DNA of 64,000 bases. Origin: Candidatus Gastranaerophilales bacterium. GTDB taxonomy: Bacteria > Cyanobacteriota > Vampirovibrionia > Gastranaerophilales > Gastranaerophilaceae. The stretch is taken from the NCBI GenBank assembly GCA_944323685.1, contig CALUTJ010000008.1:1-64000 (forward strand), given 5' to 3'. A program made the position numbers and the translations under genes. A model generated the notes under the pieces. That model saw only the letters and a list, made by a program, of their open reading frames with translations. It was not told where the DNA came from and made no database searches. Below, piece after piece: positions 1-64,000 of the stretch. Each line of letters starts with the position of its first letter. Within the stretch, counting starts at the first letter, position 1.

Positions 1-1115
1 TTGCACTGTTACCGATAAAGTCGCCTGTTATATCGCCGATTGTTCCAGAGTTATAAATCGCCCCGCCATAGGCACCAAAACTACCTGACGCATAGTTACC
101 AATAAAATCGCCTGTTATATCTCCGATTGTTGCGCCAGCATCGTTATAAATCGCCCCGCCATCGCCAGAAGAACCTGACGCATAGTTGCCTATAAAATCA
201 CCTGTTATATCGCCGATTGTTCCAGAGTTATAAATCGCCCCGCCATAGGCACCAGAACTACCTGACGCATAGTTGCCTATAAAGTCACCTGTGATATTGC
301 CGATTGTTGAGCCATCATAGTTATAAATCGCCCCGCCATCGTCAAAAGAACCTGACGCATAGTTGCCGATAAAATCACCTGTTATGTCACCGATTGTTGC
401 TCGGTTATAAATCGCCCCGCCATAGGTAAGAGAACCTGACACATAATTGCCGATAAAGTCACCAGTGATATCACCGATTGTTCCCCCAAAATTATAAATC
501 GCACCGCCATAGGCTATATCTTCAACAGAACTTACATAGTTACCAATAAAATCGCCTGTTATATCTCCGATTGTTGCTCGGTTATAAATCGCCCCGCCTT
601 GGGCATCAATATAAATTGAGGATGCATAGTTGCCGATAAAATCGCCTGTTATATCTCCGATTGTTGCGCCATCATCGTTAGAAATCGCCCCGCCAGAGGC
701 ATAAATACTATAATAAGTACCGGAACTTGACGCATAGTTGCCGATAAAATCGCCTGTTATATTACCTATTTCAGCATTTGAACCAGAGTTATAAATCGCC
801 CCGCCTCGGGCATAATCTTCAGTTGACACCGCATAGTTGCCGATAAAATCTCCTGTGATGTCGCCGATTGTTGCTGAACCATCGTAACTATAGTTATAAA
901 TCGCCCCGCCATAGGCTCTATCTTCAACAGAACTTACATAGTTGCCGATAAAGTCGCCTGTTATATTACCTATTTCAGCATTTGAACCACTGTTATAAAT
1001 CGCCCCGCCATAGGCATTTGCAGAACTACCAGTACCGGTACCTGACACATAGTTGCCGATGAAATCGCCTGTTATATTTTCGATAGTCCCACTGTTTGCT
1101 ATCGCTCCGCCTTTG
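1..1115 (-). repeat. Tandem GGAI/FxxN-coding repeats of the adhesin
   Basis: At least eleven units spaced about 84-110 bp apart are recognisable by the plus-strand word CGCCCCGCC or a one-base variant, and each is followed by a GCCGATAAAATC- or CCTGTTATATC-type segment. The DNA identity between units is high enough to allow slippage or recombination that changes repeat number. All units stay in the same reading frame, so copy-number change would lengthen or shorten the beta-helix without breaking the gene. Confidence 0.9.
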
Positions 1116-2086
1116 GCATTAACATAAAGGAAGGCTCTATTTGTTTCAGTTGTGATAACAAGAGAGTTGTTAATAAAAGCTCCTGTCACAGAAGAAAGCG
1201 TGCCTTCATTGTATACAGCACCGCCTAGTACATCAACATATTTGAAGCTGCTTGTTGTGAAAATAACTTTTCCTGTTGTGGAATTGTCTTTAAACAGGAC
1301 ATTGTCTATAGACTCAGTAGTGCCTGTAGGGTTGTTCAATGCAGCACCGCCTTCAATTATAGTAGGGTTAGAAGATGTACCTGAAGGGTTTTCTATTGTG
1401 CCAAGGTCTTTTTGATGAGGTTCTGATTCAGAAAAGCCGGTTTCTGTGTATTTGTAGGTTATGGTTTGTCCGACAGGGTTAGTCGGATTTTGTTTTAGTT
1501 CATAGTGACCGTCTGCTGTTTTTTCCCAGCCAAAAGTCATTGATTTATCGCCCGAGCCGTACTCTGTTTGTTTTAGAGAAACCGTATAGTATTTTGGTGT
1601 TGTCTGTATTGTTGTAATTTCTTTATACTGAACATCCGGGAGTCTGTCATCCGCTGCGACTTCCTGACCTGTTTGAGGGTCATAGTATTTTATGACTTCT
1701 GTTTTGTCGTAGAGGGTTATTGCGTTTTGAGGTAAATTTTCAGGGTCTGCGTTTTCGATAGGTGTTAATTTATAAGCAGACTCAGGGTAGACCTGTTCAG
1801 GGTCAGAGTCAGGGATAGCCACACCGTCTTTATTAAGTTTGTCTAAAGTAGGCACAGGAGGAACCTGCTGTGCAATTGCAGGAGAAGTGATGAAAAAGGA
1901 CATTGCAAGTGTCAGGGTGGCTGTTTGTGCCAATTTTGTGATGTTGGGCAGGTATGCCCAACCTACATTGTTGGTTTGCGATGATTGTGTGTGTTCAGAA
2001 TCTGACCGATTCTGTGTGTAATCGCAAGGCTGGTAAGAATGTTTAAGAATGTTAGTTTTTTTATTTTTGCGGAAAATCTTTTTCAT
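1..2086 (-). CDS. Large secreted Pmp-like beta-helix adhesin, 5' part (C-terminus beyond window)
   Basis: An uninterrupted minus-strand frame runs from an ATG at 2086 to the window edge (695 codons) with no stop. Residues 1-50 are a long, polar, basic extension. A hydrophobic signal segment follows at about residues 51-72 and ends in an AIA-QQ cleavage-like site, so the product should be exported. A non-repetitive region reaches about residue 270. From there to the edge at least twelve imperfect repeats of roughly 28-36 residues carry GGAIYN, then GTIGDITGDFIGN. Tandem GGA(I/L) and FxxN tetrapeptides define the chlamydial polymorphic outer membrane protein repeat, which folds as a parallel beta-helix. 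A weak SD-like AAAGGAC precedes the ATG. The anchoring domain (autotransporter barrel or other) is outside the window. A role in surface adhesion is inferred; export and repeat architecture are read directly. Confidence 0.85.
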   Translation of the reverse strand, partial: MKKIFRKNKKTNILKHSYQPCDYTQNRSDSEHTQSSQTNNVGWAYLPNITKLAQTATLTLAMSFFITSPAIAQQVPPVPTLDKLNKDGVAIPDSDPEQVYPESAYKLTPIENADPENLPQNAITLYDKTEVIKYYDPQTGQEVAADDRLPDVQYKEITTIQTTPKYYTVSLKQTEYGSGDKSMTFGWEKTADGHYELKQNPTNPVGQTITYKYTETGFSESEPHQKDLGTIENPSGTSSNPTIIEGGAALNNPTGTTESIDNVLFKDNSTTGKVIFTTSSFKYVDVLGGAVYNEGTLSSVTGAFINNSLVITTETNRAFLYVNAKGGAIANSGTIENITGDFIGNYVSGTGTGSSANAYGGAIYNSGSNAEIGNITGDFIGNYVSSVEDRAYGGAIYNYSYDGSATIGDITGDFIGNYAVSTEDYARGGAIYNSGSNAEIGNITGDFIGNYASSSGTYYSIYASGGAISNDDGATIGDITGDFIGNYASSIYIDAQGGAIYNRATIGDITGDFIGNYVSSVEDIAYGGAIYNFGGTIGDITGDFIGNYVSGSLTYGGAIYNRATIGDITGDFIGNYASGSFDDGGAIYNYDGSTIGNITGDFIGNYASGSSGAYGGAIYNSGTIGDITGDFIGNYASGSSGDGGAIYNDAGATIGDITGDFIGNYASGSFGAYGGAIYNSGTIGDITGDFIGNSA
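1943..1969. repeat. Short palindromic element inside the adhesin coding sequence
   Basis: GTTGGGCA and TGCCCAAC form perfect 8-bp arms around a 4-base loop, followed by CTAC. The element is read in frame in the adhesin's N-terminal extension as VGWAYLPN, just before the hydrophobic signal segment. A second copy of the same family lies outside the gene at 2133-2155. In-frame palindromes inside genes recall the Rickettsia palindromic elements; relatedness to those is not claimed. Confidence 0.7.
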
Positions 2087-2132
2087 CTTTTTATGTCCTT
2101 TATGTAATAACTAATTCTTTTTTATTTTTTGT

Positions 2133-2155
2133 GTTGGGCTGAAAGCCCAACCTAC
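2133..2155. repeat. Short palindromic element, second copy
   Basis: GTTGGGCT and AGCCCAAC are perfect 8-bp arms around GAA, followed by CTAC as in the copy at 1943. It lies just upstream of the adhesin start and just after the stop codon of the minus-strand gene ending at 2168, so on the minus strand it could act as a hairpin between the two genes. Confidence 0.7.
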
Positions 2156-2239
2156 GGTGCTAATTCTTTATTTGTACCGCGTAAGCGGTGTGCGGCTCTG
2201 CCCTAGTTCACTATTAAAAGAGCAATGTGTATTGGCAAT

Positions 2240-2335
2240 ATTATAGTGCAGTCGTGAAGCCATTTTGCACGTTTCGCCACAGCTCAACGGCAAAAGAAGG
2301 CAAACCCGACCGCTTGCGCGGTGAATATTGCAGTT
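2240..2335 (+). repeat. Diverged relative of the 179-bp interspersed element
   Basis: The words GTGAAGCCATTTT, TTC-CCACAG, TCA and AAAAGAAGGCAAA occur in the same order and nearly the same spacing as in the five full copies elsewhere, with scattered substitutions. The first hairpin of the full element is absent here. It lies inside the 3' part of the G-tract gene's frame. Confidence 0.6.
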
Positions 2336-2623
2336 TATCTTGTTATTATTTCCTTCTTCTAAAAGTTCTTTTGCAGTTTGCGAGGTGTGTTCAGCTCCTG
2401 AACCAAGTTCAGGATGACAGTAAGATCCTTCGGGTTTCACCCTCAGTATGACGTCACGCAAATTTCTCAGGATAACATTCGGGCTTTGTACACACTCCGT
2501 GCACTCAGCTTTACACTCCTCAAAATCCGCAATGATGACAGCTGAATCTTGCGCAGGCTCAAGTGATGCACTAAATTGTGCATCGGCACAGTCTGCTAAA
2601 TCATTGATTTTATACGGTTCATA

Positions 2624-2634
2624 CCCCCCCCCCC
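2624..2634. repeat. Homopolymeric C11/G11 tract
   Basis: Eleven consecutive C on the plus strand in an otherwise AT-rich region. G/C tracts of this length are classic slipped-strand mispairing sites. It lies between codons 22 and 26 of the minus-strand gene starting at 2699 and sets whether that gene is read through. Confidence 0.9.
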
Positions 2635-2910
2635 GAGACTCTTAAAGCCTTGTGAGACAAGGGTTTTGATTCTTTTTTGTTATTAAAGTTTCCTTTCATT
2701 TTCAACATCCTGTGTATATACCACCTATATACTAAGTACCCAATTTTTTGAATTTATAACACTTTTGACTCATTTTATTAAGAAATTGTTACAAACTTGC
2801 CTTGCTAAAATCGACTGCAAGGCATATGTGCCAGAGGTTTTCAGGATTTTTAAAATTGTAGGATTTTAGGCGTTGTTTGTTGAGGATACTATTATTTTTT
2901 ACACACAAAA

Positions 2911-2920
2911 ATGCTATAAT
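2911..2920 (+). promoter_or_regulatory. Extended -10 promoter of glgA
   Basis: TGC-TATAAT (2912-2920) is a perfect -10 hexamer with an extended TGn element, 37 bases before the chosen ATG. No good -35 is visible, which is normal for extended -10 promoters. The same TGCTAnAAT word precedes ahcY, smpB, the homocitrate-synthase-family gene and the PC4-like gene. Confidence 0.65.
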
Positions 2921-2956
2921 TGTTATACAAAAAATATAAGTTACAGAGGGTTTATC

Positions 2957-4405
2957 ATGAAAATAATGTTTGTATCAGCCGAAGTTGCGCCTTTTTCTAA
3001 GGTTGGAGGTCTTGCCGATGTTGTCGGAAGTCTGCCTAAGGTTCTTGAAAAAATGGGGCACGAAATTGCAATTTTTACCCCGCTGCACGGCTGTATTGAT
3101 CAGAAAAAATACAATATTCAAGATGTTCCAAACTCAAAGTTAACAATCGATTACAGCTACGGGCAGTATTATTTCAATTTAAAAATGACCAAACTCCCCG
3201 GTACAAACATTAATGTATTCTTTTTAGACAATAATAAATACTTTGCACCTTTTCATGAAGTTTACCCCAGATATATAGATACAAGATATGAACACGAAAG
3301 GTTTATTGCGTTTTCTCATGCGTCAATTGAATATGCCAGACTGCTGAATTTTAAACCCGATGTAATACACTCCAACGACTGGCACACGGCAATGATACCC
3401 GTGTATATGAAAGTCAATTACAAAGATGACCCGTTCTTTAAAGATACAAAAAACTTTTTCTCAATACACAATATTGCGTATCAGGGACAGTGGTTCGATG
3501 ACTTATTATATTTTGCACAGATTGACCATAAAGACGTCTGGAACTGCTGGGGGCTGGAACACTTCGGAATGCTTAACTGGATGAAGGGGGCAATAAATTA
3601 CAGCGACAAAGTTATCGTTGTATCACCCAATTACGCAAAAGAGATTATGACATACGAAGGCGGTCACGGTCTTGATTGGACGTTGAACCATAATGCACAT
3701 AAAGTTACAGGCATTTTAAACGGCGTGGATTACAGTGTCTACAACCCTGAAACAGACAAACATATTGTAAAAAATTATGATTCCAAACATGTTCAATACA
3801 AAGAAGATAACAAAAAAGCCGTGCTTGAGCAGTTCGGTTTGCCGTATGAAAAAGACAAACCATTGATTGCAATCGTTTCCAGACTTGTTGAACAAAAAGG
3901 CTTTGATTTGTTCGGCCCTGTTTGTGAAGAGTTAAAAGGGCTTGATGCACAGTTTGTAATCCTAGGGACAGGTGCACAGCACTACGAAGAAATGTTCAGC
4001 TATTTGAGCAACACAAGTTCTAATATAAGAGCAAAAATAGAATTCAGTGTATCAACAGGCAACCTTATGTATGCCGGAGCCGACATGTTTTTGATGCCTT
4101 CCGCGTTTGAACCGTGCGGCTTGAGCCAGCTTATCGCATTAAAATACGGAACTATCCCCATAGTACGTGCAACAGGCGGTTTAGATGATACTATTATCGG
4201 TTATCCTTTAGAAAACGGGGACGGTTTTAAGTTCTGGAACTACAGTCCGTACTCCATGATGGATTGTATAAGATATGCCATAGATATTTTTAAAGACAAA
4301 AAAGATTGGGCTAATCTTATACAAAACGCGATGAAAGCTGATTTCAGCTGGAAAGTAAGTGCGCAAAAATATGTCGATGCATACAAAGAAGCCTGCGCTA
4401 AATAA
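2957..4405 (+). CDS. glgA: Glycogen synthase (ADP-glucose type, GT5)
   Basis: 482 residues, the usual length for bacterial GlgA. It transfers glucose from ADP-glucose to the growing alpha-1,4-glucan. The N-terminal Rossmann domain carries the ADP-glucose-binding K-x-G-G-L signature at residues 15-19. The C-terminal domain carries the GT-B acceptor region EPCGLSQLIALKYG and the TGGL loop. ATG 2957 is chosen over the upstream GTT-preceded ATG/TTG region because AGAGGG lies 6 bases before it and homologues start right at the KIMFVSAE strand. It is monocistronic behind its own extended -10 promoter. A phosphohexomutase at 11.1 kb could supply glucose-1-phosphate to the same pathway. Confidence 0.96.
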   Translation: MKIMFVSAEVAPFSKVGGLADVVGSLPKVLEKMGHEIAIFTPLHGCIDQKKYNIQDVPNSKLTIDYSYGQYYFNLKMTKLPGTNINVFFLDNNKYFAPFHEVYPRYIDTRYEHERFIAFSHASIEYARLLNFKPDVIHSNDWHTAMIPVYMKVNYKDDPFFKDTKNFFSIHNIAYQGQWFDDLLYFAQIDHKDVWNCWGLEHFGMLNWMKGAINYSDKVIVVSPNYAKEIMTYEGGHGLDWTLNHNAHKVTGILNGVDYSVYNPETDKHIVKNYDSKHVQYKEDNKKAVLEQFGLPYEKDKPLIAIVSRLVEQKGFDLFGPVCEELKGLDAQFVILGTGAQHYEEMFSYLSNTSSNIRAKIEFSVSTGNLMYAGADMFLMPSAFEPCGLSQLIALKYGTIPIVRATGGLDDTIIGYPLENGDGFKFWNYSPYSMMDCIRYAIDIFKDKKDWANLIQNAMKADFSWKVSAQKYVDAYKEACAK

Positions 4406-4419
4406 TTTTTAAAACCTGA

Positions 4420-4707
4420 TTACAAATCAGCAGGGTTAATTAAATACGGGTCGTCAACAGGCGAAACTATTTCCGTACGGAACCTGTTTGCGCTGTAATT
4501 GCACCTGTAAATTTTATTAAGACTGCACCCGACCCCCATGGCGTTCAGCCCCACCGGTGCCTGCGGGATATAAAATATTTCTTTTAGTTTTGCATACCAT
4601 TTTGTCAGATATTTTTCATATATCATAACCGAAACCATGCCTATAAAAGCCAGTGTCAAAAGTATTATGTCTTTAAATTTAATCAAAATTTCTTTGAGAT
4701 ATTTCAC
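4420..4707 (-). CDS. Small single-pass membrane protein, unknown
   Basis: The preferred start is the GTG at 4707, which has GGAG five bases upstream; an upstream TTG in frame at 4734 has no SD. The 95-residue product has one transmembrane segment at about residues 13-30 (IILLTLAFIGMVSVMIY) after a short basic N-terminus. A polar C-terminal tail with two cysteines follows (GCSLNKIYRC). It converges with glgA, 14 bases apart. No family recognised. Confidence 0.6.
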   Translation of the reverse strand: MKYLKEILIKFKDIILLTLAFIGMVSVMIYEKYLTKWYAKLKEIFYIPQAPVGLNAMGVGCSLNKIYRCNYSANRFRTEIVSPVDDPYLINPADL

Positions 4708-4817
4708 GTGCACTCCACAGAAAAATGTTTTCAATGTATAATCTTATTAATGAATTTGTGACAATAGTCAATTTATTGAATAAAAAATTTAATCAAAGTA
4801 TGAAAGGATAAATCATT

Positions 4818-5021
4818 ATGGCAGGAAAAGTAACAAAAGATATGGGTCTTATAGAGATAGTTCAAAACCACCCGGAAGCATTAGAAGTTTTTGCTAAATA
4901 CGGTCTTGGTTGTATAGGCTGCGCTGCTGCAAGATTTGAAAACCTTGAAGCCGGTGCAAAAGTTCACGGAGTAGACCCTGATGTTATGGTTGAAGAAATC
5001 AACGCTTTAATCAAAGATTAA
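4818..5021 (+). CDS. DUF1858-type small protein
   Basis: 67 residues. The sequence matches the pattern of the DUF1858 domain, also found at the N-terminus of the ScdA/YtfE-type iron-cluster repair proteins: an opening TKDMGLIEIVQNHPEALEVF helix pair, then the conserved YGLGCIGC cysteine pair and a closing MVEEIN helix. The cysteines suggest a redox or metal-binding role; the exact function of stand-alone members is not established. AAAGGA lies 10 bases before the ATG. A strong terminator follows at 5046, so it is a single-gene unit. Confidence 0.85.
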   Translation: MAGKVTKDMGLIEIVQNHPEALEVFAKYGLGCIGCAAARFENLEAGAKVHGVDPDVMVEEINALIKD

Positions 5022-5045
5022 TTTGACAAATTCAAACACAAAAAA

Positions 5046-5074
5046 AACACTCTCCGATTTCGAGAGTGTTTTTT
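5046..5074 (+). terminator. Rho-independent terminator of the DUF1858 gene
   Basis: AACACTCTC (5046-5054) pairs perfectly with GAGAGTGTT (5062-5070) around a 7-base loop and is followed by four more T. An A run precedes the stem, so it may also stop minus-strand transcription. Confidence 0.9.
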
Positions 5075-5096
5075 GTTGTTCAATTTAATAAACTTT

Positions 5097-5255
5097 TTAT
5101 TTGTTTTTAACTTCAATTGGCACGGTAGCATATCTGACACAACGATAAATCGGGTTGTCTGCCGGTTTTTTGTATGTTTCAGTTTCTTTTTCTTCCGTCA
5201 AAAAATCATCTGCGTCACGGCCGATTAAAAATTTCATAAAAGTTAAACTATACAT
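5097..5255 (-). CDS. Possible 52-residue protein, unknown
   Basis: A minus-strand frame starting at ATG 5255 (TAGGTG about 9 bases upstream) gives a 52-residue acidic-then-basic peptide containing KPADNPIYRCVRYATVPIEV. The upstream part of the same open frame (to 5387) is hydrophobic, low-complexity and AT-driven, and is not chosen. No family recognised. It ends shortly after the bidirectional terminator at 5046-5074. Confidence 0.4.
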   Translation of the reverse strand: MYSLTFMKFLIGRDADDFLTEEKETETYKKPADNPIYRCVRYATVPIEVKNK

Positions 5256-5600
5256 TAAAGAACACCTACACTTTCCACTTATATATATAAACACAACAGG
5301 AAAATAATTTTTGCAAAAATTGCTCAAATATTTACAAAATTTTAACAAAACATTCACGATTAATTTATAAATCGTGCAAAAATTCACGGAATTAAAGAAA
5401 TTTGATACAAAATATTAACTAATGTTACAAATTTAGTACAAAACCATAAAGTTTTTACCGTAATTGCCGATAAAAACCATGTAGCAATTCGTATCTCAGA
5501 TTCGCAAAAATAACAGGGTTTTGCGATTACCTATGATGATTATAATCTGCGGAAGCATTTTATAAATATGTATTAGTTAAGAAGAAAGTCCAGGAAGAAC
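5256..5600. other. Intergenic region with sigma-28 promoter
   Basis: A gene-free, AT-rich stretch of about 345 bases. Its one clear signal is the sigma-28 promoter at 5447-5473. Nothing else recognised. Confidence 0.6.
5447..5473 (+). promoter_or_regulatory. Sigma-28 (FliA) class promoter, perfect consensus
   Basis: TAAA (5447-5450), exactly 15 bases, then GCCGATAA (5466-5473): every position of the textbook flagellar sigma-28 consensus. It reads toward the 96-aa gene at 5601, with an expected leader of about 120 bases. Flagellar genes elsewhere in the window show that the organism can use this sigma factor. Confidence 0.8.
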
Positions 5601-5891
5601 ATGATTCTCGAATACTCTGTAAACGAAGCACAAGTTCAGCCGGCATGGCTCAAAACTCTTTACGATTTGGTAGAAGAGCTGAATTGCAAGTGCAAAACCT
5701 ACATTGATGAATCTTACAACAGATCCTACAAACAATTTACAAGGACAAGAACTATTCAGGTCTATGGTTCCGAAACAATGCTTTCATGGTTAAAGCTGAG
5801 AATGGAACGCTATGCGCATTTTATCAATGCGTTCAATGATCAGGCGGAAATTCAGACAAGCATAAAAGAAGAACACGACGAGAACGAATAA
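5601..5891 (+). CDS. 96-residue protein behind a sigma-28 promoter, unknown
   Basis: The start ATG 5601 has AGGAAG 4-9 bases upstream. The product is mixed alpha/beta in appearance, with no signal peptide or membrane segment. It has a basic patch (RSYKQFTRTRT), a helix containing MLSWLKLRMERYAHF and an acidic tail. It matches no family I recognise. The perfect sigma-28 promoter 128 bases upstream suggests late flagellar or chemotaxis-class expression. The gene ends exactly where gpsA (opposite strand) ends. Confidence 0.75.
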   Translation: MILEYSVNEAQVQPAWLKTLYDLVEELNCKCKTYIDESYNRSYKQFTRTRTIQVYGSETMLSWLKLRMERYAHFINAFNDQAEIQTSIKEEHDENE

Positions 5892-6896
5892 TTATTCGCC
5901 CTTCAATTTTCTGTTCATAAGTTTGTCTAAAAGTTCTTTTGGTGTAATGTCAGTGTAGACAGCTTCATATATTGCCGAGGAAATCGGCACTTCAATGTTT
6001 AATTTTTTTGCCAGTTCACAAACAGCTTTGGAAGTTTTTACACCTTCTGCAACGGAACCCAGTTCTCTTAAGATGTCGTCAATTTTTTTGCCATGCCCGA
6101 GCATCGAACCTACCGTAAAATTACGCGACATAGGGCTTGAGCAGGTTGCAATCAAATCCCCCATGCCGGAAAGTCCATACAAAGTAGCAGGTTTTGCGCC
6201 GAGCGCAACGCTTATTCTTGTAATTTCCGCCATGCCGCGTGTAAGCAAAGCACCGCGGCAGTTGTCGCCGAGTTTCATTGCATCTGCAAAACCGGAAGCA
6301 ATTGCTATAACGTTTTTCAAACTTCCGCCGAGTTCAAGACCTATTAAATCATCATTTGTGTAGAGTCTGAACTTTGAGGGAACAGTTAGTTTTTCCTGCA
6401 AAAATTTAGAAATTTCCGGTTTATTTTCACATGCAACGGAAGCCGCTGTCGGACATCCCATCAGAACCTCTTTTGCAAGTGTAGGGCCTGAAAGTACTGC
6501 AATATTTGCATTTGGCAATTCTTCTTTCATTACCTGACTCATACGCATCAAGGAAGGCAGCTCAAGACCTTTTGATGTATTAACAAGTATTTGATTTTCT
6601 TTTAGACCCTGACCGTTATTGAGTTTGGCAAGGTTTTTACAAACTTCTCTTATACCGGACGTCGCAACGACAAGCAAAATTATATCAGCGTTTTTCACGG
6701 CTTTTTCAAGGTCAGATGTGATTTCCACTTTGTCTTTAAGTTGAATCTCAAGCGGTTTTGATGTGCGTTTTTTTGTGCGCAATTCCTCTGAAATATCTAC
6801 ATGCCTGCCCCAGACACACACCTCATCAAAGTTATCCGTCAAAAGCCAGGTTAATGTTAACCCCCAGCAGCCTGCACCTAAAACCGTAAGTTTCAT
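5892..6896 (-). CDS. gpsA: Glycerol-3-phosphate dehydrogenase [NAD(P)+]
   Basis: 334 residues. It reduces dihydroxyacetone phosphate to sn-glycerol-3-phosphate, the backbone for phospholipids. The N-terminal Rossmann loop is GAGCWG at residues 8-13. SGPTLAKEV and the C-terminal GLSGMGDLIATC segment are GpsA hallmarks, and the catalytic lysine region (GSLKNVIAIASG) is present. ATG 6896 is chosen because AAGGGA lies 8 bases upstream and homologues begin at MKLTVLGAG; the longer frame starts on an implausible TTG inside that SD. Confidence 0.96.
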   Translation of the reverse strand: MKLTVLGAGCWGLTLTWLLTDNFDEVCVWGRHVDISEELRTKKRTSKPLEIQLKDKVEITSDLEKAVKNADIILLVVATSGIREVCKNLAKLNNGQGLKENQILVNTSKGLELPSLMRMSQVMKEELPNANIAVLSGPTLAKEVLMGCPTAASVACENKPEISKFLQEKLTVPSKFRLYTNDDLIGLELGGSLKNVIAIASGFADAMKLGDNCRGALLTRGMAEITRISVALGAKPATLYGLSGMGDLIATCSSPMSRNFTVGSMLGHGKKIDDILRELGSVAEGVKTSKAVCELAKKLNIEVPISSAIYEAVYTDITPKELLDKLMNRKLKGE

Positions 6897-6978
6897 AAAA
6901 GTAATCCCTTCCAAACTGACATAATGATATTATAATTTATTAAGTTTCATTTGTAAAAGATTTAATAATGCGTATTTA

Positions 6979-6987
6979 TGCTACAAT
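6979..6987 (+). promoter_or_regulatory. Extended -10 promoter of ahcY
   Basis: TGC-TACAAT, 39 bases before the ahcY start. Same extended -10 class as upstream of glgA. The leader is too short for a known SAH riboswitch. Confidence 0.55.
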
Positions 6988-6998
6988 TTTAGAGATAA

Positions 6999-8300
<1,302 letters not shown>

Positions 8301-8307
8301 ATTTTAA

Positions 8308-8486
8308 ATTGTCCTAGAAAAATTCGTGATAAGGAGCAAATCTACGTGAACGAATTTTTGGAGTGACACATTGTTCACATAGTGAAGCCATTTTTCAGGC
8401 TTCACCACAGTTCAGCCGAAAAAGAAGGCAAAGGTGAGTAGTGACGGCTCGAAGGCTCAATGCGGCAACTGCGACACTAGATTAGA
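8308..8486 (+). repeat. 179-bp interspersed structured element, copy 1
   Basis: From TTGTCC to CACTAGATTAGA. Near-identical to copies at 15881, 39841, 42848 and 63113. Arms AAAAATTCGT/ACGAATTTTT form hairpin 1, GTGAAGCC/GGCTTCAC form hairpin 2, and GCAGT/ACTGC enclose a further CTCG/CGAG stem. No terminal inverted repeats, no obvious target-site duplication and no conserved long coding frame. This copy has TCT in place of GCG in the first loop. It sits between the convergent genes ahcY and the one at 8526. Confidence 0.9.
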
Positions 8487-8499
8487 TTAAAACTTAAAA

Positions 8500-8530
8500 C
8501 GCCTCTTAATTTTTAAGGGGCGCTTTTATA
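8500..8530. terminator. Bidirectional terminator between ahcY and the GNAT-like gene
   Basis: CGCCTCTTAA (8500-8509) pairs with TTAAGGGGCG (8513-8522) with one G-U wobble. T-rich DNA follows on the plus strand and A-rich DNA precedes, so it can serve both converging genes. Confidence 0.75.
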
Positions 8531-9299
8531 TTTTGTAATCTATTCCCTGATTTTCGAAAATTTTATTAAAAAAATCTTTAAACTGTTCAACGGTTTTGCT
8601 TCGCAAAATCATATTAAATCCGTAATTAAACGGATGTTTTTTTTCTGGTTTTTCTTCCAGAAGCGCACGTTCTATATACTCTTTAACAAGAGCATTTGTC
8701 CTTGTGCACAAATCTCTTTGATTTGGCGCATTGTCTTTTGTTTCAACTGCTTCTTGCAAGAGTTTTTGTGCTCTTGTATTAAGGTCATCAAAGTTAGGAC
8801 TTGTGTCTTTAATAATTGATTTTAAAACACAGTCCCTCTCATTAAAAGCTGTAATATCCGGCTCAAATTTGTATTTGCCGTGGAAATATACTGCGGTATT
8901 TTTAGAAGTAATTTTTATATGCGAACTTTTGTTTTCCATCATTTCCATGATACTTCCAAGCCGCAAGAGTTCCCCTATACGGAAACTTTTTCTTCTGTAT
9001 TCGTCTTCTACTTTTATATCAAAACCGGTTATATCTTTTGTTTTGTTATTCTCTAACGATAAAAGCTCGTGTCCGAGTTTTTTATTAAAGGCATTCTTTA
9101 CTTCTATAATAAAATTATTTTCTCCGCGGTGATATTTTGTTATGTTGACAAAAACATCACCTATTGCCCCTTTATTCAACTTAAACTGCTCAAACAACTT
9201 TCTTCCGTCCGGTTGTTCGCAGGTTTGCCACAAAACTTTTACGGGCGGGATATTTTGTATATTCTTCGGCTTTAAAGACAGAATACTCATATAAGTCAT
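8526..9299 (-). CDS. GNAT-like protein, lineage-specific
   Basis: About 257 residues from ATG 9299; starts at 9290 or 9311 are also possible, since no clear SD is visible. The central region looks like a GNAT acetyltransferase core. A strand GFDIKVEDEYRRKS leads into RIGELLRLGSIMEMMEN, which fits the acetyl-CoA pyrophosphate loop and following helix. IKITSKNTAVYFHGKYKFEP then resembles the closing GNAT strand and Y-x-K-x-G-F motif. The C-terminal third is helical with no assignment. The N-terminus LSLKPKNIQNIPPVK recalls the short leaders of other small proteins in the window. Substrate unknown; the GNAT call is by eye. Confidence 0.6.
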   Translation of the reverse strand: MTYMSILSLKPKNIQNIPPVKVLWQTCEQPDGRKLFEQFKLNKGAIGDVFVNITKYHRGENNFIIEVKNAFNKKLGHELLSLENNKTKDITGFDIKVEDEYRRKSFRIGELLRLGSIMEMMENKSSHIKITSKNTAVYFHGKYKFEPDITAFNERDCVLKSIIKDTSPNFDDLNTRAQKLLQEAVETKDNAPNQRDLCTRTNALVKEYIERALLEEKPEKKHPFNYGFNMILRSKTVEQFKDFFNKIFENQGIDYKI

Positions 9300-9411
9300 A
9301 AAACCAATCAAAATATATTTTGCTAGTGAATATTCATATTTTAGAGTTTTATTTAACTTTTTTTATATTAGAAATAATGTTATTATGGAGAAAAGCTTTA
9401 AAGGATTTTTT

Positions 9412-9825
9412 ATGGAAAATAATATACTGGATTTATCGTCATTTGAAAAAGCGCTGAATAGTCTTTATGAGGTCATAATCATTTATAATGAGGATAAAAC
9501 AAATTTAATTACCAGAGATTCAATGATTCAACGTTTTGAATACACGTATTCAATCTCATTAAAAATGATAAAAAGATATTTTTCTAAGAGTGCTTTTATA
9601 CCGGAAAATGTTGAATCAATGACTTTTAATTCAATGGTACGACAAGCCAATAAAATGGGACTTTTATGTTCCAATCTGGAAAAATGGGACGATTACAGAC
9701 AAAAACGTAATTTAACCTCTCACACTTATAATGAAAACGCAGCAAAGGAAGTCGTTTCTATAATAGAAGATTTTGCAAATGAAGCACAATATCTTTTAGA
9801 CAGATTGAAAGAGAAAAATAACTGA
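9412..9825 (+). CDS. Nucleotidyltransferase-associated HI0074/HEPN-like protein
   Basis: 137 residues from ATG 9412 (AAGGA 6 bases upstream). The helical pattern and RNLTSHTY segment match the HI0074 family (nucleotidyltransferase substrate-binding protein), a member of the HEPN superfamily whose R-x4-H motif is seen here as R-N-L-T-S-H. It overlaps the downstream nucleotidyltransferase by one base (TGATG), so the two are translationally coupled. Pairs of this type are described as two-component enzymes, and several (HepT/MntA) act as toxin-antitoxin modules in which the MNT partner modifies the HEPN protein. Which applies here is not known. Confidence 0.85.
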   Translation: MENNILDLSSFEKALNSLYEVIIIYNEDKTNLITRDSMIQRFEYTYSISLKMIKRYFSKSAFIPENVESMTFNSMVRQANKMGLLCSNLEKWDDYRQKRNLTSHTYNENAAKEVVSIIEDFANEAQYLLDRLKEKNN

Positions 9826-10124
9826 TGTTTGGATTGGAAACAAGACATATTGAATTTATTCTCAGCACTTTAAGACAGTATATCCCTGAAAAAGACGTAA
9901 AATTTTATATTTTCGGTTCACGCGCAAAAGGAACTTTTAAAGAATATTCTGATATAGATATAGCTGTTGATTTAAACGGTAAAAGCATTCCTGCGTCTGT
10001 TTTGGCAAAAATTTTGTCAGCGTTCGAAGACTCAACTTTGCCTTATGAGGTCGATGTAGTAGACTTAAACGCAATTGATGAAAGTTTTAAAAATATTATT
10101 AAAGATTCTTTAATAAAACTGTAA
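9825..10124 (+). CDS. MNT-type minimal nucleotidyltransferase
   Basis: 99 residues, a minimal polymerase-beta-like nucleotidyltransferase. The active-site pattern G-S-x10-D-x-D is present as GSRAKG at residues 32-37, then SDIDIAVD. A third acidic position is supplied by the VDVVDL strand. Its start overlaps the stop of the HEPN-like gene. It likely adds nucleotides to its HEPN partner or to a small substrate, by analogy with MntA/HepT and HI0073/HI0074. It converges on pheA with no intergenic base. Confidence 0.88.
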   Translation: MFGLETRHIEFILSTLRQYIPEKDVKFYIFGSRAKGTFKEYSDIDIAVDLNGKSIPASVLAKILSAFEDSTLPYEVDVVDLNAIDESFKNIIKDSLIKL

Positions 10125-10997
10125 TTAAAATTTTCTGTATGACCCGAGGATTTTTATATAGTTTGTATTCAGCCTGATTAAATCCAGCACTTTTTGTGAA
10201 GGTTCATCCGTGATATGTCCTTCAAAGTCCACAAAAAAAACATATTCTCCGAGATTTTTTTTAGAAGGTCTGGAATCAATATAAGAAAGGTTTATATTGA
10301 GTGCGTCAAACACGTTTAAGACTTTAACAAGTGCACCCGGCTGATTTTTTGTAGCAAAGGCAATACTTGTTTTATCACTGTCAGTTGCGGTTGTACTGCA
10401 ACGGGAAAGCATGATAAAACGCGTTTTGTTGTCATGTTCGTCATTTATGTTTTTAGCCAGAACATTGAGTTTAAAAAGTTCAGCCGTTCTTTTATTTGCG
10501 ATTGCAGCGTAAGATTCATCAAGGTCAACAAGTTCCTGAGCTGCTTTGCTTGTTGAAGCTTTTTCAATCTGTTCAATATTGGAATCAAAATGTTTGCTGA
10601 TAAAATTCTGACACTGTGCAAGCGCCTGCGGATGAGAGATAATTTTCTTTATTTTTTTTATATCTTTCGCTTTTGAAACAAGACAGTGATGTATGGGTAT
10701 TACGGTTTCCGCACATATTTGAACACAGGAATCTTTAAGGCTCAACAGATTGTCGAGAGTTTCTCTGACCATACCTTCTATAGAATTTTCTATAGGAATA
10801 ATCCCTGCCGCATTAGGGTTTGCATCTACATATTCAATGATTTTTTTTACCGTAGCAAACGGTATCTGCTCAATATTTTTTTGAGCAAGAATTGTTAAAA
10901 ATTGATTTTTGGCTATCTCGCTGTAAGTGCCGACCGGCCCTAAAAACAAAAGCTCTTTAATTTCTTCATTTATCTCAATCATTTTGCCGTATGCCAT
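10125..10997 (-). CDS. pheA: Prephenate dehydratase
   Basis: 290 residues: a PDT catalytic domain followed by a regulatory ACT domain, with no chorismate mutase fusion. It converts prephenate to phenylpyruvate for phenylalanine synthesis. FLGPVGTYSE near the N-terminus, IIPIENSIEG and the catalytic NKTRFIML (T-R-F) motif are present. The ACT domain begins at TSIAFATKNQPGALVKVL and includes the phenylalanine-binding motif as IDSRP (usually ESRP). The first ATG (10997) is used; a second in-frame ATG lies five codons later and neither has a strong SD. A TATAAT-like -10 lies about 20 bases upstream on the minus strand. Confidence 0.95.
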   Translation of the reverse strand: MAYGKMIEINEEIKELLFLGPVGTYSEIAKNQFLTILAQKNIEQIPFATVKKIIEYVDANPNAAGIIPIENSIEGMVRETLDNLLSLKDSCVQICAETVIPIHHCLVSKAKDIKKIKKIISHPQALAQCQNFISKHFDSNIEQIEKASTSKAAQELVDLDESYAAIANKRTAELFKLNVLAKNINDEHDNKTRFIMLSRCSTTATDSDKTSIAFATKNQPGALVKVLNVFDALNINLSYIDSRPSKKNLGEYVFFVDFEGHITDEPSQKVLDLIRLNTNYIKILGSYRKF

Positions 10998-11096
10998 TTA
11001 TCTGGTAAAATAACATATTATATTGTACAAAATTGTCTGAAAATTGACAATTGTGCAACACGAGAAGAAAAATTTACTCAGACTTACGGGAAAAGT

Positions 11097-12503
11097 ATGG
11101 ACACAAACATTAAATTCGGTACAGACGGCTGGAGAGCCATAGTAGGCAAAGATTTTAACAAAGAAAACGTAGAAATTGTTACAAAAGCAATTGCACAATA
11201 CATTCTTGAAAAAGACGGCATAAACAAACCTGTCATCATAGGTTATGACCCCAGAAACATGGCAAAAGAATTTGCACAATTTTCAGCAGAAATTTTATCA
11301 AATGCAGGTTTTAAAGTTACGGTTTCTTCAGAAGTTGTACCCACCCCCGTACTGGCTTTTAACGCTCAGTACAGAAATGCTGATGCTTTGATGTTCACGG
11401 CTTCGCACAATCCGCCTGAATATCTCGGGATAAAGTATATTCCGGATTACGCAGGGCCTGCCACAACAAAAATCACCAATGCAATAATGGAAAACATAAA
11501 AAATATTGATTCAATTGTGTTTAAATCCTTGCAAAAACCTGAAATTAAATACGAGTCTTTTAAAGAACCGTACTTTAAGCATATTGAATCAATTATTAAT
11601 TTTGAAAAGATTAAAGACTATTTTACGCGCGAAGACGATGACGGAGAAATTATTTACGACGGACTTTACAGTGCAAGCACAGGTTATTTTGACGAACTTT
11701 TAAAAAGAAACGGTATAAGCTGCGAATGCTTACATATGAACCATGACCCGAACTTCGGCGGAGGTATGCCGGAACCAAAAGCTAAATACCTGTCGGAATT
11801 AATCGATTTAATTGCCCGCAGAACAAGTGCTATCGGTTTGAGCAATGACGGCGACGGCGACAGATTCGGAGTAATAAACGAAAAAGCGGAATTTGTCACC
11901 CCTAATGAAATTATTGCACTGCTTTTAGGACATTTAATTAACAACAAAAATTATTCCGGAAGACTCGTTAAAACAGTCGGTGCAAGCCAAATGCTGGACA
12001 TTATAGCAGATTACTACAATGTTGAAGTAATAGAAACCCCTGTCGGCTTTAAATGGGTCGGGGCTGCAATGCGTGAATACGATGTTATAATAGGCGGCGA
12101 AGAATCAGGCGGCCTGAGTATCAAAGGTCATATTCCGGAAAAAGACGGAATACTTGCAGATTTGCTCGTATTAGAGATGCTGGCTTACGAAAACAAATCT
12201 CTGTGGGAATTGCAGGAAGACTTAAAACAAATTGCGGGCTGTACTTTTGTTAACGAGCGTGTGGATTTAAAACTGCTTGATAACACACAGCTTGAAATCT
12301 TAATGAATAAATACGGCGAGCTGGACAAAATTGCGGGATTCTCTATTAAAGACAAAGACGATAAAGACGGTGTAAAATACTATCTTGACGATGACAGAAC
12401 GTGGGTGCTTATACGCCCGAGCGGGACAGAACCCTTATTAAGAATTTATTTTGAGTCTGATTCCAAAGAAAAAATTGAAAAATTAAAGGAATTTTTTGCA
12501 TAA
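11097..12503 (+). CDS. Phosphoglucomutase/phosphomannomutase family protein
   Basis: 468 residues, alpha-D-phosphohexomutase superfamily with all four domains. The phosphoserine loop is TASHNPPEYLG, the metal loop NDGDGDRFGV, the sugar-binding loop GGEESGG, and the phosphate-binding loop RPSGTEPLLRIY. It interconverts hexose 1- and 6-phosphates; glucose is the likely sugar given glgA in the same region, but mannose or glucosamine cannot be excluded by eye. It starts 99 bases after pheA's divergent start. Its stop overlaps the next start (TAATG), so the membrane gene at 12503 is coupled to it. Confidence 0.93.
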   Translation: MDTNIKFGTDGWRAIVGKDFNKENVEIVTKAIAQYILEKDGINKPVIIGYDPRNMAKEFAQFSAEILSNAGFKVTVSSEVVPTPVLAFNAQYRNADALMFTASHNPPEYLGIKYIPDYAGPATTKITNAIMENIKNIDSIVFKSLQKPEIKYESFKEPYFKHIESIINFEKIKDYFTREDDDGEIIYDGLYSASTGYFDELLKRNGISCECLHMNHDPNFGGGMPEPKAKYLSELIDLIARRTSAIGLSNDGDGDRFGVINEKAEFVTPNEIIALLLGHLINNKNYSGRLVKTVGASQMLDIIADYYNVEVIETPVGFKWVGAAMREYDVIIGGEESGGLSIKGHIPEKDGILADLLVLEMLAYENKSLWELQEDLKQIAGCTFVNERVDLKLLDNTQLEILMNKYGELDKIAGFSIKDKDDKDGVKYYLDDDRTWVLIRPSGTEPLLRIYFESDSKEKIEKLKEFFA

Positions 12504-13090
12504 TGAAAGAACTCAAACCGGTATTGATAAGAGATAACAAACAATCAATAATTATATTTTGCATGATGTTTGTTGCATTGTTTATGATTGTTGCTCCGGT
12601 TTCTTTGTATGTAAAAGAAGCCGTCTGGGGGCTTGGCACGTTAATTTTTCTTGTCAGTTTAAGCATACTTGTTATTGTAAGAAGCACGAACAGAACTCTT
12701 CCGAGATTTGTTGAAATTAAAGAAGATTCGCTAAATTTTATTTACTGGAACGGTGATAAAAAAACAGTATCATTAAAAGAGATTGAATCCGTTATTGTTG
12801 ACGGGCATGTCGGAAAGTCAATAACTACAACTGTCAGTGTAAAAACCAAACAGGATACAATAAAAATCTGGATAGAAGTTTTTGACACAACAAGAGATTT
12901 AATTAATTTTTTAAACAACAAAGTTGAAATAACATACAAAGACAAAAATCATGAACGTGTTGTTAAAGAAAACTTGAACCCGAACCCGTGGCGCAAAAGA
13001 TTCCGCACGGCCTTTGCGTATTTCTGGGTGGCAATATTCTGGGCAATGGCAGTTGCTATAAATTTAAACCTGCCGTCAATGGTGCATTAA
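12503..13090 (+). CDS. Three-segment membrane protein, possibly with a PH-like domain
   Basis: 195 residues. Two adjacent transmembrane segments lie at about residues 14-34 and 38-56 and a third at about 170-188. Between them a beta-rich soluble part (RFVEIKEDSLNFIYWNGDKK..., LKEIESVIVD) resembles the bacterial PH-type domains of YdbS-like membrane proteins. That resemblance is by pattern only. It is translationally coupled to the phosphohexomutase but shows no obvious functional link. Confidence 0.65.
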   Translation: MKELKPVLIRDNKQSIIIFCMMFVALFMIVAPVSLYVKEAVWGLGTLIFLVSLSILVIVRSTNRTLPRFVEIKEDSLNFIYWNGDKKTVSLKEIESVIVDGHVGKSITTTVSVKTKQDTIKIWIEVFDTTRDLINFLNNKVEITYKDKNHERVVKENLNPNPWRKRFRTAFAYFWVAIFWAMAVAINLNLPSMVH

Positions 13091-13216
13091 AAACAGTTAA
13101 ATTTTTCAAATTTCCTTAACATTTTCATGAATAAGCAATAACTTTAAATTACACCTATAATTTTTTAATTTATTAATTACACATGTAACAATTTTAAGTG
13201 TAATCATTACAATAGT

Positions 13217-13245
13217 TTGTAAAATAGTATCTGTTATATTATAAT
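13217..13245 (+). promoter_or_regulatory. Sigma-70 type promoter of glyQ
   Basis: TTGTAA (13217-13222), 17 bases, TATAAT (13240-13245). Expected start near 13252, giving a leader of about 87 bases. Confidence 0.6.
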
Positions 13246-13270
13246 GTTAGAACTTGAAGAAGAAATGAGT

Positions 13271-13316
13271 GTGTAAGCCTTACACAATAAAGGTTAGCAT
13301 ACATTTTGAAAATGTA
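13271..13316 (+). promoter_or_regulatory. Paired palindromes in the glyQ leader
   Basis: GTGTAAG-C-CTTACAC (13271-13285) and TACATTTT-G-AAAATGTA (13300-13316) are two perfect odd-length palindromes. Their centres (13278 and 13308) are 30 bp apart, close to three helical turns. With single-base centres they look more like protein-binding sites than RNA hairpins. A ten-codon frame starting at ATG 13246 ends in the first palindrome. Function unknown. Confidence 0.4.
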
Positions 13317-13338
13317 AGAGTACTGGAATCAAGAGAGA

Positions 13339-14229
13339 ATGGCTTTAACCTTCCAAGAATTAATTTTAAATTTATCAAAATTTTGGTCAGACTACGGATG
13401 TATAATTCAACAGCCTTATGATATAGAAAAAGGTGCAAGCACCATGAACCCTGCAACGTTTTTGCGTTCACTGGGGCCTGAACCGTGGAATACTGCAATG
13501 GTTGAACCTTGCAGAAGACCGACTGATGCACGTTATGGCGAAAACCCTAACAGGCTCGGACACTATTTTCAATATCAGGTTATTTTAAAACCTTCACCGG
13601 ACAATGCTCAAGAGCTTTATTTAAAAAGCTTGGAAGCCATGGGTATTGACCTGTCACAGCACGATGTAAGATTTGTTGAAGATAACTGGGAATCCCCGAC
13701 TTTAGGCGCTGCCGGTGTCGGCTGGGAAGTCTGGTTAGACGGTATGGAAATTACCCAGTTTACATATTTTCAACAGGTCGGCGGTTTGGAAATAAAACCC
13801 GTTGCGCTTGAATTAACTTACGGGCTTGAACGTATTGCAATGTATCTTCAAAACGTAAATTCCGTTTACGATGTTATGTGGAATAACGAATTAAAATACG
13901 GCGAGATTTATTTGCAAAACGAAATTGAACAGTCTAAATACAATTTTGAAGTTTCTGACGCACAAAGACTTTTCAAACTTTTTGATTTGTATCAGGAAGA
14001 AGTTGAAAATTGTGTTGAAAACGAACTTGTACTTCCCGCTTACGATTACGTTTTAAAATGCTCTCACACATTTAACCTGCTTGACGCCAGAGGCGTAATC
14101 AGCAAAGACGAAAGAATCAATTTTATTAACAGAGTGAGAAGAATGGCTGCAATGGTAGCCAGATTGTACGTTGAACAAAGAGAAAAATTAGGTTTCCCCC
14201 TACTTAAAAAAACAACAATTAATAAATAA
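13339..14229 (+). CDS. glyQ: Glycyl-tRNA synthetase alpha subunit
   Basis: 296 residues, the catalytic subunit of the bacterial alpha2beta2 glycyl-tRNA synthetase. It opens with [19 protein letters not shown], followed by [16 protein letters not shown]. The class II motif 2 equivalent ([16 protein letters not shown]) and [18 protein letters not shown] are typical. The GAGAGA SD lies about 5 bases before ATG 13339. The beta subunit gene glyS, often adjacent, is not here; an amino-acid permease follows 15 bases later instead. Confidence 0.97.
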
Positions 14230-14244
14230 TAAAAGGAAATTTAC

Positions 14245-15867
14245 ATGAGCCAACAAGATGTTACTGAACCGAAACTGGTTGAACACTTTATCTCTAAGTT
14301 GTTGAAGACAAAAAATCCCGATGACATGATAGCCGACACAAAAGCAACCGGCTTGAATAAAACATTGACGTGGATTGATTTGATTATACTCGGGATAGGT
14401 GCCGTAATCGGTGCGGGTATTTTTTCCATGGTAGGTACGGCTGTTGTTGGTACGGCATCTCATCCGGGAGCCGGCCCTGCACTTATCATATCAATGGTCA
14501 TCGCAGCTATTGCCTGCATATTTTCTGCTTTATGTTATGCGGAATTTGCGGCTATGATACCGGTATCAGGCGGTGTTTACACCTATACTTTTGCCACAAT
14601 GGGTGAGCTAGCAGCCTGGATGGTAGGCTGGGTATTGATGCTTCAATACACCATAGGTAACATTGCGGTTGCTTGCAGCTGGACGGGTTATTTGTTCCAA
14701 TTCTTAAGAGGATTTGAAACATATACAACTCATTTGCCCGCAGCATTGCAGGGAATTATTCATCATATAATGTACCCGCCGTTATGGTTGATTAGTGATT
14801 ACGGTTCAGCTAAAGCTGCTTATTTAAAAATGGGAATGACACCTGCTGACCATATTCCGCATTTGTTCGGGATTATTCCTGTTTGCATAAATATTCCCGC
14901 AATATGTATTATTGCACTTGTTACATATATTCTTGTAAAAGGGATATCAGAATCCAAAAACATGGCAAGCATCATGGTTGCAATAAAATTGCTTGTAATT
15001 GCCCTGTTTATCGGTGTCGGTGCTTTTTATGTAAAACCGGCAAACTGGACACCGTTTATGCCGAACGGTGTAGGCAGTGTCTTGATAAGCGCATTTACAA
15101 TCTTCTTTGCATACACCGGTTTTGATGCAATATCCACAGCCGCAGAAGAAACAAAAAATCCGCAAAGAGATGTTCCGATTGGTATTATAGGTACACTGCT
15201 TGCGTGTACGGTTGTTTATATTTTTGTGGCACTTGTTTTAACAGGTGTTGTACCGTGGAACCAAATTAACATTAACGCTCCTATAGCACACGCAATACAA
15301 AAAACAGGTCAAAACTGGATTGCCGGTTTCATTTCAATAGGAGCCCTGACCGGTTTAACCTCTGTTTTACTTGTTATGCAGCTTGCTGCTACAAGAATAC
15401 TTTTTGCAATGGCAAGGGACAACTTCTTCCCCACATTGCTTAAAAAAGTTCACCCCGTATACAAAACACCTCATGTAATCACATGGCTTGTCGGCGGCGC
15501 AATGATGATAGGCTGTTTATTCTTAGACTTGAACCTTGCTGCCCAGCTTTGTATATTCAGCGTATTTACGGCATTTATTATGGTTTGTATAAGCGTTTTG
15601 ATTTTGAGAAAAACAGACCCTGACAGAGAAAGACCTTTCAAAGTTCCGTTCTCGCCGTTATTCCCGTCTTTAGGAATACTGCTTTGCGGAAGCTTAATGT
15701 GCGTTGCTGTTGTCAGCATGGGCAAACATGCCATATTATTCCCGTTATGGTTATTAATAGGTATTAGCATTTACGCCGGATACGGATATAAAAGAAACAG
15801 ACGTATAGAAAAAATTGAGGAAAAACGCCAGCAAAATAAAGCGGCAAGAGAGAGAGCGTCATTATAA
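14245..15867 (+). CDS. APC-family amino acid permease
   Basis: 540 residues with about twelve to fourteen hydrophobic segments. The first membrane segment carries the APC signature GAVIGAGIFSMVG, and VSGGVYTYT follows as in cationic amino acid transporters. GFDAISTAAEETKNPQRDVP is the conserved cytoplasmic loop between segments 6 and 7. The sequence resembles the CAT/YfnA-like branch; the substrate cannot be told by eye. AAAAGGA precedes the ATG. Only 15 bases separate it from glyQ, so the two are probably co-transcribed. Confidence 0.93.
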   Translation: MSQQDVTEPKLVEHFISKLLKTKNPDDMIADTKATGLNKTLTWIDLIILGIGAVIGAGIFSMVGTAVVGTASHPGAGPALIISMVIAAIACIFSALCYAEFAAMIPVSGGVYTYTFATMGELAAWMVGWVLMLQYTIGNIAVACSWTGYLFQFLRGFETYTTHLPAALQGIIHHIMYPPLWLISDYGSAKAAYLKMGMTPADHIPHLFGIIPVCINIPAICIIALVTYILVKGISESKNMASIMVAIKLLVIALFIGVGAFYVKPANWTPFMPNGVGSVLISAFTIFFAYTGFDAISTAAEETKNPQRDVPIGIIGTLLACTVVYIFVALVLTGVVPWNQININAPIAHAIQKTGQNWIAGFISIGALTGLTSVLLVMQLAATRILFAMARDNFFPTLLKKVHPVYKTPHVITWLVGGAMMIGCLFLDLNLAAQLCIFSVFTAFIMVCISVLILRKTDPDRERPFKVPFSPLFPSLGILLCGSLMCVAVVSMGKHAILFPLWLLIGISIYAGYGYKRNRRIEKIEEKRQQNKAARERASL

Positions 15868-15880
15868 GATGACGACATAA

Positions 15881-16059
15881 ATTGTCCGAAAAAAATTCGT
15901 GATAAGGAGCAAAGCGACGTGAACGAATTTTTGGAGTGACACATTGTTCACATAGTGAAGCCATTTTTCAGGCTTCACCACAGTTCAGCCGAAAAAGAAG
16001 GCAAAGGTGAGCAGTGACGGCTCGAAGGCTCAAGGCGGCAACTGCGACACTAGATTAGA
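15881..16059 (+). repeat. 179-bp interspersed structured element, copy 2
   Basis: Same orientation, ends and hairpins as copy 1, with the consensus GCG in the first loop. It lies 13 bases after the permease stop codon and just before a terminator shared with the convergent gene. Confidence 0.9.
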
Positions 16060-16070
16060 TATAAATAAAA

Positions 16071-16104
16071 AACCTTCCAAAATTAAAAATTCGGAAGGTT
16101 TTTT
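16071..16104. terminator. Terminator between the permease and the 16122 gene
   Basis: AACCTTCC (16071-16078) pairs with GGAAGGTT (16093-16100) and is followed by TTTT. An A run on the other side allows bidirectional use. Confidence 0.85.
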
Positions 16105-16121
16105 ATTATTAAATATTTATT

Positions 16122-16643
16122 CTAATCTTCATTAATTGTGCCGACAACATTATACGCATAACCAACCAGCGCACCTAAAGCAGCACCCGGAAGAATAAAA
16201 TGAGTATAAGGTCTTGCCTGTTTTGCGGCATTTTTGATATTAGCAATTGTAATATTTTTTGAAGCTTTCATCTGAGCTGCAAGGTCATCAACCATAAGCT
16301 CGACTTTAGTTTGAACTTCCTGAGGAGCTTTATTGATAGCAGCTTTTGCAGCTTTAAGCTGTTGCGATGTTTTTGCTTTTGCTCTTTTTATAAACAGTTT
16401 TAAAGCTTCATTATCCTTATCTTTTTTTAACAAATCCTGAGCTTTTTCAATAACATTCTTTTTTACAGCCTTAACATTGTCTTCTTTCATCACATCCGAT
16501 TTATTGAAAACAAAGTAATCCATCTCAGGTTTGTAAACAGGAATAGCATAACGCAAGCCAAGCCCCACTGCACCGCCAACCGCCATGGCTGCCGGTATGC
16601 TTACGTTTTTAGGTTCTGTTGTTTTAATTACAGAAACTTGCAT
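16122..16643 (-). CDS. Helical protein with two glycine-rich membrane segments, lineage-specific
   Basis: 173 residues; AGGAAAG lies 5 bases before the ATG. A first hydrophobic, Gly/Ala-rich segment spans about residues 17-35 (AAMAVGGAVGLGLRYAIPV) and a matching one about 147-165 (FILPGAALGALVGYAYNVV). Between them is a long Lys-rich helical stretch. The symmetry suggests a hairpin-like membrane protein with a cytosolic or periplasmic coiled middle. It begins MQVSVIKTTEPKNVSIP, similar in style to other small proteins here. No family recognised. Confidence 0.7.
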   Translation of the reverse strand: MQVSVIKTTEPKNVSIPAAMAVGGAVGLGLRYAIPVYKPEMDYFVFNKSDVMKEDNVKAVKKNVIEKAQDLLKKDKDNEALKLFIKRAKAKTSQQLKAAKAAINKAPQEVQTKVELMVDDLAAQMKASKNITIANIKNAAKQARPYTHFILPGAALGALVGYAYNVVGTINED

Positions 16644-16787
16644 TAGTCTTTCCTATAAATTCTCTTCTTTTTAATTGATAGATAAAAACTGAAACCCTTA
16701 TGTGCAAAGGTTTTAACACCTTTCCCTAAGCGTTATCTTAAATTTTTTATATTGTATCACCGCATGTTATATGTGTCAACACTATAA

Positions 16788-18278
16788 TTAGTTAATTCCA
16801 TCAGATTTAACAGAATTTAATAAATACTCCTTAAGCCCGTCTTTAACGGCTTCTGCTGCCTTCAGTCTAAACTTTTCATCGAGTAATAATTTATATTCGT
16901 CAGGGTGAATCATGTATGCGACTTCGATTAAAACGGATAAAGGCATGGTCGGACGTGTCATAACAAGGCTGTGCATGCCCACTCCGTCATCTTTTGTGCC
17001 GAGTTTTTTTGTGATTACATCACGCAAAGTTTTAGCAAGCTCCACGGATTCTCTGTTGTAATAAAAAACAGAGGTTCCATGCTTTTCATAAGGGTCTGCT
17101 CCGTCAGCAAGCGCATTAGCATGGATACTTAAGGATATTAAAGCATCGGAATCACGCATCATTTTAACTCTTTCATATAAAGGAACGTCTGTGTCATCCT
17201 TCCTTGTTAAAAGAACATTCGCACCCTCATCCTCGAGAGTTTGTTTTAGTTTTTTTACTATATCAAGGTTAATATCTTTTTCCTTCTCTCCGGTCGGGCC
17301 TATTGCGCCTGCATCATCCGCACCGTGGCCCGCATCAAGAAAAATTGTTATATTTTTAAGCGGTTTTTCTTTATCTATATCAGGAGCTTTTCTTATTTTT
17401 AAAACAAGCGTATTGTCCTCATAATAAGCATCATATCCCCACAATTTATTTTTTAATTCCACAAAATACGTTGAGGTTTTATCCGGAGCAACCGTGTTTA
17501 CGGTAAGACTTTTAACATCGCCGCTTGTTTGAAAAAGCATTGTATCGGCAGCATTTTTATCAAGATTATACAATTCCATATTCAACCCGTTTGAGGTTTC
17601 AATAATCTTAAACGGAATATGAAAAGACAAATCCGTTTTTATATAGTTATACAAATTATCTTCGGACAAAGACACCTTTGAAGCAGTCGCAAGCATTTTT
17701 TCATTTATTGCAGAATATTTTACAATACAATCACTTTTTACCCATGCATTTTCTGTAGGGGTTAAAGATACTCTGTAATAATCTCCTTTTTTGCCGTTAA
17801 TCATAAGCACAGTATCTTTACCCATATGAGTCAACCTTTTTGCATATTCGTCAGGCTGAGCCCGCAACGGGGTATTATCTTTAAGCACCGCAGCATAAAT
17901 AAATTCATCCGGTGCAAATTCCTCCAGCGCTGCCTGCATTGATTCCGGAACTTTTTGAGGAACACGGTTAATTATATAAGTCATTGTATTATGTTCTTTG
18001 CTGTCTTGAGAATCTATTTTTATTTCGTTAACTCCGTCATTTAAAGGGACAACCTGAACAAAAGACCCGTTATCATGGACTTTGACATCTATATCATTTA
18101 TTTTTAATTTTGCATCAGGAGCGGTACTGCCAATAATAAATGTCGAAGCCGCACTGATTTGTGTACTTTGTGTTTTAGGATAAACCACCTGCAATGCACG
18201 TGCAGGCATAAAATTAAAAGCCAAAATAAGCGGCAAAACAAAAAAACAGCCGGCTAGAATTTTATAAAAATTTTTCAT
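16788..18278 (-). CDS. N-acetylmuramoyl-L-alanine amidase (Amidase_3), exported
   Basis: 496 residues. It cleaves the bond between N-acetylmuramic acid and L-alanine in peptidoglycan. A signal peptide at residues 1-28 ends in ARA. A central region (about 120-180) resembles an SH3b domain (LRAQPDEYAKRLTHM, WVKSDCIV). An AMIN-like beta region follows. The C-terminal Amidase_3 domain has FLDAGHGADDAGAIGPTG with the zinc histidine, SIHANA with a second histidine, and the catalytic glutamate in VLIEVAYM. ATG 18278 is chosen because GAGGAG lies 5 bases upstream; the longer start overlaps that SD. Likely acts in the periplasm in cell separation. Confidence 0.93.
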   Translation of the reverse strand: MKNFYKILAGCFFVLPLILAFNFMPARALQVVYPKTQSTQISAASTFIIGSTAPDAKLKINDIDVKVHDNGSFVQVVPLNDGVNEIKIDSQDSKEHNTMTYIINRVPQKVPESMQAALEEFAPDEFIYAAVLKDNTPLRAQPDEYAKRLTHMGKDTVLMINGKKGDYYRVSLTPTENAWVKSDCIVKYSAINEKMLATASKVSLSEDNLYNYIKTDLSFHIPFKIIETSNGLNMELYNLDKNAADTMLFQTSGDVKSLTVNTVAPDKTSTYFVELKNKLWGYDAYYEDNTLVLKIRKAPDIDKEKPLKNITIFLDAGHGADDAGAIGPTGEKEKDINLDIVKKLKQTLEDEGANVLLTRKDDTDVPLYERVKMMRDSDALISLSIHANALADGADPYEKHGTSVFYYNRESVELAKTLRDVITKKLGTKDDGVGMHSLVMTRPTMPLSVLIEVAYMIHPDEYKLLLDEKFRLKAAEAVKDGLKEYLLNSVKSDGIN

Positions 18279-18350
18279 AACACTCCTCATATAATATGAT
18301 TATTTCAAAAATTTGTTTGTTATGCAAAAAGATTAAAAACATTACAAAAA

Positions 18351-18387
18351 AAATCAGACTCTTTTTTAAAATTAAAGTCTGATTTTT
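18351..18387 (-). terminator. Terminator of lysS
   Basis: AAATCAGACT (18351-18360) pairs with AGTCTGATTT (18376-18385). A run of T follows on the minus strand, downstream of the lysS stop. Confidence 0.85.
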
Positions 18388-18405
18388 TTAAAATTTTATT
18401 CGCTG

Positions 18406-19908
18406 TTATTTGTTATCGAGCGGACGCATTGTCGGGAAAGCAATAACATCTCTAATTGTCTGAGAATCGGTTAACAACATAACAAGACGGTCGATACCCA
18501 TACCCATACCGCCTGTCGGAGGCATACCGTATTCAAGAGCATTGATAAAGTCCTCATCAAGTTCCATTGCTTCTTCATCGCCGTTTGCTTTTGCCAGTGC
18601 CTGAGCTTCAAATCTGCTTCTCTGGTCAATAGGATCAGTCAATTCAGAAAATGCATTAGCAAGCTCCCAGCCGTTAATACGTGTTTCAAAACGTTCGGTC
18701 AATCTCGGGTTGTCTCTGTGAACTTTTGCAAGCGGAGAGATTTCTCTCGGATAATCGATAATGTGGCAGGGTTGAATCAAAGAAGGTTCTATTTTTTCTT
18801 CAAATACGGCTTCTACAACCTGACCCCAGTTCATATCATCATCAACCGGAACGTTAAGTTTTTTAGCCGCTTCAATCGCCTGTTTTGCGTCATAAATTTC
18901 CATAAAATCAATACCGGTTGCCTCTTGAATTGCACCGAGCATTGTTTTTCTGTCCCATGGCGGAGTCAAATCAATTTCATTTTCACCGTATTTTATTTTC
19001 AAAGTGCCGAGTACTTCCTGAGCAACATAGGCAACCATGTTTTCCGTTAATGTCATCATATCATTATAATCAGCATAAGCCTGATACAATTCAATCATAG
19101 TAAATTCAGGATTGTGACGTGTATCAATACCTTCGTTTCTGAAACATCTGCCTATTTCGTAAACTCTTTCTGACACACCGCCTACGATAAGTCTTTTTAA
19201 ATACAACTCAAGAGCAATTCTTAAGGTTAAATCCATATCAAGTGCATTGTGGTGAGTTGTAAAAGGTCTGGCGTTTGCGCCTGATGCAGTTGTTTGCAAA
19301 ATAGGAGTTTCCACCTCTAAAAATCCGTGTTTAGCAAGATATTCTCTGATTTTTTGAATAATCAAACTTCTTTTTCTGAAGGTATCTCTGACTTCTTCAT
19401 TCATAATCAAATCGACATAACGCTGTCTGTATCTTGTTTCAACATCGGTTAAACCGTGAAATTTTTCAGGCAACGGAAGCAAAGATTTTGAAAGAATCTT
19501 AAAATCAGTTGCTTTGATGCTTAATTCGCCTCTCGGTGTTCTTCTTATAGTACCCTGAAAACCGACTATATCACCGATATCAACAAGTTTAAGCGTTTTG
19601 ATTTTTTCAATATCCATGTTTTCTTTATGAGAGAAAATTTGAATCTTGCCTGATGCATCCATCAAATCAATAAACATACCTGTGTTTCTTATTGCCATAA
19701 CACGACCGGCAACAAGGTATTCGTCATTTGTTTCTTCACCTGCGGGAAGGTCTTTATATTTTTCCTGCAAATTTTTAGCGGAAGCATTTTTGTCATAGGA
19801 ATAAGGATAAGGATTTATCCCTTTATCTGCGAGTTCTGTTAATTTTTGGATTCTTGTATTTCTGATTGCATTAAGCGTAGGTGCATTAAGTGTGTTATTT
19901 TCTGACAT
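18406..19908 (-). CDS. lysS: Lysyl-tRNA synthetase, class II
   Basis: 500 residues. An N-terminal OB-fold anticodon-binding domain (VAGRVMAIRNTGMFIDLMD) is followed by the class II catalytic core. Motif 2 is FRNEGIDTRHNPEFTMIE and motif 3 is MGMGIDRLVMLL near the C-terminus. ATG 19908 has AAGGA 7 bases upstream; the extended frame to 19932 has no SD. Monocistronic, with its own terminator. Confidence 0.97.
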   Translation of the reverse strand: MSENNTLNAPTLNAIRNTRIQKLTELADKGINPYPYSYDKNASAKNLQEKYKDLPAGEETNDEYLVAGRVMAIRNTGMFIDLMDASGKIQIFSHKENMDIEKIKTLKLVDIGDIVGFQGTIRRTPRGELSIKATDFKILSKSLLPLPEKFHGLTDVETRYRQRYVDLIMNEEVRDTFRKRSLIIQKIREYLAKHGFLEVETPILQTTASGANARPFTTHHNALDMDLTLRIALELYLKRLIVGGVSERVYEIGRCFRNEGIDTRHNPEFTMIELYQAYADYNDMMTLTENMVAYVAQEVLGTLKIKYGENEIDLTPPWDRKTMLGAIQEATGIDFMEIYDAKQAIEAAKKLNVPVDDDMNWGQVVEAVFEEKIEPSLIQPCHIIDYPREISPLAKVHRDNPRLTERFETRINGWELANAFSELTDPIDQRSRFEAQALAKANGDEEAMELDEDFINALEYGMPPTGGMGMGIDRLVMLLTDSQTIRDVIAFPTMRPLDNK

Positions 19909-19976
19909 TCTCAATTCCTTTTTGTTTATCACTTAATAATAATCTTATCATCAAAAAAATTTATATGAAATAATTG

Positions 19977-20002
19977 TAAAAAAAAGCCTGCAAAAGCAGG
20001 CT
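19977..20002 (-). terminator. Terminator of the flagellin gene
   Basis: AGCCTGC (19985-19991) and GCAGGCT (19996-20002) around a 4-base loop, followed on the minus strand by eight T. Confidence 0.93.
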
Positions 20003-20049
20003 CAGAAAGAAATACTGTATATATTGTAACTGTAAGATTTTTTGTCTTA

Positions 20050-20958
20050 CTAACCTCCATTGACCAGACTGATTGCGATTTGCGGCAATGCATTTGCCTG
20101 AACAAGGAGTGAAGAGGTCGTTTGTTGCAGTATTTGATATTTTGTGTAATTTGATGTTTCTTCCGCAATATCTGCGTCCATAATGGTTGATTGAGCTTCC
20201 GTCATGTTTTCTATAGTTGTTGTCAAAGAATCAGCTGCGGCATCCAATCTGTTTTGAGTTGCACCAATTTGTGCTTTTCTGTTGTTAATATCGGTTACTG
20301 CTGCATCAAGCATTGTAATATACTGGGCGGCAGCACTTGCATTGGCAAAAGCGGTATCAATATTTCCTCTCAAACCGGTGCCGGCATCAAACGGAGCATT
20401 CATACCTGTTGCATCTGCACCGAGAGTATTTGAGTCTACTGTCTGGAAGAAATCTTCAGACAATTTGATACAGTTTGCAGCTTCATCTGAATTTGCACCG
20501 ACCTGAAGTCTTAAACCAACGTCAGCAAGCTGGCTCTGTCCGTCTAACAGTGTCAAACCGTTAAAATTTGAGTTTTTAGAGATACGGTCAATTTCATCGA
20601 GCCTTTGTACAATTTCATCCTTCATTGCGTTCATTGAATTTTCGTCATAAATACTGTTTGCGGCTTGAACCGTCAAATCTCTGATACGCTGAATGTTATC
20701 AAGCATAACATCAAGGTCTCCTTCAATAACAGCAAGAACGTTTGTACCTGTTGTAATATTGTTTTTTGCAACCTTTGAACCTCTTATTTGTGTTTCAAGA
20801 TTTGTTGCGATATATAAGTTCGCTGCGTCATCACCGGCACGGTTAATTTTGTAACCGGTTGACAATCTCTCCATTGCCTGATTCATTGAGTTTGTTGCAC
20901 TGTTCAAATTTCTGACCGCTTTTAGCGCAGTCATGTTGGTGTTTACTATAATAGCCAT
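20050..20958 (-). CDS. fliC: Flagellin
   Basis: 302 residues, a short flagellin with intact terminal D0/D1 regions. N-terminal MAIIVNTNMTALKAVRNLN and the QAMERLSTGYKINRAGDDAA stretch form the polymerisation core. The C-terminal partner includes SNYTKYQILQQTTSSLLVQA and ends LVNGG. The variable middle is only about 90 residues, so the filament has little surface domain. AAGGAAAA lies 8 bases before the ATG. A sigma-28-like site is upstream and a strong terminator downstream, so it is a single-gene unit. It assembles as the filament after export by the flagellar type III apparatus. Confidence 0.97.
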   Translation of the reverse strand: MAIIVNTNMTALKAVRNLNSATNSMNQAMERLSTGYKINRAGDDAANLYIATNLETQIRGSKVAKNNITTGTNVLAVIEGDLDVMLDNIQRIRDLTVQAANSIYDENSMNAMKDEIVQRLDEIDRISKNSNFNGLTLLDGQSQLADVGLRLQVGANSDEAANCIKLSEDFFQTVDSNTLGADATGMNAPFDAGTGLRGNIDTAFANASAAAQYITMLDAAVTDINNRKAQIGATQNRLDAAADSLTTTIENMTEAQSTIMDADIAEETSNYTKYQILQQTTSSLLVQANALPQIAISLVNGG

Positions 20959-21425
20959 AATACAGTTTTCCTTTCTTAATTAGTTTCAATCTTGCCAACA
21001 CAAACAAATGTATTGAGCAAATACAGTTACAGTATTTCTATTAGTGGTGTGATGGTTTTGCGGTTATTTGATGGCCAAAATCTAACCGGTTTTTACAGCT
21101 GCCGTTTTTATTAAATTTGCGTACTCAAATATGAGAACTCTCTCTTTTTAACAAAAGCAGTATCTGCAAACCTTTTCAGGTCTATATACAGGCAAAAAGC
21201 CTTACTATAGGTGATTTTGTAAAGTATGTTTTTGCTTTACACATATTAAAACGGCACTTTCAGGGGTTTCTGGATACGTAAAAAGTTAGGAATTTACCTA
21301 ACTAAAGTATGGTTTTTTAATAAAAAATGCTTTTTGAGGTTAAAGCATGCTAACAAATCGTAATAAATTACAAGAATTTATGTTTTGATATAAAATAATT
21401 AATAAGGACTAATCGGAGAAGGTTT
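20959..21425. other. Intergenic region between divergent flagellin and regulator genes
   Basis: A gene-free stretch of 467 bases. It holds the flagellin SD, a sigma-28-like site at 21068-21095, and an imperfect inverted repeat GTAAAG...CTTTAC near 21219-21240. The flagellin leader may be long. Nothing else recognised. Confidence 0.5.
21068..21095 (-). promoter_or_regulatory. Sigma-28-like promoter upstream of flagellin
   Basis: On the minus strand TAAA is followed after 16 bases by GCCATCAA, five of eight matches to GCCGATAA with spacing one longer than ideal. Position fits flagellin, though the leader would be about 100 bases. Tentative. Confidence 0.3.
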
Positions 21426-22655
21426 TTGCAAAACAACGTTGTACTAATCACTGATAGTGAAAAAGTGGCACAAAAAGTAAATAAAAAAGTGCTGCTGCTT
21501 CGAAACACAGACATTCTGCAAACAATACACCATGCAGATTGTTTTGATGCAGTAAAAAAAATAAAACCCGTTCTTATTTTTTATCACTTAAAATTAAACA
21601 GAGAAGACGACTTTTTAAATTTTCTGCAAAAAATAAGGCAGCACAGGGAATTAAAAACATGCTCCGTTATTCTTGTTTATGACGAATTAGACGAAAACCT
21701 TCTGTGCTCCGCTTTTGAAAAAGGCATAACAGACTTTATAAAAACAACCGCTTCCGATACAGAATACACAATAAGAGCCTTATGGTGTCTGCAAAAAAGA
21801 GTAAATGCCCGAGATAACCAAAACTCAAAAGATTTGTTATCACAATTAAAAATACTCGACAGAAAAAATCAGGTTTATACGGAAAATTACACCTACACTG
21901 TTTTAAAGGAAGAAAGCAAAAAAGACTGGGGCTGTTTTGCCGTTGTTGCACCTGATATAAACAGCAGAAACAAGATTTCTCCGGATAATTTAATGAGCAT
22001 AATAAAAGACAACGTCAGAACCTGCGATATACTTGGTTTTGCATCAGATTTTAAAATTTATTTATGGTTCAGAAATACAACCAATGAAGATACAAGAAAA
22101 ATTCTGAACAAAATAAAAAAAGCACTTAGCGACAATTTTACAATCAGTGCAGGTTTTGTCGAAACCAAAGAAATTCCTTTTGATAATGCGGAAATTCTGG
22201 CCAATCAAGCTTTATCAAAAGCTCTTTTAAAGGGCAACTGTTTTATCTGCGCCAGGGAAGAAGAAGCTAAGAAAGAAAAAAACAAAAATCCAAAAATAGA
22301 TATTCAAAACTTTAAACAACACAAAGAAGTTTCAGCAAAAAAATTGGAAAATATTCTTTCTCCGTTATTCTTTCAGGTACAAAAAACAAACGAAGATAAA
22401 CTTTTTGAAACAAAAATTACTCAGAATGTGACCGAGCAAAAAAGTTATTTTACACTAAAAAGTCAAAATTGCGAAAGTTCGTTTATAGTAACATATCCGG
22501 GTTTTACAACAATTAATATAGAAATACTGCAAAAAGTAAACAATAAAGAAAAAAGAAAAAAATACTACATTGACACAAATGAACTTAGTGAAGAAAAAAT
22601 AGAAGATTTATTAGACGAGTTTATACAGGAATATCAATCAGAGATATTAGTTTAA
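21426..22655 (+). CDS. Degenerate receiver plus GGDEF-like regulator
   Basis: 409 residues, starting on TTG 21426 with GGAGAAGG just upstream and no better start. Residues 1-125 read as a receiver domain, but the phosphoacceptor strand is VLIFYHLKL, with His where Asp is expected, so it is probably a pseudo-receiver. Residues about 165-280 resemble a GGDEF fold (RTCDILGFASDFKIYLWF then NKIKKALSDNFTISAGFVE) without a GGDEF signature, so it is unlikely to make cyclic di-GMP. The C-terminal 120 residues are unassigned. It is divergent from flagellin, which suggests but does not prove a motility link. AT-rich, Lys-rich composition. Confidence 0.65.
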   Translation: MQNNVVLITDSEKVAQKVNKKVLLLRNTDILQTIHHADCFDAVKKIKPVLIFYHLKLNREDDFLNFLQKIRQHRELKTCSVILVYDELDENLLCSAFEKGITDFIKTTASDTEYTIRALWCLQKRVNARDNQNSKDLLSQLKILDRKNQVYTENYTYTVLKEESKKDWGCFAVVAPDINSRNKISPDNLMSIIKDNVRTCDILGFASDFKIYLWFRNTTNEDTRKILNKIKKALSDNFTISAGFVETKEIPFDNAEILANQALSKALLKGNCFICAREEEAKKEKNKNPKIDIQNFKQHKEVSAKKLENILSPLFFQVQKTNEDKLFETKITQNVTEQKSYFTLKSQNCESSFIVTYPGFTTINIEILQKVNNKEKRKKYYIDTNELSEEKIEDLLDEFIQEYQSEILV

Positions 22656-22675
22656 GATTAAAGAAAGGGTTTGTA

Positions 22676-23218
22676 ATGACAATTGATATAAATACAGAAA
22701 ATTCAGCTTTTTTATTTATTGATGTTCAAGAAAAACTAACTGCAATGCTGAGAAAAGATAAAGCCGCCAAAAAAGCGGAAATTCTGGCCAAAACAGCAAA
22801 AATTTTGAATATAAAAACAGTTTTAACGGAACAGTATCCGCAAGGGCTAGGTTCTACAATACCTTCAGTAAAATACTGCCTGCCGGACAGTGCAAAAACT
22901 TTTGAAAAAACAAGCTTCAACGCTCTGGAGACAGACGGAGTAAAAGAAGCTCTCGGCAATGTAAAAAACGTTTTTATTTTTGGCATAGAAACTCATATCT
23001 GTGTTTTACAAACAGCACTGGCTTTGTTACAAAACGGGTATAATGTTTTTGTAATAAAAGACGCCTGTGCATCTCGAGAAACAGATGAATTTAAAGCAGG
23101 AATAAACCTGATGGAAAAAGAAGGCGCAAAAATAATGACAACGGAAATTGTCCTTTTTGAACTTTTAAAAACAGCCAAACACCCTAACTTTAAAGAAGTA
23201 CAACTTTTAATTAAATAG
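22676..23218 (+). CDS. Isochorismatase-family cysteine hydrolase
   Basis: 180 residues, single domain. The Asp-Lys-Cys triad is visible as D16 in FLFIDVQEKL, K78 in FEKTSFNAL and C109 in GIETHICVLQTALAL, with the usual cis-peptide region before the cysteine. Family members hydrolyse amide or vinyl-ether bonds (nicotinamidase, YcaC-like); the substrate is not evident. GAAAGGG lies 8 bases upstream of the ATG. It starts 20 bases after the regulator and is likely co-transcribed with it. Confidence 0.9.
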   Translation: MTIDINTENSAFLFIDVQEKLTAMLRKDKAAKKAEILAKTAKILNIKTVLTEQYPQGLGSTIPSVKYCLPDSAKTFEKTSFNALETDGVKEALGNVKNVFIFGIETHICVLQTALALLQNGYNVFVIKDACASRETDEFKAGINLMEKEGAKIMTTEIVLFELLKTAKHPNFKEVQLLIK

Positions 23219-23255
23219 TTTTCAGACAGTCAACCGCAGAGATATAAGAATTATA

Positions 23256-23283
23256 AAGCACGGAATTTAATTATTCCGTGCTT
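23256..23283 (+). terminator. Strong hairpin after the isochorismatase-like gene
   Basis: AAGCACGGAAT (23256-23266) pairs perfectly with ATTCCGTGCTT (23273-23283). There is no T run, so termination is uncertain; it ends 14 bases before the next start. Confidence 0.5.
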
Positions 23284-23297
23284 GTACAAAAATAAAA

Positions 23298-23597
23298 ATG
23301 ATACTTAAAGAATTTTCAGACTTTTTAAAAGAAAACGAAGAAAAACCTTCTGTTTCTCTTTTATATATATGGTTAAAACTAAAAATAGAAACTCCTGCCA
23401 AAAGCAATGTCGACAGAATTTTGCAAAAAGAAATTTATATTGCAAAAAATAAAGCAGGCAATTTTTTGTTTATCGGAAAATCACCCTCAGGCAGAAATTT
23501 AATAGAAAGCCTGTATAATTTTGCTCTGAGTTTTGAACAGCAAAAAATGGCACGCTGGATTCACAAACAAAAAGCAAATGATTTCAAAAAATATTAA
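23298..23597 (+). CDS. 99-residue protein, unknown
   Basis: ATG 23298 lies 15 bases after a hairpin and has no obvious SD. The product is basic and helical (ILKEFSDFLKEN..., SLLYIWLKLKIE), with no membrane segment or cysteine. A beta strand GNFLFIGKSPSGRN follows. It lies between the regulator pair and the origin-like region. No family recognised. Confidence 0.55.
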   Translation: MILKEFSDFLKENEEKPSVSLLYIWLKLKIETPAKSNVDRILQKEIYIAKNKAGNFLFIGKSPSGRNLIESLYNFALSFEQQKMARWIHKQKANDFKKY

Positions 23598-23639
23598 GTT
23601 AAGTTAAAAATAAAGCATGGCAATGGTTTTCATGATTAC

Positions 23640-24040
23640 CCATGCCAAATTTTTATAATATAATATTTAATTTTTTCTTATTTTTACCTGTAGAAAACCT
23701 GTTCAAAACTTTATTTTTTATGTTCAAATTTTTTCAATAAGTTTTTAGTTTTCTACAAACAAAAAATAAAATAAAAAGTTTTTGAAAGTTTTAAAAAATT
23801 ATTGAACAATTTTCTACAAAAAATTAACAAACTTTTGAACAGGTCTTTTTCTTTATACTATTTGTTTTATAATAGTTTTATACAGAAAAAATTTTCTTTA
23901 TTACTTATTATTATTTTATTATATTATTTATATAATTTAATTTATAAATAAAAAAGAAAAACTTTCAGAAAAAAATTTTATTGAAAAAAAAATCAAAAAA
24001 TTTATTTAAAAATTTGTATTTGAAATTATAAATCGTCAGG
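23640..24040. other. oriC: Candidate replication origin or regulatory region upstream of dnaN
   Basis: About 400 bases of extremely AT-rich DNA. Three copies of TTTTCTACA (23689-23697 reversed, 23749-23757 and 23810-23818) differ by one base from the cyanobacterial DnaA box TTTTCCACA. CCTGTTCAAAA (23698-23708) is mirrored by TTTTGAACAGG (23833-23843), and TGTTCAAA and TTGAACA occur inside that pair. An almost pure A/T block at about 23880-24030 could unwind. In Synechococcus elongatus the origin also lies beside dnaN without dnaA. No dnaA is present in the window. Confidence 0.45.
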
Positions 24041-24047
24041 AGAAAAT

Positions 24048-25178
24048 ATGTCAAACATGGAATTTACTATAGAAAAAGAATCCTTGCTTACAAATTTAAA
24101 AATTGTTGAAAAAACAACAATAACAAGAGGGATTCAACCCGTACTTTCAAATATATTAATAATTGCTTCTTCTGACAATTATATTACTTTTGCCGCAACA
24201 GACCTCGATATCAATATTACTTCAAAAACAATTGCGTCTGTTCAAACTCCGGGAAAAATTACTCTGCCGGCTAAAAAACTATCCGAGATTGTTTCCCGTT
24301 TAAGCAACAAACCCGTTGTTTTTTCTCTTAATGCTGAAACAAACGTTGTTAATATAATTTGCGGAAATTCTAAATTTGAGCTTATCGGTATCAGCGCTGA
24401 TGAGTTCCCTCAAACAATTACGGAAGAAGAATTAAAAGACAAAGAATGTGTTGAAATTGACATAAATCCTTTTATAAAATCAATTAAATATACGGCGTTT
24501 TCCGCAGCAAACTATGAAAACAGAAATATTATAAGCGGTGTTTTTTGTGCAATTTCAAAAGAAAATATCGAAATGGCAGCTACTGACGGCAACCGTTTGA
24601 CAAGAATCGTAGAAAAAATAACAAATGAAAAAGAAACTGATATAAGCTGTGTTATTCCGTCTAAAACATTGCAGGAATTTTTAAGGATAGCTTCTTTTGT
24701 TAATGAAGAAAAATTAGGCTTGATTATTGAAAAAACAAGAATAATCTTTAAAACTTCTTCAATGATTATGACTTCAAGAATCCTCGAAGGAGAATATCCA
24801 CCTTATAAACAGTTGATTCCTCAAAGTTGTGAAAAAAATGCGATAGTTAACCGTGAAGAAATGATTTCCGCTCTTGAAAGAGTTGCTGTTATGGTTAACG
24901 AAAGAACAAATATTGTTAAATTTATCTTTGGTGAGAACACTTTATTCTTAAAAGCTGATACTCCAGATGCAGGTCTTGGTGAAGATTCTATATCGGCAGA
25001 ATACACTGATGAAGAATTGACAATAGCATTTAATTACAGATATGTTTTGGATTCTTTAAAAATTATGGAATCTGAAAAAGTGAAAATAGGACTTGGCGGA
25101 AGCTTGTCCGCAACACTGTTCAGACCTGACAGCGAGGACGATTACCTCTGCTTGATTATGCCTATTCAAATAAGATAG
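24048..25178 (+). CDS. dnaN: DNA polymerase III beta subunit (sliding clamp)
   Basis: 376 residues, three clamp domains of equal size. It forms a ring dimer that tethers the replicative polymerase. Typical segments are QPVLSNILIIA in domain I, FSAANYENRNIISGVFC in domain II and EGEYPPYKQLIP at the junction to domain III. The C-terminus CLIMPIQIR is the usual clamp ending (LIMP..). AGGAGA lies 5 bases before the ATG. It is single-gene, preceded by an origin-like region and followed by a long hairpin. Confidence 0.97.
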   Translation: MSNMEFTIEKESLLTNLKIVEKTTITRGIQPVLSNILIIASSDNYITFAATDLDINITSKTIASVQTPGKITLPAKKLSEIVSRLSNKPVVFSLNAETNVVNIICGNSKFELIGISADEFPQTITEEELKDKECVEIDINPFIKSIKYTAFSAANYENRNIISGVFCAISKENIEMAATDGNRLTRIVEKITNEKETDISCVIPSKTLQEFLRIASFVNEEKLGLIIEKTRIIFKTSSMIMTSRILEGEYPPYKQLIPQSCEKNAIVNREEMISALERVAVMVNERTNIVKFIFGENTLFLKADTPDAGLGEDSISAEYTDEELTIAFNYRYVLDSLKIMESEKVKIGLGGSLSATLFRPDSEDDYLCLIMPIQIR

Positions 25179-25222
25179 TTTGTTAATTTTATATTTGTAA
25201 CTAAATGAAAAAATAAAAACTA

Positions 25223-25261
25223 ATGATTTTTTAGATACCAGTATTGGTAAAAAAAAATCAT
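25223..25261 (+). terminator. Hairpin after dnaN
   Basis: ATGATTTTTT...AAAAAATCAT outer arms and TACCA/TGGTA inner arms form a nearly continuous stem about 45 bases after the stop. The stem contains its own T and A runs, so it may work in either direction. Confidence 0.5.
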
Positions 25262-25364
25262 GCGTTATTTTGCGCGAAGTCAATTTGTCTTTCTGAGCGC
25301 ACAAGGACTCCGTGTAAAAGTTGATTATAAGAAAATACTTTTTTGTTTATAAACAGGCTTTTAA

Positions 25365-25373
25365 TGCTAAAAT
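25365..25373 (+). promoter_or_regulatory. Extended -10 promoter directly before smpB
   Basis: TGC-TAAAAT ends six bases before the smpB ATG at 25380. With the usual 6-7 base distance from -10 to start, transcription would begin at or next to the A of the ATG, so the mRNA may be leaderless. No SD is present, which agrees. Confidence 0.5.
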
Positions 25374-25379
25374 AATTGT

Positions 25380-25829
25380 ATGGGCAAAAAAGTAGTAGCA
25401 AACAACAAAAAAGCTTTCCATGATTTTTTGATTTTAGAAAAATACAACGCCGGAATTGTTTTAACCGGTACTGAAATAAAATCAATAAGACAGGGTGCCA
25501 TAAACTTAAAAGACAGCTTTGCTAAAATTGAAGACGGCGAGGTGTGGCTTTATAACGTCCATATAAATCCTTACGCTCAGGGTAACAGATATAACCCCGA
25601 CCCTGAAAGGAAGAGAAAACTGCTGTTGAATAAAAACGAAATTTTAAAAATGCTCGGCAAAGTAAAAAAAGAACAGTATACAATTATCCCTCTGAGTGTT
25701 TTTCTTGAAAACGGCTGGGCAAAGGTAGAGATTGCACTTGCAAAAGGCAAACAACTCCATGACAAACGAGAAGCCATTGCCAAAAAAGCAATGGACAGAG
25801 ATATTGCAAGAAATATAAAAATCCGTTAA
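25380..25829 (+). CDS. smpB: SsrA-binding protein
   Basis: 149 residues. It binds tmRNA and brings it to stalled ribosomes for trans-translation. The conserved core is complete: NKKAFHDFLILEKYNAGIVL, GTEIKSIRQGAINLKDSF, the loop INPYAQGN, and a basic C-terminal tail (LHDKREAIAKKAMDRDIARN) that reads into the decoding centre. There is no SD, and the promoter abuts the start codon. The ssrA gene was not found in the window. Confidence 0.96.
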   Translation: MGKKVVANNKKAFHDFLILEKYNAGIVLTGTEIKSIRQGAINLKDSFAKIEDGEVWLYNVHINPYAQGNRYNPDPERKRKLLLNKNEILKMLGKVKKEQYTIIPLSVFLENGWAKVEIALAKGKQLHDKREAIAKKAMDRDIARNIKIR

Positions 25830-25913
25830 GAATAATTGTTTATTTTGGTTTTTATTTTTGCATTTGACCCGTTATTTATCATATAATTTAATAAAAATAA
25901 AGGGTGAGGTAAT

Positions 25914-26900
25914 ATGCTGCAGATGTTGAACAAAATTAATTCTATACACGATTTGGCTATGGAAGTTCTTCAAATAGAAGCGGATTCCATTTTGAAACTG
26001 AAAGACAGAATCGGTGAAGATTTTGAAAAAGCCATTGATATTTTATACGACTGCAAAGGCCGCGTGATTGTCACCGGTATGGGAAAATCAGGTCATATAG
26101 GCAGAAAGATAGCTGCAACCTTGTCTTCGACAGGAACTCCTTCTTATTTTTTACATCCGGCCGAAAGCACCCACGGAGATTCGGGTCTTATCACACGTGA
26201 TGACGTTGTTATTGCTATCTCTAACAGCGGCGAAACAGCAGAATTGATGAATCTTTTACCTTTAATTGAACGTTTCGGCGTAAAAATGATAGCAATGACC
26301 GGCAAAAAAGAATCAACTCTCGGTAAAAAATCCGATGTTGTTCTTGATGTTTCCGTAGAGAAAGAAGCCTGCCCTTTAGGCAAAGCCCCTACTGCAAGTA
26401 CTACCGCAACTCTTGCAATGGGTGATGCAGTCGCTATATGTCTGCTTAAAAAACGGGGTTTTACGGAAGAAGACTTCCTTATGTTCCACCCGTCAGGCGC
26501 TCTTGGCAGAGGCGTTTTGTATCATGTTTCGGATTTAATGATTACGGGAGAAAGAATACCTGTCTTAAGCGAAAATACAAGTTTTCTTGATACAATACAA
26601 TTTATTTCCGATAAAAAACTCGGATGCGCGATTATGATTGATAAAGAAGGCGTAATGACCGGTATTTTAACAGACGGTGACATAAGACGCACCCTTTTGA
26701 AATATAATAATCCTTCTTCCTTAATAACAAAAGAGGTTATGACCAAAAATCCTAAAGTTATTCAAGCAACTGATTTGGCGGCCAAAGCTCTTCATATTAT
26801 GGAAAAACATTCTATTACATCGCTTGCTGTTTGTGACAGCGAAAACAAACCGGTAGGGCTTGTACATATCCATGACCTTTTAAAAGCGGGTGTAGCGTAA
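25914..26900 (+). CDS. kdsD: Arabinose-5-phosphate isomerase (SIS plus two CBS domains)
   Basis: 328 residues. It converts ribulose-5-phosphate to arabinose-5-phosphate, the first step toward Kdo. The SIS domain (about residues 30-180) has TGMGKSGHIGRKIAATLSST and ISNSGETAEL phosphate-sugar loops. HPSGALGRG leads into two CBS domains (about 205-325) ending HIHDLLKAGV. GGTGAGG lies 6 bases before the ATG. The stop overlaps the start of kdsC (TAATG), so the two Kdo enzymes are translated together. Indicates a lipopolysaccharide outer membrane. Confidence 0.95.
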   Translation: MLQMLNKINSIHDLAMEVLQIEADSILKLKDRIGEDFEKAIDILYDCKGRVIVTGMGKSGHIGRKIAATLSSTGTPSYFLHPAESTHGDSGLITRDDVVIAISNSGETAELMNLLPLIERFGVKMIAMTGKKESTLGKKSDVVLDVSVEKEACPLGKAPTASTTATLAMGDAVAICLLKKRGFTEEDFLMFHPSGALGRGVLYHVSDLMITGERIPVLSENTSFLDTIQFISDKKLGCAIMIDKEGVMTGILTDGDIRRTLLKYNNPSSLITKEVMTKNPKVIQATDLAAKALHIMEKHSITSLAVCDSENKPVGLVHIHDLLKAGVA

Positions 26901-27433
26901 TGAATGATGACGTATTAAAAAAAGCTTCAAAAATAAAAGCACTGGTGCTGGATGTTGACGGCGTTATGACAGACGGTTCGTTAACTTTTGACGAAAACGG
27001 TACTGAATATAAGACTTTTAACGCTAAAGACGGTCAGGGCATTGTAATGCTCAACAAAACAGGCTTTATTACAGCAATTATAACCGCACGCCAGAATGGA
27101 ACAGTACGCCACAGATTTAATAATCTCGGTATGACAAAACTGGTTGAAGGCTGTAAAAACAAGATAGCCGCACTTAAAGATTTAATGGCTGAATACAACT
27201 TAAATTTTGATGAAATTGCCTATATGGGTGATGATTTGCCTGATATATGCTGTTTAAAGCAGGTAGGCTTGCCTTCTTGCCCAAATGATGCTGTGGAAGA
27301 GGTAAAAAGTGCGGCGTTTTATATTGCTTCTAAAAACGGCGGCAGAGGTGCTGTCAGGGAGTTGTGTGATTTAATTTTAAAGGCAACCGGTAATTATAAC
27401 AGTATAGTAGGTGCTATTATCAATAAAGACTAA
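26900..27433 (+). CDS. kdsC: 3-deoxy-D-manno-octulosonate-8-phosphate phosphatase
   Basis: 177 residues, capless HAD phosphatase. The nucleophile motif is DVDGVMTDG with D18 and D20. IITARQNG carries the motif II Thr, and YMGDDLPDICCLKQVG the metal-binding acidic pair. It releases phosphate from Kdo-8-phosphate. Coupled to kdsD by a one-base overlap; kdsA and kdsB are not in the window. Confidence 0.95.
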   Translation: MNDDVLKKASKIKALVLDVDGVMTDGSLTFDENGTEYKTFNAKDGQGIVMLNKTGFITAIITARQNGTVRHRFNNLGMTKLVEGCKNKIAALKDLMAEYNLNFDEIAYMGDDLPDICCLKQVGLPSCPNDAVEEVKSAAFYIASKNGGRGAVRELCDLILKATGNYNSIVGAIINKD

Positions 27434-27790
27434 GCTTTTAAGCATTTTTGCTAAATGGCATGCCTTAAAAATAATTGTTTTAAATACACTTTATTTTTAT
27501 AGATTTTGTGTTTATTTTAAGTGTAAAAAAATAGGGCTTTGGTCTGAAAAAGCCCTAGCTGTCTGGAATTAAGAATAGTTGGAAGTATGAAAAAGATTTA
27601 ATTATATATAACTTTAAAATAGTGAGTTAAACAATTAGCCGGTCGGGTATTTTTAAAAAATCCTTCTTATTTAACATGTGATTGAACAAAAATAAGGCAA
27701 AAATAATGATTAAGTGTACAAAATGCACTTAATCTAAAACACAGTATTTATAACGTTTTTCAGAAGATATTAAGAATTTTTTAAGAGGGG

Positions 27791-27819
27791 TTGACAAAGA
27801 AAAGTTTATAGTACATAAT
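27791..27819 (+). promoter_or_regulatory. Strong sigma-70 promoter of the 95-aa gene
   Basis: TTGACA (27791-27796), 17 bases, CATAAT (27814-27819): a perfect -35 and 5/6 -10 with ideal spacing. One of the two perfect TTGACA boxes placed before a gene that I found in the window. Confidence 0.75.
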
Positions 27820-27831
27820 AAAAATGTACTA
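27809..27831. promoter_or_regulatory. Operator-like palindrome over the -10 box
   Basis: TAGTACAT (27809-27816) and ATGTACTA (27824-27831) are perfect 8-bp arms with a 7-base spacer. The first arm covers the -10 hexamer, so a bound dimer would block transcription. The regulator is unknown. Confidence 0.45.
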
Positions 27832-27886
27832 AATAGTGTAGATAAAACACTTATTTAAAACAAGTCACAACAAAAGGACAAAGAAA

Positions 27887-28174
27887 ATGAAAATTAATAG
27901 CATAAATACATATAGCTATTCAAATATAAATAATAATAAACAGTATGCCTCAAGACCTGTCTTTAAACAAGCTAAAACAGACAGTGTTTCTCCGGCTATT
28001 TTAGAAGCATTTGTTGAATCTGCTAACGATAAAAGAAACAAAAGCAACTTTATGAGCAAAATAAACTTCTTTAAAGATGTTTTATTCTCTGATGAAACAA
28101 CTAAACGTGCTCAACAGTTGAAAGATGCTATTGAAAGCTACGATTCAACCCAAAATATATTATACAGAGCATAA
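27887..28174 (+). CDS. 95-residue protein with N-terminal PVFK motif, unknown
   Basis: AAAGGA lies 11 bases before the ATG. Residues 1-30 are Asn/Ser/Tyr-rich and end in RPVFKQ, matching KPVAFKQ in the protein at 28976. The remainder is helical and charged (AILEAFVESANDKRN, TKRAQQLKDAIES). No membrane segment. It has its own strong promoter with an operator-like palindrome and its own terminator, so its expression is probably controlled. Not recognised. Confidence 0.75.
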   Translation: MKINSINTYSYSNINNNKQYASRPVFKQAKTDSVSPAILEAFVESANDKRNKSNFMSKINFFKDVLFSDETTKRAQQLKDAIESYDSTQNILYRA

Positions 28175-28250
28175 TATATTTTAGCCAAAACATTATAACA
28201 AAGGATTTTTTCCCCCGTTTACAATTTTAATTTGAATAGATGCAGTAAAC

Positions 28251-28275
28251 TCAGACCGAAAGGTCTGATTTTTTT
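28251..28275 (+). terminator. Terminator of the 95-aa gene
   Basis: TCAGACC (28251-28257) and GGTCTGA (28262-28268) around GAAA, followed by seven T. Confidence 0.92.
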
Positions 28276-28299
28276 ATGCTTACGGGGTTACTTTAGGGG

Positions 28300-28896
28300 T
28301 TATTTGCCCGTTAAATTGGATTTTATCCATTCCACCATTGGTTTTAGCGCACGTGCACGGTGAGAAAGTGTGTTTTTTTCTTTCAGAGTCATATCGGCCA
28401 TTGTTTTATTCAATTCCGGTATGAAAAATACGGGGTCATACCCGAACCCGTGTTCACCAGATGGTTTTGTATCAATAAAACCTTCAATCTTGCCTGTTTG
28501 CGTATGCAGTTTCATTCCGTCAGGTGCAACAAGTGTCATTGTACAGATAAAATGCGCGCTGCGTTTGTCTTTTTCTACGCCGTTTAGTTCAGCGAGCAGC
28601 TTTGAGATTTTAGATTTTTGATCCGGTGCATACCTTGCAGAATAAAGCCCAGGGCGTCCGTCCAGTGCATCAACGCAAAGCCCTGTGTCATCGGCAAGGG
28701 CGGGGATTCCCATGATTTTTGCGGCTTCTGATGCTTTTATGTATGAGTTTTCTTCAAAGGTTGTTCCGTTTTCAACAGGGTCAAAATTGCCTTCAACAAG
28801 TACAAATTCCACACAATCAGGGTGCATTTCCTTTAACATGTCGTTAATTTCTTCAAGTTTGTGAGGGTTTGATGTACCCAGTGCAATTTTTAGCAT
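28300..28896 (-). CDS. rdgB: XTP/dITP pyrophosphatase (RdgB/HAM1)
   Basis: 198 residues. It hydrolyses non-canonical purine triphosphates such as dITP and XTP, keeping them out of DNA. The opening ALGTSNPHKLEEI, the metal-binding EENSYIKA and ALADDTGLCVDAL stretch, GLYSARYA and GFGYDPVFFIPE are the family signatures. AGGAG lies 8 bases upstream of the ATG. Divergent from the kinase-like gene at 28976. Confidence 0.96.
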   Translation of the reverse strand: MLKIALGTSNPHKLEEINDMLKEMHPDCVEFVLVEGNFDPVENGTTFEENSYIKASEAAKIMGIPALADDTGLCVDALDGRPGLYSARYAPDQKSKISKLLAELNGVEKDKRSAHFICTMTLVAPDGMKLHTQTGKIEGFIDTKPSGEHGFGYDPVFFIPELNKTMADMTLKEKNTLSHRARALKPMVEWIKSNLTGK

Positions 28897-28975
28897 ATTT
28901 TTCTCCTGAGCCGTGATTTTTTAATTATTTTAGCATTAACAGGCAAAAATTTTTCTTTAGGTTTTTTATTTTTGT

Positions 28976-29752
28976 ATGCAAATTTTAGCTATTCAAAGTA
29001 CAAATAATAAATTTACAAAACCTGTTGCCTTTAAACAAAGGCATCACAACACACTGCCGAGTGATACTTTCAAATCTGGCAGCGATAATATAGCAGGAAT
29101 AAAAAAAAACAAATATAACCGGCTTGAGAGGATAAGATTTAAAAGACCTCTGTCAGTTCAAAATGCTTTTCTTTCTTTGGGCAAAACATATGACGACTAC
29201 ATTATAAAAGAATTACAGAGAAGATTTCAGGTTCAAGATACGTTTGAGTTAATCGCTTTGCAGTTAAATAATTATCCTGAAATCGCAAACATTAAAGTAA
29301 AATCGCTTGTCGGGTTCGGGGCCTTTGCTATGGCTTTTGAAACCTTAGACGGAAATATTTTAAAAATAACCGATATAAACCATTTCCCAAACGGGCGAAA
29401 ACCCGATGATTTTGACCTGCCTATAAAAAAACACGGCAAATTCGGTGATTATTATTACTATATAGAAGAAAAAGTTTCTCAGGAGGATTTAACCCAGAAA
29501 GAGCTGAAAGCTCTGGTAAAACATATAAAAAGCAAAGGGTATACGATGAGAGATTATCTTGTTCATTATGATGAAGAAAACCCTGATGCAGCTATTAAAG
29601 AAGACCAGTTCGGGCGTGCAAAAAACGGAAAAATTTATCTTATTGACCCCGGGTGCGCAATTGCACCGCCTAAGCACTTTTTTGACGTGAAAAGAATTAA
29701 AGATAAGATAAAAGAAAAATTTTTTGACAAATTTAACAAAAAATGCGATTAA
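28976..29752 (+). CDS. Protein-kinase-like fold protein with N-terminal PVAFK motif
   Basis: 258 residues. A short leader ends in KPVAFKQ (residues 15-21). From residue 107 the pattern is that of a kinase small lobe: glycine loop V-G113-F-G115-A-F-A, then K130 in ILKITD, then a hinge-like YYYYIEEKV. Near the C-terminus NGKIYLIDPG places D224 where kinases have the metal-binding DFG aspartate. A canonical HRD is not visible; the preceding DAAIKEDQFG may replace it. So it could be an active atypical kinase or a pseudokinase. No SD close to ATG 28976. The assignment is by pattern and needs structural comparison. Confidence 0.6.
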   Translation: MQILAIQSTNNKFTKPVAFKQRHHNTLPSDTFKSGSDNIAGIKKNKYNRLERIRFKRPLSVQNAFLSLGKTYDDYIIKELQRRFQVQDTFELIALQLNNYPEIANIKVKSLVGFGAFAMAFETLDGNILKITDINHFPNGRKPDDFDLPIKKHGKFGDYYYYIEEKVSQEDLTQKELKALVKHIKSKGYTMRDYLVHYDEENPDAAIKEDQFGRAKNGKIYLIDPGCAIAPPKHFFDVKRIKDKIKEKFFDKFNKKCD

Positions 29753-29767
29753 AATAGAGGATATTTT

Positions 29768-30493
29768 CTATTTTCCGAAACGTCTGTTTCTTTTTTCAAA
29801 TTCAACAATAGCTTTTGTTAATTCTTTTCTGTCAAATTCCGGCCAGTAGGTATCTGTTACATAAATTTCCGAATAAGCCAGCTGCCACAAAAGATAGTTG
29901 CTGATTCTTTTTTCTCCGCCGGTTCTGATTAACAGGTCGGGGTCAGGGATATCTTTTGTGTAAAGGTGTTTTGAGATTGTTTCTTCGCTAATTTGTTCAG
30001 GCGCAATGCCTTCTTTAATAATGGATTGCATTGCGTGTACAATTTCGTTTCTTGCTCCGTAATTGAAGGCAATATTGAGGTTAACGCCGGTGTTATTTTT
30101 TGTTTTTTCTTGTGCATCGTTTACTATTTTTATGAGATTTTTGTTTAATTGGGAAATATCGCCGAGAAACCTTATTTTTACGTTTTCTTTATGCATGTCA
30201 TCAAGTTCGTTTAACAGGGTTTTGGCAAGCAGCCCCATCAAAAATTCAACCTCTTCTTTTTTTCTGTTCCAGTTTTCCGTAGAAAAAGCGTATACGGTAA
30301 GATATTTGATACCAAATTCGTCAAACAGACGCATTGTACTGCGCAGAGAATCCACTCCTTTTTGGTGTCCCATAGCGGAAGGCAGAAGTTTTTCTTTTGC
30401 CCAGCGTCTGTTGCCGTCCATTATTATTGCAATATGCTGCAGGTTAGTGTTTTTTACAATGTCTTTAATGTTTTGTTCAGCCGTAAGTTCCAA
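29768..30493 (-). CDS. uppS: Isoprenyl transferase (undecaprenyl diphosphate synthase)
   Basis: 241 residues. It condenses isopentenyl diphosphate units in cis to make the lipid carrier for peptidoglycan and LPS. HIAIIMDGNRRWAKEK holds catalytic D26. STENWNRKKEEV and the C-terminal RTGGEKRISNYLLWQLAYSE motifs are complete. The start is a TTG at 30493 with AGGG about 10 bases upstream; no ATG lies between it and the D26 motif's own Met. Converges with the kinase-like gene. Confidence 0.95.
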   Translation of the reverse strand: MELTAEQNIKDIVKNTNLQHIAIIMDGNRRWAKEKLLPSAMGHQKGVDSLRSTMRLFDEFGIKYLTVYAFSTENWNRKKEEVEFLMGLLAKTLLNELDDMHKENVKIRFLGDISQLNKNLIKIVNDAQEKTKNNTGVNLNIAFNYGARNEIVHAMQSIIKEGIAPEQISEETISKHLYTKDIPDPDLLIRTGGEKRISNYLLWQLAYSEIYVTDTYWPEFDRKELTKAIVEFEKRNRRFGK

Positions 30494-30717
30494 TATTAAT
30501 TACCCTGTTAATCCGTGTCTTTTAATATTATACGCTAAATAAATCAAAGGTTGATTATTTTTTTTTTATAAAATTTTATAAATTGGTACTTGCGTCTGAT
30601 AAAAATACCGGCTTTGCTGTTGGTTTATCGGCAGTCATTATCTGAAAGCAGTGTTTTTTTGAGACAATATTTTTTTATAAAATTTTCTTATAGGGAGAAT
30701 TGAGGGCTTTGTAAAAT

Positions 30718-30749
30718 CCGTTTATTTTTATTTCGGGTAATATAAACGG
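30718..30749 (+). promoter_or_regulatory. Hairpin next to the start of the 30759 gene
   Basis: CCGTTTAT (30718-30725) pairs with ATAAACGG (30742-30749). The 3' arm runs into the only SD-like bases (CGGG) ahead of ATG 30759, so the structure could hide the ribosome site. Inferred. Confidence 0.35.
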
Positions 30750-30758
30750 GTATTTTTT

Positions 30759-31718
30759 ATGAAATCCAAAAAATTGTTGTTATCGGTTTTTGCTGTTTTT
30801 GTGTTCTCTTCAAACTCGTTTGCGGCAGATTATGTCACAACAAAATTAAATGAGATAGAAAAATATTTTTACGGATATACAAACAAAGGCTCTGATACTG
30901 CACGTGTTACACGTGTGGAAAAAGATTTGTACGGAAAGACTTCGTCACAGTCTTTAAAGAACAGAGTAGATAAAATCTATAAAGACATGAATCTTGAGGG
31001 TTCGACAGGTGCAGCTGCGCCTGTTAATCAAAGCTTTGAACAAATTCAAAAAGATATCGGGCCTAAAGCGGAAGCGGGAATAAAATATCCGATAGTCGAT
31101 AAACTGGAGCAAAAAGCTTTTAATAAGTCTTATGAAAATGATGATATATATGACAGATTATCAAGATTGGAAAAAAAAGTTTTTCCAAATGATGTAAAAA
31201 GAGAAAGCACCCTCTCTTTGAATGAAAGAGTGGATGCTTTGCGTGACAAACTGCTCGGAGGGTCACAGCTTGCCGCTGTGGATATTGACCCGTACAGAGA
31301 AGAAATTATTCTAGAAGACGGACAGAAGTATCTCGGCGACAGTGACGGGCAGTATAACTATTACAGCTATGAGAATTCTAAAAATCACATTGCTCAACCG
31401 TCTTCAGAAAGCTATAAGGAAAATTACGCAGAATCTTCGGGCTATGCCCAAAACTATGATTTAGACGTTTTGGAAAAGCAGCTCTTCGGCAAAAGATTTG
31501 CGCAAGAACCGCCTTCCAAGCGTCTTGCCCGTTTAGAGTCAAATTTATTCCAGCGTACCTTTAGTGACAATGACGAAACCCGTATTCAACGGCTTCTTGC
31601 TGTTACGACAGCTCAAAAGACATCTCAGGAATATGACTCTAACAAGTGGGCGCGCAGATTAAACGCCGGTATCCAAATCGGCAGTATTCTGCTAATGGTT
31701 CTGGCTATGATTTTATAG
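30759..31718 (+). CDS. Exported repeat protein with C-terminal membrane anchor
   Basis: 319 residues. A signal peptide covers about residues 1-22 (LLLSVFAVFVFSSNSFA, cleaved before ADY). A degenerate 40-45 residue repeat occurs about four times, pattern L-x-x-L-E-K-x-x-F-G ... R-L-x-R-L-E-K-x-x-F, for example YDRLSRLEKKVFPN and SKRLARLESNLFQRTF. A C-terminal hydrophobic segment (about 299-318) anchors it. The topology implies a periplasmic helical-repeat protein. Residues STGAAAPV recur in the next gene's product. Function unknown. Confidence 0.75.
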   Translation: MKSKKLLLSVFAVFVFSSNSFAADYVTTKLNEIEKYFYGYTNKGSDTARVTRVEKDLYGKTSSQSLKNRVDKIYKDMNLEGSTGAAAPVNQSFEQIQKDIGPKAEAGIKYPIVDKLEQKAFNKSYENDDIYDRLSRLEKKVFPNDVKRESTLSLNERVDALRDKLLGGSQLAAVDIDPYREEIILEDGQKYLGDSDGQYNYYSYENSKNHIAQPSSESYKENYAESSGYAQNYDLDVLEKQLFGKRFAQEPPSKRLARLESNLFQRTFSDNDETRIQRLLAVTTAQKTSQEYDSNKWARRLNAGIQIGSILLMVLAMIL

Positions 31719-31732
31719 CTCAGATAATTGAA

Positions 31733-32029
31733 TTAATCATAAAGGTTGGTGAATGGTGAAAATATTGCATTATAAACACCGGAAACAGGTGACATCATTT
31801 TTTGGAAAAATGATTTTTTCTGCCGGGTGTTGCAGTTGTTGCAAGGCGGCAGGAAAGTTCTTTGCTGTGCCGGAGCAACAATATATGATACCGGAGCTGC
31901 CGCACCCGTTATTTTGCCTGTCTGGTATAAGCTGCAAGAATTGTTAGCCGGATTAATCGGACAAGAAGCAAATGCTGTGCTGGTTGCAAAAATCATAGTA
32001 GCCGCACTGAGGGCCATTATCTTTTTCAT
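31733..32029 (-). CDS. Small exported cysteine-containing protein, unknown
   Basis: 98 residues with GGAGAAAA 6 bases before the ATG. A clear signal peptide ends in AFA (residue 21). The mature part has four to five cysteines (SCPINPANNSC, PPCNNCN), so disulfides or metal binding are likely. It contains TGAAAPV, identical to a stretch in the repeat protein it converges with. No family recognised. Confidence 0.7.
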   Translation of the reverse strand: MKKIMALSAATMIFATSTAFASCPINPANNSCSLYQTGKITGAAAPVSYIVAPAQQRTFLPPCNNCNTRQKKSFFQKMMSPVSGVYNAIFSPFTNLYD

Positions 32030-32385
32030 AATGTTTTCTCCTTTTTTTGTATCGGGAAGGTTTTTTGCTTTCCCGTATACTCATTTTTACATTTATGAAA
32101 AAAATTACATTAGACTAATTGGTTAAGTAAGTTTATAACCATGTCAGATTATTTTTTTATATGATCCGGATTTTTGCAAGTATGCAAAGCTGCGGTCTAA
32201 TTTGCTTGGCAAGCTAAAGTCTGCCCTATTACGGATTGCTTTGTAAGACGTGTATATAACAAAATCGTCATTCTGAGGCTTTAGCCGAAGAATCTATACA
32301 TAAACCGTTTAAAATAAAAACAGGCAATTTTTATACTGATGTTTGCTTTATACAAATAAGGTAAGTAATTAGGTAAAAATTTATA
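32030..32385. other. Intergenic region with a short dispersed repeat
   Basis: 356 bases without a convincing gene. CGTCATTCTGAGGCTTTAGC followed by CGAAGAATCT (32267-32296) resembles a dispersed intergenic word also seen, in part and reversed, near 2415-2450. Nothing else recognised. Confidence 0.45.
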
Positions 32386-33374
32386 TTGACAAGTGTTAGT
32401 AGTGTAAAACCGTATATAAAGCTCTTTGCGCAAAAAGCAAATTCAGCGTTTGTGCGCAAACCCCAGACAGTTTGCATCCCCGTGCAGGACTTGTGCAAAC
32501 TAAAACCCGTAGTAACAGATACTCTTAAATTTACTACGGTAAAAAAAGTAAACGTTCAAGACGTGCAAAATCTCTTCCCTAAAGGTGAGATAGAAGCGGA
32601 CTACATAATAAAAGAAATGAAAAATATAAAAAGAGAACTTTTATTTAAATCTCTTACAAGTATAAAAGATTTTAAGAAATGGCTGCATTGCGCTGATTTG
32701 AGCAAAAGATTAAAAGATTTTGATTATGAACAAATAGCGGAATTTATGAACCTGCACAACGGGAAATACATAAATGTATGGAAAGGGTATTCAAAAACCG
32801 ATGATGTTGCCAATATAAACAAACTGGCATTGTTTGTGCGCAGCATAAGCAGAATAAACAAGCTGAACTTTTACCAGAACCTACCCGAACACGACTGGGA
32901 AATATGTATGGACGGCATCATCAACAGACCAAAAGAGGTTATCAGACCGTTGATGAAGTACAAGTTTGATTCCACTGACATAAATGATGCAATTTCTTTT
33001 GGAACAACATCTAAAAAGGTAAAAGATTATATTAACAAAATAGAAAAATTTTTAGATGAAAATAAGATAAAATATGATATTAAAGCATATAGAGGTGACG
33101 GAAGTTATTGGGCTTTTAATCCAATAAAAGTTGATAATAATAAAACATTAAAAGAAGCAGTGGAAGAATTTACTGATGGGATAGAATCAGGAAAATATTC
33201 TGTTCAACAGATTTACCAAATTCAGCAGGGCGTCCGAGCGACTATGAAAATATTACTTGGAGTAAAATCAAATTTTACCCTGAAGATGAGGCAATACTAA
33301 AAACAATGAAAGATGCGAGAGAACGCATTGAGTACAAGAGTAAACTCATAAAAGCTGGAAAATATATAGAATAA
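32386..33374 (+). pseudogene. Lineage-specific protein with a frameshift near its 3' end
   Basis: The first frame (TTG 32386 to 33300, 304 residues) ends in an implausible basic tail. Another frame, open from about 33178 and coherent from about 33205 to TAA 33374, continues sensibly (TDLPNSAGRPSDYENITWSK, then IKFYPEDEAILKTMKDARER). A single indel between about 33178 and 33215 would join them into roughly 330 residues. The N-terminal 40 residues resemble the short leaders of other small proteins here. IKAYRGDGSYWAFNP recalls the Y-R-G strand of ADP-ribosyltransferases, but only weakly. It may be a true pseudogene, a sequencing error or programmed. The start codon lacks a good SD. Confidence 0.5.
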
Positions 33375-33494
33375 ATGAAAATCTCACCTATAAAAAATGC
33401 ATCCAATATACCAATAGTTAAACGTATAAAACAGTTTTTTACAAACGGAAAGTTAAAACTGCGCACACTTGTTGCTGCTATTAGAACATACTAA
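33375..33494 (+). CDS. 39-residue basic peptide, unknown
   Basis: ATG 33375 lies directly on the stop codon of the frameshifted gene (TAAATG). The peptide opens MKISPIKNASNIPIVKRIKQ, in the style of the lineage's small-protein leaders, and ends LVAAIRTY. It may be the remaining N-terminus of a larger gene or a real small protein. Low support. Confidence 0.3.
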   Translation: MKISPIKNASNIPIVKRIKQFFTNGKLKLRTLVAAIRTY

Positions 33495-33617
33495 AACACT
33501 GTTTGAGAAATCTCAAAAAGCAGCTTAAAAAACTGTTTTCAATAAATTAAGCTTAACATCTGCATTGAGTCTTTTGCATCAACCAAATAAACAAAATTGG
33601 CAAATGCCGGCTAAAAA

Positions 33618-33626
33618 TGCTATAAT
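33618..33626 (+). promoter_or_regulatory. Extended -10 promoter of the homocitrate-synthase-family gene
   Basis: TGC-TATAAT, 47 bases before ATG 33674; a second TATAAT follows at 33631-33636. Confidence 0.6.
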
Positions 33627-33673
33627 TTCGTATAATTTGTTTAACACAGGCATAGAAAGAAGAAAAACCGGCA

Positions 33674-34990
33674 ATGAGTGAAACCAAAAATAAAATATAT
33701 ATTGTAGATGTAACAAACAGAGACGGGGTGCAAACTTCTCGTCTGGGGCTTGCAAAGCTTCAAAAAACAATTATAAACATGATGCTTGATGATATGGGTA
33801 TTACTCAATCAGAAGTCGGTTTTCCTACAACAAAACACGAGATAAACTACCTCAACGCCAACCTTGAGCTTGTGGACAGAGGGGTTATAAAAAGAACAAA
33901 ATTTTCGGGCTGGGTAAGAGCGCTTTCTAAAGACGTTATACAGGCAATACAAAATGTTCCTCGTCTTAAGTTTTTGAACCTGTCGCAATCCACTTCCGAC
34001 CAGATGATTCGAGGAAAATACGGCGATAAAATGACAAAAGCCGATATTCTTGCCCAAACAATAGAAGCTGTGGAAACAGCAAAAACTTACGGGGTGGAGA
34101 CAATAGGTGTTAACGCAGAAGACGCCTCGAGAAGTTCCATTGATTATTTGATAGAATATGCAAAAGAATGCAAAAAACACGGCGCTTCCCGTTTCAGATA
34201 CTGTGATACTTTAGGTTACGAAGACCCCGGCACTACTTATGACAGAATATACAAAATTGCCAAAGAAGCTCAAATTGATATGGAAATGCACTTCCACAAC
34301 GATTTGGGAATGGCTGTAGGCTGTTCCGTACTCGGTGCAAAAGCGGCTATTGATGCGGGGGTTGATGCTTATATTGATACAGCGATTAACGGTATGGGCG
34401 AACGTGCAGGCAATGCGGATTTGATTTCCTGCCTGCTTGCCGTAAAAAAATCAGCAGGTTTTTCAGGAAAATATGAACTTGACCCCAATATTGATATGTC
34501 AAAAGCATGGAAACTTGCCAAATACACATCCCATGCGTTTGGTGTGCCTATCCCAGTTAACCAGCCTGCTGTCGGGGCGAATGCTTTCGCTCACGAATCA
34601 GGAATCCACGCTGACGGTGCGCTAAAAGACAGAAGAAATTACGAACTTTATGACTTTGAAGAACTGGGCAGAGGCGAGCCGGAAATCGTTGAAACGGGAA
34701 GAATGATTACCATAGGCGAGTACGGCGGTATTAAAGGTTTCAGAAACGTTTATAAAAATCTTGAACTGGAATTCCACGACGAAGACGAGGCAAGAAATAT
34801 TCTTGAACTTGCAAGATATGCCAATGTTCATACCCAGTTGCCGCTAACTGACAGCGAGCTGAAATTTATCTATTATTATCCTGATATTGCGGCAAAAATT
34901 ATGACGGTTACACCTTATTACGAACCTAAAGGAGAGTTGAAGAAACGTCTGGAAAACTCATCTGACATTATTTCTTCTTCTATTGTATAA
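33674..34990 (+). CDS. Homocitrate synthase/isopropylmalate synthase family enzyme
   Basis: 438 residues. An HMGL-like TIM barrel opens with VDVTNRDGVQTSRLGL, where Asp and the following Arg bind metal and keto acid. HFHNDLGMAVG supplies the metal histidines and GMGERAGNADL the family's second signature. AHESGIHADGALKD is the LeuA-like hinge. It lacks the long C-terminal LeuA regulatory domain, as in NifV-type homocitrate synthases. It condenses acetyl-CoA with an alpha-keto acid; homocitrate is the best guess from overall look but 2-isopropylmalate or citramalate cannot be excluded. scpB follows 21 bases later. Confidence 0.85.
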   Translation: MSETKNKIYIVDVTNRDGVQTSRLGLAKLQKTIINMMLDDMGITQSEVGFPTTKHEINYLNANLELVDRGVIKRTKFSGWVRALSKDVIQAIQNVPRLKFLNLSQSTSDQMIRGKYGDKMTKADILAQTIEAVETAKTYGVETIGVNAEDASRSSIDYLIEYAKECKKHGASRFRYCDTLGYEDPGTTYDRIYKIAKEAQIDMEMHFHNDLGMAVGCSVLGAKAAIDAGVDAYIDTAINGMGERAGNADLISCLLAVKKSAGFSGKYELDPNIDMSKAWKLAKYTSHAFGVPIPVNQPAVGANAFAHESGIHADGALKDRRNYELYDFEELGRGEPEIVETGRMITIGEYGGIKGFRNVYKNLELEFHDEDEARNILELARYANVHTQLPLTDSELKFIYYYPDIAAKIMTVTPYYEPKGELKKRLENSSDIISSSIV

Positions 34991-35011
34991 TGTTGCCAGA
35001 GGTCAAGTTAT

Positions 35012-35569
35012 ATGTCACTTAAAGCAAGAATAGAAGCCGTGTTGTTCATTACGGCACAGGCATTGGAAGTAAAAGACATCGCAGAAGTTTTAAAAGAAGA
35101 CGAAGCTGTAGTTGAAGAGGCTTTGTTGGATTTGATTATGGATTATTCCGCACGCGAAGGCGCGCTTGAAATCGATGACGAAAACGGCTATATCCTTCAA
35201 GTTAAAGAAGAGTACAAGGATATTGTGGAAAAACTCTGCCCTGTTGAACTTAAGCCGGCAGTGTTAAAAACGCTTACGGTTATCGCTTTAAAAGAACCTA
35301 TCAGACAATCTTATTTAAAAGAGTTACGTTCAAATGCCTATGAACATGTTCAGGAACTCTTAAAAATGGGCTTTATTTCCAGACATAAAGATAAAAACGG
35401 TCGTTCTTTTAACTTGAAAACAACACCAAAATTTAAAGAGTATTTTAAGCTCAAAGGCGATGCAAAAACTCTTGCAAAAATTATTGATATAGAAAAACAA
35501 GCCCGTGACAACGGCGATGAAGATTTTGAAGAAAATCTCGATTTATCTGAGTTTGTGGAAGAAAATTAA
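35012..35569 (+). CDS. scpB: Segregation and condensation protein B
   Basis: 185 residues. ScpB dimers bind ScpA and complete the SMC condensin ring. The opening LKARIEAVLFITAQALEVKD, the tandem winged-helix layout, VIALKEPIRQSYLKELR and the GRSFNLKTTPKFKEYF ending are characteristic. It lies 21 bases after the synthase gene and so is probably expressed with it. scpA and smc are 8-12 kb away, together. Confidence 0.95.
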   Translation: MSLKARIEAVLFITAQALEVKDIAEVLKEDEAVVEEALLDLIMDYSAREGALEIDDENGYILQVKEEYKDIVEKLCPVELKPAVLKTLTVIALKEPIRQSYLKELRSNAYEHVQELLKMGFISRHKDKNGRSFNLKTTPKFKEYFKLKGDAKTLAKIIDIEKQARDNGDEDFEENLDLSEFVEEN

Positions 35570-35572
35570 ACT

Positions 35573-36010
35573 TTATCCCTGTGTGTTTAATTTTCTCGGC
35601 GGAACATTTAAAAACTGCTGCATGTGAGCACCTTTTAATTTGTCTTCAATTTCCATTTCTTGTTTGGATAAAAGTTCTCTTGAAATGTAGGCTTTATACT
35701 CTGCTGCCGTAACGGGAATCCTCGGCATTATTTTTACATTTTGAGAATATTCGCGTTTTATCAAATCATCTTCCCGTATAGAAAATTTTGAATAATCTTT
35801 TTCTGCTTTTTTTATATCTTCATCTGATTCGTCTAAAAAAGGATAATAGGGTTTTGTGATTGTTTCTTTGTACGTTCCGCAGTCGGTTTCCATCCCGTAA
35901 TCATATCTGATGTTGTTATCTGTTTGTTTTTCTTCTTTACCCCAGATACCGGCAAAGTTTGCATTTTTGTGCAAGCCTTTATAAACAGGACTTATTAAAC
36001 CTATTTTCAT
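35573..36010 (-). CDS. 145-residue protein with N-terminal NANFAG motif, unknown
   Basis: ATG 36010 is chosen because AGGAGG lies 6 bases upstream; the longer frame (to 36064) has none. The N-terminus MKIGLISPVYKGLHKNANFA then GIW matches the style of other small proteins here (short leader, P-V-x-K, then N-x-F-A/K). The rest is charged and has no membrane segment or known domain. It converges with scpB, three bases apart. Confidence 0.75.
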   Translation of the reverse strand: MKIGLISPVYKGLHKNANFAGIWGKEEKQTDNNIRYDYGMETDCGTYKETITKPYYPFLDESDEDIKKAEKDYSKFSIREDDLIKREYSQNVKIMPRIPVTAAEYKAYISRELLSKQEMEIEDKLKGAHMQQFLNVPPRKLNTQG

Positions 36011-36121
36011 ACTAACCTCCTGATTTCTCTTGATGACCACTATAATATTATAGGCCTTTAACACGTATAATTAAACTGTTATAGAGAGAATTTTAATTAA
36101 ATTTAATGTTGAATTTTAAAT

Positions 36122-37135
36122 TTAAATTTTAAAGGCCGGCTTTCGGCTTATTTCAGAAAATGCAATTGCGGGTTTAGAGTATCTTTCATCTTCCTGAATG
36201 CGTTTGTAATAATCTTTAACCATTACAATCTGTGTTTTTACGTTTTTAAAACCGTTTTCTTTTAAATATTTTTCTATTTTAGTGCCGTTTGTCTGGTATT
36301 TTTTGTTTCTTACAAAGAAATTAAATTTTTTCTTGCGCATAAAAATCTGGCTTAAAGAAAAATTTATTACATCTGGCAGATAATTGTCAAAAGCACTGAC
36401 TAAATCAATGTTCAGTATAAAGTTTTCGTTGTCATTTGTTTGTATTGAAAAATAGCCTTTTACCGAATGTTTTGAGCTGTCTTCGAGCACATATTTGAAA
36501 AAAGAAGTTTTGTATAAACCGCTGCAAAGAACATTTTCAAATTCTCCGGGGGTTCTGGCAAGAGAATATCGGAAGTGAGGAAAGATAAGTTCGTTGAATA
36601 TACCCGCAGCAGCTGAGGCATCAGAGTTTTTAAACGGTCTGAAAAAGCCTTTATCCAGTGACGGCCCGGATACATTTATTTCTTCCATTTTCCACAATTG
36701 CTCAGAGGCACAAACCCTAAAACCGCATCCCTTGGAGAATAATTCCAATAATTCTTCATGGTCTTCATCGACTTTGACCATAAAAGTATTTGCGCCCATT
36801 GCACCGTATTTTGCAATAGCAAAACTGACCAGCTGACGTCCGACATCGTAACCGTTTTCATCAAGAAAGAGCTTGCTTATTCTCCAGCTCTGGGGGTTTT
36901 TTTCCTGAGGTTTTAAAGTTACAAGACCGCAGAGTTTGTTGTCTTCTATTGCAACATAAGAATCTGAGGCAAATTTTAAGCTTAACGGCAAAATTTTGTT
37001 CATTAAGTTAAAAGGAAACGGCACATAAGATTTGTATCCAAAACCCACATCAGCACTGCTAAGGTTGGATATCATCGAAATCATTTTTTTAAGTTTTGGA
37101 ATGTCCCGTAATGCTAAGCTTCTAATCTTTGCCAT
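36122..37135 (-). CDS. GNAT-family acetyltransferase, two-domain
   Basis: 337 residues. The first half reads as a GNAT fold: IRSLALRDIPKLKKM (beta1-alpha1), KLCGLVTLKPQ (beta strands), NGYDVGRQLVSFAIAKYGAMGA (acetyl-CoA loop and helix), then FSKGCGFRVC (closing Y/F-K-x-G-F). The second half (from FFRPFKNSDASAAAGIF) starts again like a GNAT beta1-alpha1, so it may be a tandem with a degenerate second copy. Substrate unknown. Confidence 0.7.
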   Translation of the reverse strand: MAKIRSLALRDIPKLKKMISMISNLSSADVGFGYKSYVPFPFNLMNKILPLSLKFASDSYVAIEDNKLCGLVTLKPQEKNPQSWRISKLFLDENGYDVGRQLVSFAIAKYGAMGANTFMVKVDEDHEELLELFSKGCGFRVCASEQLWKMEEINVSGPSLDKGFFRPFKNSDASAAAGIFNELIFPHFRYSLARTPGEFENVLCSGLYKTSFFKYVLEDSSKHSVKGYFSIQTNDNENFILNIDLVSAFDNYLPDVINFSLSQIFMRKKKFNFFVRNKKYQTNGTKIEKYLKENGFKNVKTQIVMVKDYYKRIQEDERYSKPAIAFSEISRKPAFKI

Positions 37136-37280
37136 AAGTATAATATATCATTTTTTTTTAGTGTAATAAAGATGGCTGAAAAATTTCTTTATATGTAATT
37201 ATATACAGGGTTTTTTGATAATGTATTACCCGTTGCTTATATTTAAGAGGTAATGAAAAAGAAATAATTTATTAAAATTG

Positions 37281-37289
37281 TGCTACAAT
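37281..37289 (+). promoter_or_regulatory. Extended -10 promoter of the PC4-like gene and priA
   Basis: TGC-TACAAT, 41 bases before ATG 37330. Same class as upstream of ahcY. Confidence 0.55.
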
Positions 37290-37329
37290 AAATTTTGATA
37301 GTAAATTGTAAAAAAGAGGAGTGAAAATT

Positions 37330-37575
37330 ATGGCTGTAGAACCTAAATTGATAGCAACTATTCCGAGAAGCGCAACAGAACAGCTTCAAATTTCAATTAA
37401 TGAATACAAAGGCAAAAGCTATCTTGATTTGAGAATTTTTTATACAACGGACGACGGACAAAACTGGCTTCCGACTAAAAAGGGTGTAACTGTTTCGCCT
37501 GATAATCTGGAGCTTTTAAAAGACGCTGTTGATGAAGCAATGAAAGAATTAATGAGTCTTGAAGGTGCAGAATAA
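37330..37575 (+). CDS. PC4/p15-like single-stranded DNA-binding protein
   Basis: 81 residues from ATG 37330 (GAGGAG 8 bases upstream; a GTG at 37321 lies in the SD). The pattern ISINEYKGKSYLDLRIFY, then GQNWLPTKKGVTVSPDNLEL, matches the PC4 fold: beta strands, the W-x-P-T-K-K-G turn and a C-terminal helix. PC4 proteins are dimers that bind single-stranded DNA and affect transcription or replication. priA begins 3 bases after its stop, linking it to replication restart by position. Confidence 0.88.
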   Translation: MAVEPKLIATIPRSATEQLQISINEYKGKSYLDLRIFYTTDDGQNWLPTKKGVTVSPDNLELLKDAVDEAMKELMSLEGAE

Positions 37576-37578
37576 TTA

Positions 37579-39840
37579 ATGCAAAAAACGTCAGAAAATA
37601 TTGACAATAAAAAAGAACAACAAGAGGGCATGTTGAATAAATATGCCCTTGTTCTTACTTCTATAAAAGGCATCGGAGTTAAAACTTTCAGTTATCTTAT
37701 ACCGGAAGAAATGAAACCCGTTATAAAAACAGGTTTACCCGTGCTGGTTCCTTTCGGGCGTATGGGGTTAATTAATGCTTTTGTTTGCGGTTTTACAAAT
37801 TATTTACCCGAAGGTATAAAAGCAAAATCTCTTTCCAAAATTCTTGATTATACCCCGATTTTTGATTTAAATTACCTGAAGTTTTTGGAATGGGTGGCGG
37901 ATTATTACGCTTGCAGTATACAAAACGTCCTTGAATGCGCCGTACCTATGAAATTTTTAAACGGCGTGCAAAAAGAACAAAATGAAAAATATATAACCTT
38001 TAAAACCCTTAATAATGCAACAAAAAGACAGCAGGAAATTTTAAAAACACTTGAACAAAGCGGAAAAACAAGACTTATTGACTTTGAAAAACAGGTTAAA
38101 ACAACACGTGCAACTATCAACAAGCTTGAAAACCTCGGTTGTGTTGAAATAACCGAAGAACAAATATTCAGAAACCCTCTCTCTGTCTTTAAAAAACAGG
38201 AGCTTGAAAAGTTCCCGAAACTTATGGACGAGCAGGAGCAGGTTTATCAGGAAATAGAAAAAAGATTAGGCTCATACAGCACCATACTGCTGCATGGAGT
38301 TACCTCTTCAGGGAAAACAGAGGTTTATTTTAAAGCAATAAAAAAAGTGCTTGAACAGGGCAAAAATGTGTTGTTTCTTGCACCTGAAATAGCACTTGCT
38401 TCTATACTTACACAGCGTATTGCAAGGCGTTTCGGTATTGATAAAACAGCTATATGGCACTCAAGTATTTCAGAGGGTGAAAAATTTGATGTATGGCAAA
38501 AAATCAAAAATAATCAAATAAAAATCCTTGCAGGTGCCCGTTCCGCGGTATTTGCTCCGTTAAAAAACATCGGGTTGATAATCATTGATGAAGAACACGA
38601 CAGTTCATATAAACAAACAATGCCTTCACCCAGATACGATGCAAGAAAAGTTGCGCAAAAGCTTGCGGAGCTTAATAATTGTCCGCTTCTGACAGGCAGC
38701 GCAACACCTGATATAAATACTTATTATTACGCCAAAAATTCCGGCAATCTTTTGACTTTAAAAAAACGCTACAATGATTACCCCATGGCAAAGGTTCGTG
38801 TCATTGATATGAGAGAAGAACACTTCAGAGCAAATCACGGTGTTTTTTCGCGGGCGTTAACAGGTGCTATCGAGCAAAACCTGCGTGATAAAAAACAAAC
38901 GATTATTCTGATAAATCGACGCGGTTTTTCAACCTACACCCAGTGTCTGGCATGCGGTGAGGTTATGCAGTGTCCAAAATGCGCCATACCGCTGGTTTTT
39001 CACTCGCAAACCCAGACCCTTAAATGCCACTATTGTGAATACGAACAACCTGTGATTACAAAATGTCCGAAATGCGGAAATGAAGCTTTGCAAAACAGCG
39101 GCACGGGTGTACAAAAGGTAGAAATTATTGCAAAAAAACTTTTTCCTGATTGCAATATAGTTCGCTTAGACAGCGATGTTATGTCCAAAAAAAATCAGCA
39201 TATAGAAATTCTTGACGATTTCAGAAACGGGAAAATAGATATCTTAATCGGTACACAGATGCTTGCTAAAGGGTTAGATAATCCTAATGTTACGCTTGTC
39301 GGGGTAATTAATGCGGATAACGGCTTTAATTTACCTGATTTTCGTTCTTGTGAAAGGGGTTTTCAACTTTTAACACAGGTTGCTGGGCGCGCAGGCCGCG
39401 GTGATAATCCGGGCGAAGTATATTTTCAAACCTACAACCCTGATTTTTATGGGCTGGAAACCGCAAAAGAACAGGATTACGAAACCTTTTATAAAACGGA
39501 AATAGAAGCCCGCGAGGATTTTGATTACCCGCCTTTCAGCCAGATTATACGGGTTATTCTTGCGTCAAAAAATCAATTCCGTGCGGAAAGAAGCGCACAG
39601 GAAATAGCTATGCGTCTTAACGATATTGTCGATAAAAGACAACTCACGGAGCCTGTTGCCGTTCTTGGCCCCGCTTCCTGTGTAATAGAAAAACTACAGG
39701 ATTATTACAGATTTCAGATTCTCATAAAAAATAAACTCGGCGAAAAAGGCCACAGGTTTGTTATTTCGTTTTTAAATCAAATTAAATTACCCGATGATAT
39801 AAGACTTACAATCGATGTTGACCCGATTGACATTTTATAA
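37579..39840 (+). CDS. priA: Primosomal protein N' (replication restart helicase)
   Basis: 753 residues. It recognises stalled forks and reloads the replisome. An N-terminal 3'-end-binding domain and winged helix (KTTRATINKLENLGCVEI) precede the helicase core. Walker A is GVTSSGKTEVYF and the DEEH motif is IIDEEHDSSYKQ, followed by LTGSATPD. The paired zinc sites (CLACGEVMQCPKC, CHYCEY, CPKCGNE) are complete, as is the motif VI region AGRAGRG. Start 37579 is the only well-placed ATG; it lies 3 bases after the PC4-like stop. A 179-bp element begins directly at its stop codon. Confidence 0.96.
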   Translation: MQKTSENIDNKKEQQEGMLNKYALVLTSIKGIGVKTFSYLIPEEMKPVIKTGLPVLVPFGRMGLINAFVCGFTNYLPEGIKAKSLSKILDYTPIFDLNYLKFLEWVADYYACSIQNVLECAVPMKFLNGVQKEQNEKYITFKTLNNATKRQQEILKTLEQSGKTRLIDFEKQVKTTRATINKLENLGCVEITEEQIFRNPLSVFKKQELEKFPKLMDEQEQVYQEIEKRLGSYSTILLHGVTSSGKTEVYFKAIKKVLEQGKNVLFLAPEIALASILTQRIARRFGIDKTAIWHSSISEGEKFDVWQKIKNNQIKILAGARSAVFAPLKNIGLIIIDEEHDSSYKQTMPSPRYDARKVAQKLAELNNCPLLTGSATPDINTYYYAKNSGNLLTLKKRYNDYPMAKVRVIDMREEHFRANHGVFSRALTGAIEQNLRDKKQTIILINRRGFSTYTQCLACGEVMQCPKCAIPLVFHSQTQTLKCHYCEYEQPVITKCPKCGNEALQNSGTGVQKVEIIAKKLFPDCNIVRLDSDVMSKKNQHIEILDDFRNGKIDILIGTQMLAKGLDNPNVTLVGVINADNGFNLPDFRSCERGFQLLTQVAGRAGRGDNPGEVYFQTYNPDFYGLETAKEQDYETFYKTEIEAREDFDYPPFSQIIRVILASKNQFRAERSAQEIAMRLNDIVDKRQLTEPVAVLGPASCVIEKLQDYYRFQILIKNKLGEKGHRFVISFLNQIKLPDDIRLTIDVDPIDIL

Positions 39841-40019
39841 TTTGTCCGAGAAAAATTCGTGATAAGGAGCAAAGCGACGTGAACGAATTTTTGGAGTGTC
39901 ACATTGTTCACATAGTGAAGCCATTTTTCAGGCTTCACCACAGTTCAGCCGAAAAAGAAGGCAAAGGTGAGCAGTGACGGCTCGAAGGCTCGAGGCGGCA
40001 ACTGCGACACTAGATTAGA
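39841..40019 (+). repeat. 179-bp interspersed structured element, copy 3
   Basis: Same ends and hairpins as copy 1. It starts on the base after the priA stop codon, so the insertion point is at the very end of the gene. It separates priA from the promoter of leuS. Confidence 0.92.
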
Positions 40020-40063
40020 AATCAGTCCTTCTGTTTGCTATATGAAATATTTTATTTTTTAAC

Positions 40064-40069
40064 TATAAT
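40064..40069 (+). promoter_or_regulatory. -10 box of leuS
   Basis: TATAAT, 36 bases before the GTG start. No clear -35. Confidence 0.45.
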
Positions 40070-40104
40070 TGAAGCACGGTTAATTAATTATAGGTGGTTA
40101 AAAA

Positions 40105-42594
40105 GTGATAAAAGATCAATATTTTCCTCAGGAAATTGAAAAAAACTGGCAAAAGGTATGGGAAGATAATAAATTCGGAAAAACATACGATGATAGCGAT
40201 AAACCAAAATACTATGCGCTGTCTATGTTTCCTTACCCGTCAGGCAAACTTCACATGGGACATGTCAGAAATTACACAATCACGGACGTTATTGCAAGAT
40301 TCAAAAAAATGCATGGCTTTAATGTCTTGCATCCGATAGGCTGGGACAGTTTTGGTCTGCCGGCCGAAAACGCAGCAATACAACACGGCGAAAGCCCGGA
40401 AAAATGGACTGATGAAAATATTTCGTATATGAAAATGCAATTGAAAAAACTCGGTCTGATGTATGATTGGGACAGAGAAGTCGCAACCTGCAAACCTGAT
40501 TATTACAAATGGACTCAGTGGCTGTTTTTGCAGTTGTATAAAAAAGGCCTTGCTTATAAAAAAGAAGCAGCGGTTAACTGGTGCGATGAATGCGCTACTG
40601 TTCTGGCTAACGAGCAGGTTATAGACGGAAAATGCTGGAGATGCGACAGCGTTGTTGAGAAAAAATATCTTTCTCAATGGTTCTTAAAAATTACCGATTA
40701 CGCGGAACAGCTTTTGCAGGATATTGACAAGCTCGAAGGCTGGCCTGACAGCGTTAAAATTATGCAGAAAAACTGGATTGGCAAATCTCAGGGGGCAATT
40801 TTAAAATTCAAAGTTAAAGAATTCGACGGGCTGGAAGTTCCTGTTTATACAACAAGACCCGATACCGTCCACGGTATTACCTACCTCGTTGTTGCACCTG
40901 AGTACCACGATATAGAAAAATTAACAACACCTGAAAATAAAGACGCAGTTGAGGCATACAGAGCAAATGCACGTAAAATGACGGAAATAGAAAGACTCTC
41001 TACGGAACGCGTAAAAACAGGTGTTCCACTGGGTACTCACTGTATAAATCCTTATACCGGCGAGGAATTTCCGCTTTGGACAGCGGATTACGCTCTTGTT
41101 GAGTACGGAACAGGCGCTGTTATGGCGGTTCCTGCGCATGACGAAAGAGATTTTGATTTTGCTAAAAAATATAACCTGCCAGTTAAGGTCGTTATTCAAA
41201 ACCCTGAAAATCCGTCGGATTACAAGGATGCAGCTTATACAGAACCCGGTGTTTTGATAAATTCAAACGAATTTAACGGCATGAATAATGAAGACGCGAA
41301 AAAAGCAATCACTCAAAAAGCTGTTGACGGCGGGTTCGGCGAGTTCAAAACCCAGTACAGACTGCGTGACTGGCTGATTTCAAGACAAAGATACTGGGGT
41401 GCTCCGATTCCGATTGTTTATTGCGAAAAATGCGGCGCACAGCCCGTTCCGGAAGACCAGCTTCCCGTAAGATTGCCGGAAGATGTGGACTTTAGCGTAA
41501 AAGGCAAGTCTCCGATTTTGACTTCAAAAACCTTCCTTGAAACAACATGCCCCTGCTGCGGCGGAAAAGCAATCCGTGAAACCGATACCATGGATACATT
41601 TATCTGCTCAAGCTGGTATTATCTAAGATATGCGGACGCTAAAAACGCAAATGCGCCGTTTGACAAAGAACTTGTTAACAAATGGCTGCCGGTTGACCAG
41701 TATGTAGGCGGCATTGAGCATGCTATTTTGCACCTGTTGTATTCAAGATTCTTTACCAAAGCCTTGAAAGATTTGGGGCTTGTTGATTTTGACGAGCCGT
41801 TTAAAAATCTTTTGACTCAGGGTATGGTGCTAAAAGACGGTTCTAAAATGTCTAAGTCAAAAGGCAACACGGTTGACCCTGATGAAATCTTTGAAAACTA
41901 CGGCGCTGATACAGCGAGATTGTTTATACTTTCCGATTCACCGCCGGCAAGAGATTTTGACTGGTCTGATGCAGGTGTGGAAGGCTGCTACAAATTCTTG
42001 AACAGAGTTTGGAGATTATTTGCATCTAATCAGGCAAATTTAATGCTTGATTACAAATTACCTGATGATGTTTCTACACTTACAAAAGAAAACAACGACC
42101 TTGTGCGCACAACTCACATTGCGATAAAAGGCATTACTCAGGATATTTCTAACGAGTTTCAGTTTAACACCGTTATTTCAAAATACCGTGAGTTTGTTAA
42201 CGCAATATATGACTACACTGCAAAGAAAACTCAATACTCTGACGAAGACAAAAACGTGTTGAGTTTTGCTCTTGTCACTTTGCTTAAACTCATGGCACCG
42301 ACAACAGTGCATTTGACGGAAGAAATTTATCATCAAATCGGCGGCAAGGGTTCTATACACGAAACCCGATGGCCGGAATTTGAGGAAAAATTAGCCAAAA
42401 CCTCCGCAATAACACTCGTTGTACAGGTTAACGGCAAAGTTAAAGACAAGATAGAAGTCGATTCCGAATCTACAAAAGAGGAGCTTGAAAAACACGCCCT
42501 TGAAAGCGAAAAAGTTAAACAGGCCGCAGAAGGCAAAACTATAGTTAAAACTATTGTTGTTCCGGGAAGGCTTGTTAATATTGTAGTGAAATAA
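40105..42594 (+). CDS. leuS: Leucyl-tRNA synthetase
   Basis: 829 residues starting on GTG with AGGTGG 6 bases upstream. Class I synthetase: HIGH-type motif in SGKLHMGHVRNY near residue 50, a zinc knuckle (CDECATV, CWRCDS), the CP1 editing domain with YTTRPDT and AVPAHDERDFDF, and KMSKS in GSKMSKSKGNTVDP. The C-terminal tRNA-binding domain ends VPGRLVNIVVK. The last codons overlap the promoter proposed for the toxin-like peptide that follows. Confidence 0.97.
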   Translation: MIKDQYFPQEIEKNWQKVWEDNKFGKTYDDSDKPKYYALSMFPYPSGKLHMGHVRNYTITDVIARFKKMHGFNVLHPIGWDSFGLPAENAAIQHGESPEKWTDENISYMKMQLKKLGLMYDWDREVATCKPDYYKWTQWLFLQLYKKGLAYKKEAAVNWCDECATVLANEQVIDGKCWRCDSVVEKKYLSQWFLKITDYAEQLLQDIDKLEGWPDSVKIMQKNWIGKSQGAILKFKVKEFDGLEVPVYTTRPDTVHGITYLVVAPEYHDIEKLTTPENKDAVEAYRANARKMTEIERLSTERVKTGVPLGTHCINPYTGEEFPLWTADYALVEYGTGAVMAVPAHDERDFDFAKKYNLPVKVVIQNPENPSDYKDAAYTEPGVLINSNEFNGMNNEDAKKAITQKAVDGGFGEFKTQYRLRDWLISRQRYWGAPIPIVYCEKCGAQPVPEDQLPVRLPEDVDFSVKGKSPILTSKTFLETTCPCCGGKAIRETDTMDTFICSSWYYLRYADAKNANAPFDKELVNKWLPVDQYVGGIEHAILHLLYSRFFTKALKDLGLVDFDEPFKNLLTQGMVLKDGSKMSKSKGNTVDPDEIFENYGADTARLFILSDSPPARDFDWSDAGVEGCYKFLNRVWRLFASNQANLMLDYKLPDDVSTLTKENNDLVRTTHIAIKGITQDISNEFQFNTVISKYREFVNAIYDYTAKKTQYSDEDKNVLSFALVTLLKLMAPTTVHLTEEIYHQIGGKGSIHETRWPEFEEKLAKTSAITLVVQVNGKVKDKIEVDSESTKEELEKHALESEKVKQAAEGKTIVKTIVVPGRLVNIVVK
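42554..42581 (+). promoter_or_regulatory. Candidate promoter of the toxin-like peptide
   Basis: TTGTTG (42554-42559), 16 bases, TAATAT (42576-42581), inside the last codons of leuS. Expected start near 42588, giving a leader of about 79 bases before GTG 42667. Confidence 0.4.
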
Positions 42595-42611
42595 AGGGTA
42601 AGCTCCTGTTT

Positions 42612-42658
42612 ACCACCGCCGACACAGACTTGTTAAGAGAATGAAGCGGAAAGGTGGT
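42612..42658 (+). promoter_or_regulatory. Anti-SD pairing in the toxin-like leader
   Basis: ACCACC (42612-42617) is perfectly complementary to GGTGGT (42653-42658), which is the ribosome-binding site of GTG 42667. GCGG just before the SD could extend the pairing to CCGC. Such long-range hiding of the SD is a known trait of type I toxin mRNAs. Confidence 0.55.
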
Positions 42659-42666
42659 GATATGAT

Positions 42667-42741
42667 GTGAAATTCTGTATAACAGAAAAAGCGCTATGGC
42701 TTATCTTGTTGATAATCATAGCACTTATCTTCACAAAATAG
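42667..42741 (+). CDS. 24-residue membrane peptide, candidate type I toxin
   Basis: GTG start with AGGTGGTG 7 bases upstream. The peptide has a short polar head (MKFCITEK), one continuous hydrophobic segment (ALWLILLIIIALIF) and a terminal T-K. This is the usual make-up of type I toxins: under 60 residues, one membrane span, charged end. The leader can hide the SD, a 14-bp terminator hairpin follows, and a consensus promoter on the opposite strand (42799-42826) would make an RNA antisense to its 3' part, as in the TxpA/RatA arrangement. It matches no named toxin I recognise. Confidence 0.6.
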   Translation: MKFCITEKALWLILLIIIALIFTK

Positions 42742-42792
42742 GGAGTTAAGAAAGCTCTAAAGGTATAGCCCACCTTTAGGGCTTTTCCCTAT
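42670..42792 (-). ncRNA. Candidate antitoxin antisense RNA
   Basis: Inferred transcript from the promoter at 42799-42826. It would overlap the 3' half or all of the toxin-like mRNA. The 3' end is not defined; no clear minus-strand terminator was seen, so the left limit given here is only a guess. Confidence 0.35.
42751..42790 (+). terminator. 14-bp terminator hairpin of the toxin-like gene
   Basis: AAAGCTCTAAAGGT (42751-42764) pairs with ACCTTTAGGGCTTT (42772-42785) with one G-U wobble. Followed by T-rich DNA. It would also be transcribed near the 5' end of the proposed antisense RNA. Confidence 0.8.
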
Positions 42793-42798
42793 ACTTTT

Positions 42799-42826
42799 AT
42801 TATAAACAATTTATTTTTTTATTCAA
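42799..42826 (-). promoter_or_regulatory. Antisense promoter facing the toxin-like gene
   Basis: On the minus strand TTGAAT (42826-42821), 16 bases, TATAAT (42804-42799). Expected start near 42792, reading leftward through the terminator hairpin into the toxin-like gene. No minus-strand protein gene lies downstream, so an antisense RNA is the simplest product. Confidence 0.55.
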
Positions 42827-42847
42827 GCCGCATGTTTTTTGGTTATA

Positions 42848-43026
42848 TCTAATCTAGTGTCGCAGTTGCCGCATCGAGCATTCGAGCCGTCACTGCTCAC
42901 CTTTGCCTTCTTTTTCGGCTGAACTGTGGTGAAGCCTGAAAAATGGCTTCACTATGTGAACAATGTGTCACTCCAAAAATTCGTTCACGTCGCTTTGCTC
43001 CTTATCTCGAATTTTTCTCGGACAAA
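42848..43026 (-). repeat. 179-bp interspersed structured element, copy 4
   Basis: Reverse orientation relative to copies 1-3. The first hairpin arm has one substitution (TTCGAGATAAGG in place of TTCGTGATAAGG). Lies between the toxin-like locus and smc. Confidence 0.92.
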
Positions 43027-43120
43027 CTATATGAAATTATTGTAACCTTTTTGACTCGTTGATTTCTTTATAAGACAATGTATTTATATATGTCTAGACT
43101 TGGGATTACAGAGTAACTTA

Positions 43121-46100
43121 ATGTACATTAAAGAAGTAGAAATAGATAACTTCAAATCTTTTGCAAACAAAATCACTATACCGTTTTTAAAAGGTTTTAC
43201 AACTATCTCCGGACCAAACGGCTCGGGTAAAAGTAACATTATTGACAGTATTTTATTTGCGCTCGGCTTGTCTACGTCAAGAACCTTAAGAGCGGAAAAA
43301 ATCTCCCAGCTTATCTCTACACACAACAGAAGAAATGAAGCCATCGTTAAAGTTACTTTTGCCCCCGAAGACGCAGAGGAAAAAGAGTTTTCCGTAGCGC
43401 GTAAAATCAAAAAATCTTCTCAAGGGTACAACTCTATTTATTATTTAAACGACAAAATAGTTACTCTCACTGATATCCACACAATTTTAGAAAAGTACAA
43501 TATCACCCCCAACAGCTATAACGTCATCATGCAAAACGACGTTATGTCCATAACAAACTGCTCTGACACGGACAGAAGAAAAATTATTGACGAGATAGCA
43601 GGCGTTGCCGACTTTGACCGCCGTATAGAACAGGCTCAGGGCGAGTTAGGCACGGTAGAAGCCCGCGTTCAAAACTCTCTGCTTATTTTAGGCACTGTTG
43701 AAGAATCTCTGGAAAAATTGAAAGAAGAAAGAGAAGTTGCCTTAAAATATCAAAAACTCAGAGATGAAAAAACAGAACTCGAAAGCAAAATTACTACGGT
43801 AAAATATTTTGAAGTCAAAAAAGGCTTAGAGCGTGCGCACGAAAGCATTTTAGACGCTTACAAAAGAAAAAAAGAAGAAGAATCAAAAGCAAAAAAACTT
43901 GATGCCGAACTTTTAACCGTAAAAACAAAACTCGATGAACTCTCCGACCTTGTTAAAGAAAAAGGCGAGGCAGAACAAATCGAGGTTAAAAAACAGGTTG
44001 AAGAAATAAAAGGTCAGGTGGACAGAAAAGAATCCGCCATTGTTTACGCCGACAAAGGTATTCAGGATAACTTAAAAACCATTGAAAATGCTAAAAACGG
44101 CATAGAAGACCTTAAAAAGAAAAAAGAACAAACTCAATTAAATATAGAAAATAAAAACCTCGAAATCCAGAATCTTGAAAAAGAAAAAGAGGATAAAAAA
44201 GCTGACCTGCTGAAAACTTTGCAGGAGGTTTCAGGCTTAAACGAAACTGCTGACAAGTTTTTGGCTAAAAGAAACGAACTCAGAAAACAGCTTGAGCAAA
44301 TTAAAGACGAGGAAACAAAAATTATACAACAGCAAGCCCCGCTTGAGGCTGAGTTGAATAACCTTGTCAGAAGCGTTGAAGAAGCAAAAAACAAAATTGC
44401 GGAGTACGAGGAGTTTAAACAAAATTTTGCCGGCAATAAAGACCGCGTGGAAGTTCAGGTTGAAGAACTGGGCAAGGAGCTGCAAGACTTTAAAACTATT
44501 CAGGAAAACACACTGTATGAACTGGATAAAACAAAAAATGAATTGAATGACGTCCAGTACAATGTACAAACCGCCTACAGAAAAATTTCCCAGATGGAAG
44601 CGCAAAAACAGGCGTTTGATGAGGCAAACTTCGGGCGCGCGGTTGATACTGTTTTGAATGCAAAAATAAAAGGTGTCCATGCCACTCTGGCGCAGCTCGG
44701 ACAGGTTGATAAAGAATATTCAACAGCGTTAGAAGTTGCTATGGGCGGAAGAATGGCTAACGTTGTTGTTGATGATGACGAAACCGCAAGAATAGCCATT
44801 GAAGTTTTAAAAAGTGCCAATGCAGGGCGTGCAACATTTTTGCCTTTGAACAAAATTAACAAAGCCCCGCGCTCTTTAAGACTGCCTAAAGATAAGGGTG
44901 TTATTGATTTTGCAATAAATTTGATTGATTTTGATGATGAATATATCAACGTATTTTTCCACGCGTTAGGCGAGACGCTTGTTGTGGAAGACTACAATTC
45001 TGCAAGAAAACTCATCGGACAGTACAGAATGGTTACTTTAACCGGTGAACTTTTTGAAAAATCCGGTTCAATCTCTGGCGGTTCTCAAAAACGTTCTGGG
45101 TTAAAATTCAGCCAGACTCAGGATGATGAGCTTGCTAAATTCAAAGAAAGATTAAAAGGTTTTGAAAAAACATACGCGGAACTCGAGCGCAAAAAAACTG
45201 ATTTGGAACTGAAACTCGACAAAGTCAGAGGCTCATACTCAAATACAATGACAGAGTACAATAAGGCAAAAATGGAGCTTCAAAACCTTATTTCAAATTC
45301 TGAAAATAACGAAAACAACATAAAAGAAAGACAGGATTTCCTTGCACAGGCTGAACCAAAGATTAAAAATATCGAAAAGCAGCTTGATGACATGGAACAA
45401 AAATTAATGTCATACAACGAGCAGGCTCTTAAACTCGATGAGGAAATTAAAGAAATTGAAGAAAAAATGAGCCCGCAGGAACTGCAAAACCTCAAAAAAC
45501 TTACGGAAGAAAAAGAACAGCAGATTAAAAACATCGAAAACGCAATTGCACGTGCACATAACGAGATAGATGGCTTTAACAGAACAATTGTGTTCCACGA
45601 TGATGTTATTGATACAAAAACAAAAGAAATTGCAAAACTCGGCTCTGATAACGAAGTCTATGAGCAGGATAAAGTTAAATTTAAAGCAGAAATCGTTGAA
45701 CTCAAAAAACAGATTGATGTTCTTGAGGTTAAAATAAAAGAACTCGGCGAAAAACTTATAGAAATTCAAACCGAGCGTGACGCCGTTAACGCACAGTTCT
45801 TAGAACTTGAAAAACAAAAGAACGTGATTGTTTTAAATATAGAAAAAATTGATGAACAGATAGAAGCATTCAAAGCCCGCAGACGCGAACTTGAACCGCA
45901 GCTGGAAAATATTAAAGAAGAACTCAAAGAAAACGGCATAGAAATTTCAAAACTTCAGGAGATTGAGATTTCTGTTGAAGAAATCACCGGCAGAATCCAG
46001 AGATTGCAAAAGCGTATGGACGAGCTAGGCGATGTTAACATGCGCGCAATTAAGTCTTATGACGAGGTTTCCGAACGCCAGAACGAACTGAAAATAAAAA

Positions 46101-46618
46101 TCGAAACTCTGTCTAACGAAAAAAATCAGATTATGGACAGAATGCAGGGCTATGAAAACCTGAAAAAAGATACGTTTATGAACACCTACAACCACATAAA
46201 CGACAACTTTAAAGATATTTTCCACAAACTTTCGGAAGGTGAGGGCACTCTTTATCTTGATAACCCTGACCAGCCGTTCCAGGGCGGTATGTCTATTGAG
46301 GCGCAGCCGAGAGATAAAGAAAAAACAAGACTCAATCTTATGTCCGGCGGTGAAAAATCACTCACTGCACTGGCGTTTGTATTTGCCATACAAAAATATC
46401 TGCCTGCTCCGTTTTATGCGTTTGACGAGGTTGATGCAAACCTTGACGGTATTAACGTGGAAAAACTTGCCGATATGGTGAGAACTCAGGCAGAAAATAC
46501 GCAATTTGTAGTAGTTAGTCACCGTAAACCTATGATAGAATCAGCTAATAGAACAATAGGTGTTACTCAGAAAGAAAAAGGCAAAACACGCGTAACGGGC
46601 GTAAAACTAAGGGATTAG
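43121..46618 (+). CDS. smc: Chromosome segregation protein SMC
   Basis: 1165 residues, full-length condensin ATPase. Walker A is SGPNGSGKSNIIDSI near residue 35. Two long coiled coils flank a hinge at about residues 500-650 (KGVHATLAQLGQVDKEYSTA; GRATFLPL). The C-terminal head has the ABC signature LMSGGEKSLTALAFVFA and Walker B FYAFDEVDANLD. ATG 43121 is chosen because family members begin YIKEVEIDNFKSF; the SD is weak. scpA follows 8 bases after the stop, forming the smc-scpA unit. Confidence 0.97.
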   Translation: MYIKEVEIDNFKSFANKITIPFLKGFTTISGPNGSGKSNIIDSILFALGLSTSRTLRAEKISQLISTHNRRNEAIVKVTFAPEDAEEKEFSVARKIKKSSQGYNSIYYLNDKIVTLTDIHTILEKYNITPNSYNVIMQNDVMSITNCSDTDRRKIIDEIAGVADFDRRIEQAQGELGTVEARVQNSLLILGTVEESLEKLKEEREVALKYQKLRDEKTELESKITTVKYFEVKKGLERAHESILDAYKRKKEEESKAKKLDAELLTVKTKLDELSDLVKEKGEAEQIEVKKQVEEIKGQVDRKESAIVYADKGIQDNLKTIENAKNGIEDLKKKKEQTQLNIENKNLEIQNLEKEKEDKKADLLKTLQEVSGLNETADKFLAKRNELRKQLEQIKDEETKIIQQQAPLEAELNNLVRSVEEAKNKIAEYEEFKQNFAGNKDRVEVQVEELGKELQDFKTIQENTLYELDKTKNELNDVQYNVQTAYRKISQMEAQKQAFDEANFGRAVDTVLNAKIKGVHATLAQLGQVDKEYSTALEVAMGGRMANVVVDDDETARIAIEVLKSANAGRATFLPLNKINKAPRSLRLPKDKGVIDFAINLIDFDDEYINVFFHALGETLVVEDYNSARKLIGQYRMVTLTGELFEKSGSISGGSQKRSGLKFSQTQDDELAKFKERLKGFEKTYAELERKKTDLELKLDKVRGSYSNTMTEYNKAKMELQNLISNSENNENNIKERQDFLAQAEPKIKNIEKQLDDMEQKLMSYNEQALKLDEEIKEIEEKMSPQELQNLKKLTEEKEQQIKNIENAIARAHNEIDGFNRTIVFHDDVIDTKTKEIAKLGSDNEVYEQDKVKFKAEIVELKKQIDVLEVKIKELGEKLIEIQTERDAVNAQFLELEKQKNVIVLNIEKIDEQIEAFKARRRELEPQLENIKEELKENGIEISKLQEIEISVEEITGRIQRLQKRMDELGDVNMRAIKSYDEVSERQNELKIKIETLSNEKNQIMDRMQGYENLKKDTFMNTYNHINDNFKDIFHKLSEGEGTLYLDNPDQPFQGGMSIEAQPRDKEKTRLNLMSGGEKSLTALAFVFAIQKYLPAPFYAFDEVDANLDGINVEKLADMVRTQAENTQFVVVSHRKPMIESANRTIGVTQKEKGKTRVTGVKLRD

Positions 46619-46626
46619 GATAAAAA

Positions 46627-47514
46627 ATGGAAACTGCCGAATCAAATTTACATCATGATTTTTATGTACCCGAGACCGCTTCGCACAGCGAAGATACTCA
46701 GGATATGTCCATGATTTCTTCCGTAAACGAAATTCAAAAAGACATAACCGATCAGGTTGACGGTATTGAAATTCTTGTAAATATGGCAAAATCCGGAAAA
46801 ATTGACCCGTGGAATGTCGATATTGTAGATGTTACGGACAAATACCTTGCACATCTTTTCCAGATGAAGGCGCAGAATCTTAGATTAACAGGCAGAACGC
46901 TTTTGTTTGCGGCAATCCTTTTAAGATTGAAATCAAATGTACTTGAAGGTATAGATGCCAGCCAGATAGAAGGTATTGTAGAAGAAAACCCTGAGGATTT
47001 TGAATTTAATGACGACCCGTGGGGTGACGAAGAAATTAACACCAATAACGTAATTTCTCTGGACGAGGTATTGCAGCGCAGAACCAGTATCAGGCTGAAC
47101 AGAAGCCGTATGGTTAACTTAAAAGATTTGATTAAACAGCTGCAATTTTATGAGGAATTAGACAGAAAACAATCGCTGAAAAATGCGCATGAACGCGCAA
47201 AAAGACGTGTACGCTCTTATGCAAGACTCACCCCTGACGATATCGTGAACCTTGCGCATGACGAATACATTGAAAAAAGCGTTGAAGTTTTGCATGAAAA
47301 CTTAAAAAGAATTTTTGAAACACAGGAAAAAGTTGAACTAACTACACTGACTCTGCTTGGTCTGGATAAAATTTCGGCTTATATTGCGCTGTTGTTTTTG
47401 ACTGCCGAGCCTGATTCCGATGTTGATTTGTATCAGGAGGAATTTTACGGCGAACTTTATGCCGTGCCTTACAAAAAACCTGTTGAAGAAACTGAAGAAG
47501 CTCAAAGTGCATAA
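46627..47514 (+). CDS. scpA: Segregation and condensation protein A
   Basis: 295 residues. The kleisin bridges the SMC heads. A 40-residue polar N-terminal extension precedes the family core: LVNMAKSGKIDPWNVDIVDV, then LLFAAILLRLKSNVLE. A linker and a C-terminal winged helix (EKVELTTLTLLGLDKISAYI, ALLFL) follow. GGATAAAA precedes the ATG, 8 bases after smc. The partner scpB is at 35.0 kb. Confidence 0.95.
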   Translation: METAESNLHHDFYVPETASHSEDTQDMSMISSVNEIQKDITDQVDGIEILVNMAKSGKIDPWNVDIVDVTDKYLAHLFQMKAQNLRLTGRTLLFAAILLRLKSNVLEGIDASQIEGIVEENPEDFEFNDDPWGDEEINTNNVISLDEVLQRRTSIRLNRSRMVNLKDLIKQLQFYEELDRKQSLKNAHERAKRRVRSYARLTPDDIVNLAHDEYIEKSVEVLHENLKRIFETQEKVELTTLTLLGLDKISAYIALLFLTAEPDSDVDLYQEEFYGELYAVPYKKPVEETEEAQSA

Positions 47515-47529
47515 TATAAATCAACCAAA

Positions 47530-47547
47530 ATTGACCATGTGGTCAAT
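47530..47547. promoter_or_regulatory. Operator-like palindrome upstream of the flagellar operon
   Basis: ATTGACCA and TGGTCAAT are perfect 8-bp arms with a 2-base centre. It lies 127 bases before the first flagellar-operon gene, in the only gap (about 160 bases) ahead of that operon. No T run follows, so a terminator is unlikely. Confidence 0.45.
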
Positions 47548-47673
47548 ATGTTAAAGAAAATTTCAATCATACGGTTGATGAGAAAATACTGCATATAGAG
47601 TAATTTGTTAATGAGGGATAATTATATCTTCTCATAATTAATGGTAAGAAAACTTGGGTAGGAAAAAAGAATA

Positions 47674-48291
47674 GTGGAACTTACGGGATTAGATATTACT
47701 CTAAGACGCATACAGGCTATTGAAAGCACTTTCAACAGCTTAAATTCTTTTGGCAGCAATCCTGTCAACTCTACTCAGGATTTTCAAAAAATTCTTGATG
47801 CAAACATGTCCCAAAAACCTGAAAAGATTAAAGATACCCCGTTTGCACAAAAAATATTCTCAAGCGAGTTAGTTTCCAAACCTGACGGCAATGCTGATAT
47901 AGATGCGTTAATTGAACAGTATTCAGCCAAAAACGGTCTTGATAGCGCGTTTGTTAAAGCAGTAATAAAACAGGAATCAGGATTCCAGAGCGATGTAACT
48001 TCTCACTGCGGTGCAATGGGTTTGATGCAGTTAATGCCTGCGACAGCCAATTCTCTCGGCGTAAAAGATGCTTATGACCCAGAGCAAAATATTGCCGGGG
48101 GTACAAAATATCTTAAAGGTCTTTTAGACAGATTCGGCGGAGATAAATCTCTTGCACTTGCTGCATACAACGCAGGGCCTAATGCAGTGGCAAAGTACAA
48201 CGGTATTCCGCCTTATAAGGAAACACAAAATTACGTTAAAAACATAATGAGTATGTATCAAAAATACTCGGCACAGGGAGGTCAATCTTGA
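47674..48291 (+). CDS. Flagellar-operon lytic transglycosylase (SLT domain)
   Basis: 205 residues, GTG start with AGGAAA 11 bases upstream. The SLT core starts at about residue 75; catalytic Glu101 is in AVIKQESGF, followed by GAMGLMQLMPATA and AAYNAGP. There is no signal peptide, so it may be exported through the flagellar apparatus. FlgJ in this operon lacks a hydrolase domain, so this protein probably opens peptidoglycan for the rod. The stop overlaps the TTG start of the next gene. Confidence 0.88.
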   Translation: MELTGLDITLRRIQAIESTFNSLNSFGSNPVNSTQDFQKILDANMSQKPEKIKDTPFAQKIFSSELVSKPDGNADIDALIEQYSAKNGLDSAFVKAVIKQESGFQSDVTSHCGAMGLMQLMPATANSLGVKDAYDPEQNIAGGTKYLKGLLDRFGGDKSLALAAYNAGPNAVAKYNGIPPYKETQNYVKNIMSMYQKYSAQGGQS

Positions 48292-49103
48292 TTTCAAGAG
48301 GTATCGACATAGCGGCAAAAGGTATGATGAGTCTGATTGATTTTCAGGATTCAGTTGCAAACAACATAGCCAACGTAAATACCGCAGGCTATAAAAAAGA
48401 AGGTTTGTCTTTCAGAAATGTATACAATGCATTGATTGAAGAACCGGTTGAAAGAAACAATCCCAAAAACCATGACGGCAGACTTGTCGGAGAAATAAGC
48501 ATGGGCTCTGTTACAAACAAACTTGTACATGAATTTTCTCAGGGAACTTTATCAAGAACGGAAAACCCGCTTGATTTAGGTATTGAGGGCGACGGATTTT
48601 TTAAACTCAGAGCACCTGACGGAACAATTACCTATACAAGAAACGGGGCTTTTTGCATAAACTCGCAAAATCTTTTAACCGATATGCAGGGCAATCTTGT
48701 TTTGGATGAATTTAACCAGCCTATACGTTTGAACATGATAGAACTCAATATAAGTTCGGAAAAACAGTTGTCAGTTAACGAAGACGGCAGAATTGTAGCA
48801 ACAAGAAACGAAAATACTCAGGCTTTGCAAAGAATCGGTATCTTTGATTTTGCCGATAAAGATAACATGATGGCTGTTGGGACTTCAATGTATATTCCAA
48901 AGGATATTAATGCAAACCCTGAACTCAGAGCACAAAAATTTTCAATCCAACAGGGTGCAATTGAACTTTCTAACGCAAATGTAATCAACGAGATGATTAA
49001 TTCAATCAATGTTTCAAGAAACTATGAAACACTGAGTTCATTTGTAAGAGAAAAATCAAATCAGCTTTCGCAAACAATAAACCTTGGCAGACTAAATTCA
49101 TAA
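48288..49103 (+). CDS. flgF: Flagellar basal-body rod protein FlgF
   Basis: 271 residues from TTG 48288, with GGGAGGT 5 bases upstream inside the SLT gene. N-terminal rod motif QDSVANNIANVNTAGYKKEG and the C-terminal motif VINEMINSINVSRNYETLSS are the helical D0 parts of rod proteins. The LGIEGDGFFKL strand is the FlgE/F/G core. FlgF is chosen over FlgG because a canonical FlgG follows. Proximal rod subunit. Confidence 0.88.
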   Translation: MISRGIDIAAKGMMSLIDFQDSVANNIANVNTAGYKKEGLSFRNVYNALIEEPVERNNPKNHDGRLVGEISMGSVTNKLVHEFSQGTLSRTENPLDLGIEGDGFFKLRAPDGTITYTRNGAFCINSQNLLTDMQGNLVLDEFNQPIRLNMIELNISSEKQLSVNEDGRIVATRNENTQALQRIGIFDFADKDNMMAVGTSMYIPKDINANPELRAQKFSIQQGAIELSNANVINEMINSINVSRNYETLSSFVREKSNQLSQTINLGRLNS

Positions 49104-49127
49104 ACAATCTACGGGAGATAAAATAAA

Positions 49128-49916
49128 ATGTTAAGATCGCTAACGACAGCAGCAACAGGTATGATAGCACAACAGAACAACTTGGACGTTGTAGCTAACA
49201 ACGTTGCAAACGTTAACACCTCAGGGTTTAAAAAATCCAGAGCGGAATTTCAAGACCTGCTTTCAACTGCGGTAAGGACTCCGGGTGCAATGATTACACA
49301 GGGTACATACCAGCCCGTGGGTGTGGAAATCGGGCTAGGTGTAAAAACCTCCGCAACAAGAAAAGTTATGACAGGCGGCGTAATGCAAAGCACAGGCAAC
49401 AAATACGATATGGCTATCGAAGGCGAAGGCTTCTTCCAGATAGTAAGACCTGACGGTACGCTGGCTTATACAAGAGACGGCTCGTTCGCTCCCGATGCTG
49501 TTGGTCAGCTTTGTACCTCTGACGGTTATCTGCTTCAACCTCAGATTACAATTCCTCAAAATACGACAGAAGTAAACATTACGCCTGACGGAAATGTTTC
49601 CGTTAAAGTAGGCAATGACAACACACAAACTATTGTAGGACAAATTCAGCTTGTAAGATTCCAGAACCCTGCGGGGTTATTATCTATAGGCCACAACCTG
49701 TTTGTAGAAACTCCTGCTTCAGGCACTCCGATTCCGGGTACTCCAGATCAGGACGGTTTAGGTTCTATCCAGCAGGCGTTTTTGGAAGGTTCAAACGTAC
49801 AAATTGTTGACGAGATGATTAACCTTATCAAAGCAGAAAGAGCTTTTGAAACCAATTCAAAAATTATCACTGCGGCATCTGATATTTTAAGAACCACAAA
49901 CCAGATAGTTAACTAA
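49128..49916 (+). CDS. flgG: Flagellar distal rod protein FlgG
   Basis: 262 residues, the typical FlgG length. It opens LRSLTTAATGMIAQQNNLDV and contains VANNVANVNTSGFKKSRAEF, the FlgG-specific QPVGVEIGLGV stretch and IEGEGFFQI. The C-terminus has EGSNVQIVDEMINLIKAERA. GGGAGA lies 13 bases before the ATG. It forms the drive-shaft rod crossing the periplasm. Confidence 0.95.
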   Translation: MLRSLTTAATGMIAQQNNLDVVANNVANVNTSGFKKSRAEFQDLLSTAVRTPGAMITQGTYQPVGVEIGLGVKTSATRKVMTGGVMQSTGNKYDMAIEGEGFFQIVRPDGTLAYTRDGSFAPDAVGQLCTSDGYLLQPQITIPQNTTEVNITPDGNVSVKVGNDNTQTIVGQIQLVRFQNPAGLLSIGHNLFVETPASGTPIPGTPDQDGLGSIQQAFLEGSNVQIVDEMINLIKAERAFETNSKIITAASDILRTTNQIVN

Positions 49917-49934
49917 CGGTAAACAGAAAGCAAA

Positions 49935-50663
49935 ATGAAAAAACTTATTAAAACATCATTAATAGTATTAACATTAACGGGCTTTGCATTGAACGCAAAT
50001 TCAAACTGCTTTGCTCAGGTGCTTTCTGCTGATCAGTTTAAAGCTCTTGTTGCTGCACAAACCAAAAAAGATATGGAAAAATATGACGTTGATGAATGTG
50101 AAGTAAAGGTTGGCAATATCCCCATACAGAGTTTTAATCTTCCTGACGGCAAAGTAAGTGTGGAAATTGTTACTAACGGCTACAACAACATGACGGCCAA
50201 AGAATTTAAAAAAGTAAATATTAAAGTAAACAACAATTATGCAAGAACATACTATGTGCCGGTAGAAACAAAAGCATACAAATATGCGGCCGTTGCAAAA
50301 GAAGTTATTGCAAGGGATAAAGTTATACCCCTACAGTCGGTAGAGTTCAAAAAGGCCGATATTACGGGCAACCTCGACAACACGGTTAATGCAAATGATA
50401 TAGCAAAACAATTAGTTGCAAAAAAAATGTTCTATCCGGGCGAATTGATTACAAAAAGATATACAATGTCAAAACCTGATGTCATCAAAAATGCAATTGT
50501 AACCGTAAATTTCAGAACAAATTCAAATCTTAACGTAACGGTTGAAGGCGTTGCACTGATGCAGGGCAAAAAGGGGGACATGATTCAGGTCAGGAATAAA
50601 AGGTTTAACAAAATATATACAGGTGAAGTAATCGGAACAAATCAGGTGCTCGTACAGATATAA
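49935..50663 (+). CDS. flgA: Flagella basal body P-ring formation protein FlgA
   Basis: 242 residues. A signal peptide (about residues 1-27, ending NCFA) directs it to the periplasm. The second half carries a SAF-like domain: VIARDKVIPLQSVEFKKADI and FYPGELITKRY, then VTVEGVALMQGKKGDMIQV and VIGTNQVLVQI. FlgA is the chaperone for P-ring assembly by FlgI. 18 bases after flgG. Confidence 0.9.
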   Translation: MKKLIKTSLIVLTLTGFALNANSNCFAQVLSADQFKALVAAQTKKDMEKYDVDECEVKVGNIPIQSFNLPDGKVSVEIVTNGYNNMTAKEFKKVNIKVNNNYARTYYVPVETKAYKYAAVAKEVIARDKVIPLQSVEFKKADITGNLDNTVNANDIAKQLVAKKMFYPGELITKRYTMSKPDVIKNAIVTVNFRTNSNLNVTVEGVALMQGKKGDMIQVRNKRFNKIYTGEVIGTNQVLVQI

Positions 50664-50693
50664 AAATTTTTCAGGGGAGAGATAAAATAAAAA

Positions 50694-51335
50694 ATGACTA
50701 AGATTAAAAACAGAAAAAAATTAATAGCACTGCTTGCGGTATTTTTGATGCTTGTTTCAGGCATGCAAGCCGCAAAATCGGAATCTTTGTACGTTTTAGG
50801 TGCATCTCAATCCTTTTATGCAGAGCCGAAATCTCTCTACGGCAGCGTAAGAGCACGTTCTGTAGGCGACCTTGTTACAATAGTTATGAACGAAACCATA
50901 ACGGTTAACGATTCATTAAACTATTCTGCCGACAGATCTTCAAATACGGTTGATAACTTCACAAATTTTATCAATAAAATTTTACCGGGGACACCGTTAA
51001 ATAACCAGTTTAACAATTTTGGCGGTTCAAATACTGTCGAAAGTACAACCTCTAATCAGCGTTCAATGGGTGTAACCGATTACGTTACAGTGCAGGTTGT
51101 GCAATTGCTGCCTAACGGCAATTTGATGGTTCAAGGTAAAAAAACAATTTTGAACGGAACAGAAAGAGTCGATTTTCTAGTAAGCGGTGTAGTAGATCCG
51201 AGATGGATTGACCAGAACGGTGAAGTAAGTTCAAGAAACGTTGCTAACCTGCAATTTGCTTTAGCGGGCAAGGGTTCTGTAACAAGAGCAGGCAACGAAG
51301 GCTTTATCAACAGAGCAGTAAGATACCTGTTCTAA
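50694..51335 (+). CDS. flgH: Flagellar L-ring protein FlgH without lipobox
   Basis: 213 residues. The outer-membrane ring core is clear: SLYGSVRARSVGDLVTIVM, then NETITVNDSL, and the conserved LPNGNLMVQGKKTILNG and GVVDPRWIDQNG segments. It has a hydrophobic signal segment ending GMQAAKS, but no cysteine, so it cannot be lipidated at the usual site. Most FlgH proteins are lipoproteins. GGGGAGAGA lies about 11 bases before the ATG. Confidence 0.93.
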   Translation: MTKIKNRKKLIALLAVFLMLVSGMQAAKSESLYVLGASQSFYAEPKSLYGSVRARSVGDLVTIVMNETITVNDSLNYSADRSSNTVDNFTNFINKILPGTPLNNQFNNFGGSNTVESTTSNQRSMGVTDYVTVQVVQLLPNGNLMVQGKKTILNGTERVDFLVSGVVDPRWIDQNGEVSSRNVANLQFALAGKGSVTRAGNEGFINRAVRYLF

Positions 51336-51361
51336 TAACTAAAAATCAACGGGATAATAAA

Positions 51362-52465
51362 ATGAAAAAATTATTCACAATACTTTTAATAACACTGATG
51401 ATAACCGGTTTTACCGTGCCCGATGCAATATCTGCAATGGTAAGAATCAAAGATATTGCCCATGTCAAAGGCGTGAGAAATAACCAGCTTGTCGGCTACG
51501 GTGTAGTTGTCGGTTTGCCGGGAACAGGGGATAACTCGCGTTCTACACAGATTACAAACCAGATGTTGTTACAAAATTTGGGTACCGTAATTGAACAATC
51601 CAACTATATTCAAAAAGGTTCATCGGCTGCGGTACTGGTTACTGCGACAGTTCCACCTTTTGCAAAAAACGGCGACCAGATTGATTTGACGGTTTCGACA
51701 ATGGCGGACGCAAAGAGCCTTGAAGGCGGTGTACTTGTCCAAACTCAATTGAGAGCGCCAAACGGAGAAATAGTTGCAATAGGTCAGGGCCCTGTTACGG
51801 TCGGCGGTATTTCCAAAGATTCTAACGGTACAAGTACAAGAACAGCAATTACAACAACGGGCAGAATCCCCAGAGGCGGTATTGTTGAAAGAGATATTAA
51901 CACAACTATCGGGGACGAAAACTCTTTAACATTGCTTCTTGACAGGTCAGATTACACAATGGCAACAAGAGTCGCCAATACTATCAGCAGAAACGTCACT
52001 GCCGCAAAAGCACTGGACGGCTCAAGCATTAAAGTTTCCATTCCTGCAAAATTTAACAATGACAGAATCGCTTTTCTTTCAATACTTGAAAATATGACGG
52101 TTGATGCAACAAGCGACAAAGCAAGGGTTGTTATAAACGAAAGAACAGGCACCGTTGTTATAGGCAGCGAGGTTAAACTTCTGCCTGCTGCCGTGGCACA
52201 TGGAAATATAACAGTTACGGTACAAACGACAAATCAGGTTTCTCAGCCGGAACCATTCACCGGCGGTTCAACAACAGAGTTTGCCAACAGTGCAATCTCG
52301 GTTAACAAAGGTATGGGCAGTCTTGTCACAATGCCTGCTAACAGCACTCTCAATGATTTAGTCAGAGCACTCAATGCAATCGGCGTTGCTCCGATTGACT
52401 TAATATCAATTTTACAGGCGTTGAGAGAAGCAGGCAGTCTGCAAGCGGAAATAGAGGTTATATAA
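51362..52465 (+). CDS. flgI: Flagellar P-ring protein FlgI
   Basis: 367 residues with a signal peptide (about 1-24). VRIKDIAHVKGVRNNQLVGY and GLPGTGDNSRSTQ open the mature protein. AGQ/NDRIAFLSILENM, ARVVINERTGTVVIG and the C-terminal LNAIGVAPIDLISILQALRE are FlgI signatures. It forms the peptidoglycan ring around the rod. 26 bases after flgH, 1 base before flgJ. Confidence 0.96.
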   Translation: MKKLFTILLITLMITGFTVPDAISAMVRIKDIAHVKGVRNNQLVGYGVVVGLPGTGDNSRSTQITNQMLLQNLGTVIEQSNYIQKGSSAAVLVTATVPPFAKNGDQIDLTVSTMADAKSLEGGVLVQTQLRAPNGEIVAIGQGPVTVGGISKDSNGTSTRTAITTTGRIPRGGIVERDINTTIGDENSLTLLLDRSDYTMATRVANTISRNVTAAKALDGSSIKVSIPAKFNNDRIAFLSILENMTVDATSDKARVVINERTGTVVIGSEVKLLPAAVAHGNITVTVQTTNQVSQPEPFTGGSTTEFANSAISVNKGMGSLVTMPANSTLNDLVRALNAIGVAPIDLISILQALREAGSLQAEIEVI

Positions 52466-52466
52466 T

Positions 52467-52871
52467 ATGTCTTTTATATCATCGCAAACATCATCATTAC
52501 CGGCAGATATTATAAATACTGATGTGCAGACTCTTGACAATATCAAAAGGATGCAATCTCAAAGAGCACAGTTAAAAAAAGTTTCAACAGAGTTTGAGGC
52601 AATATTTGTCACAAAAATGATAGCCGCACTCGATAAAAGTGTTGATAAAGAAGGCGGAATTTTTGGCAGTGACGACAAATACATGGATAAATTCAAATCC
52701 TTTATTTTTAACGAAGTCGGTCGTCAAATTGCTTCTAACCCGTATTCGACAGTAGGGTTTGCAAAACAGATTTATACACAAATGGAAAAAACACTTCCGA
52801 AAGAACCGGAAGAAATTCAAGCAGCAGGCACAGCCGCACAAAATGCAAAAAGAGTCGATAAGGAGATATAA
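52467..52871 (+). CDS. flgJ: Rod-binding protein FlgJ, N-terminal domain only
   Basis: 134 residues. The rod-binding domain is recognisable as VSTEFEAIFVTKMIAALDKS and YMDKFKSFIFNEVGRQIA. The C-terminal glycosidase domain of enterobacterial FlgJ is absent; the separate SLT protein at the head of the operon can supply that activity. Acts as a rod cap during assembly. Begins 1 base after flgI. Confidence 0.88.
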   Translation: MSFISSQTSSLPADIINTDVQTLDNIKRMQSQRAQLKKVSTEFEAIFVTKMIAALDKSVDKEGGIFGSDDKYMDKFKSFIFNEVGRQIASNPYSTVGFAKQIYTQMEKTLPKEPEEIQAAGTAAQNAKRVDKEI

Positions 52872-52877
52872 ATTTAA

Positions 52878-53174
52878 ATGTTAGGGTCAGTTAATAATTC
52901 GTCAAACGTCAGCGCAATACAACTTTTAAACGCGGCACATGCTTTTAAAAATGTTAAAGCTTCACCTTCCGTTGAACAGTTTAAAACAAACGAACCTCAA
53001 ATTTCGGAAGGCATTGATATCAATGATGATTCGATTTTAAAATCTCAAAATGTAGACGAAATAAAAAAATACGCAAAAATGGTGCAGGGAGCTGACGAAA
53101 GCGACCTTACGGACGATGATATAAAATACGGGCTAAGCTATGGCCGAAGCGTTATTGTGGAATATCTCGCATAA
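52878..53174 (+). CDS. FlgM-position protein, candidate anti-sigma-28 factor
   Basis: 98 residues between flgJ and a flgN-like gene, the usual place of flgM. The C-terminal half is helical: NVDEIKKYAKMVQGADESDL, then a short helix ending SYGRSVIVEYLA. FlgM proteins are similarly small, with a disordered N-terminus and helical C-terminus, but a clear FlgM signature is not visible. The window's sigma-28 promoter shows that such a factor would be needed. Function inferred from position. Confidence 0.5.
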   Translation: MLGSVNNSSNVSAIQLLNAAHAFKNVKASPSVEQFKTNEPQISEGIDINDDSILKSQNVDEIKKYAKMVQGADESDLTDDDIKYGLSYGRSVIVEYLA

Positions 53175-53203
53175 AAAATTATTAACAAACACGGGAGAAA
53201 ATA

Positions 53204-53704
53204 ATGAACACTCAACAGATACATGAACTTGAAAACCTTATAGATAAAGAAATTGACGGGTATAAAAATATAGAAAAACTCTATACAGACAAAAAAGAAA
53301 TTCTTATAAAAGGCAAAGCCACAGACTTATATGACCTTGATGCCAAAATTATTAACACATATAAAACCATTAACGATTTGTCCGAAGCCAGAAAATCCGT
53401 GACAAAAGCTCTTGATATCCCGACTTTTTCGATAACGGATATTATTAACAAAATAAAAAATACCGATGAAAAAGCAGCAAAAAAACTTGCTGAAAAAAAA
53501 GCAGAAGTTAACGAACTGGCAAAAAGAATTTATAAGCTCGAAAAAATTAATATCGAACTTACAAAACACGGTATGCTTTTTACGGGTAAAACCATTGAAG
53601 CAATGTTAAAAGGCGTAACGGCAGTAAATAAAGAATATAATGCAAAAGGTCAAAATATAGCAAACGACCAGTTAAAAATGTCATCAATTATAGAAGAAGC
53701 TTAA
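53204..53704 (+). CDS. flgN: FlgN-like export chaperone
   Basis: 166 residues, all-helical with heptad patterns (ELENLIDKEIDGYKNIEKLY; AKKLAEKKAEVNELAKRIYK). FlgN family members have this form and bind the C-termini of FlgK and FlgL for export. The two genes that follow are flgK and flgL, which supports the call. GGGAGAAAA precedes the ATG. Confidence 0.75.
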   Translation: MNTQQIHELENLIDKEIDGYKNIEKLYTDKKEILIKGKATDLYDLDAKIINTYKTINDLSEARKSVTKALDIPTFSITDIINKIKNTDEKAAKKLAEKKAEVNELAKRIYKLEKINIELTKHGMLFTGKTIEAMLKGVTAVNKEYNAKGQNIANDQLKMSSIIEEA

Positions 53705-53721
53705 CAAAATAAGGAAGAAAT

Positions 53722-55275
53722 ATGTCAACTTCATTACAGGGTATATTAAATATGTCACAGCAGTCTATTGCAAACAATCAGGCTGCGTTGAACGTAGTAA
53801 GCAATAATATTTCCAATATGAATACTACAGGTTATTCAAAACAGAATGTATCTTTCAGCTCGCTACCCGCTTACGGTTCTTACAATTATTGTTCATCTGT
53901 CGGCAGTCTTCAAATAGGCCACGGTGCTCAATTGGAGGCAATTAACCGTAACCGTGCCCAGTGGCTTGACAATTATTTCAGAGAACAGTATACGGAATAC
54001 GGCTACTACGGTCAGATAGGCTCAATGACCAATAATATAGAAAGTATTATGAATAACGAATTGAGCTCTACGGGTTTGCAGCAAAAATTGTCGGATTTCT
54101 TTTCAGCTTCGCAATCCTTAACGACAGACCCTACAAACAATGCCTACCGCATTGCGTTTGCCGAAGCTGCTGAAGATGTAGCCAACATGTTGAATGACAT
54201 GTCTTCAAAGCTCACATATATGAGAGAACAGGCTGTCGGTACAATAGGTGATCCTGACAGTTTTTCTAAATCTCAAATTAAAATGAGTGTTGATGAACTC
54301 AATAACAAACTCGCCCAGCTTGCGGAAATAAATACGGAAATTTCTAAATCAACAGCAGGCGGAAGCTCAAATAATGACCTGCTGGATAAAAGAGATGTTT
54401 TGCTTGATGAAATTTCACAGATGATGCCGCTTACAATAACTTCTAACACAAACGGAACCGTTAACGTGCATCTGGGCAATACTGTCCTTGTTCAAGGCGG
54501 AGAACAAAAAGCCCAGCTCAATGCTGTGCAGACAACTGATGAAAACAATCCCGTAGCGATTCAGCTTGTAGATATGGAAGGTAATGTCAGAAAACAGGAT
54601 GTATCGGACAGATTAACTTCAGGCTCAATAAAAGCAATCCTTGATTCAGGGGCAGACGGCGAGTTAAGCTATAAATCCGTTCTTGATGAATTAGACCGTA
54701 TTGCAAAAGCATTTGCGCAGGAAGTAAACAACATTCAAACAGGCACTGCTGACGGAACCATTCCTTATTGTATAGACGAAAACGGGCAGTTGACGCAGGC
54801 AACCGAGCCTATATTTGTAGCTGAAGGCGGCGGGGACTTTACTGCGGCAAATATAAAAATTAACGATGCGATTCTTAAAGACCCTAAACTTATCGCAACA
54901 GCAAGAGGGGATGCAAATATGGATCCCAACGCCGTGGGTAATACGTCTAACCTTGAAAGGTTTAATCAGCTTGAAACTTTAAAAATTCCAGATTTGAGCA
55001 ATTCGGCCGTTCCGGGTGCAGGGCAGACGTTGAGTTCTTTTATTACAGGTCTTGTTGCTGATATAGGTTCAAAAATCCAAACCATAAACGAGGCATCGGA
55101 AGCCCAGCAGGCAGTAGCCACACAGGCGGAAGAACAGAGAAATTCCTACACCGGTGTGGATTTGAATCAGGAGCTTTCTGATTTGATAAAATTTCAGCGT
55201 TCTTACGAGGCTTCCGCAAGAGTGTTCAACACAGCGGCGGAGTTGATGGAAATAATAACTCAATTAGGTGCATAA
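53722..55275 (+). CDS. flgK: Flagellar hook-associated protein 1 (FlgK)
   Basis: 517 residues. N-terminal D0 motif ALNVVSNNISNMNTTGYSKQ and C-terminal VDLNQELSDLIKFQRSYEAS, then ARVFNTAAELMEI, are FlgK signatures. Central segments DKRDVLLDEISQMMPLTI and NTVLVQGGEQKA are typical. It joins hook to filament. GGAAG precedes the ATG. Confidence 0.96.
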   Translation: MSTSLQGILNMSQQSIANNQAALNVVSNNISNMNTTGYSKQNVSFSSLPAYGSYNYCSSVGSLQIGHGAQLEAINRNRAQWLDNYFREQYTEYGYYGQIGSMTNNIESIMNNELSSTGLQQKLSDFFSASQSLTTDPTNNAYRIAFAEAAEDVANMLNDMSSKLTYMREQAVGTIGDPDSFSKSQIKMSVDELNNKLAQLAEINTEISKSTAGGSSNNDLLDKRDVLLDEISQMMPLTITSNTNGTVNVHLGNTVLVQGGEQKAQLNAVQTTDENNPVAIQLVDMEGNVRKQDVSDRLTSGSIKAILDSGADGELSYKSVLDELDRIAKAFAQEVNNIQTGTADGTIPYCIDENGQLTQATEPIFVAEGGGDFTAANIKINDAILKDPKLIATARGDANMDPNAVGNTSNLERFNQLETLKIPDLSNSAVPGAGQTLSSFITGLVADIGSKIQTINEASEAQQAVATQAEEQRNSYTGVDLNQELSDLIKFQRSYEASARVFNTAAELMEIITQLGA

Positions 55276-55287
55276 TAAGAGGTCAAT

Positions 55288-56223
55288 ATGTTAATAAGAT
55301 CAACAGCTTACAACAATTCAAATATGATGAATTCTCTTATCGAACAGCAAAATAAGCTGTACGACATATACAATCAGCTTAACACGGGCAAAAAATTTAC
55401 AAATATTTCTGAAAACCCTATGGATTCCACGTCAATCATGGATCTTAACAAGCTGCTGCAAAAAATGGAAACATATGAAAATAACATTAACAATGCAACA
55501 ACACAGCTGAATTATCAAGACGAAACTTTTTCCACAATCATAGAAAAAATGCAGCGTATTAACGACCTTGCCATACAGGCTGCTAACGGTGCCGGTGGCC
55601 CCGAAACAATTAAGGCCTGCAAAATTGAAATAAACGAATTAAAAGAAAGTATAGTCGCACTTGCCAACACACAATACAACGGAACATACATTTTTAGCGG
55701 TGCAAATACAACCACACAGCCGTATTCTTTGGAAGATGACGGTTCAATAGTCTATCACGGCACACCGTCAGACGATGCCGGATATTTAAGAAGACTGGAG
55801 ATTTCAGACGGAATATATGTTGATTTGAATGTGGCGGGTGATGCTTTGTTCGGGAATTTTGATAACACAACGGATCCGCCGACAGGTGAAGGATTGTTTA
55901 AGGTGCTCGGTGATTTAGAAGCTGCCTTGAACCTTGATCCTGCCGATACAAAACAAATTACGGCACAGCTTGATAATATTCAAAACTCCATATCACATGT
56001 TGCCGAGGTACAATCCATATTCGGGGCAAGTTCCGCCAAAATGGAGATGACTCAAAACATGATTGATGAAAACAAAATTATCATGGAATCTCAAAAACAA
56101 AATCTTCAAGAAGCGGATCAGGCTGAAATTATTTCGGAATACATAAAACAAAACTATGCATATCAGGCTTCTATGCAGGCTTATACGATTATTCAAAATC
56201 AATCGTTGCTAAATTATATGTAA
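55288..56223 (+). CDS. flgL: Flagellar hook-associated protein 3 (FlgL)
   Basis: 311 residues, flagellin-like ends. LIEQQNKLYDIYNQLNTGKK and the QRINDLAIQAANGAGGPETI stretch form the N-terminal helical core. ANTQYNGTYIFSGANT is the FlgL hallmark. The C-terminus YIKQNYAYQASMQAYTIIQN completes the coiled pair. AGAGG lies 8 bases before the ATG; a terminator follows, closing the operon. Confidence 0.95.
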   Translation: MLIRSTAYNNSNMMNSLIEQQNKLYDIYNQLNTGKKFTNISENPMDSTSIMDLNKLLQKMETYENNINNATTQLNYQDETFSTIIEKMQRINDLAIQAANGAGGPETIKACKIEINELKESIVALANTQYNGTYIFSGANTTTQPYSLEDDGSIVYHGTPSDDAGYLRRLEISDGIYVDLNVAGDALFGNFDNTTDPPTGEGLFKVLGDLEAALNLDPADTKQITAQLDNIQNSISHVAEVQSIFGASSAKMEMTQNMIDENKIIMESQKQNLQEADQAEIISEYIKQNYAYQASMQAYTIIQNQSLLNYM

Positions 56224-56256
56224 TAAAAAGTTTAATCTTACCATTATTTAATTTAC

Positions 56257-56298
56257 GGGCGTAACTAGGGATATAAGATAGTTTTGCCCTTTTTTTTG
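56257..56298 (+). terminator. Terminator of the flagellar operon
   Basis: GGGC...AACTA pairs with TAGTT...GCCC with two-base internal mismatches, followed by nine T. Confidence 0.75.
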
Positions 56299-56337
56299 TT
56301 ATTTTGTAACCTCTGATGATTTTTAAAAGATATAAAA

Positions 56338-58710
56338 TTATCTGATAGCCATTTCTTCAAGGGGCATTGTCAAAAGTTTTTGACGATAGTCATAAATTTT
56401 TTGCAGCTCGTTTTGCAATTCTTCAAACATTTCGCTTTCCTGCACTTTTGAATACTCAACAGGGTGCAAGAATGTTATTTTATAAGTGTTTGCATTTTTT
56501 TCAACAACTTCAAACATGCCTAAAGACTCGAGCATATCAAAGCAAAGCTCGCATACTTCGTCAGAAATCCCGAGAAAATCCGCAATATCAGATAAAATAA
56601 CTTCTCCGTTTTTAGAACTTGAAACATATTTCAACATGCCGGAGATATTTTTTATCAGTTCCTGAGATTCAATGGTTTTGTTGTTATAGTTCATAAAATG
56701 CAGAACTTTTGCTCCTGTTTTTTGTATAACTTCTCTCAAGATAGATTCGCTTGCGGGGTAATCAAAAAACATAACCTGTGAACAATGCGACAAATTTTTT
56801 CTGCCGCGTATCAGAGCTGCGATTTCATTGTAATTTTTTAAATTGTCACTTACGGTTTTGCTCTGGCTGAACACTTCTGTCGAAACTTTTGTTGTGTTCA
56901 GATAGTCGCATATCTGGCGGAAGATATCTGTTTTTTTGCGGTGGTCGTAAAACTTAAATTCGGATTTTTCCTGCTGTTTAACTTCAAATTCCGATTTTAT
57001 ATCCTGTATATCAAGCTGGATTGTTGTAATCCCGTTAAAAATATTCAGCTTTGGATAAAACACAACATCAAAAGTCTTGCCTTGAGGGATGTTCAATTCG
57101 CTATGATTCCAGTACACACACTCAAAGGGTTTGTTTTGAGCGTTTTCGCAAAAGATTTTGAGGTGGTTATTTTTTTGCCCCATTGTGCGTATGTTATTTA
57201 AAATAAGATTTTTGGTAATAAATAAAGGCGCTTTGTTACCTTCTCCGAAAGGTTCAAGCTTTGAAATTGCGTTAATCAAATCTGTATTGATAAAATTAGA
57301 GTCCAACTCTAAGTCGGCTTCAATAGTAGGCACGAGCTTTCTTCCGTCAAGCTGGATTTTTATTGCCTCATTTAGAGCGTGTTTAACCGTTTCAAAAGAT
57401 GATTTTTTAGGGTCAAAAACAAGCCCTGCCGCCTGAGAGTGCCCGCCGAAATACTCGAGCAGATTTTCGTTTTGTGCAATTGCATTTCTTATGTGCACCT
57501 CGGGAATACTTCTTGAAGAACATCTTATAAAGCCTGTGTTTTCGTCTTTTGTCATCAAAAAAACGGGTTTATAATATTTTTCAACAAGCTTTGATGCAAC
57601 AATCCCTATTATTCCTATATGCCAGCCTTCTTTATAAAGGATTATACTCTCCTGAGGCGGTTCATTTTGAAGCATTTCAATTGCTTCTTCGTAAATGTTG
57701 TCGCACAAATCCTGACGTATGCGATTCAGGTTATCAAGCTCCTGTGCGCATAGGTCAATCTCCGCCTTGTTATCGGAAATTAAGAGTTTAACGGCATTGT
57801 CAACAGTATCAAGGCGTCCTGCGGCATTGATTCTCGGGGCAACGCCAAAAGCTATATTCTCGGAAGTTAAGCCGTTTTGCACATCATACCCGCCTATGCT
57901 TAAAAGCTTGGATAACCCGTAGTGTTTGCCCTGTTCAATGAGTTTTAATCCTGCTTCGACAAACGAACGGTTTTCATAGAGCAAAGGCACAACATCAGCA
58001 ATTGTTCCAACCGCAACCAGCGGCAAAAGTTCATTGGCAAAGTCGTAATCTTCTTTTTTTTCAAGCAAAGCACAGGCCAGTTTAAAAGCTACTCCGACAC
58101 CTGCAAGCTGGTTCAAGGCTTCGATTTCTTCAACCGTTAAATCTTTTTTCAAAGAATTAAAAGCCTTGGGGTTTATGATTGCAAACGCCTCAGGCAAAAC
58201 CTCGGGGGCTTCGTGGTGGTCTGTAATAATTACGTCAACCTTAAAACCTCTGGCAAAATTGACCTGCTCAATATCGCTTACACCGCAATCCACGGTTATA
58301 ATAAGTTTTGCTTTGTGTTTTGCAATGAGTTTTACCAGCGCTTTTGAGTTTAAGCCATGGTTTTCATTTTCTCTGTTAGGGATATAAAATTCTACATTTG
58401 CCTTTAAGTGACAAAGGGTTTTGTAAAGGAGAGACGTCGATGTTACACCGTCAGCGTCAAAATCCCCGTAGATTATGATTTTTTCCTGCTTATCAACAGC
58501 GTCGAAAATCCTGTCAACTGCTTTTTGCATATCCGTAAAAACAAAAGGAGAGGTAATTTTCATCTGCGCAGGATTTAAAAAATCGTGTATTTTTTTTACA
58601 CTGTCTATCCCCCTTTGCACCAGCAACTGTGCAAGGAGTTTGCTTCCCGCTGCTTCTGTCAGGTCTTGAGCGGGTTCAATAAGTTCTTTTGTTTTCCAGA
58701 TTTTTTCCAT
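56338..58710 (-). CDS. recJ: Single-stranded-DNA-specific exonuclease RecJ, long form
   Basis: 790 residues. 5'-to-3' ssDNA exonuclease in recombination and mismatch repair. DHH phosphoesterase motifs: YGDFDADGVTST, ITVDCGVSD, IITDHHEAP. The DHHA1 region ends with GGHSQAAGL. An OB-like segment and about 220 extra C-terminal residues follow, beyond the roughly 570 of the E. coli enzyme; such extensions occur in Firmicutes and cyanobacterial RecJ. The last 100 residues look like a winged helix (EVILSDIADFLGISDEVCEL). Confidence 0.93.
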   Translation of the reverse strand: MEKIWKTKELIEPAQDLTEAAGSKLLAQLLVQRGIDSVKKIHDFLNPAQMKITSPFVFTDMQKAVDRIFDAVDKQEKIIIYGDFDADGVTSTSLLYKTLCHLKANVEFYIPNRENENHGLNSKALVKLIAKHKAKLIITVDCGVSDIEQVNFARGFKVDVIITDHHEAPEVLPEAFAIINPKAFNSLKKDLTVEEIEALNQLAGVGVAFKLACALLEKKEDYDFANELLPLVAVGTIADVVPLLYENRSFVEAGLKLIEQGKHYGLSKLLSIGGYDVQNGLTSENIAFGVAPRINAAGRLDTVDNAVKLLISDNKAEIDLCAQELDNLNRIRQDLCDNIYEEAIEMLQNEPPQESIILYKEGWHIGIIGIVASKLVEKYYKPVFLMTKDENTGFIRCSSRSIPEVHIRNAIAQNENLLEYFGGHSQAAGLVFDPKKSSFETVKHALNEAIKIQLDGRKLVPTIEADLELDSNFINTDLINAISKLEPFGEGNKAPLFITKNLILNNIRTMGQKNNHLKIFCENAQNKPFECVYWNHSELNIPQGKTFDVVFYPKLNIFNGITTIQLDIQDIKSEFEVKQQEKSEFKFYDHRKKTDIFRQICDYLNTTKVSTEVFSQSKTVSDNLKNYNEIAALIRGRKNLSHCSQVMFFDYPASESILREVIQKTGAKVLHFMNYNNKTIESQELIKNISGMLKYVSSSKNGEVILSDIADFLGISDEVCELCFDMLESLGMFEVVEKNANTYKITFLHPVEYSKVQESEMFEELQNELQKIYDYRQKLLTMPLEEMAIR

Positions 58711-58755
58711 TTTTGTAATTTTTAAACCGATGTTTAAAACCTGCGAACAAACAAA

Positions 58756-59148
58756 TTATTCATTATCTTCGGTTTCGTCATCGTCTTGTTCGTCTTTGTC
58801 TTCTTTAATTTTATCCACAACCATTTTAGCCATTTCTTTTGCAACTGCTTTTTGAACGGGCAGCGGGCTGTTTTCAAGCATATTGATAGCAGTTCTTACG
58901 GTTGTGTCAAGATCATACCATCTGCTTTTGCCTTTTTCCACAAGCCCGTCTTCAACGGCTGTCATCATATCTTCAACGCCTGTATAGGTGTGCTCTGCAA
59001 TGTTGTGTTCAATAATAATTTTGATAACATTCAGCGCAACTTTAATCTGGGTTTCATCGTCTGATTTTTCGAGTGTACTCATGGATTTAGACAAAATCGG
59101 GTCTTTGTCATACCATCTGCGGTAGTTGTGGCTGTATTCTTCTTTCAT
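58756..59148 (-). CDS. Tandem RWYD-repeat helical protein, unknown
   Basis: 130 residues from ATG 59148 (GGAGAGAGG about 4 bases upstream). Two copies of a roughly 55-residue unit can be aligned: RRWYDKDPILSKSMSTLEKS and SRWYDLDTTVRTAINMLENS, each followed by a helix of similar pattern (VALNVIKIIIEHNI; AVAKEMAKMVVDKI). A very acidic tail ends the protein. It lies directly between fixX and recJ in a four-gene minus-strand unit. Not recognised. Confidence 0.7.
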   Translation of the reverse strand: MKEEYSHNYRRWYDKDPILSKSMSTLEKSDDETQIKVALNVIKIIIEHNIAEHTYTGVEDMMTAVEDGLVEKGKSRWYDLDTTVRTAINMLENSPLPVQKAVAKEMAKMVVDKIKEDKDEQDDDETEDNE

Positions 59149-59170
59149 ACCTCTCTCCTTTTTGTTTTTA

Positions 59171-59458
59171 TTAACCTTTTTTAAATTGAACACCCTTGCC
59201 GCTTTTGGGGTATTCCCATTGAATATGTTTGCAGGCAATTCTGCATGCGCCGCATTCCAAACATTTTTCGTAACTCACAACGAGTTTTTTTTCTGTTTCA
59301 TTATAGCAGTAAACATTCGCCGGACATACAATTGTACAGGTTTTTTCAAGACATTGCAAGCATTTTGATTGGTCGGGCTGCAAATGACAGTGAGCGTCTG
59401 TTTTGTACTTTACGCTAAAGAGTTTGTCTTCAATTTTTTCAGGAATTTTTTCGTTCAT
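59171..59458 (-). CDS. fixX: Ferredoxin-like protein FixX
   Basis: 95 residues. The FixX-type cluster site is visible: CLQCLEKTCTIVCPANVY, then CLECGACRIACKHIQWEYP, which closely resembles the iron-sulfur domain of electron-transfer flavoprotein:quinone oxidoreductases. It passes electrons between FixC and an acceptor. It follows fixC by 21 bases. Confidence 0.92.
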   Translation of the reverse strand: MNEKIPEKIEDKLFSVKYKTDAHCHLQPDQSKCLQCLEKTCTIVCPANVYCYNETEKKLVVSYEKCLECGACRIACKHIQWEYPKSGKGVQFKKG

Positions 59459-59479
59459 AATTCTGATTTTTCTGTCTTT

Positions 59480-60784
59480 TTATTTTAATATATCAAACAT
59501 TACTTTTATACCGGCAAACCCGTCTTTAAAAAGCTCTGAGAGGCTGCGTTTTGTAAAAAAGTGTTTTGCAAATTTTTGGAATTTTCCCTTTTTTTCGAGT
59601 CCGTCTGCTGTTGTGAAGATTTCAAAAAATTCGTTAACTTTTTGGGTGTAATACCCTATGGAATTTGCTCTGTTTGTAATTGTTTTTACAACATCTTTGT
59701 AGGTTCTTAAATCTTTTAGAATGAAACTGTTTTCCAGTTTTTTTCTGTACAGACAAAGCTGATTTCTGGTAAAATCCGATTTTTCAAAAGCTTCGAGAGC
59801 TGTTTCGCCGGCAAATTTGCCGCTTATCATAGCAAAATTAGTACCTTCAAAATGGACGTTGTTTACAAGCATGGCCGCGTCACCCGTCACCATTGCACCG
59901 TCAGTGTAAAGCACCGGCAATCTGTTATACCCGCCTTCCGGAATAAGATGTGCGGAATATTCGGCCAATTCTCCGCCTTCTATAATATCCGCCACAAACG
60001 GATGTTTTTTCATTGCTTCTAAAAGTTCATAGGGTTTGATTTTACGTTTTTTTAAATCTTCCAGAGCAACGCCTAAACCCACTGCAACGGAATCTTTGTT
60101 TGTATAAATAATGCCCATTGCAAAAAGATTTTTTAAAGGGCCGCCAACAAGCTCCATTGCGCATCCTGTTCCGTTTGTTAAGCCGAAGCGCTGTTCAATA
60201 ACTTCAGCAGGAAGTTTAATAACCTCTTTTACTCCTAAAAACACGTCTTTAGGTCTTAAGTCTTTTCTTAGTCCTATCTGTCTTGCCAGCAAAGAATTTA
60301 CGCCGTCTGCAATTATAACAATATCCGCATAGTATTCTTCTATATCTGTTTTGATTCCGACAACTTTTCCGTCTTTTACTATAAGTTCTTTAACAAGTGT
60401 ATTGGGTGCATAATAAACGCCTTCTTTTACAGCCTGTTCAACACACCATCTGTCCCAGTTTGCACGTGTTATAACAAAGGCGTTTTTGTTATGTGACGGG
60501 TTTTTGTAAGATATTGTGGTGGAGTCTGTTTCAGACAAAAGCACATAACTGTGGTTGGAAACAAACCTTTCTATCGGAGCGTTTTTGTAATCGGGGAAAA
60601 TTTCCGCCGCAGCGTGAGAATAAATTACTCCTCCGTACATGTTTTTGGCGCCTGCAAAATTGCCTCTTTCAACAAGCACAACTTTTTTGCCGCCGCGCGC
60701 AACCGTCACCGCTGCGCTGACACCGGCAGGGCCTGCGCCTACGACAATTACATCTGTTTTATTTTGCTGGTTTTCTTCAGGCAT
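59480..60784 (-). CDS. fixC: FAD-dependent oxidoreductase FixC
   Basis: 434 residues. The FAD loop is VVGAGPAGVSAAVTVARGG near the N-terminus, followed by ERGNFAGAKNMYGGVIYS, a FixC/ETF-QO hallmark. DAAMLVNNVHFEGTNFAM binds the flavin ribityl side. With FixX it resembles the quinone-reducing arm of FixABCX; fixA and fixB are not in the window. Head of a unit fixC-fixX-RWYD gene-recJ. Confidence 0.92.
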   Translation of the reverse strand: MPEENQQNKTDVIVVGAGPAGVSAAVTVARGGKKVVLVERGNFAGAKNMYGGVIYSHAAAEIFPDYKNAPIERFVSNHSYVLLSETDSTTISYKNPSHNKNAFVITRANWDRWCVEQAVKEGVYYAPNTLVKELIVKDGKVVGIKTDIEEYYADIVIIADGVNSLLARQIGLRKDLRPKDVFLGVKEVIKLPAEVIEQRFGLTNGTGCAMELVGGPLKNLFAMGIIYTNKDSVAVGLGVALEDLKKRKIKPYELLEAMKKHPFVADIIEGGELAEYSAHLIPEGGYNRLPVLYTDGAMVTGDAAMLVNNVHFEGTNFAMISGKFAGETALEAFEKSDFTRNQLCLYRKKLENSFILKDLRTYKDVVKTITNRANSIGYYTQKVNEFFEIFTTADGLEKKGKFQKFAKHFFTKRSLSELFKDGFAGIKVMFDILK

Positions 60785-60920
60785 GATTTAAACTCCCCGC
60801 AGCCTTAATGTTAACCAATTATACTATTAAACTTTGGTTTGTCGCAATAAACCGTTTGTCGTAAAGCGTGTATGATTCAAATATTTTTTCCGGTAGTTTT
60901 TTATCATAAAATTCAAAATA

Positions 60921-60948
60921 AAAACCGCTTTGTTTTAAAGCGGTTTTT
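60921..60948 (-). terminator. Terminator of the winged-helix gene
   Basis: AAAACCGCTTT (60921-60931) and AAAGCGGTTTT (60938-60948), a perfect 11-bp stem with A and T runs on either side; downstream of the gene ending at 60976. Confidence 0.9.
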
Positions 60949-60975
60949 GTTATCAAATAAAATAAAAATTAAATT

Positions 60976-61644
60976 TTATACTTTAAGAATAAAGCCTCCG
61001 TTATCAGCATTTTGCAGAGCGCTTTCATTCATTTTTGCTCTGAGATTTTTAATATATTTATAAACATAATCTCTGGGCAAATCCAGTACCTGAGCAAGTT
61101 CTTTTGCGTAAACTATATGATTTTTATTATTTAAAAAGTGTTCATAAACAGCCTGTTCGCGCGGTGTTAAATTCTTTTTAAATGTTACTGGAACTTCTTC
61201 CGTTACAATAGAAGCATGTTGAACTGTTGTTTTTACGGCAGTTTTAGCTGCTGTTTTAGTTTTTGCAGCAGGTTTAACTTCTTTCAGCGTTGCTTTTTTA
61301 GTTTCTGTTTTTGTTGTTGTTTTTTCAGGTTTTATTGTTTTGGGTTTGTTGATTGCTTTTCTTAAATCTCTTTCCAGTTTAATTTCTTTTTCTCTGTCAA
61401 AAGATTGTTGAGCTAGTGAGCTGATTCTTTCCGCTTTAAAATTGTTTTGAGAAATAGTTGAGTCTTCGTTTGTTACGTATCTTACTTCTGATGAATGGTG
61501 TTTGTATACCATATCAACCATATCGTTGGTTTCTTTCTCCTCATTTATTACTTTGCCTAATCTTTTGGCATATTCTTCCAACGTAATTTTTTCCAAAGAT
61601 CCTCTCCATTGTTTGATTTCTTCTTTGGTCAAATAATTCGGCAT
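60976..61644 (-). CDS. DNA-binding protein with C-terminal winged helix and KT-rich linker
   Basis: 222 residues; AAGGAGA lies about 7 bases before the ATG. A helical N-terminal third is followed by a Lys/Thr/Ala-rich linker (about 100-150, for example TKTAAKTAVKTTVQ). The last 65 residues (LTPREQAVYEHFLNNKNHIV, then YKYIKNLRAKM and NADNGGFIL) follow the OmpR-type winged-helix pattern, including a G-F wing turn. There is no receiver domain. A chromosome- or promoter-binding role is likely; no family recognised. Confidence 0.65.
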   Translation of the reverse strand: MPNYLTKEEIKQWRGSLEKITLEEYAKRLGKVINEEKETNDMVDMVYKHHSSEVRYVTNEDSTISQNNFKAERISSLAQQSFDREKEIKLERDLRKAINKPKTIKPEKTTTKTETKKATLKEVKPAAKTKTAAKTAVKTTVQHASIVTEEVPVTFKKNLTPREQAVYEHFLNNKNHIVYAKELAQVLDLPRDYVYKYIKNLRAKMNESALQNADNGGFILKV

Positions 61645-61843
61645 ATTAATAAATCTCCTTGACTAAATATATAATAACTATTCCTTAACCCTGGGGCATT
61701 TGTACAAAGGGATAACCATTCCTTGTGCGAAAATAATTTACTTCAATCTCTTTCAACTTACCAATGGGGTTTAAGTTATGTATAATTTAGCATGAAATTT
61801 ATAAAAAAATCTCAAAATATGTAGCAATATTTACAATAATTTT

Positions 61844-62983
61844 TTATTTTTTTTGAAACAGAGATTTTGTCTTTTCACGCGTGATTATATCCTGTTCAAG
61901 AATTTGTTCTAAAGACGGATTTTGAATATTTTTGTGTTCGTTCATTATTTTTTTTGTTATTTCATAAATTTCCCGCAGAGAAATTTTTCCCGCCAAAAAC
62001 ATAAATACGGCTTCTTCGTTTGCGGCATTCATAACGGCAGGCAGTGTACCGCCTTGTTTTCCTGCTTCAAACGCAAGTTTTAAACACGGAAATTTTTCTA
62101 AATCAGGTGCTTCAAAATCCAGTCTTTGTGCTTTTATAAAATCAAAACTTTTTGTTTCAATGCCTTCATGTCTGTCAGGGTATGTTAATGCGTATTGAAT
62201 CGGAATATGCATTGAAGGAAATCCTAATTGAGCAATAACACTGCCGTCTACATACTCTACGGCGCTGTGTACAATACTTTGGGGATGTACAACAACCTGG
62301 ATTTTTTCATAAGGTATATTAAACAGGTGATGTGCTTCTATAACTTCAAGACCTTTATTCATCAAGGTTGCGGAATCTATTGTAATTTTTTTACCCATGT
62401 TCCATCTGGGGTGGTGCAGGGTTTCTTCTACTGTTGCATTTTTTATGTCATCAACGGTTTTGTTTCTGAAAGGCCCGCCCGAGGCTGTTATTATAAGCTT
62501 TTCAACTTCAGTTCTTTTAGAAAGGCACTGATGTATTGCCCCGTGTTCCGAATCAACCGGAAGAATTTTTACGCCGTTTTCTTTTGCACGTGCCATTACA
62601 ATATCGCCTGCCATAACAAGAGTTTCTTTGTTTGCTAAAGCTATATCGATTTTATTTTCTATTGCGGCAAGTGTCGGTTTTAGTCCGGTTTTTCCCGAAA
62701 CTGAAACCAAAATTCTTTCATTGGTTTTGTCGGACGCAATATCGATTAAACCTTTATCACCTGATAATACATTTGTTTTAGGAAATTCTTTTTGTAATAT
62801 TAAAGCGTTTTGTTCTGACTTTACACAGACATTTTGAGGGTTTAAAAGTTTTATTTGTTTTCTTAATTCTTCAATATTATCGCCGCCGCTTATAGAAACG
62901 ACTTTAAAAAAGTCAGGCATTTTTTGAATAACTTCTACCGCCTGTCTGCCTATTGAACCTGTAGAACCTAAAATTGAAATTTT
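61844..62983 (-). CDS. dxr: 1-deoxy-D-xylulose 5-phosphate reductoisomerase
   Basis: 379 residues. Second enzyme of the MEP isoprenoid pathway; makes 2-C-methylerythritol 4-phosphate with NADPH. The nucleotide loop is LGSTGSIGRQAVEVI at residues 6-20. LPVDSEHGAIHQCL supplies the metal and substrate residues, TASGGPFRNK the flexible loop region and HPRWNMGKKITIDSATLMNK the core helix. ATG 62983 has GGGATAGG about 3-10 bases upstream; the longer frame starts on an unlikely codon. uppS at 30 kb uses its downstream products. Confidence 0.97.
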   Translation of the reverse strand, partial: KISILGSTGSIGRQAVEVIQKMPDFFKVVSISGGDNIEELRKQIKLLNPQNVCVKSEQNALILQKEFPKTNVLSGDKGLIDIASDKTNERILVSVSGKTGLKPTLAAIENKIDIALANKETLVMAGDIVMARAKENGVKILPVDSEHGAIHQCLSKRTEVEKLIITASGGPFRNKTVDDIKNATVEETLHHPRWNMGKKITIDSATLMNKGLEVIEAHHLFNIPYEKIQVVVHPQSIVHSAVEYVDGSVIAQLGFPSMHIPIQYALTYPDRHEGIETKSFDFIKAQRLDFEAPDLEKFPCLKLAFEAGKQGGTLPAVMNAANEEAVFMFLAGKISLREIYEITKKIMNEHKNIQNPSLEQILEQDIITREKTKSLFQKK

Positions 62984-63112
62984 CATACCTATCCCCGGGT
63001 AAATTGTCTGCAATTAAATTATAAAATAAATAGATTAAAAGTGAATTTGTTAATAAAATTTGCAATCTAACCATTGTATTGTTTGAGTTTTCATATGAAA
63101 ATAAAGGCATTT

Positions 63113-63291
63113 TCTAATCTAGTGTCGCAGTTACCGCCTCGAGCATTCGAGCCGTCACTGCTCACCTTTGCCTTCTTTTTCGGCTGAACTGTGGTGAAGC
63201 CTGAAAAATGGCTTCACTATGTGAACAATGTGTCACTCCAAAAATTCGTGATAAGGAGCAAAGCGACGTGAACGAATTTTTCTCGGACAAA
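63113..63291 (-). repeat. 179-bp interspersed structured element, copy 5, with inverted loop
   Basis: Reverse orientation. Matches the other copies throughout, except that the 22 bases between the AAAAATTCGT and ACGAATTTTT arms are present as their exact reverse complement. Confidence 0.92.
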
Positions 63292-63332
63292 TTTTGTATG
63301 TTCTGTATTTTGATTTTGAATATATCCGATTT

Positions 63333-63361
63333 TGCCACTCCGGAAGGACTTGAACCCCTCA
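63333..63361 (-). other. tRNA 3'-end-like fragment
   Basis: On the minus strand GGTTCAAGTCC (T-loop pattern) is followed by TTCCGGAGTGGCA, as in the end of a tRNA. The T stem is imperfect and no 5' half with a matching GCCACTCC acceptor arm lies upstream. Looks like a remnant of a tRNA gene end, possibly from integration. Confidence 0.4.
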
Positions 63362-63433
63362 ATAAATGTTGTCTTTTATATGTACCCTTGCGCTTATTTT
63401 ATCTTATTCTGCGGAAAAATAAGGCAAATCCGC

Positions 63434-63463
63434 TTGACATGTAGGTATTTAGCACATTACAAT
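63434..63463 (+). promoter_or_regulatory. Sigma-70 promoter of infC
   Basis: TTGACA (63434-63439), 18 bases, TACAAT (63458-63463). Expected start near 63470, leaving a leader of about 26 bases. Confidence 0.7.
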
Positions 63464-63495
63464 AATTAAAACAGCTTAACAAAAGGAGAACAATT

Positions 63496-64000
63496 ATTAG
63501 CAGAGATTTTTCAACAGGCGGCAAGGATGCAGCCCTTATCAACAGGAATATCAGATGTAAAGAAGTTAGATTAATAGGCAGCGAAGGCGAAAATTTCGGC
63601 GTTATACCGACTAAAGAAGCCCAGAGACTTGCTGATGAAAAAGACCTCGATTTGGTAATTGTATCACCCAACCAGGAACCGCCCGTAGCTAAGATTATGA
63701 ACTACGGTAAATATAAATACGAGATGGAAAAAAAGGCTAAAGAAGCCAAGAAAAAACAACATACCGTAGAAATTAAAGAAATTAAAATCAGATACAAAAT
63801 AGATGTTCATGATTACAATGTAAGAATTAAAAATATTAAAAAGTTTATTGCTTCAGGCGACAAGGTTAAAATTGTTATTATGCTAAGAGGTCGTGAAATG
63901 CAGCACACAGAGCTTGCTTTTGACCTTGCTAACAGATTTCTTGCAGATCTCGAAGGTGAACCCATAAACGTTGAGAAAAAACCGTCTATGGAAGGCAGAA
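63496..64000 (+). CDS. infC: Translation initiation factor IF-3, starting on ATT (3' end beyond window)
   Basis: The frame is open from 63493 to the window edge (about 168 codons of the usual 170-180). AALINRNIRCKEVRLIGSEG at the start, then LVIVSPNQEPPVAKIMNYGK, KEIKIRYKIDVHDYNVRI and MLRGREMQHTELAFDL are IF-3 signatures of both domains. No ATG, GTG or TTG lies in frame near the SD. AAAAGGAG is followed after 7 bases by ATT AGC (ATT at 63493 also possible). infC is the classic gene starting on AUU, which lets IF-3 repress its own synthesis. IF-3 checks start codons and keeps subunits apart. Confidence 0.93.
   Translation, partial: MSRDFSTGGKDAALINRNIRCKEVRLIGSEGENFGVIPTKEAQRLADEKDLDLVIVSPNQEPPVAKIMNYGKYKYEMEKKAKEAKKKQHTVEIKEIKIRYKIDVHDYNVRIKNIKKFIASGDKVKIVIMLRGREMQHTELAFDLANRFLADLEGEPINVEKKPSMEGR

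Follow-up and report, generated by a model that had tools for sequence, protein, structure and literature searches.

What does a run of eleven G residues do next to a surface protein gene in a Gastranaerophilales gut bacterium, and to which gene does it belong? The Gastranaerophilales are an animal-gut lineage known almost only from metagenomes, and the 64-kb stretch of DNA analysed here (the window) carries the tract close to one contig end. The original prediction took the tract for a contingency locus that turns a short gene on or off next to an adhesin. We are fairly confident, from comparison of paralogs and relatives, that G11 is a contingency tract for slipped-strand phase variation, and that it serves a family of Pmp-like autotransporter adhesins. 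The short open reading frame (ORF) is best read from these alignments as the 5' leader of this multicopy family in the Gastranaerophilales.

The tract and its leader in the window

The tract is C11 on the plus strand at 2624-2634 and hence G11 on the minus strand, on which the leader and the adhesin are encoded. It is far longer than composition predicts: the remaining G or C runs across the 64-kb window are at most 5 long, and a first-order Markov model expects 0.0013 runs of at least 11 in the window. Genome-wide, the same model expects 0.25 runs of at least 10, compared with about 8 found. The leader starts at ATG 2699(-), preceded at a spacing of 8 nt by the Shine-Dalgarno sequence AGGA (2711-2708), and runs through 21 codons (MKGNFNNKKESKPLSHKALRVS, 2635..2699(-)) into the tract; this KPLS-type leader recurs in relatives. 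A start, a Shine-Dalgarno sequence and about 22 codons before the tract had been predicted, and all are present. The predicted span of 2168-2708 stands at its 2168 end, which is the stop codon TAA, and shifts at the other, since 2708 is a second in-frame ATG that overlaps the Shine-Dalgarno sequence, and the start with the 8-nt spacing is 2699.

Adding or removing G units at this position opens or closes the leader frame. Read from ATG 2699, the assembled G11 is an OFF length that yields 26 aa and meets a TGA stop at 2619..2621(-), and G12 yields 34 aa; G10 and G13 open the frame to 176 and 177 aa, respectively, as had been proposed for these lengths. The remainder of the leader ORF (2168..2623(-)) is open at n = 1 mod 3 and terminates at TAA 2170-2168(-). 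It includes a module (..GSGAEHTSQTAKELLEEGNNNKINCNIHRASGR.., 2302..2409(-)) with 95-98% identity to three paralog leaders, followed by a piece of a dispersed palindromic repeat (2254..2304(-)) that is 84% identical to >20 genomic copies. The repeat itself (L036-L049) is roughly 200 bp long, and the piece inside the leader ORF is a diverged one. Constraint on the leader peptide is mild. A stand-alone gene family for the 176-aa product was considered and rejected, as searches of Pfam and NCBIfam gave no match above cut-off for the leader ORF product and repeats make up the end of the leader.

Upstream of the leader, the block TTGGGTACTTAGTATATAGGTGG (2721..2743(-)) is common to the paralogs in an alignment of upstream regions, and a diverged version of it (TGGGAATTA..TATAG) occurs in relatives with both tract types described below. 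This block is probably the promoter region of the leader, a role assigned from the alignment because a sigma-70 consensus scan found no good site there. Downstream, 81 nt separate the leader stop from the adhesin start at 2086(-). This interval contains a hairpin, GTTGGGC-TTTCA-GCCCAAC (2133..2151(-)), and the adhesin Shine-Dalgarno sequence AAGGA (2096..2100(-)), which lies in a start context identical in 10 genomic places and, in the window copy, is not sequestered in the predicted hairpin. A scan of the window against Rfam gave no structured-RNA match.

The surface protein expected beside the tract is real. The adhesin (2086-2(-)) extends over 695 aa and remains open at the contig edge, and it contains a signal peptide, 13 GGA[ILV] motifs and 15 FxxN motifs; the Chlamydia PMP repeat PF02415 matches it with an E value of 1.2e-6, above the gathering cut-off. 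The barrel is absent from this contig, and full-length paralogs end in a barrel-like C-terminal domain, with 14 barrel-bearing copies in the same genome. The barrel of the relative L111 matches the autotransporter beta-domain PF03797 at 4e-11 and is 75% identical to that of the paralog L065. The own-genome barrels score below the Pfam cut-off for PF03797 and have no sequence match among solved structures; hence, the autotransporter assignment is made through homology to the L111 barrel. The PMP middle domain PF07548 had no match in the adhesins scanned, in a scan insensitive enough to miss PF02415 in two full-length relatives. The family is best termed Pmp-like rather than assigned as chlamydial Pmp.

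Copies and relatives of the leader

The first 190 bases of the window unit recur at four further places in the genome with 93-94% identity. Their tracts differ in length from the G11 of the window, with G10 in L064 and L065, G7 in L066 and G9 in L067, the last of which is a relic with a changed start codon and an extra base. Three of the four intact leaders of the window type in this genome are ON with an open frame. A second type (L068, L069, L071, and L072) carries C10 or C11 on the adhesin-coding strand before adhesin genes. There are ten occurrences of the adhesin start context CATAAAGGACATAAAAARATG in the genome: six have a tract leader, contig ends truncate two, one belongs to the relic L067, and the last, L297 (G000 C13, near 71.0-71.4 kb), is a naturally tract-less copy. 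The leader of L297 is of the C-tract type but has ordinary sequence in place of the homopolymer, and it can be read without interruption in the frame predicted to be open in its C-tract relatives.

In congeneric relatives, the tract is part of the adhesin's reading frame and separates the start codon from the signal peptide. The leader start and about 20-36 codons come first, followed by the tract, more of the leader, the signal peptide, and the passenger, and the ON copy L111 (G10) is open for 950 codons from start to stop. Since the tract ORF and the adhesin form one frame in relatives, the short ORF of the window is the adhesin leader, split off by the stop at 2170-2168 and the restart at 2086, and the description of it as a short gene next to the adhesin has to be given up. 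The locus appears to have no conserved chromosomal place; at glgA, the neighbor in the window, neither a tract nor an adhesin was found in relatives with a readable glgA upstream region.

Tract lengths here are taken from assemblies, and short-read MAGs may miscall them. Among 40 family tracts with at least 55 open codons downstream, lengths range from 7 to 13, and 10 are ON and 30 OFF, a split that agrees with an ON share of one third (p = 0.32). Twenty-seven congeneric tracts, 9-13 long, are followed by at least 200 open codons in one frame that leads into the signal peptide and passenger, and 4 of these are ON. The OFF adhesins retain hundreds of open codons, up to about 1000, which favors switching over decay. 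The genomes G006 and G016 depart from this picture: their 11 adhesin loci (L113-L120, L141-L145) need n = 2 mod 3 and none is assembled ON, which is not what simple switching with one length in three ON would lead one to expect. Tract class and adhesin go together: of the 14 congeneric genomes that carry a barrel of at least 75% identity, 10 have tracts of this class, and the 9 genomes that lack such a barrel have none (Fisher p = 0.0009). The lone tracts of genomes lacking the barrel stand in other contexts; L138, for example, is a pyruvyl-transferase-like gene with a poly-C tract.

These comparisons bear out the contingency locus by inference, as lengths vary among near-identical paralogs and relatives, the tract class accompanies a single adhesin family, and the frames of OFF genes remain open. 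Relatives have tracts of lengths other than 11 and keep the downstream frame open, so the outcome that would speak against the original prediction is absent.

A probable frame switch and competing readings

Replication slippage, as length differences suggest, would add or remove Gs in the tract in vivo, and the resulting length would decide the fate of a ribosome that initiates at the conserved leader ATG. At ON lengths, n = 1 mod 3 here, it would remain in the open frame, and at OFF lengths, such as the assembled G11, it would meet a stop within a few codons. Among relatives whose assemblies extend far enough, most have a predicted open frame that continues through the signal peptide into the adhesin, and in such fused loci the switch would directly make or abolish the surface protein. 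Tract lengths that differ among paralogs and relatives are expected under slipped-strand phase variation, and slippage with frame-dependent expression is the best-supported model.

For the window copy, the weak step is the link from leader frame to adhesin, because the adhesin has its own Shine-Dalgarno sequence that is not sequestered in the predicted hairpin. The ON frame would end 81 nt before that start; if the copy is still switched, coupling or polarity on the shared transcript would have to be responsible, with about 530 nt of leader left untranslated in the OFF state. The chances that this copy is still gated by its leader frame appear about evenly balanced. Alternatively, and with a probability somewhat under one half, the window tract may be an uncoupled relic, with translation of the adhesin beginning at its own start regardless of the leader frame, so that only the fused copies L071 and L072 would be truly switched. 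The conservation of the adhesin Shine-Dalgarno sequence and ATG in 10 genomic places, the 81-nt gap after the leader stop and the exposed Shine-Dalgarno sequence all point in that direction, as do a leader end composed of dispersed repeats, a weakly constrained leader peptide, and the occurrence of one tract of 7 and one relic among the paralogs. Against it, the frame has been kept open in those three of four intact own-genome leaders of the window type that are ON. In addition, the interval between leader and adhesin has no evident promoter of its own, and the transcript is therefore probably shared.

The remaining readings concern the tract itself. We think it quite unlikely that G11 is an assembly or sequencing error for a true allele of G10 that is fixed ON. 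Two paralogs do read exactly G10, short-read assemblies are error-prone at long G runs, and the contig breaks inside the adjacent repeated gene; however, lengths run from 7 to 13 across loci and genomes with otherwise clean flanks, and a miscall at one site does not explain the family pattern. An action through altered promoter spacing instead of the reading frame has a very low probability in our assessment. Several adhesin loci do have TATGAA or TATAAA after the tract, and in a sister genus a tract stands directly before TATAAT upstream of flagellin genes, but many fused adhesins (e.g., L113 and L118) have CGTTGAAAGCC after the tract in place of a -10-like box, the sole evident start with a Shine-Dalgarno sequence precedes the tract, and no promoter-like site was called at the tract in the window. 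Least probable of all is transcriptional slippage at the G tract that yields mixed frames at a constant DNA length: such slippage could take place on a run of about 10 identical bases within a coding leader, and many loci are OFF by their DNA sequence yet intact, but the DNA tract length itself differs between near-identical paralogs.

Known systems and tracts at other genes

The combination of Pmp-like repeats, an autotransporter barrel, and poly-G tracts corresponds, by analogy, to the pattern of the Chlamydia PmpG group (PMC6740158, PMC4488443), in which paralogous autotransporter adhesins with GGA[ILV]/FxxN repeats likewise carry poly-G/poly-C tracts of variable length with frameshifts, and OFF genes are intact. 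For PmpG, the fact that OFF genes are not decaying has been taken as an argument for switching (PMC6740158). In contrast to that group, the present family belongs to a different phylum, PF07548 is unmatched, the window leader and adhesin are separate ORFs, and both G and C orientations occur. The tract also lies in the leader before the signal peptide, instead of about 1300 nt from the gene end as in PmpG. NalP and MspA of Neisseria meningitidis (PMC3723659) are likewise set ON or OFF by a homopolymeric tract in an autotransporter coding sequence; they are single genes rather than members of a large paralog family. Poly-G/C tracts of at least 7 are the main contingency repeats of Campylobacter jejuni (PMC4965091); unlike those loci, nearly all tracts of the present genome belong to a single adhesin family.

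This mechanism is a classical one, and its pairing with Pmp-like autotransporters is already known from Chlamydia; what appears to be new is the lineage. A full-text literature search for Gastranaerophilales and phase variation, in an incomplete collection, returned no paper, and related searches listed none on the subject. If our reading is right, a gut lineage related to cyanobacteria diversifies its surface by stochastic switching as Neisseria, Campylobacter, and Chlamydia do. Several adhesins switching independently in one genome would give many possible surface states, with a bearing on commensal persistence in the gut and on encounters with host immunity or phages.

On the G strand, G-type and C-type loci have AAAACCCTTG in common about 23 nt before the tract, with a mean registered identity of 0.46 compared with at most 0.38 in circular shifts, and the upstream TGGGAATTA block is common to some loci of both types. 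The module therefore appears in both orientations relative to the adhesin. It may be, although we consider this unlikely, that the poly-G belongs to a module of about 23 nt (AAAACCCTTG, with TC-Gn-TA at its end) that is portable and has reached various surface genes in either orientation, serving as a frame switch in adhesin leaders with a G or C tract and as a promoter-spacer switch before the flagellin genes of the sister genus. A flanking inverted repeat, AAGGGTTTT, is clear in a sister genus and is not generally enriched. A cassette flanked by inverted repeats across the order was considered and rejected, since 12 matches stood against 4 in a reversed control and most of the convincing matches came from a single genus.

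Outside the genus, at a distance of 77 nt upstream of flagellin genes, runs of 9, 11, 12, and 13 G are immediately followed by TATAAT, at otherwise constant spacing (L158, L192, L210, L347, and L348); these loci were found by a pattern that fixes CCTTG and TC, so that their shared flanks are partly selected for. L192 (G13) and L210 (G9) are apparently orthologous flagellin loci. This arrangement suggests promoter-spacer phase variation. L110 has a G12 tract around 2843(+) in a flagellin, after its N-terminal helical region (PF00669, 7.8e-39); the frame is open at n = 2 mod 3, and the gene is hence OFF as assembled.

Other tracts lie in genes of different kinds. L117 has a G11 inside a DNA methylase gene (2413-2922(-), PF01555) and a second G11 577 bp upstream, in an ORF weakly resembling the EcoRI methylase, an arrangement that is phasevarion-like. 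In the relative L148, three poly-G tracts lie in glycosyltransferase genes. The own-genome L070 carries its tract in a gene unrelated to the adhesins, with an AlgX-like domain; L070, L125, and L128 are one homologous membrane-protein gene from three species, with C10, C11, and C11 at the same site, all in open frame. Near-identical leaders in one other Gastranaerophilales genome (L162, L197, and L221) have G14, G9, and G11.
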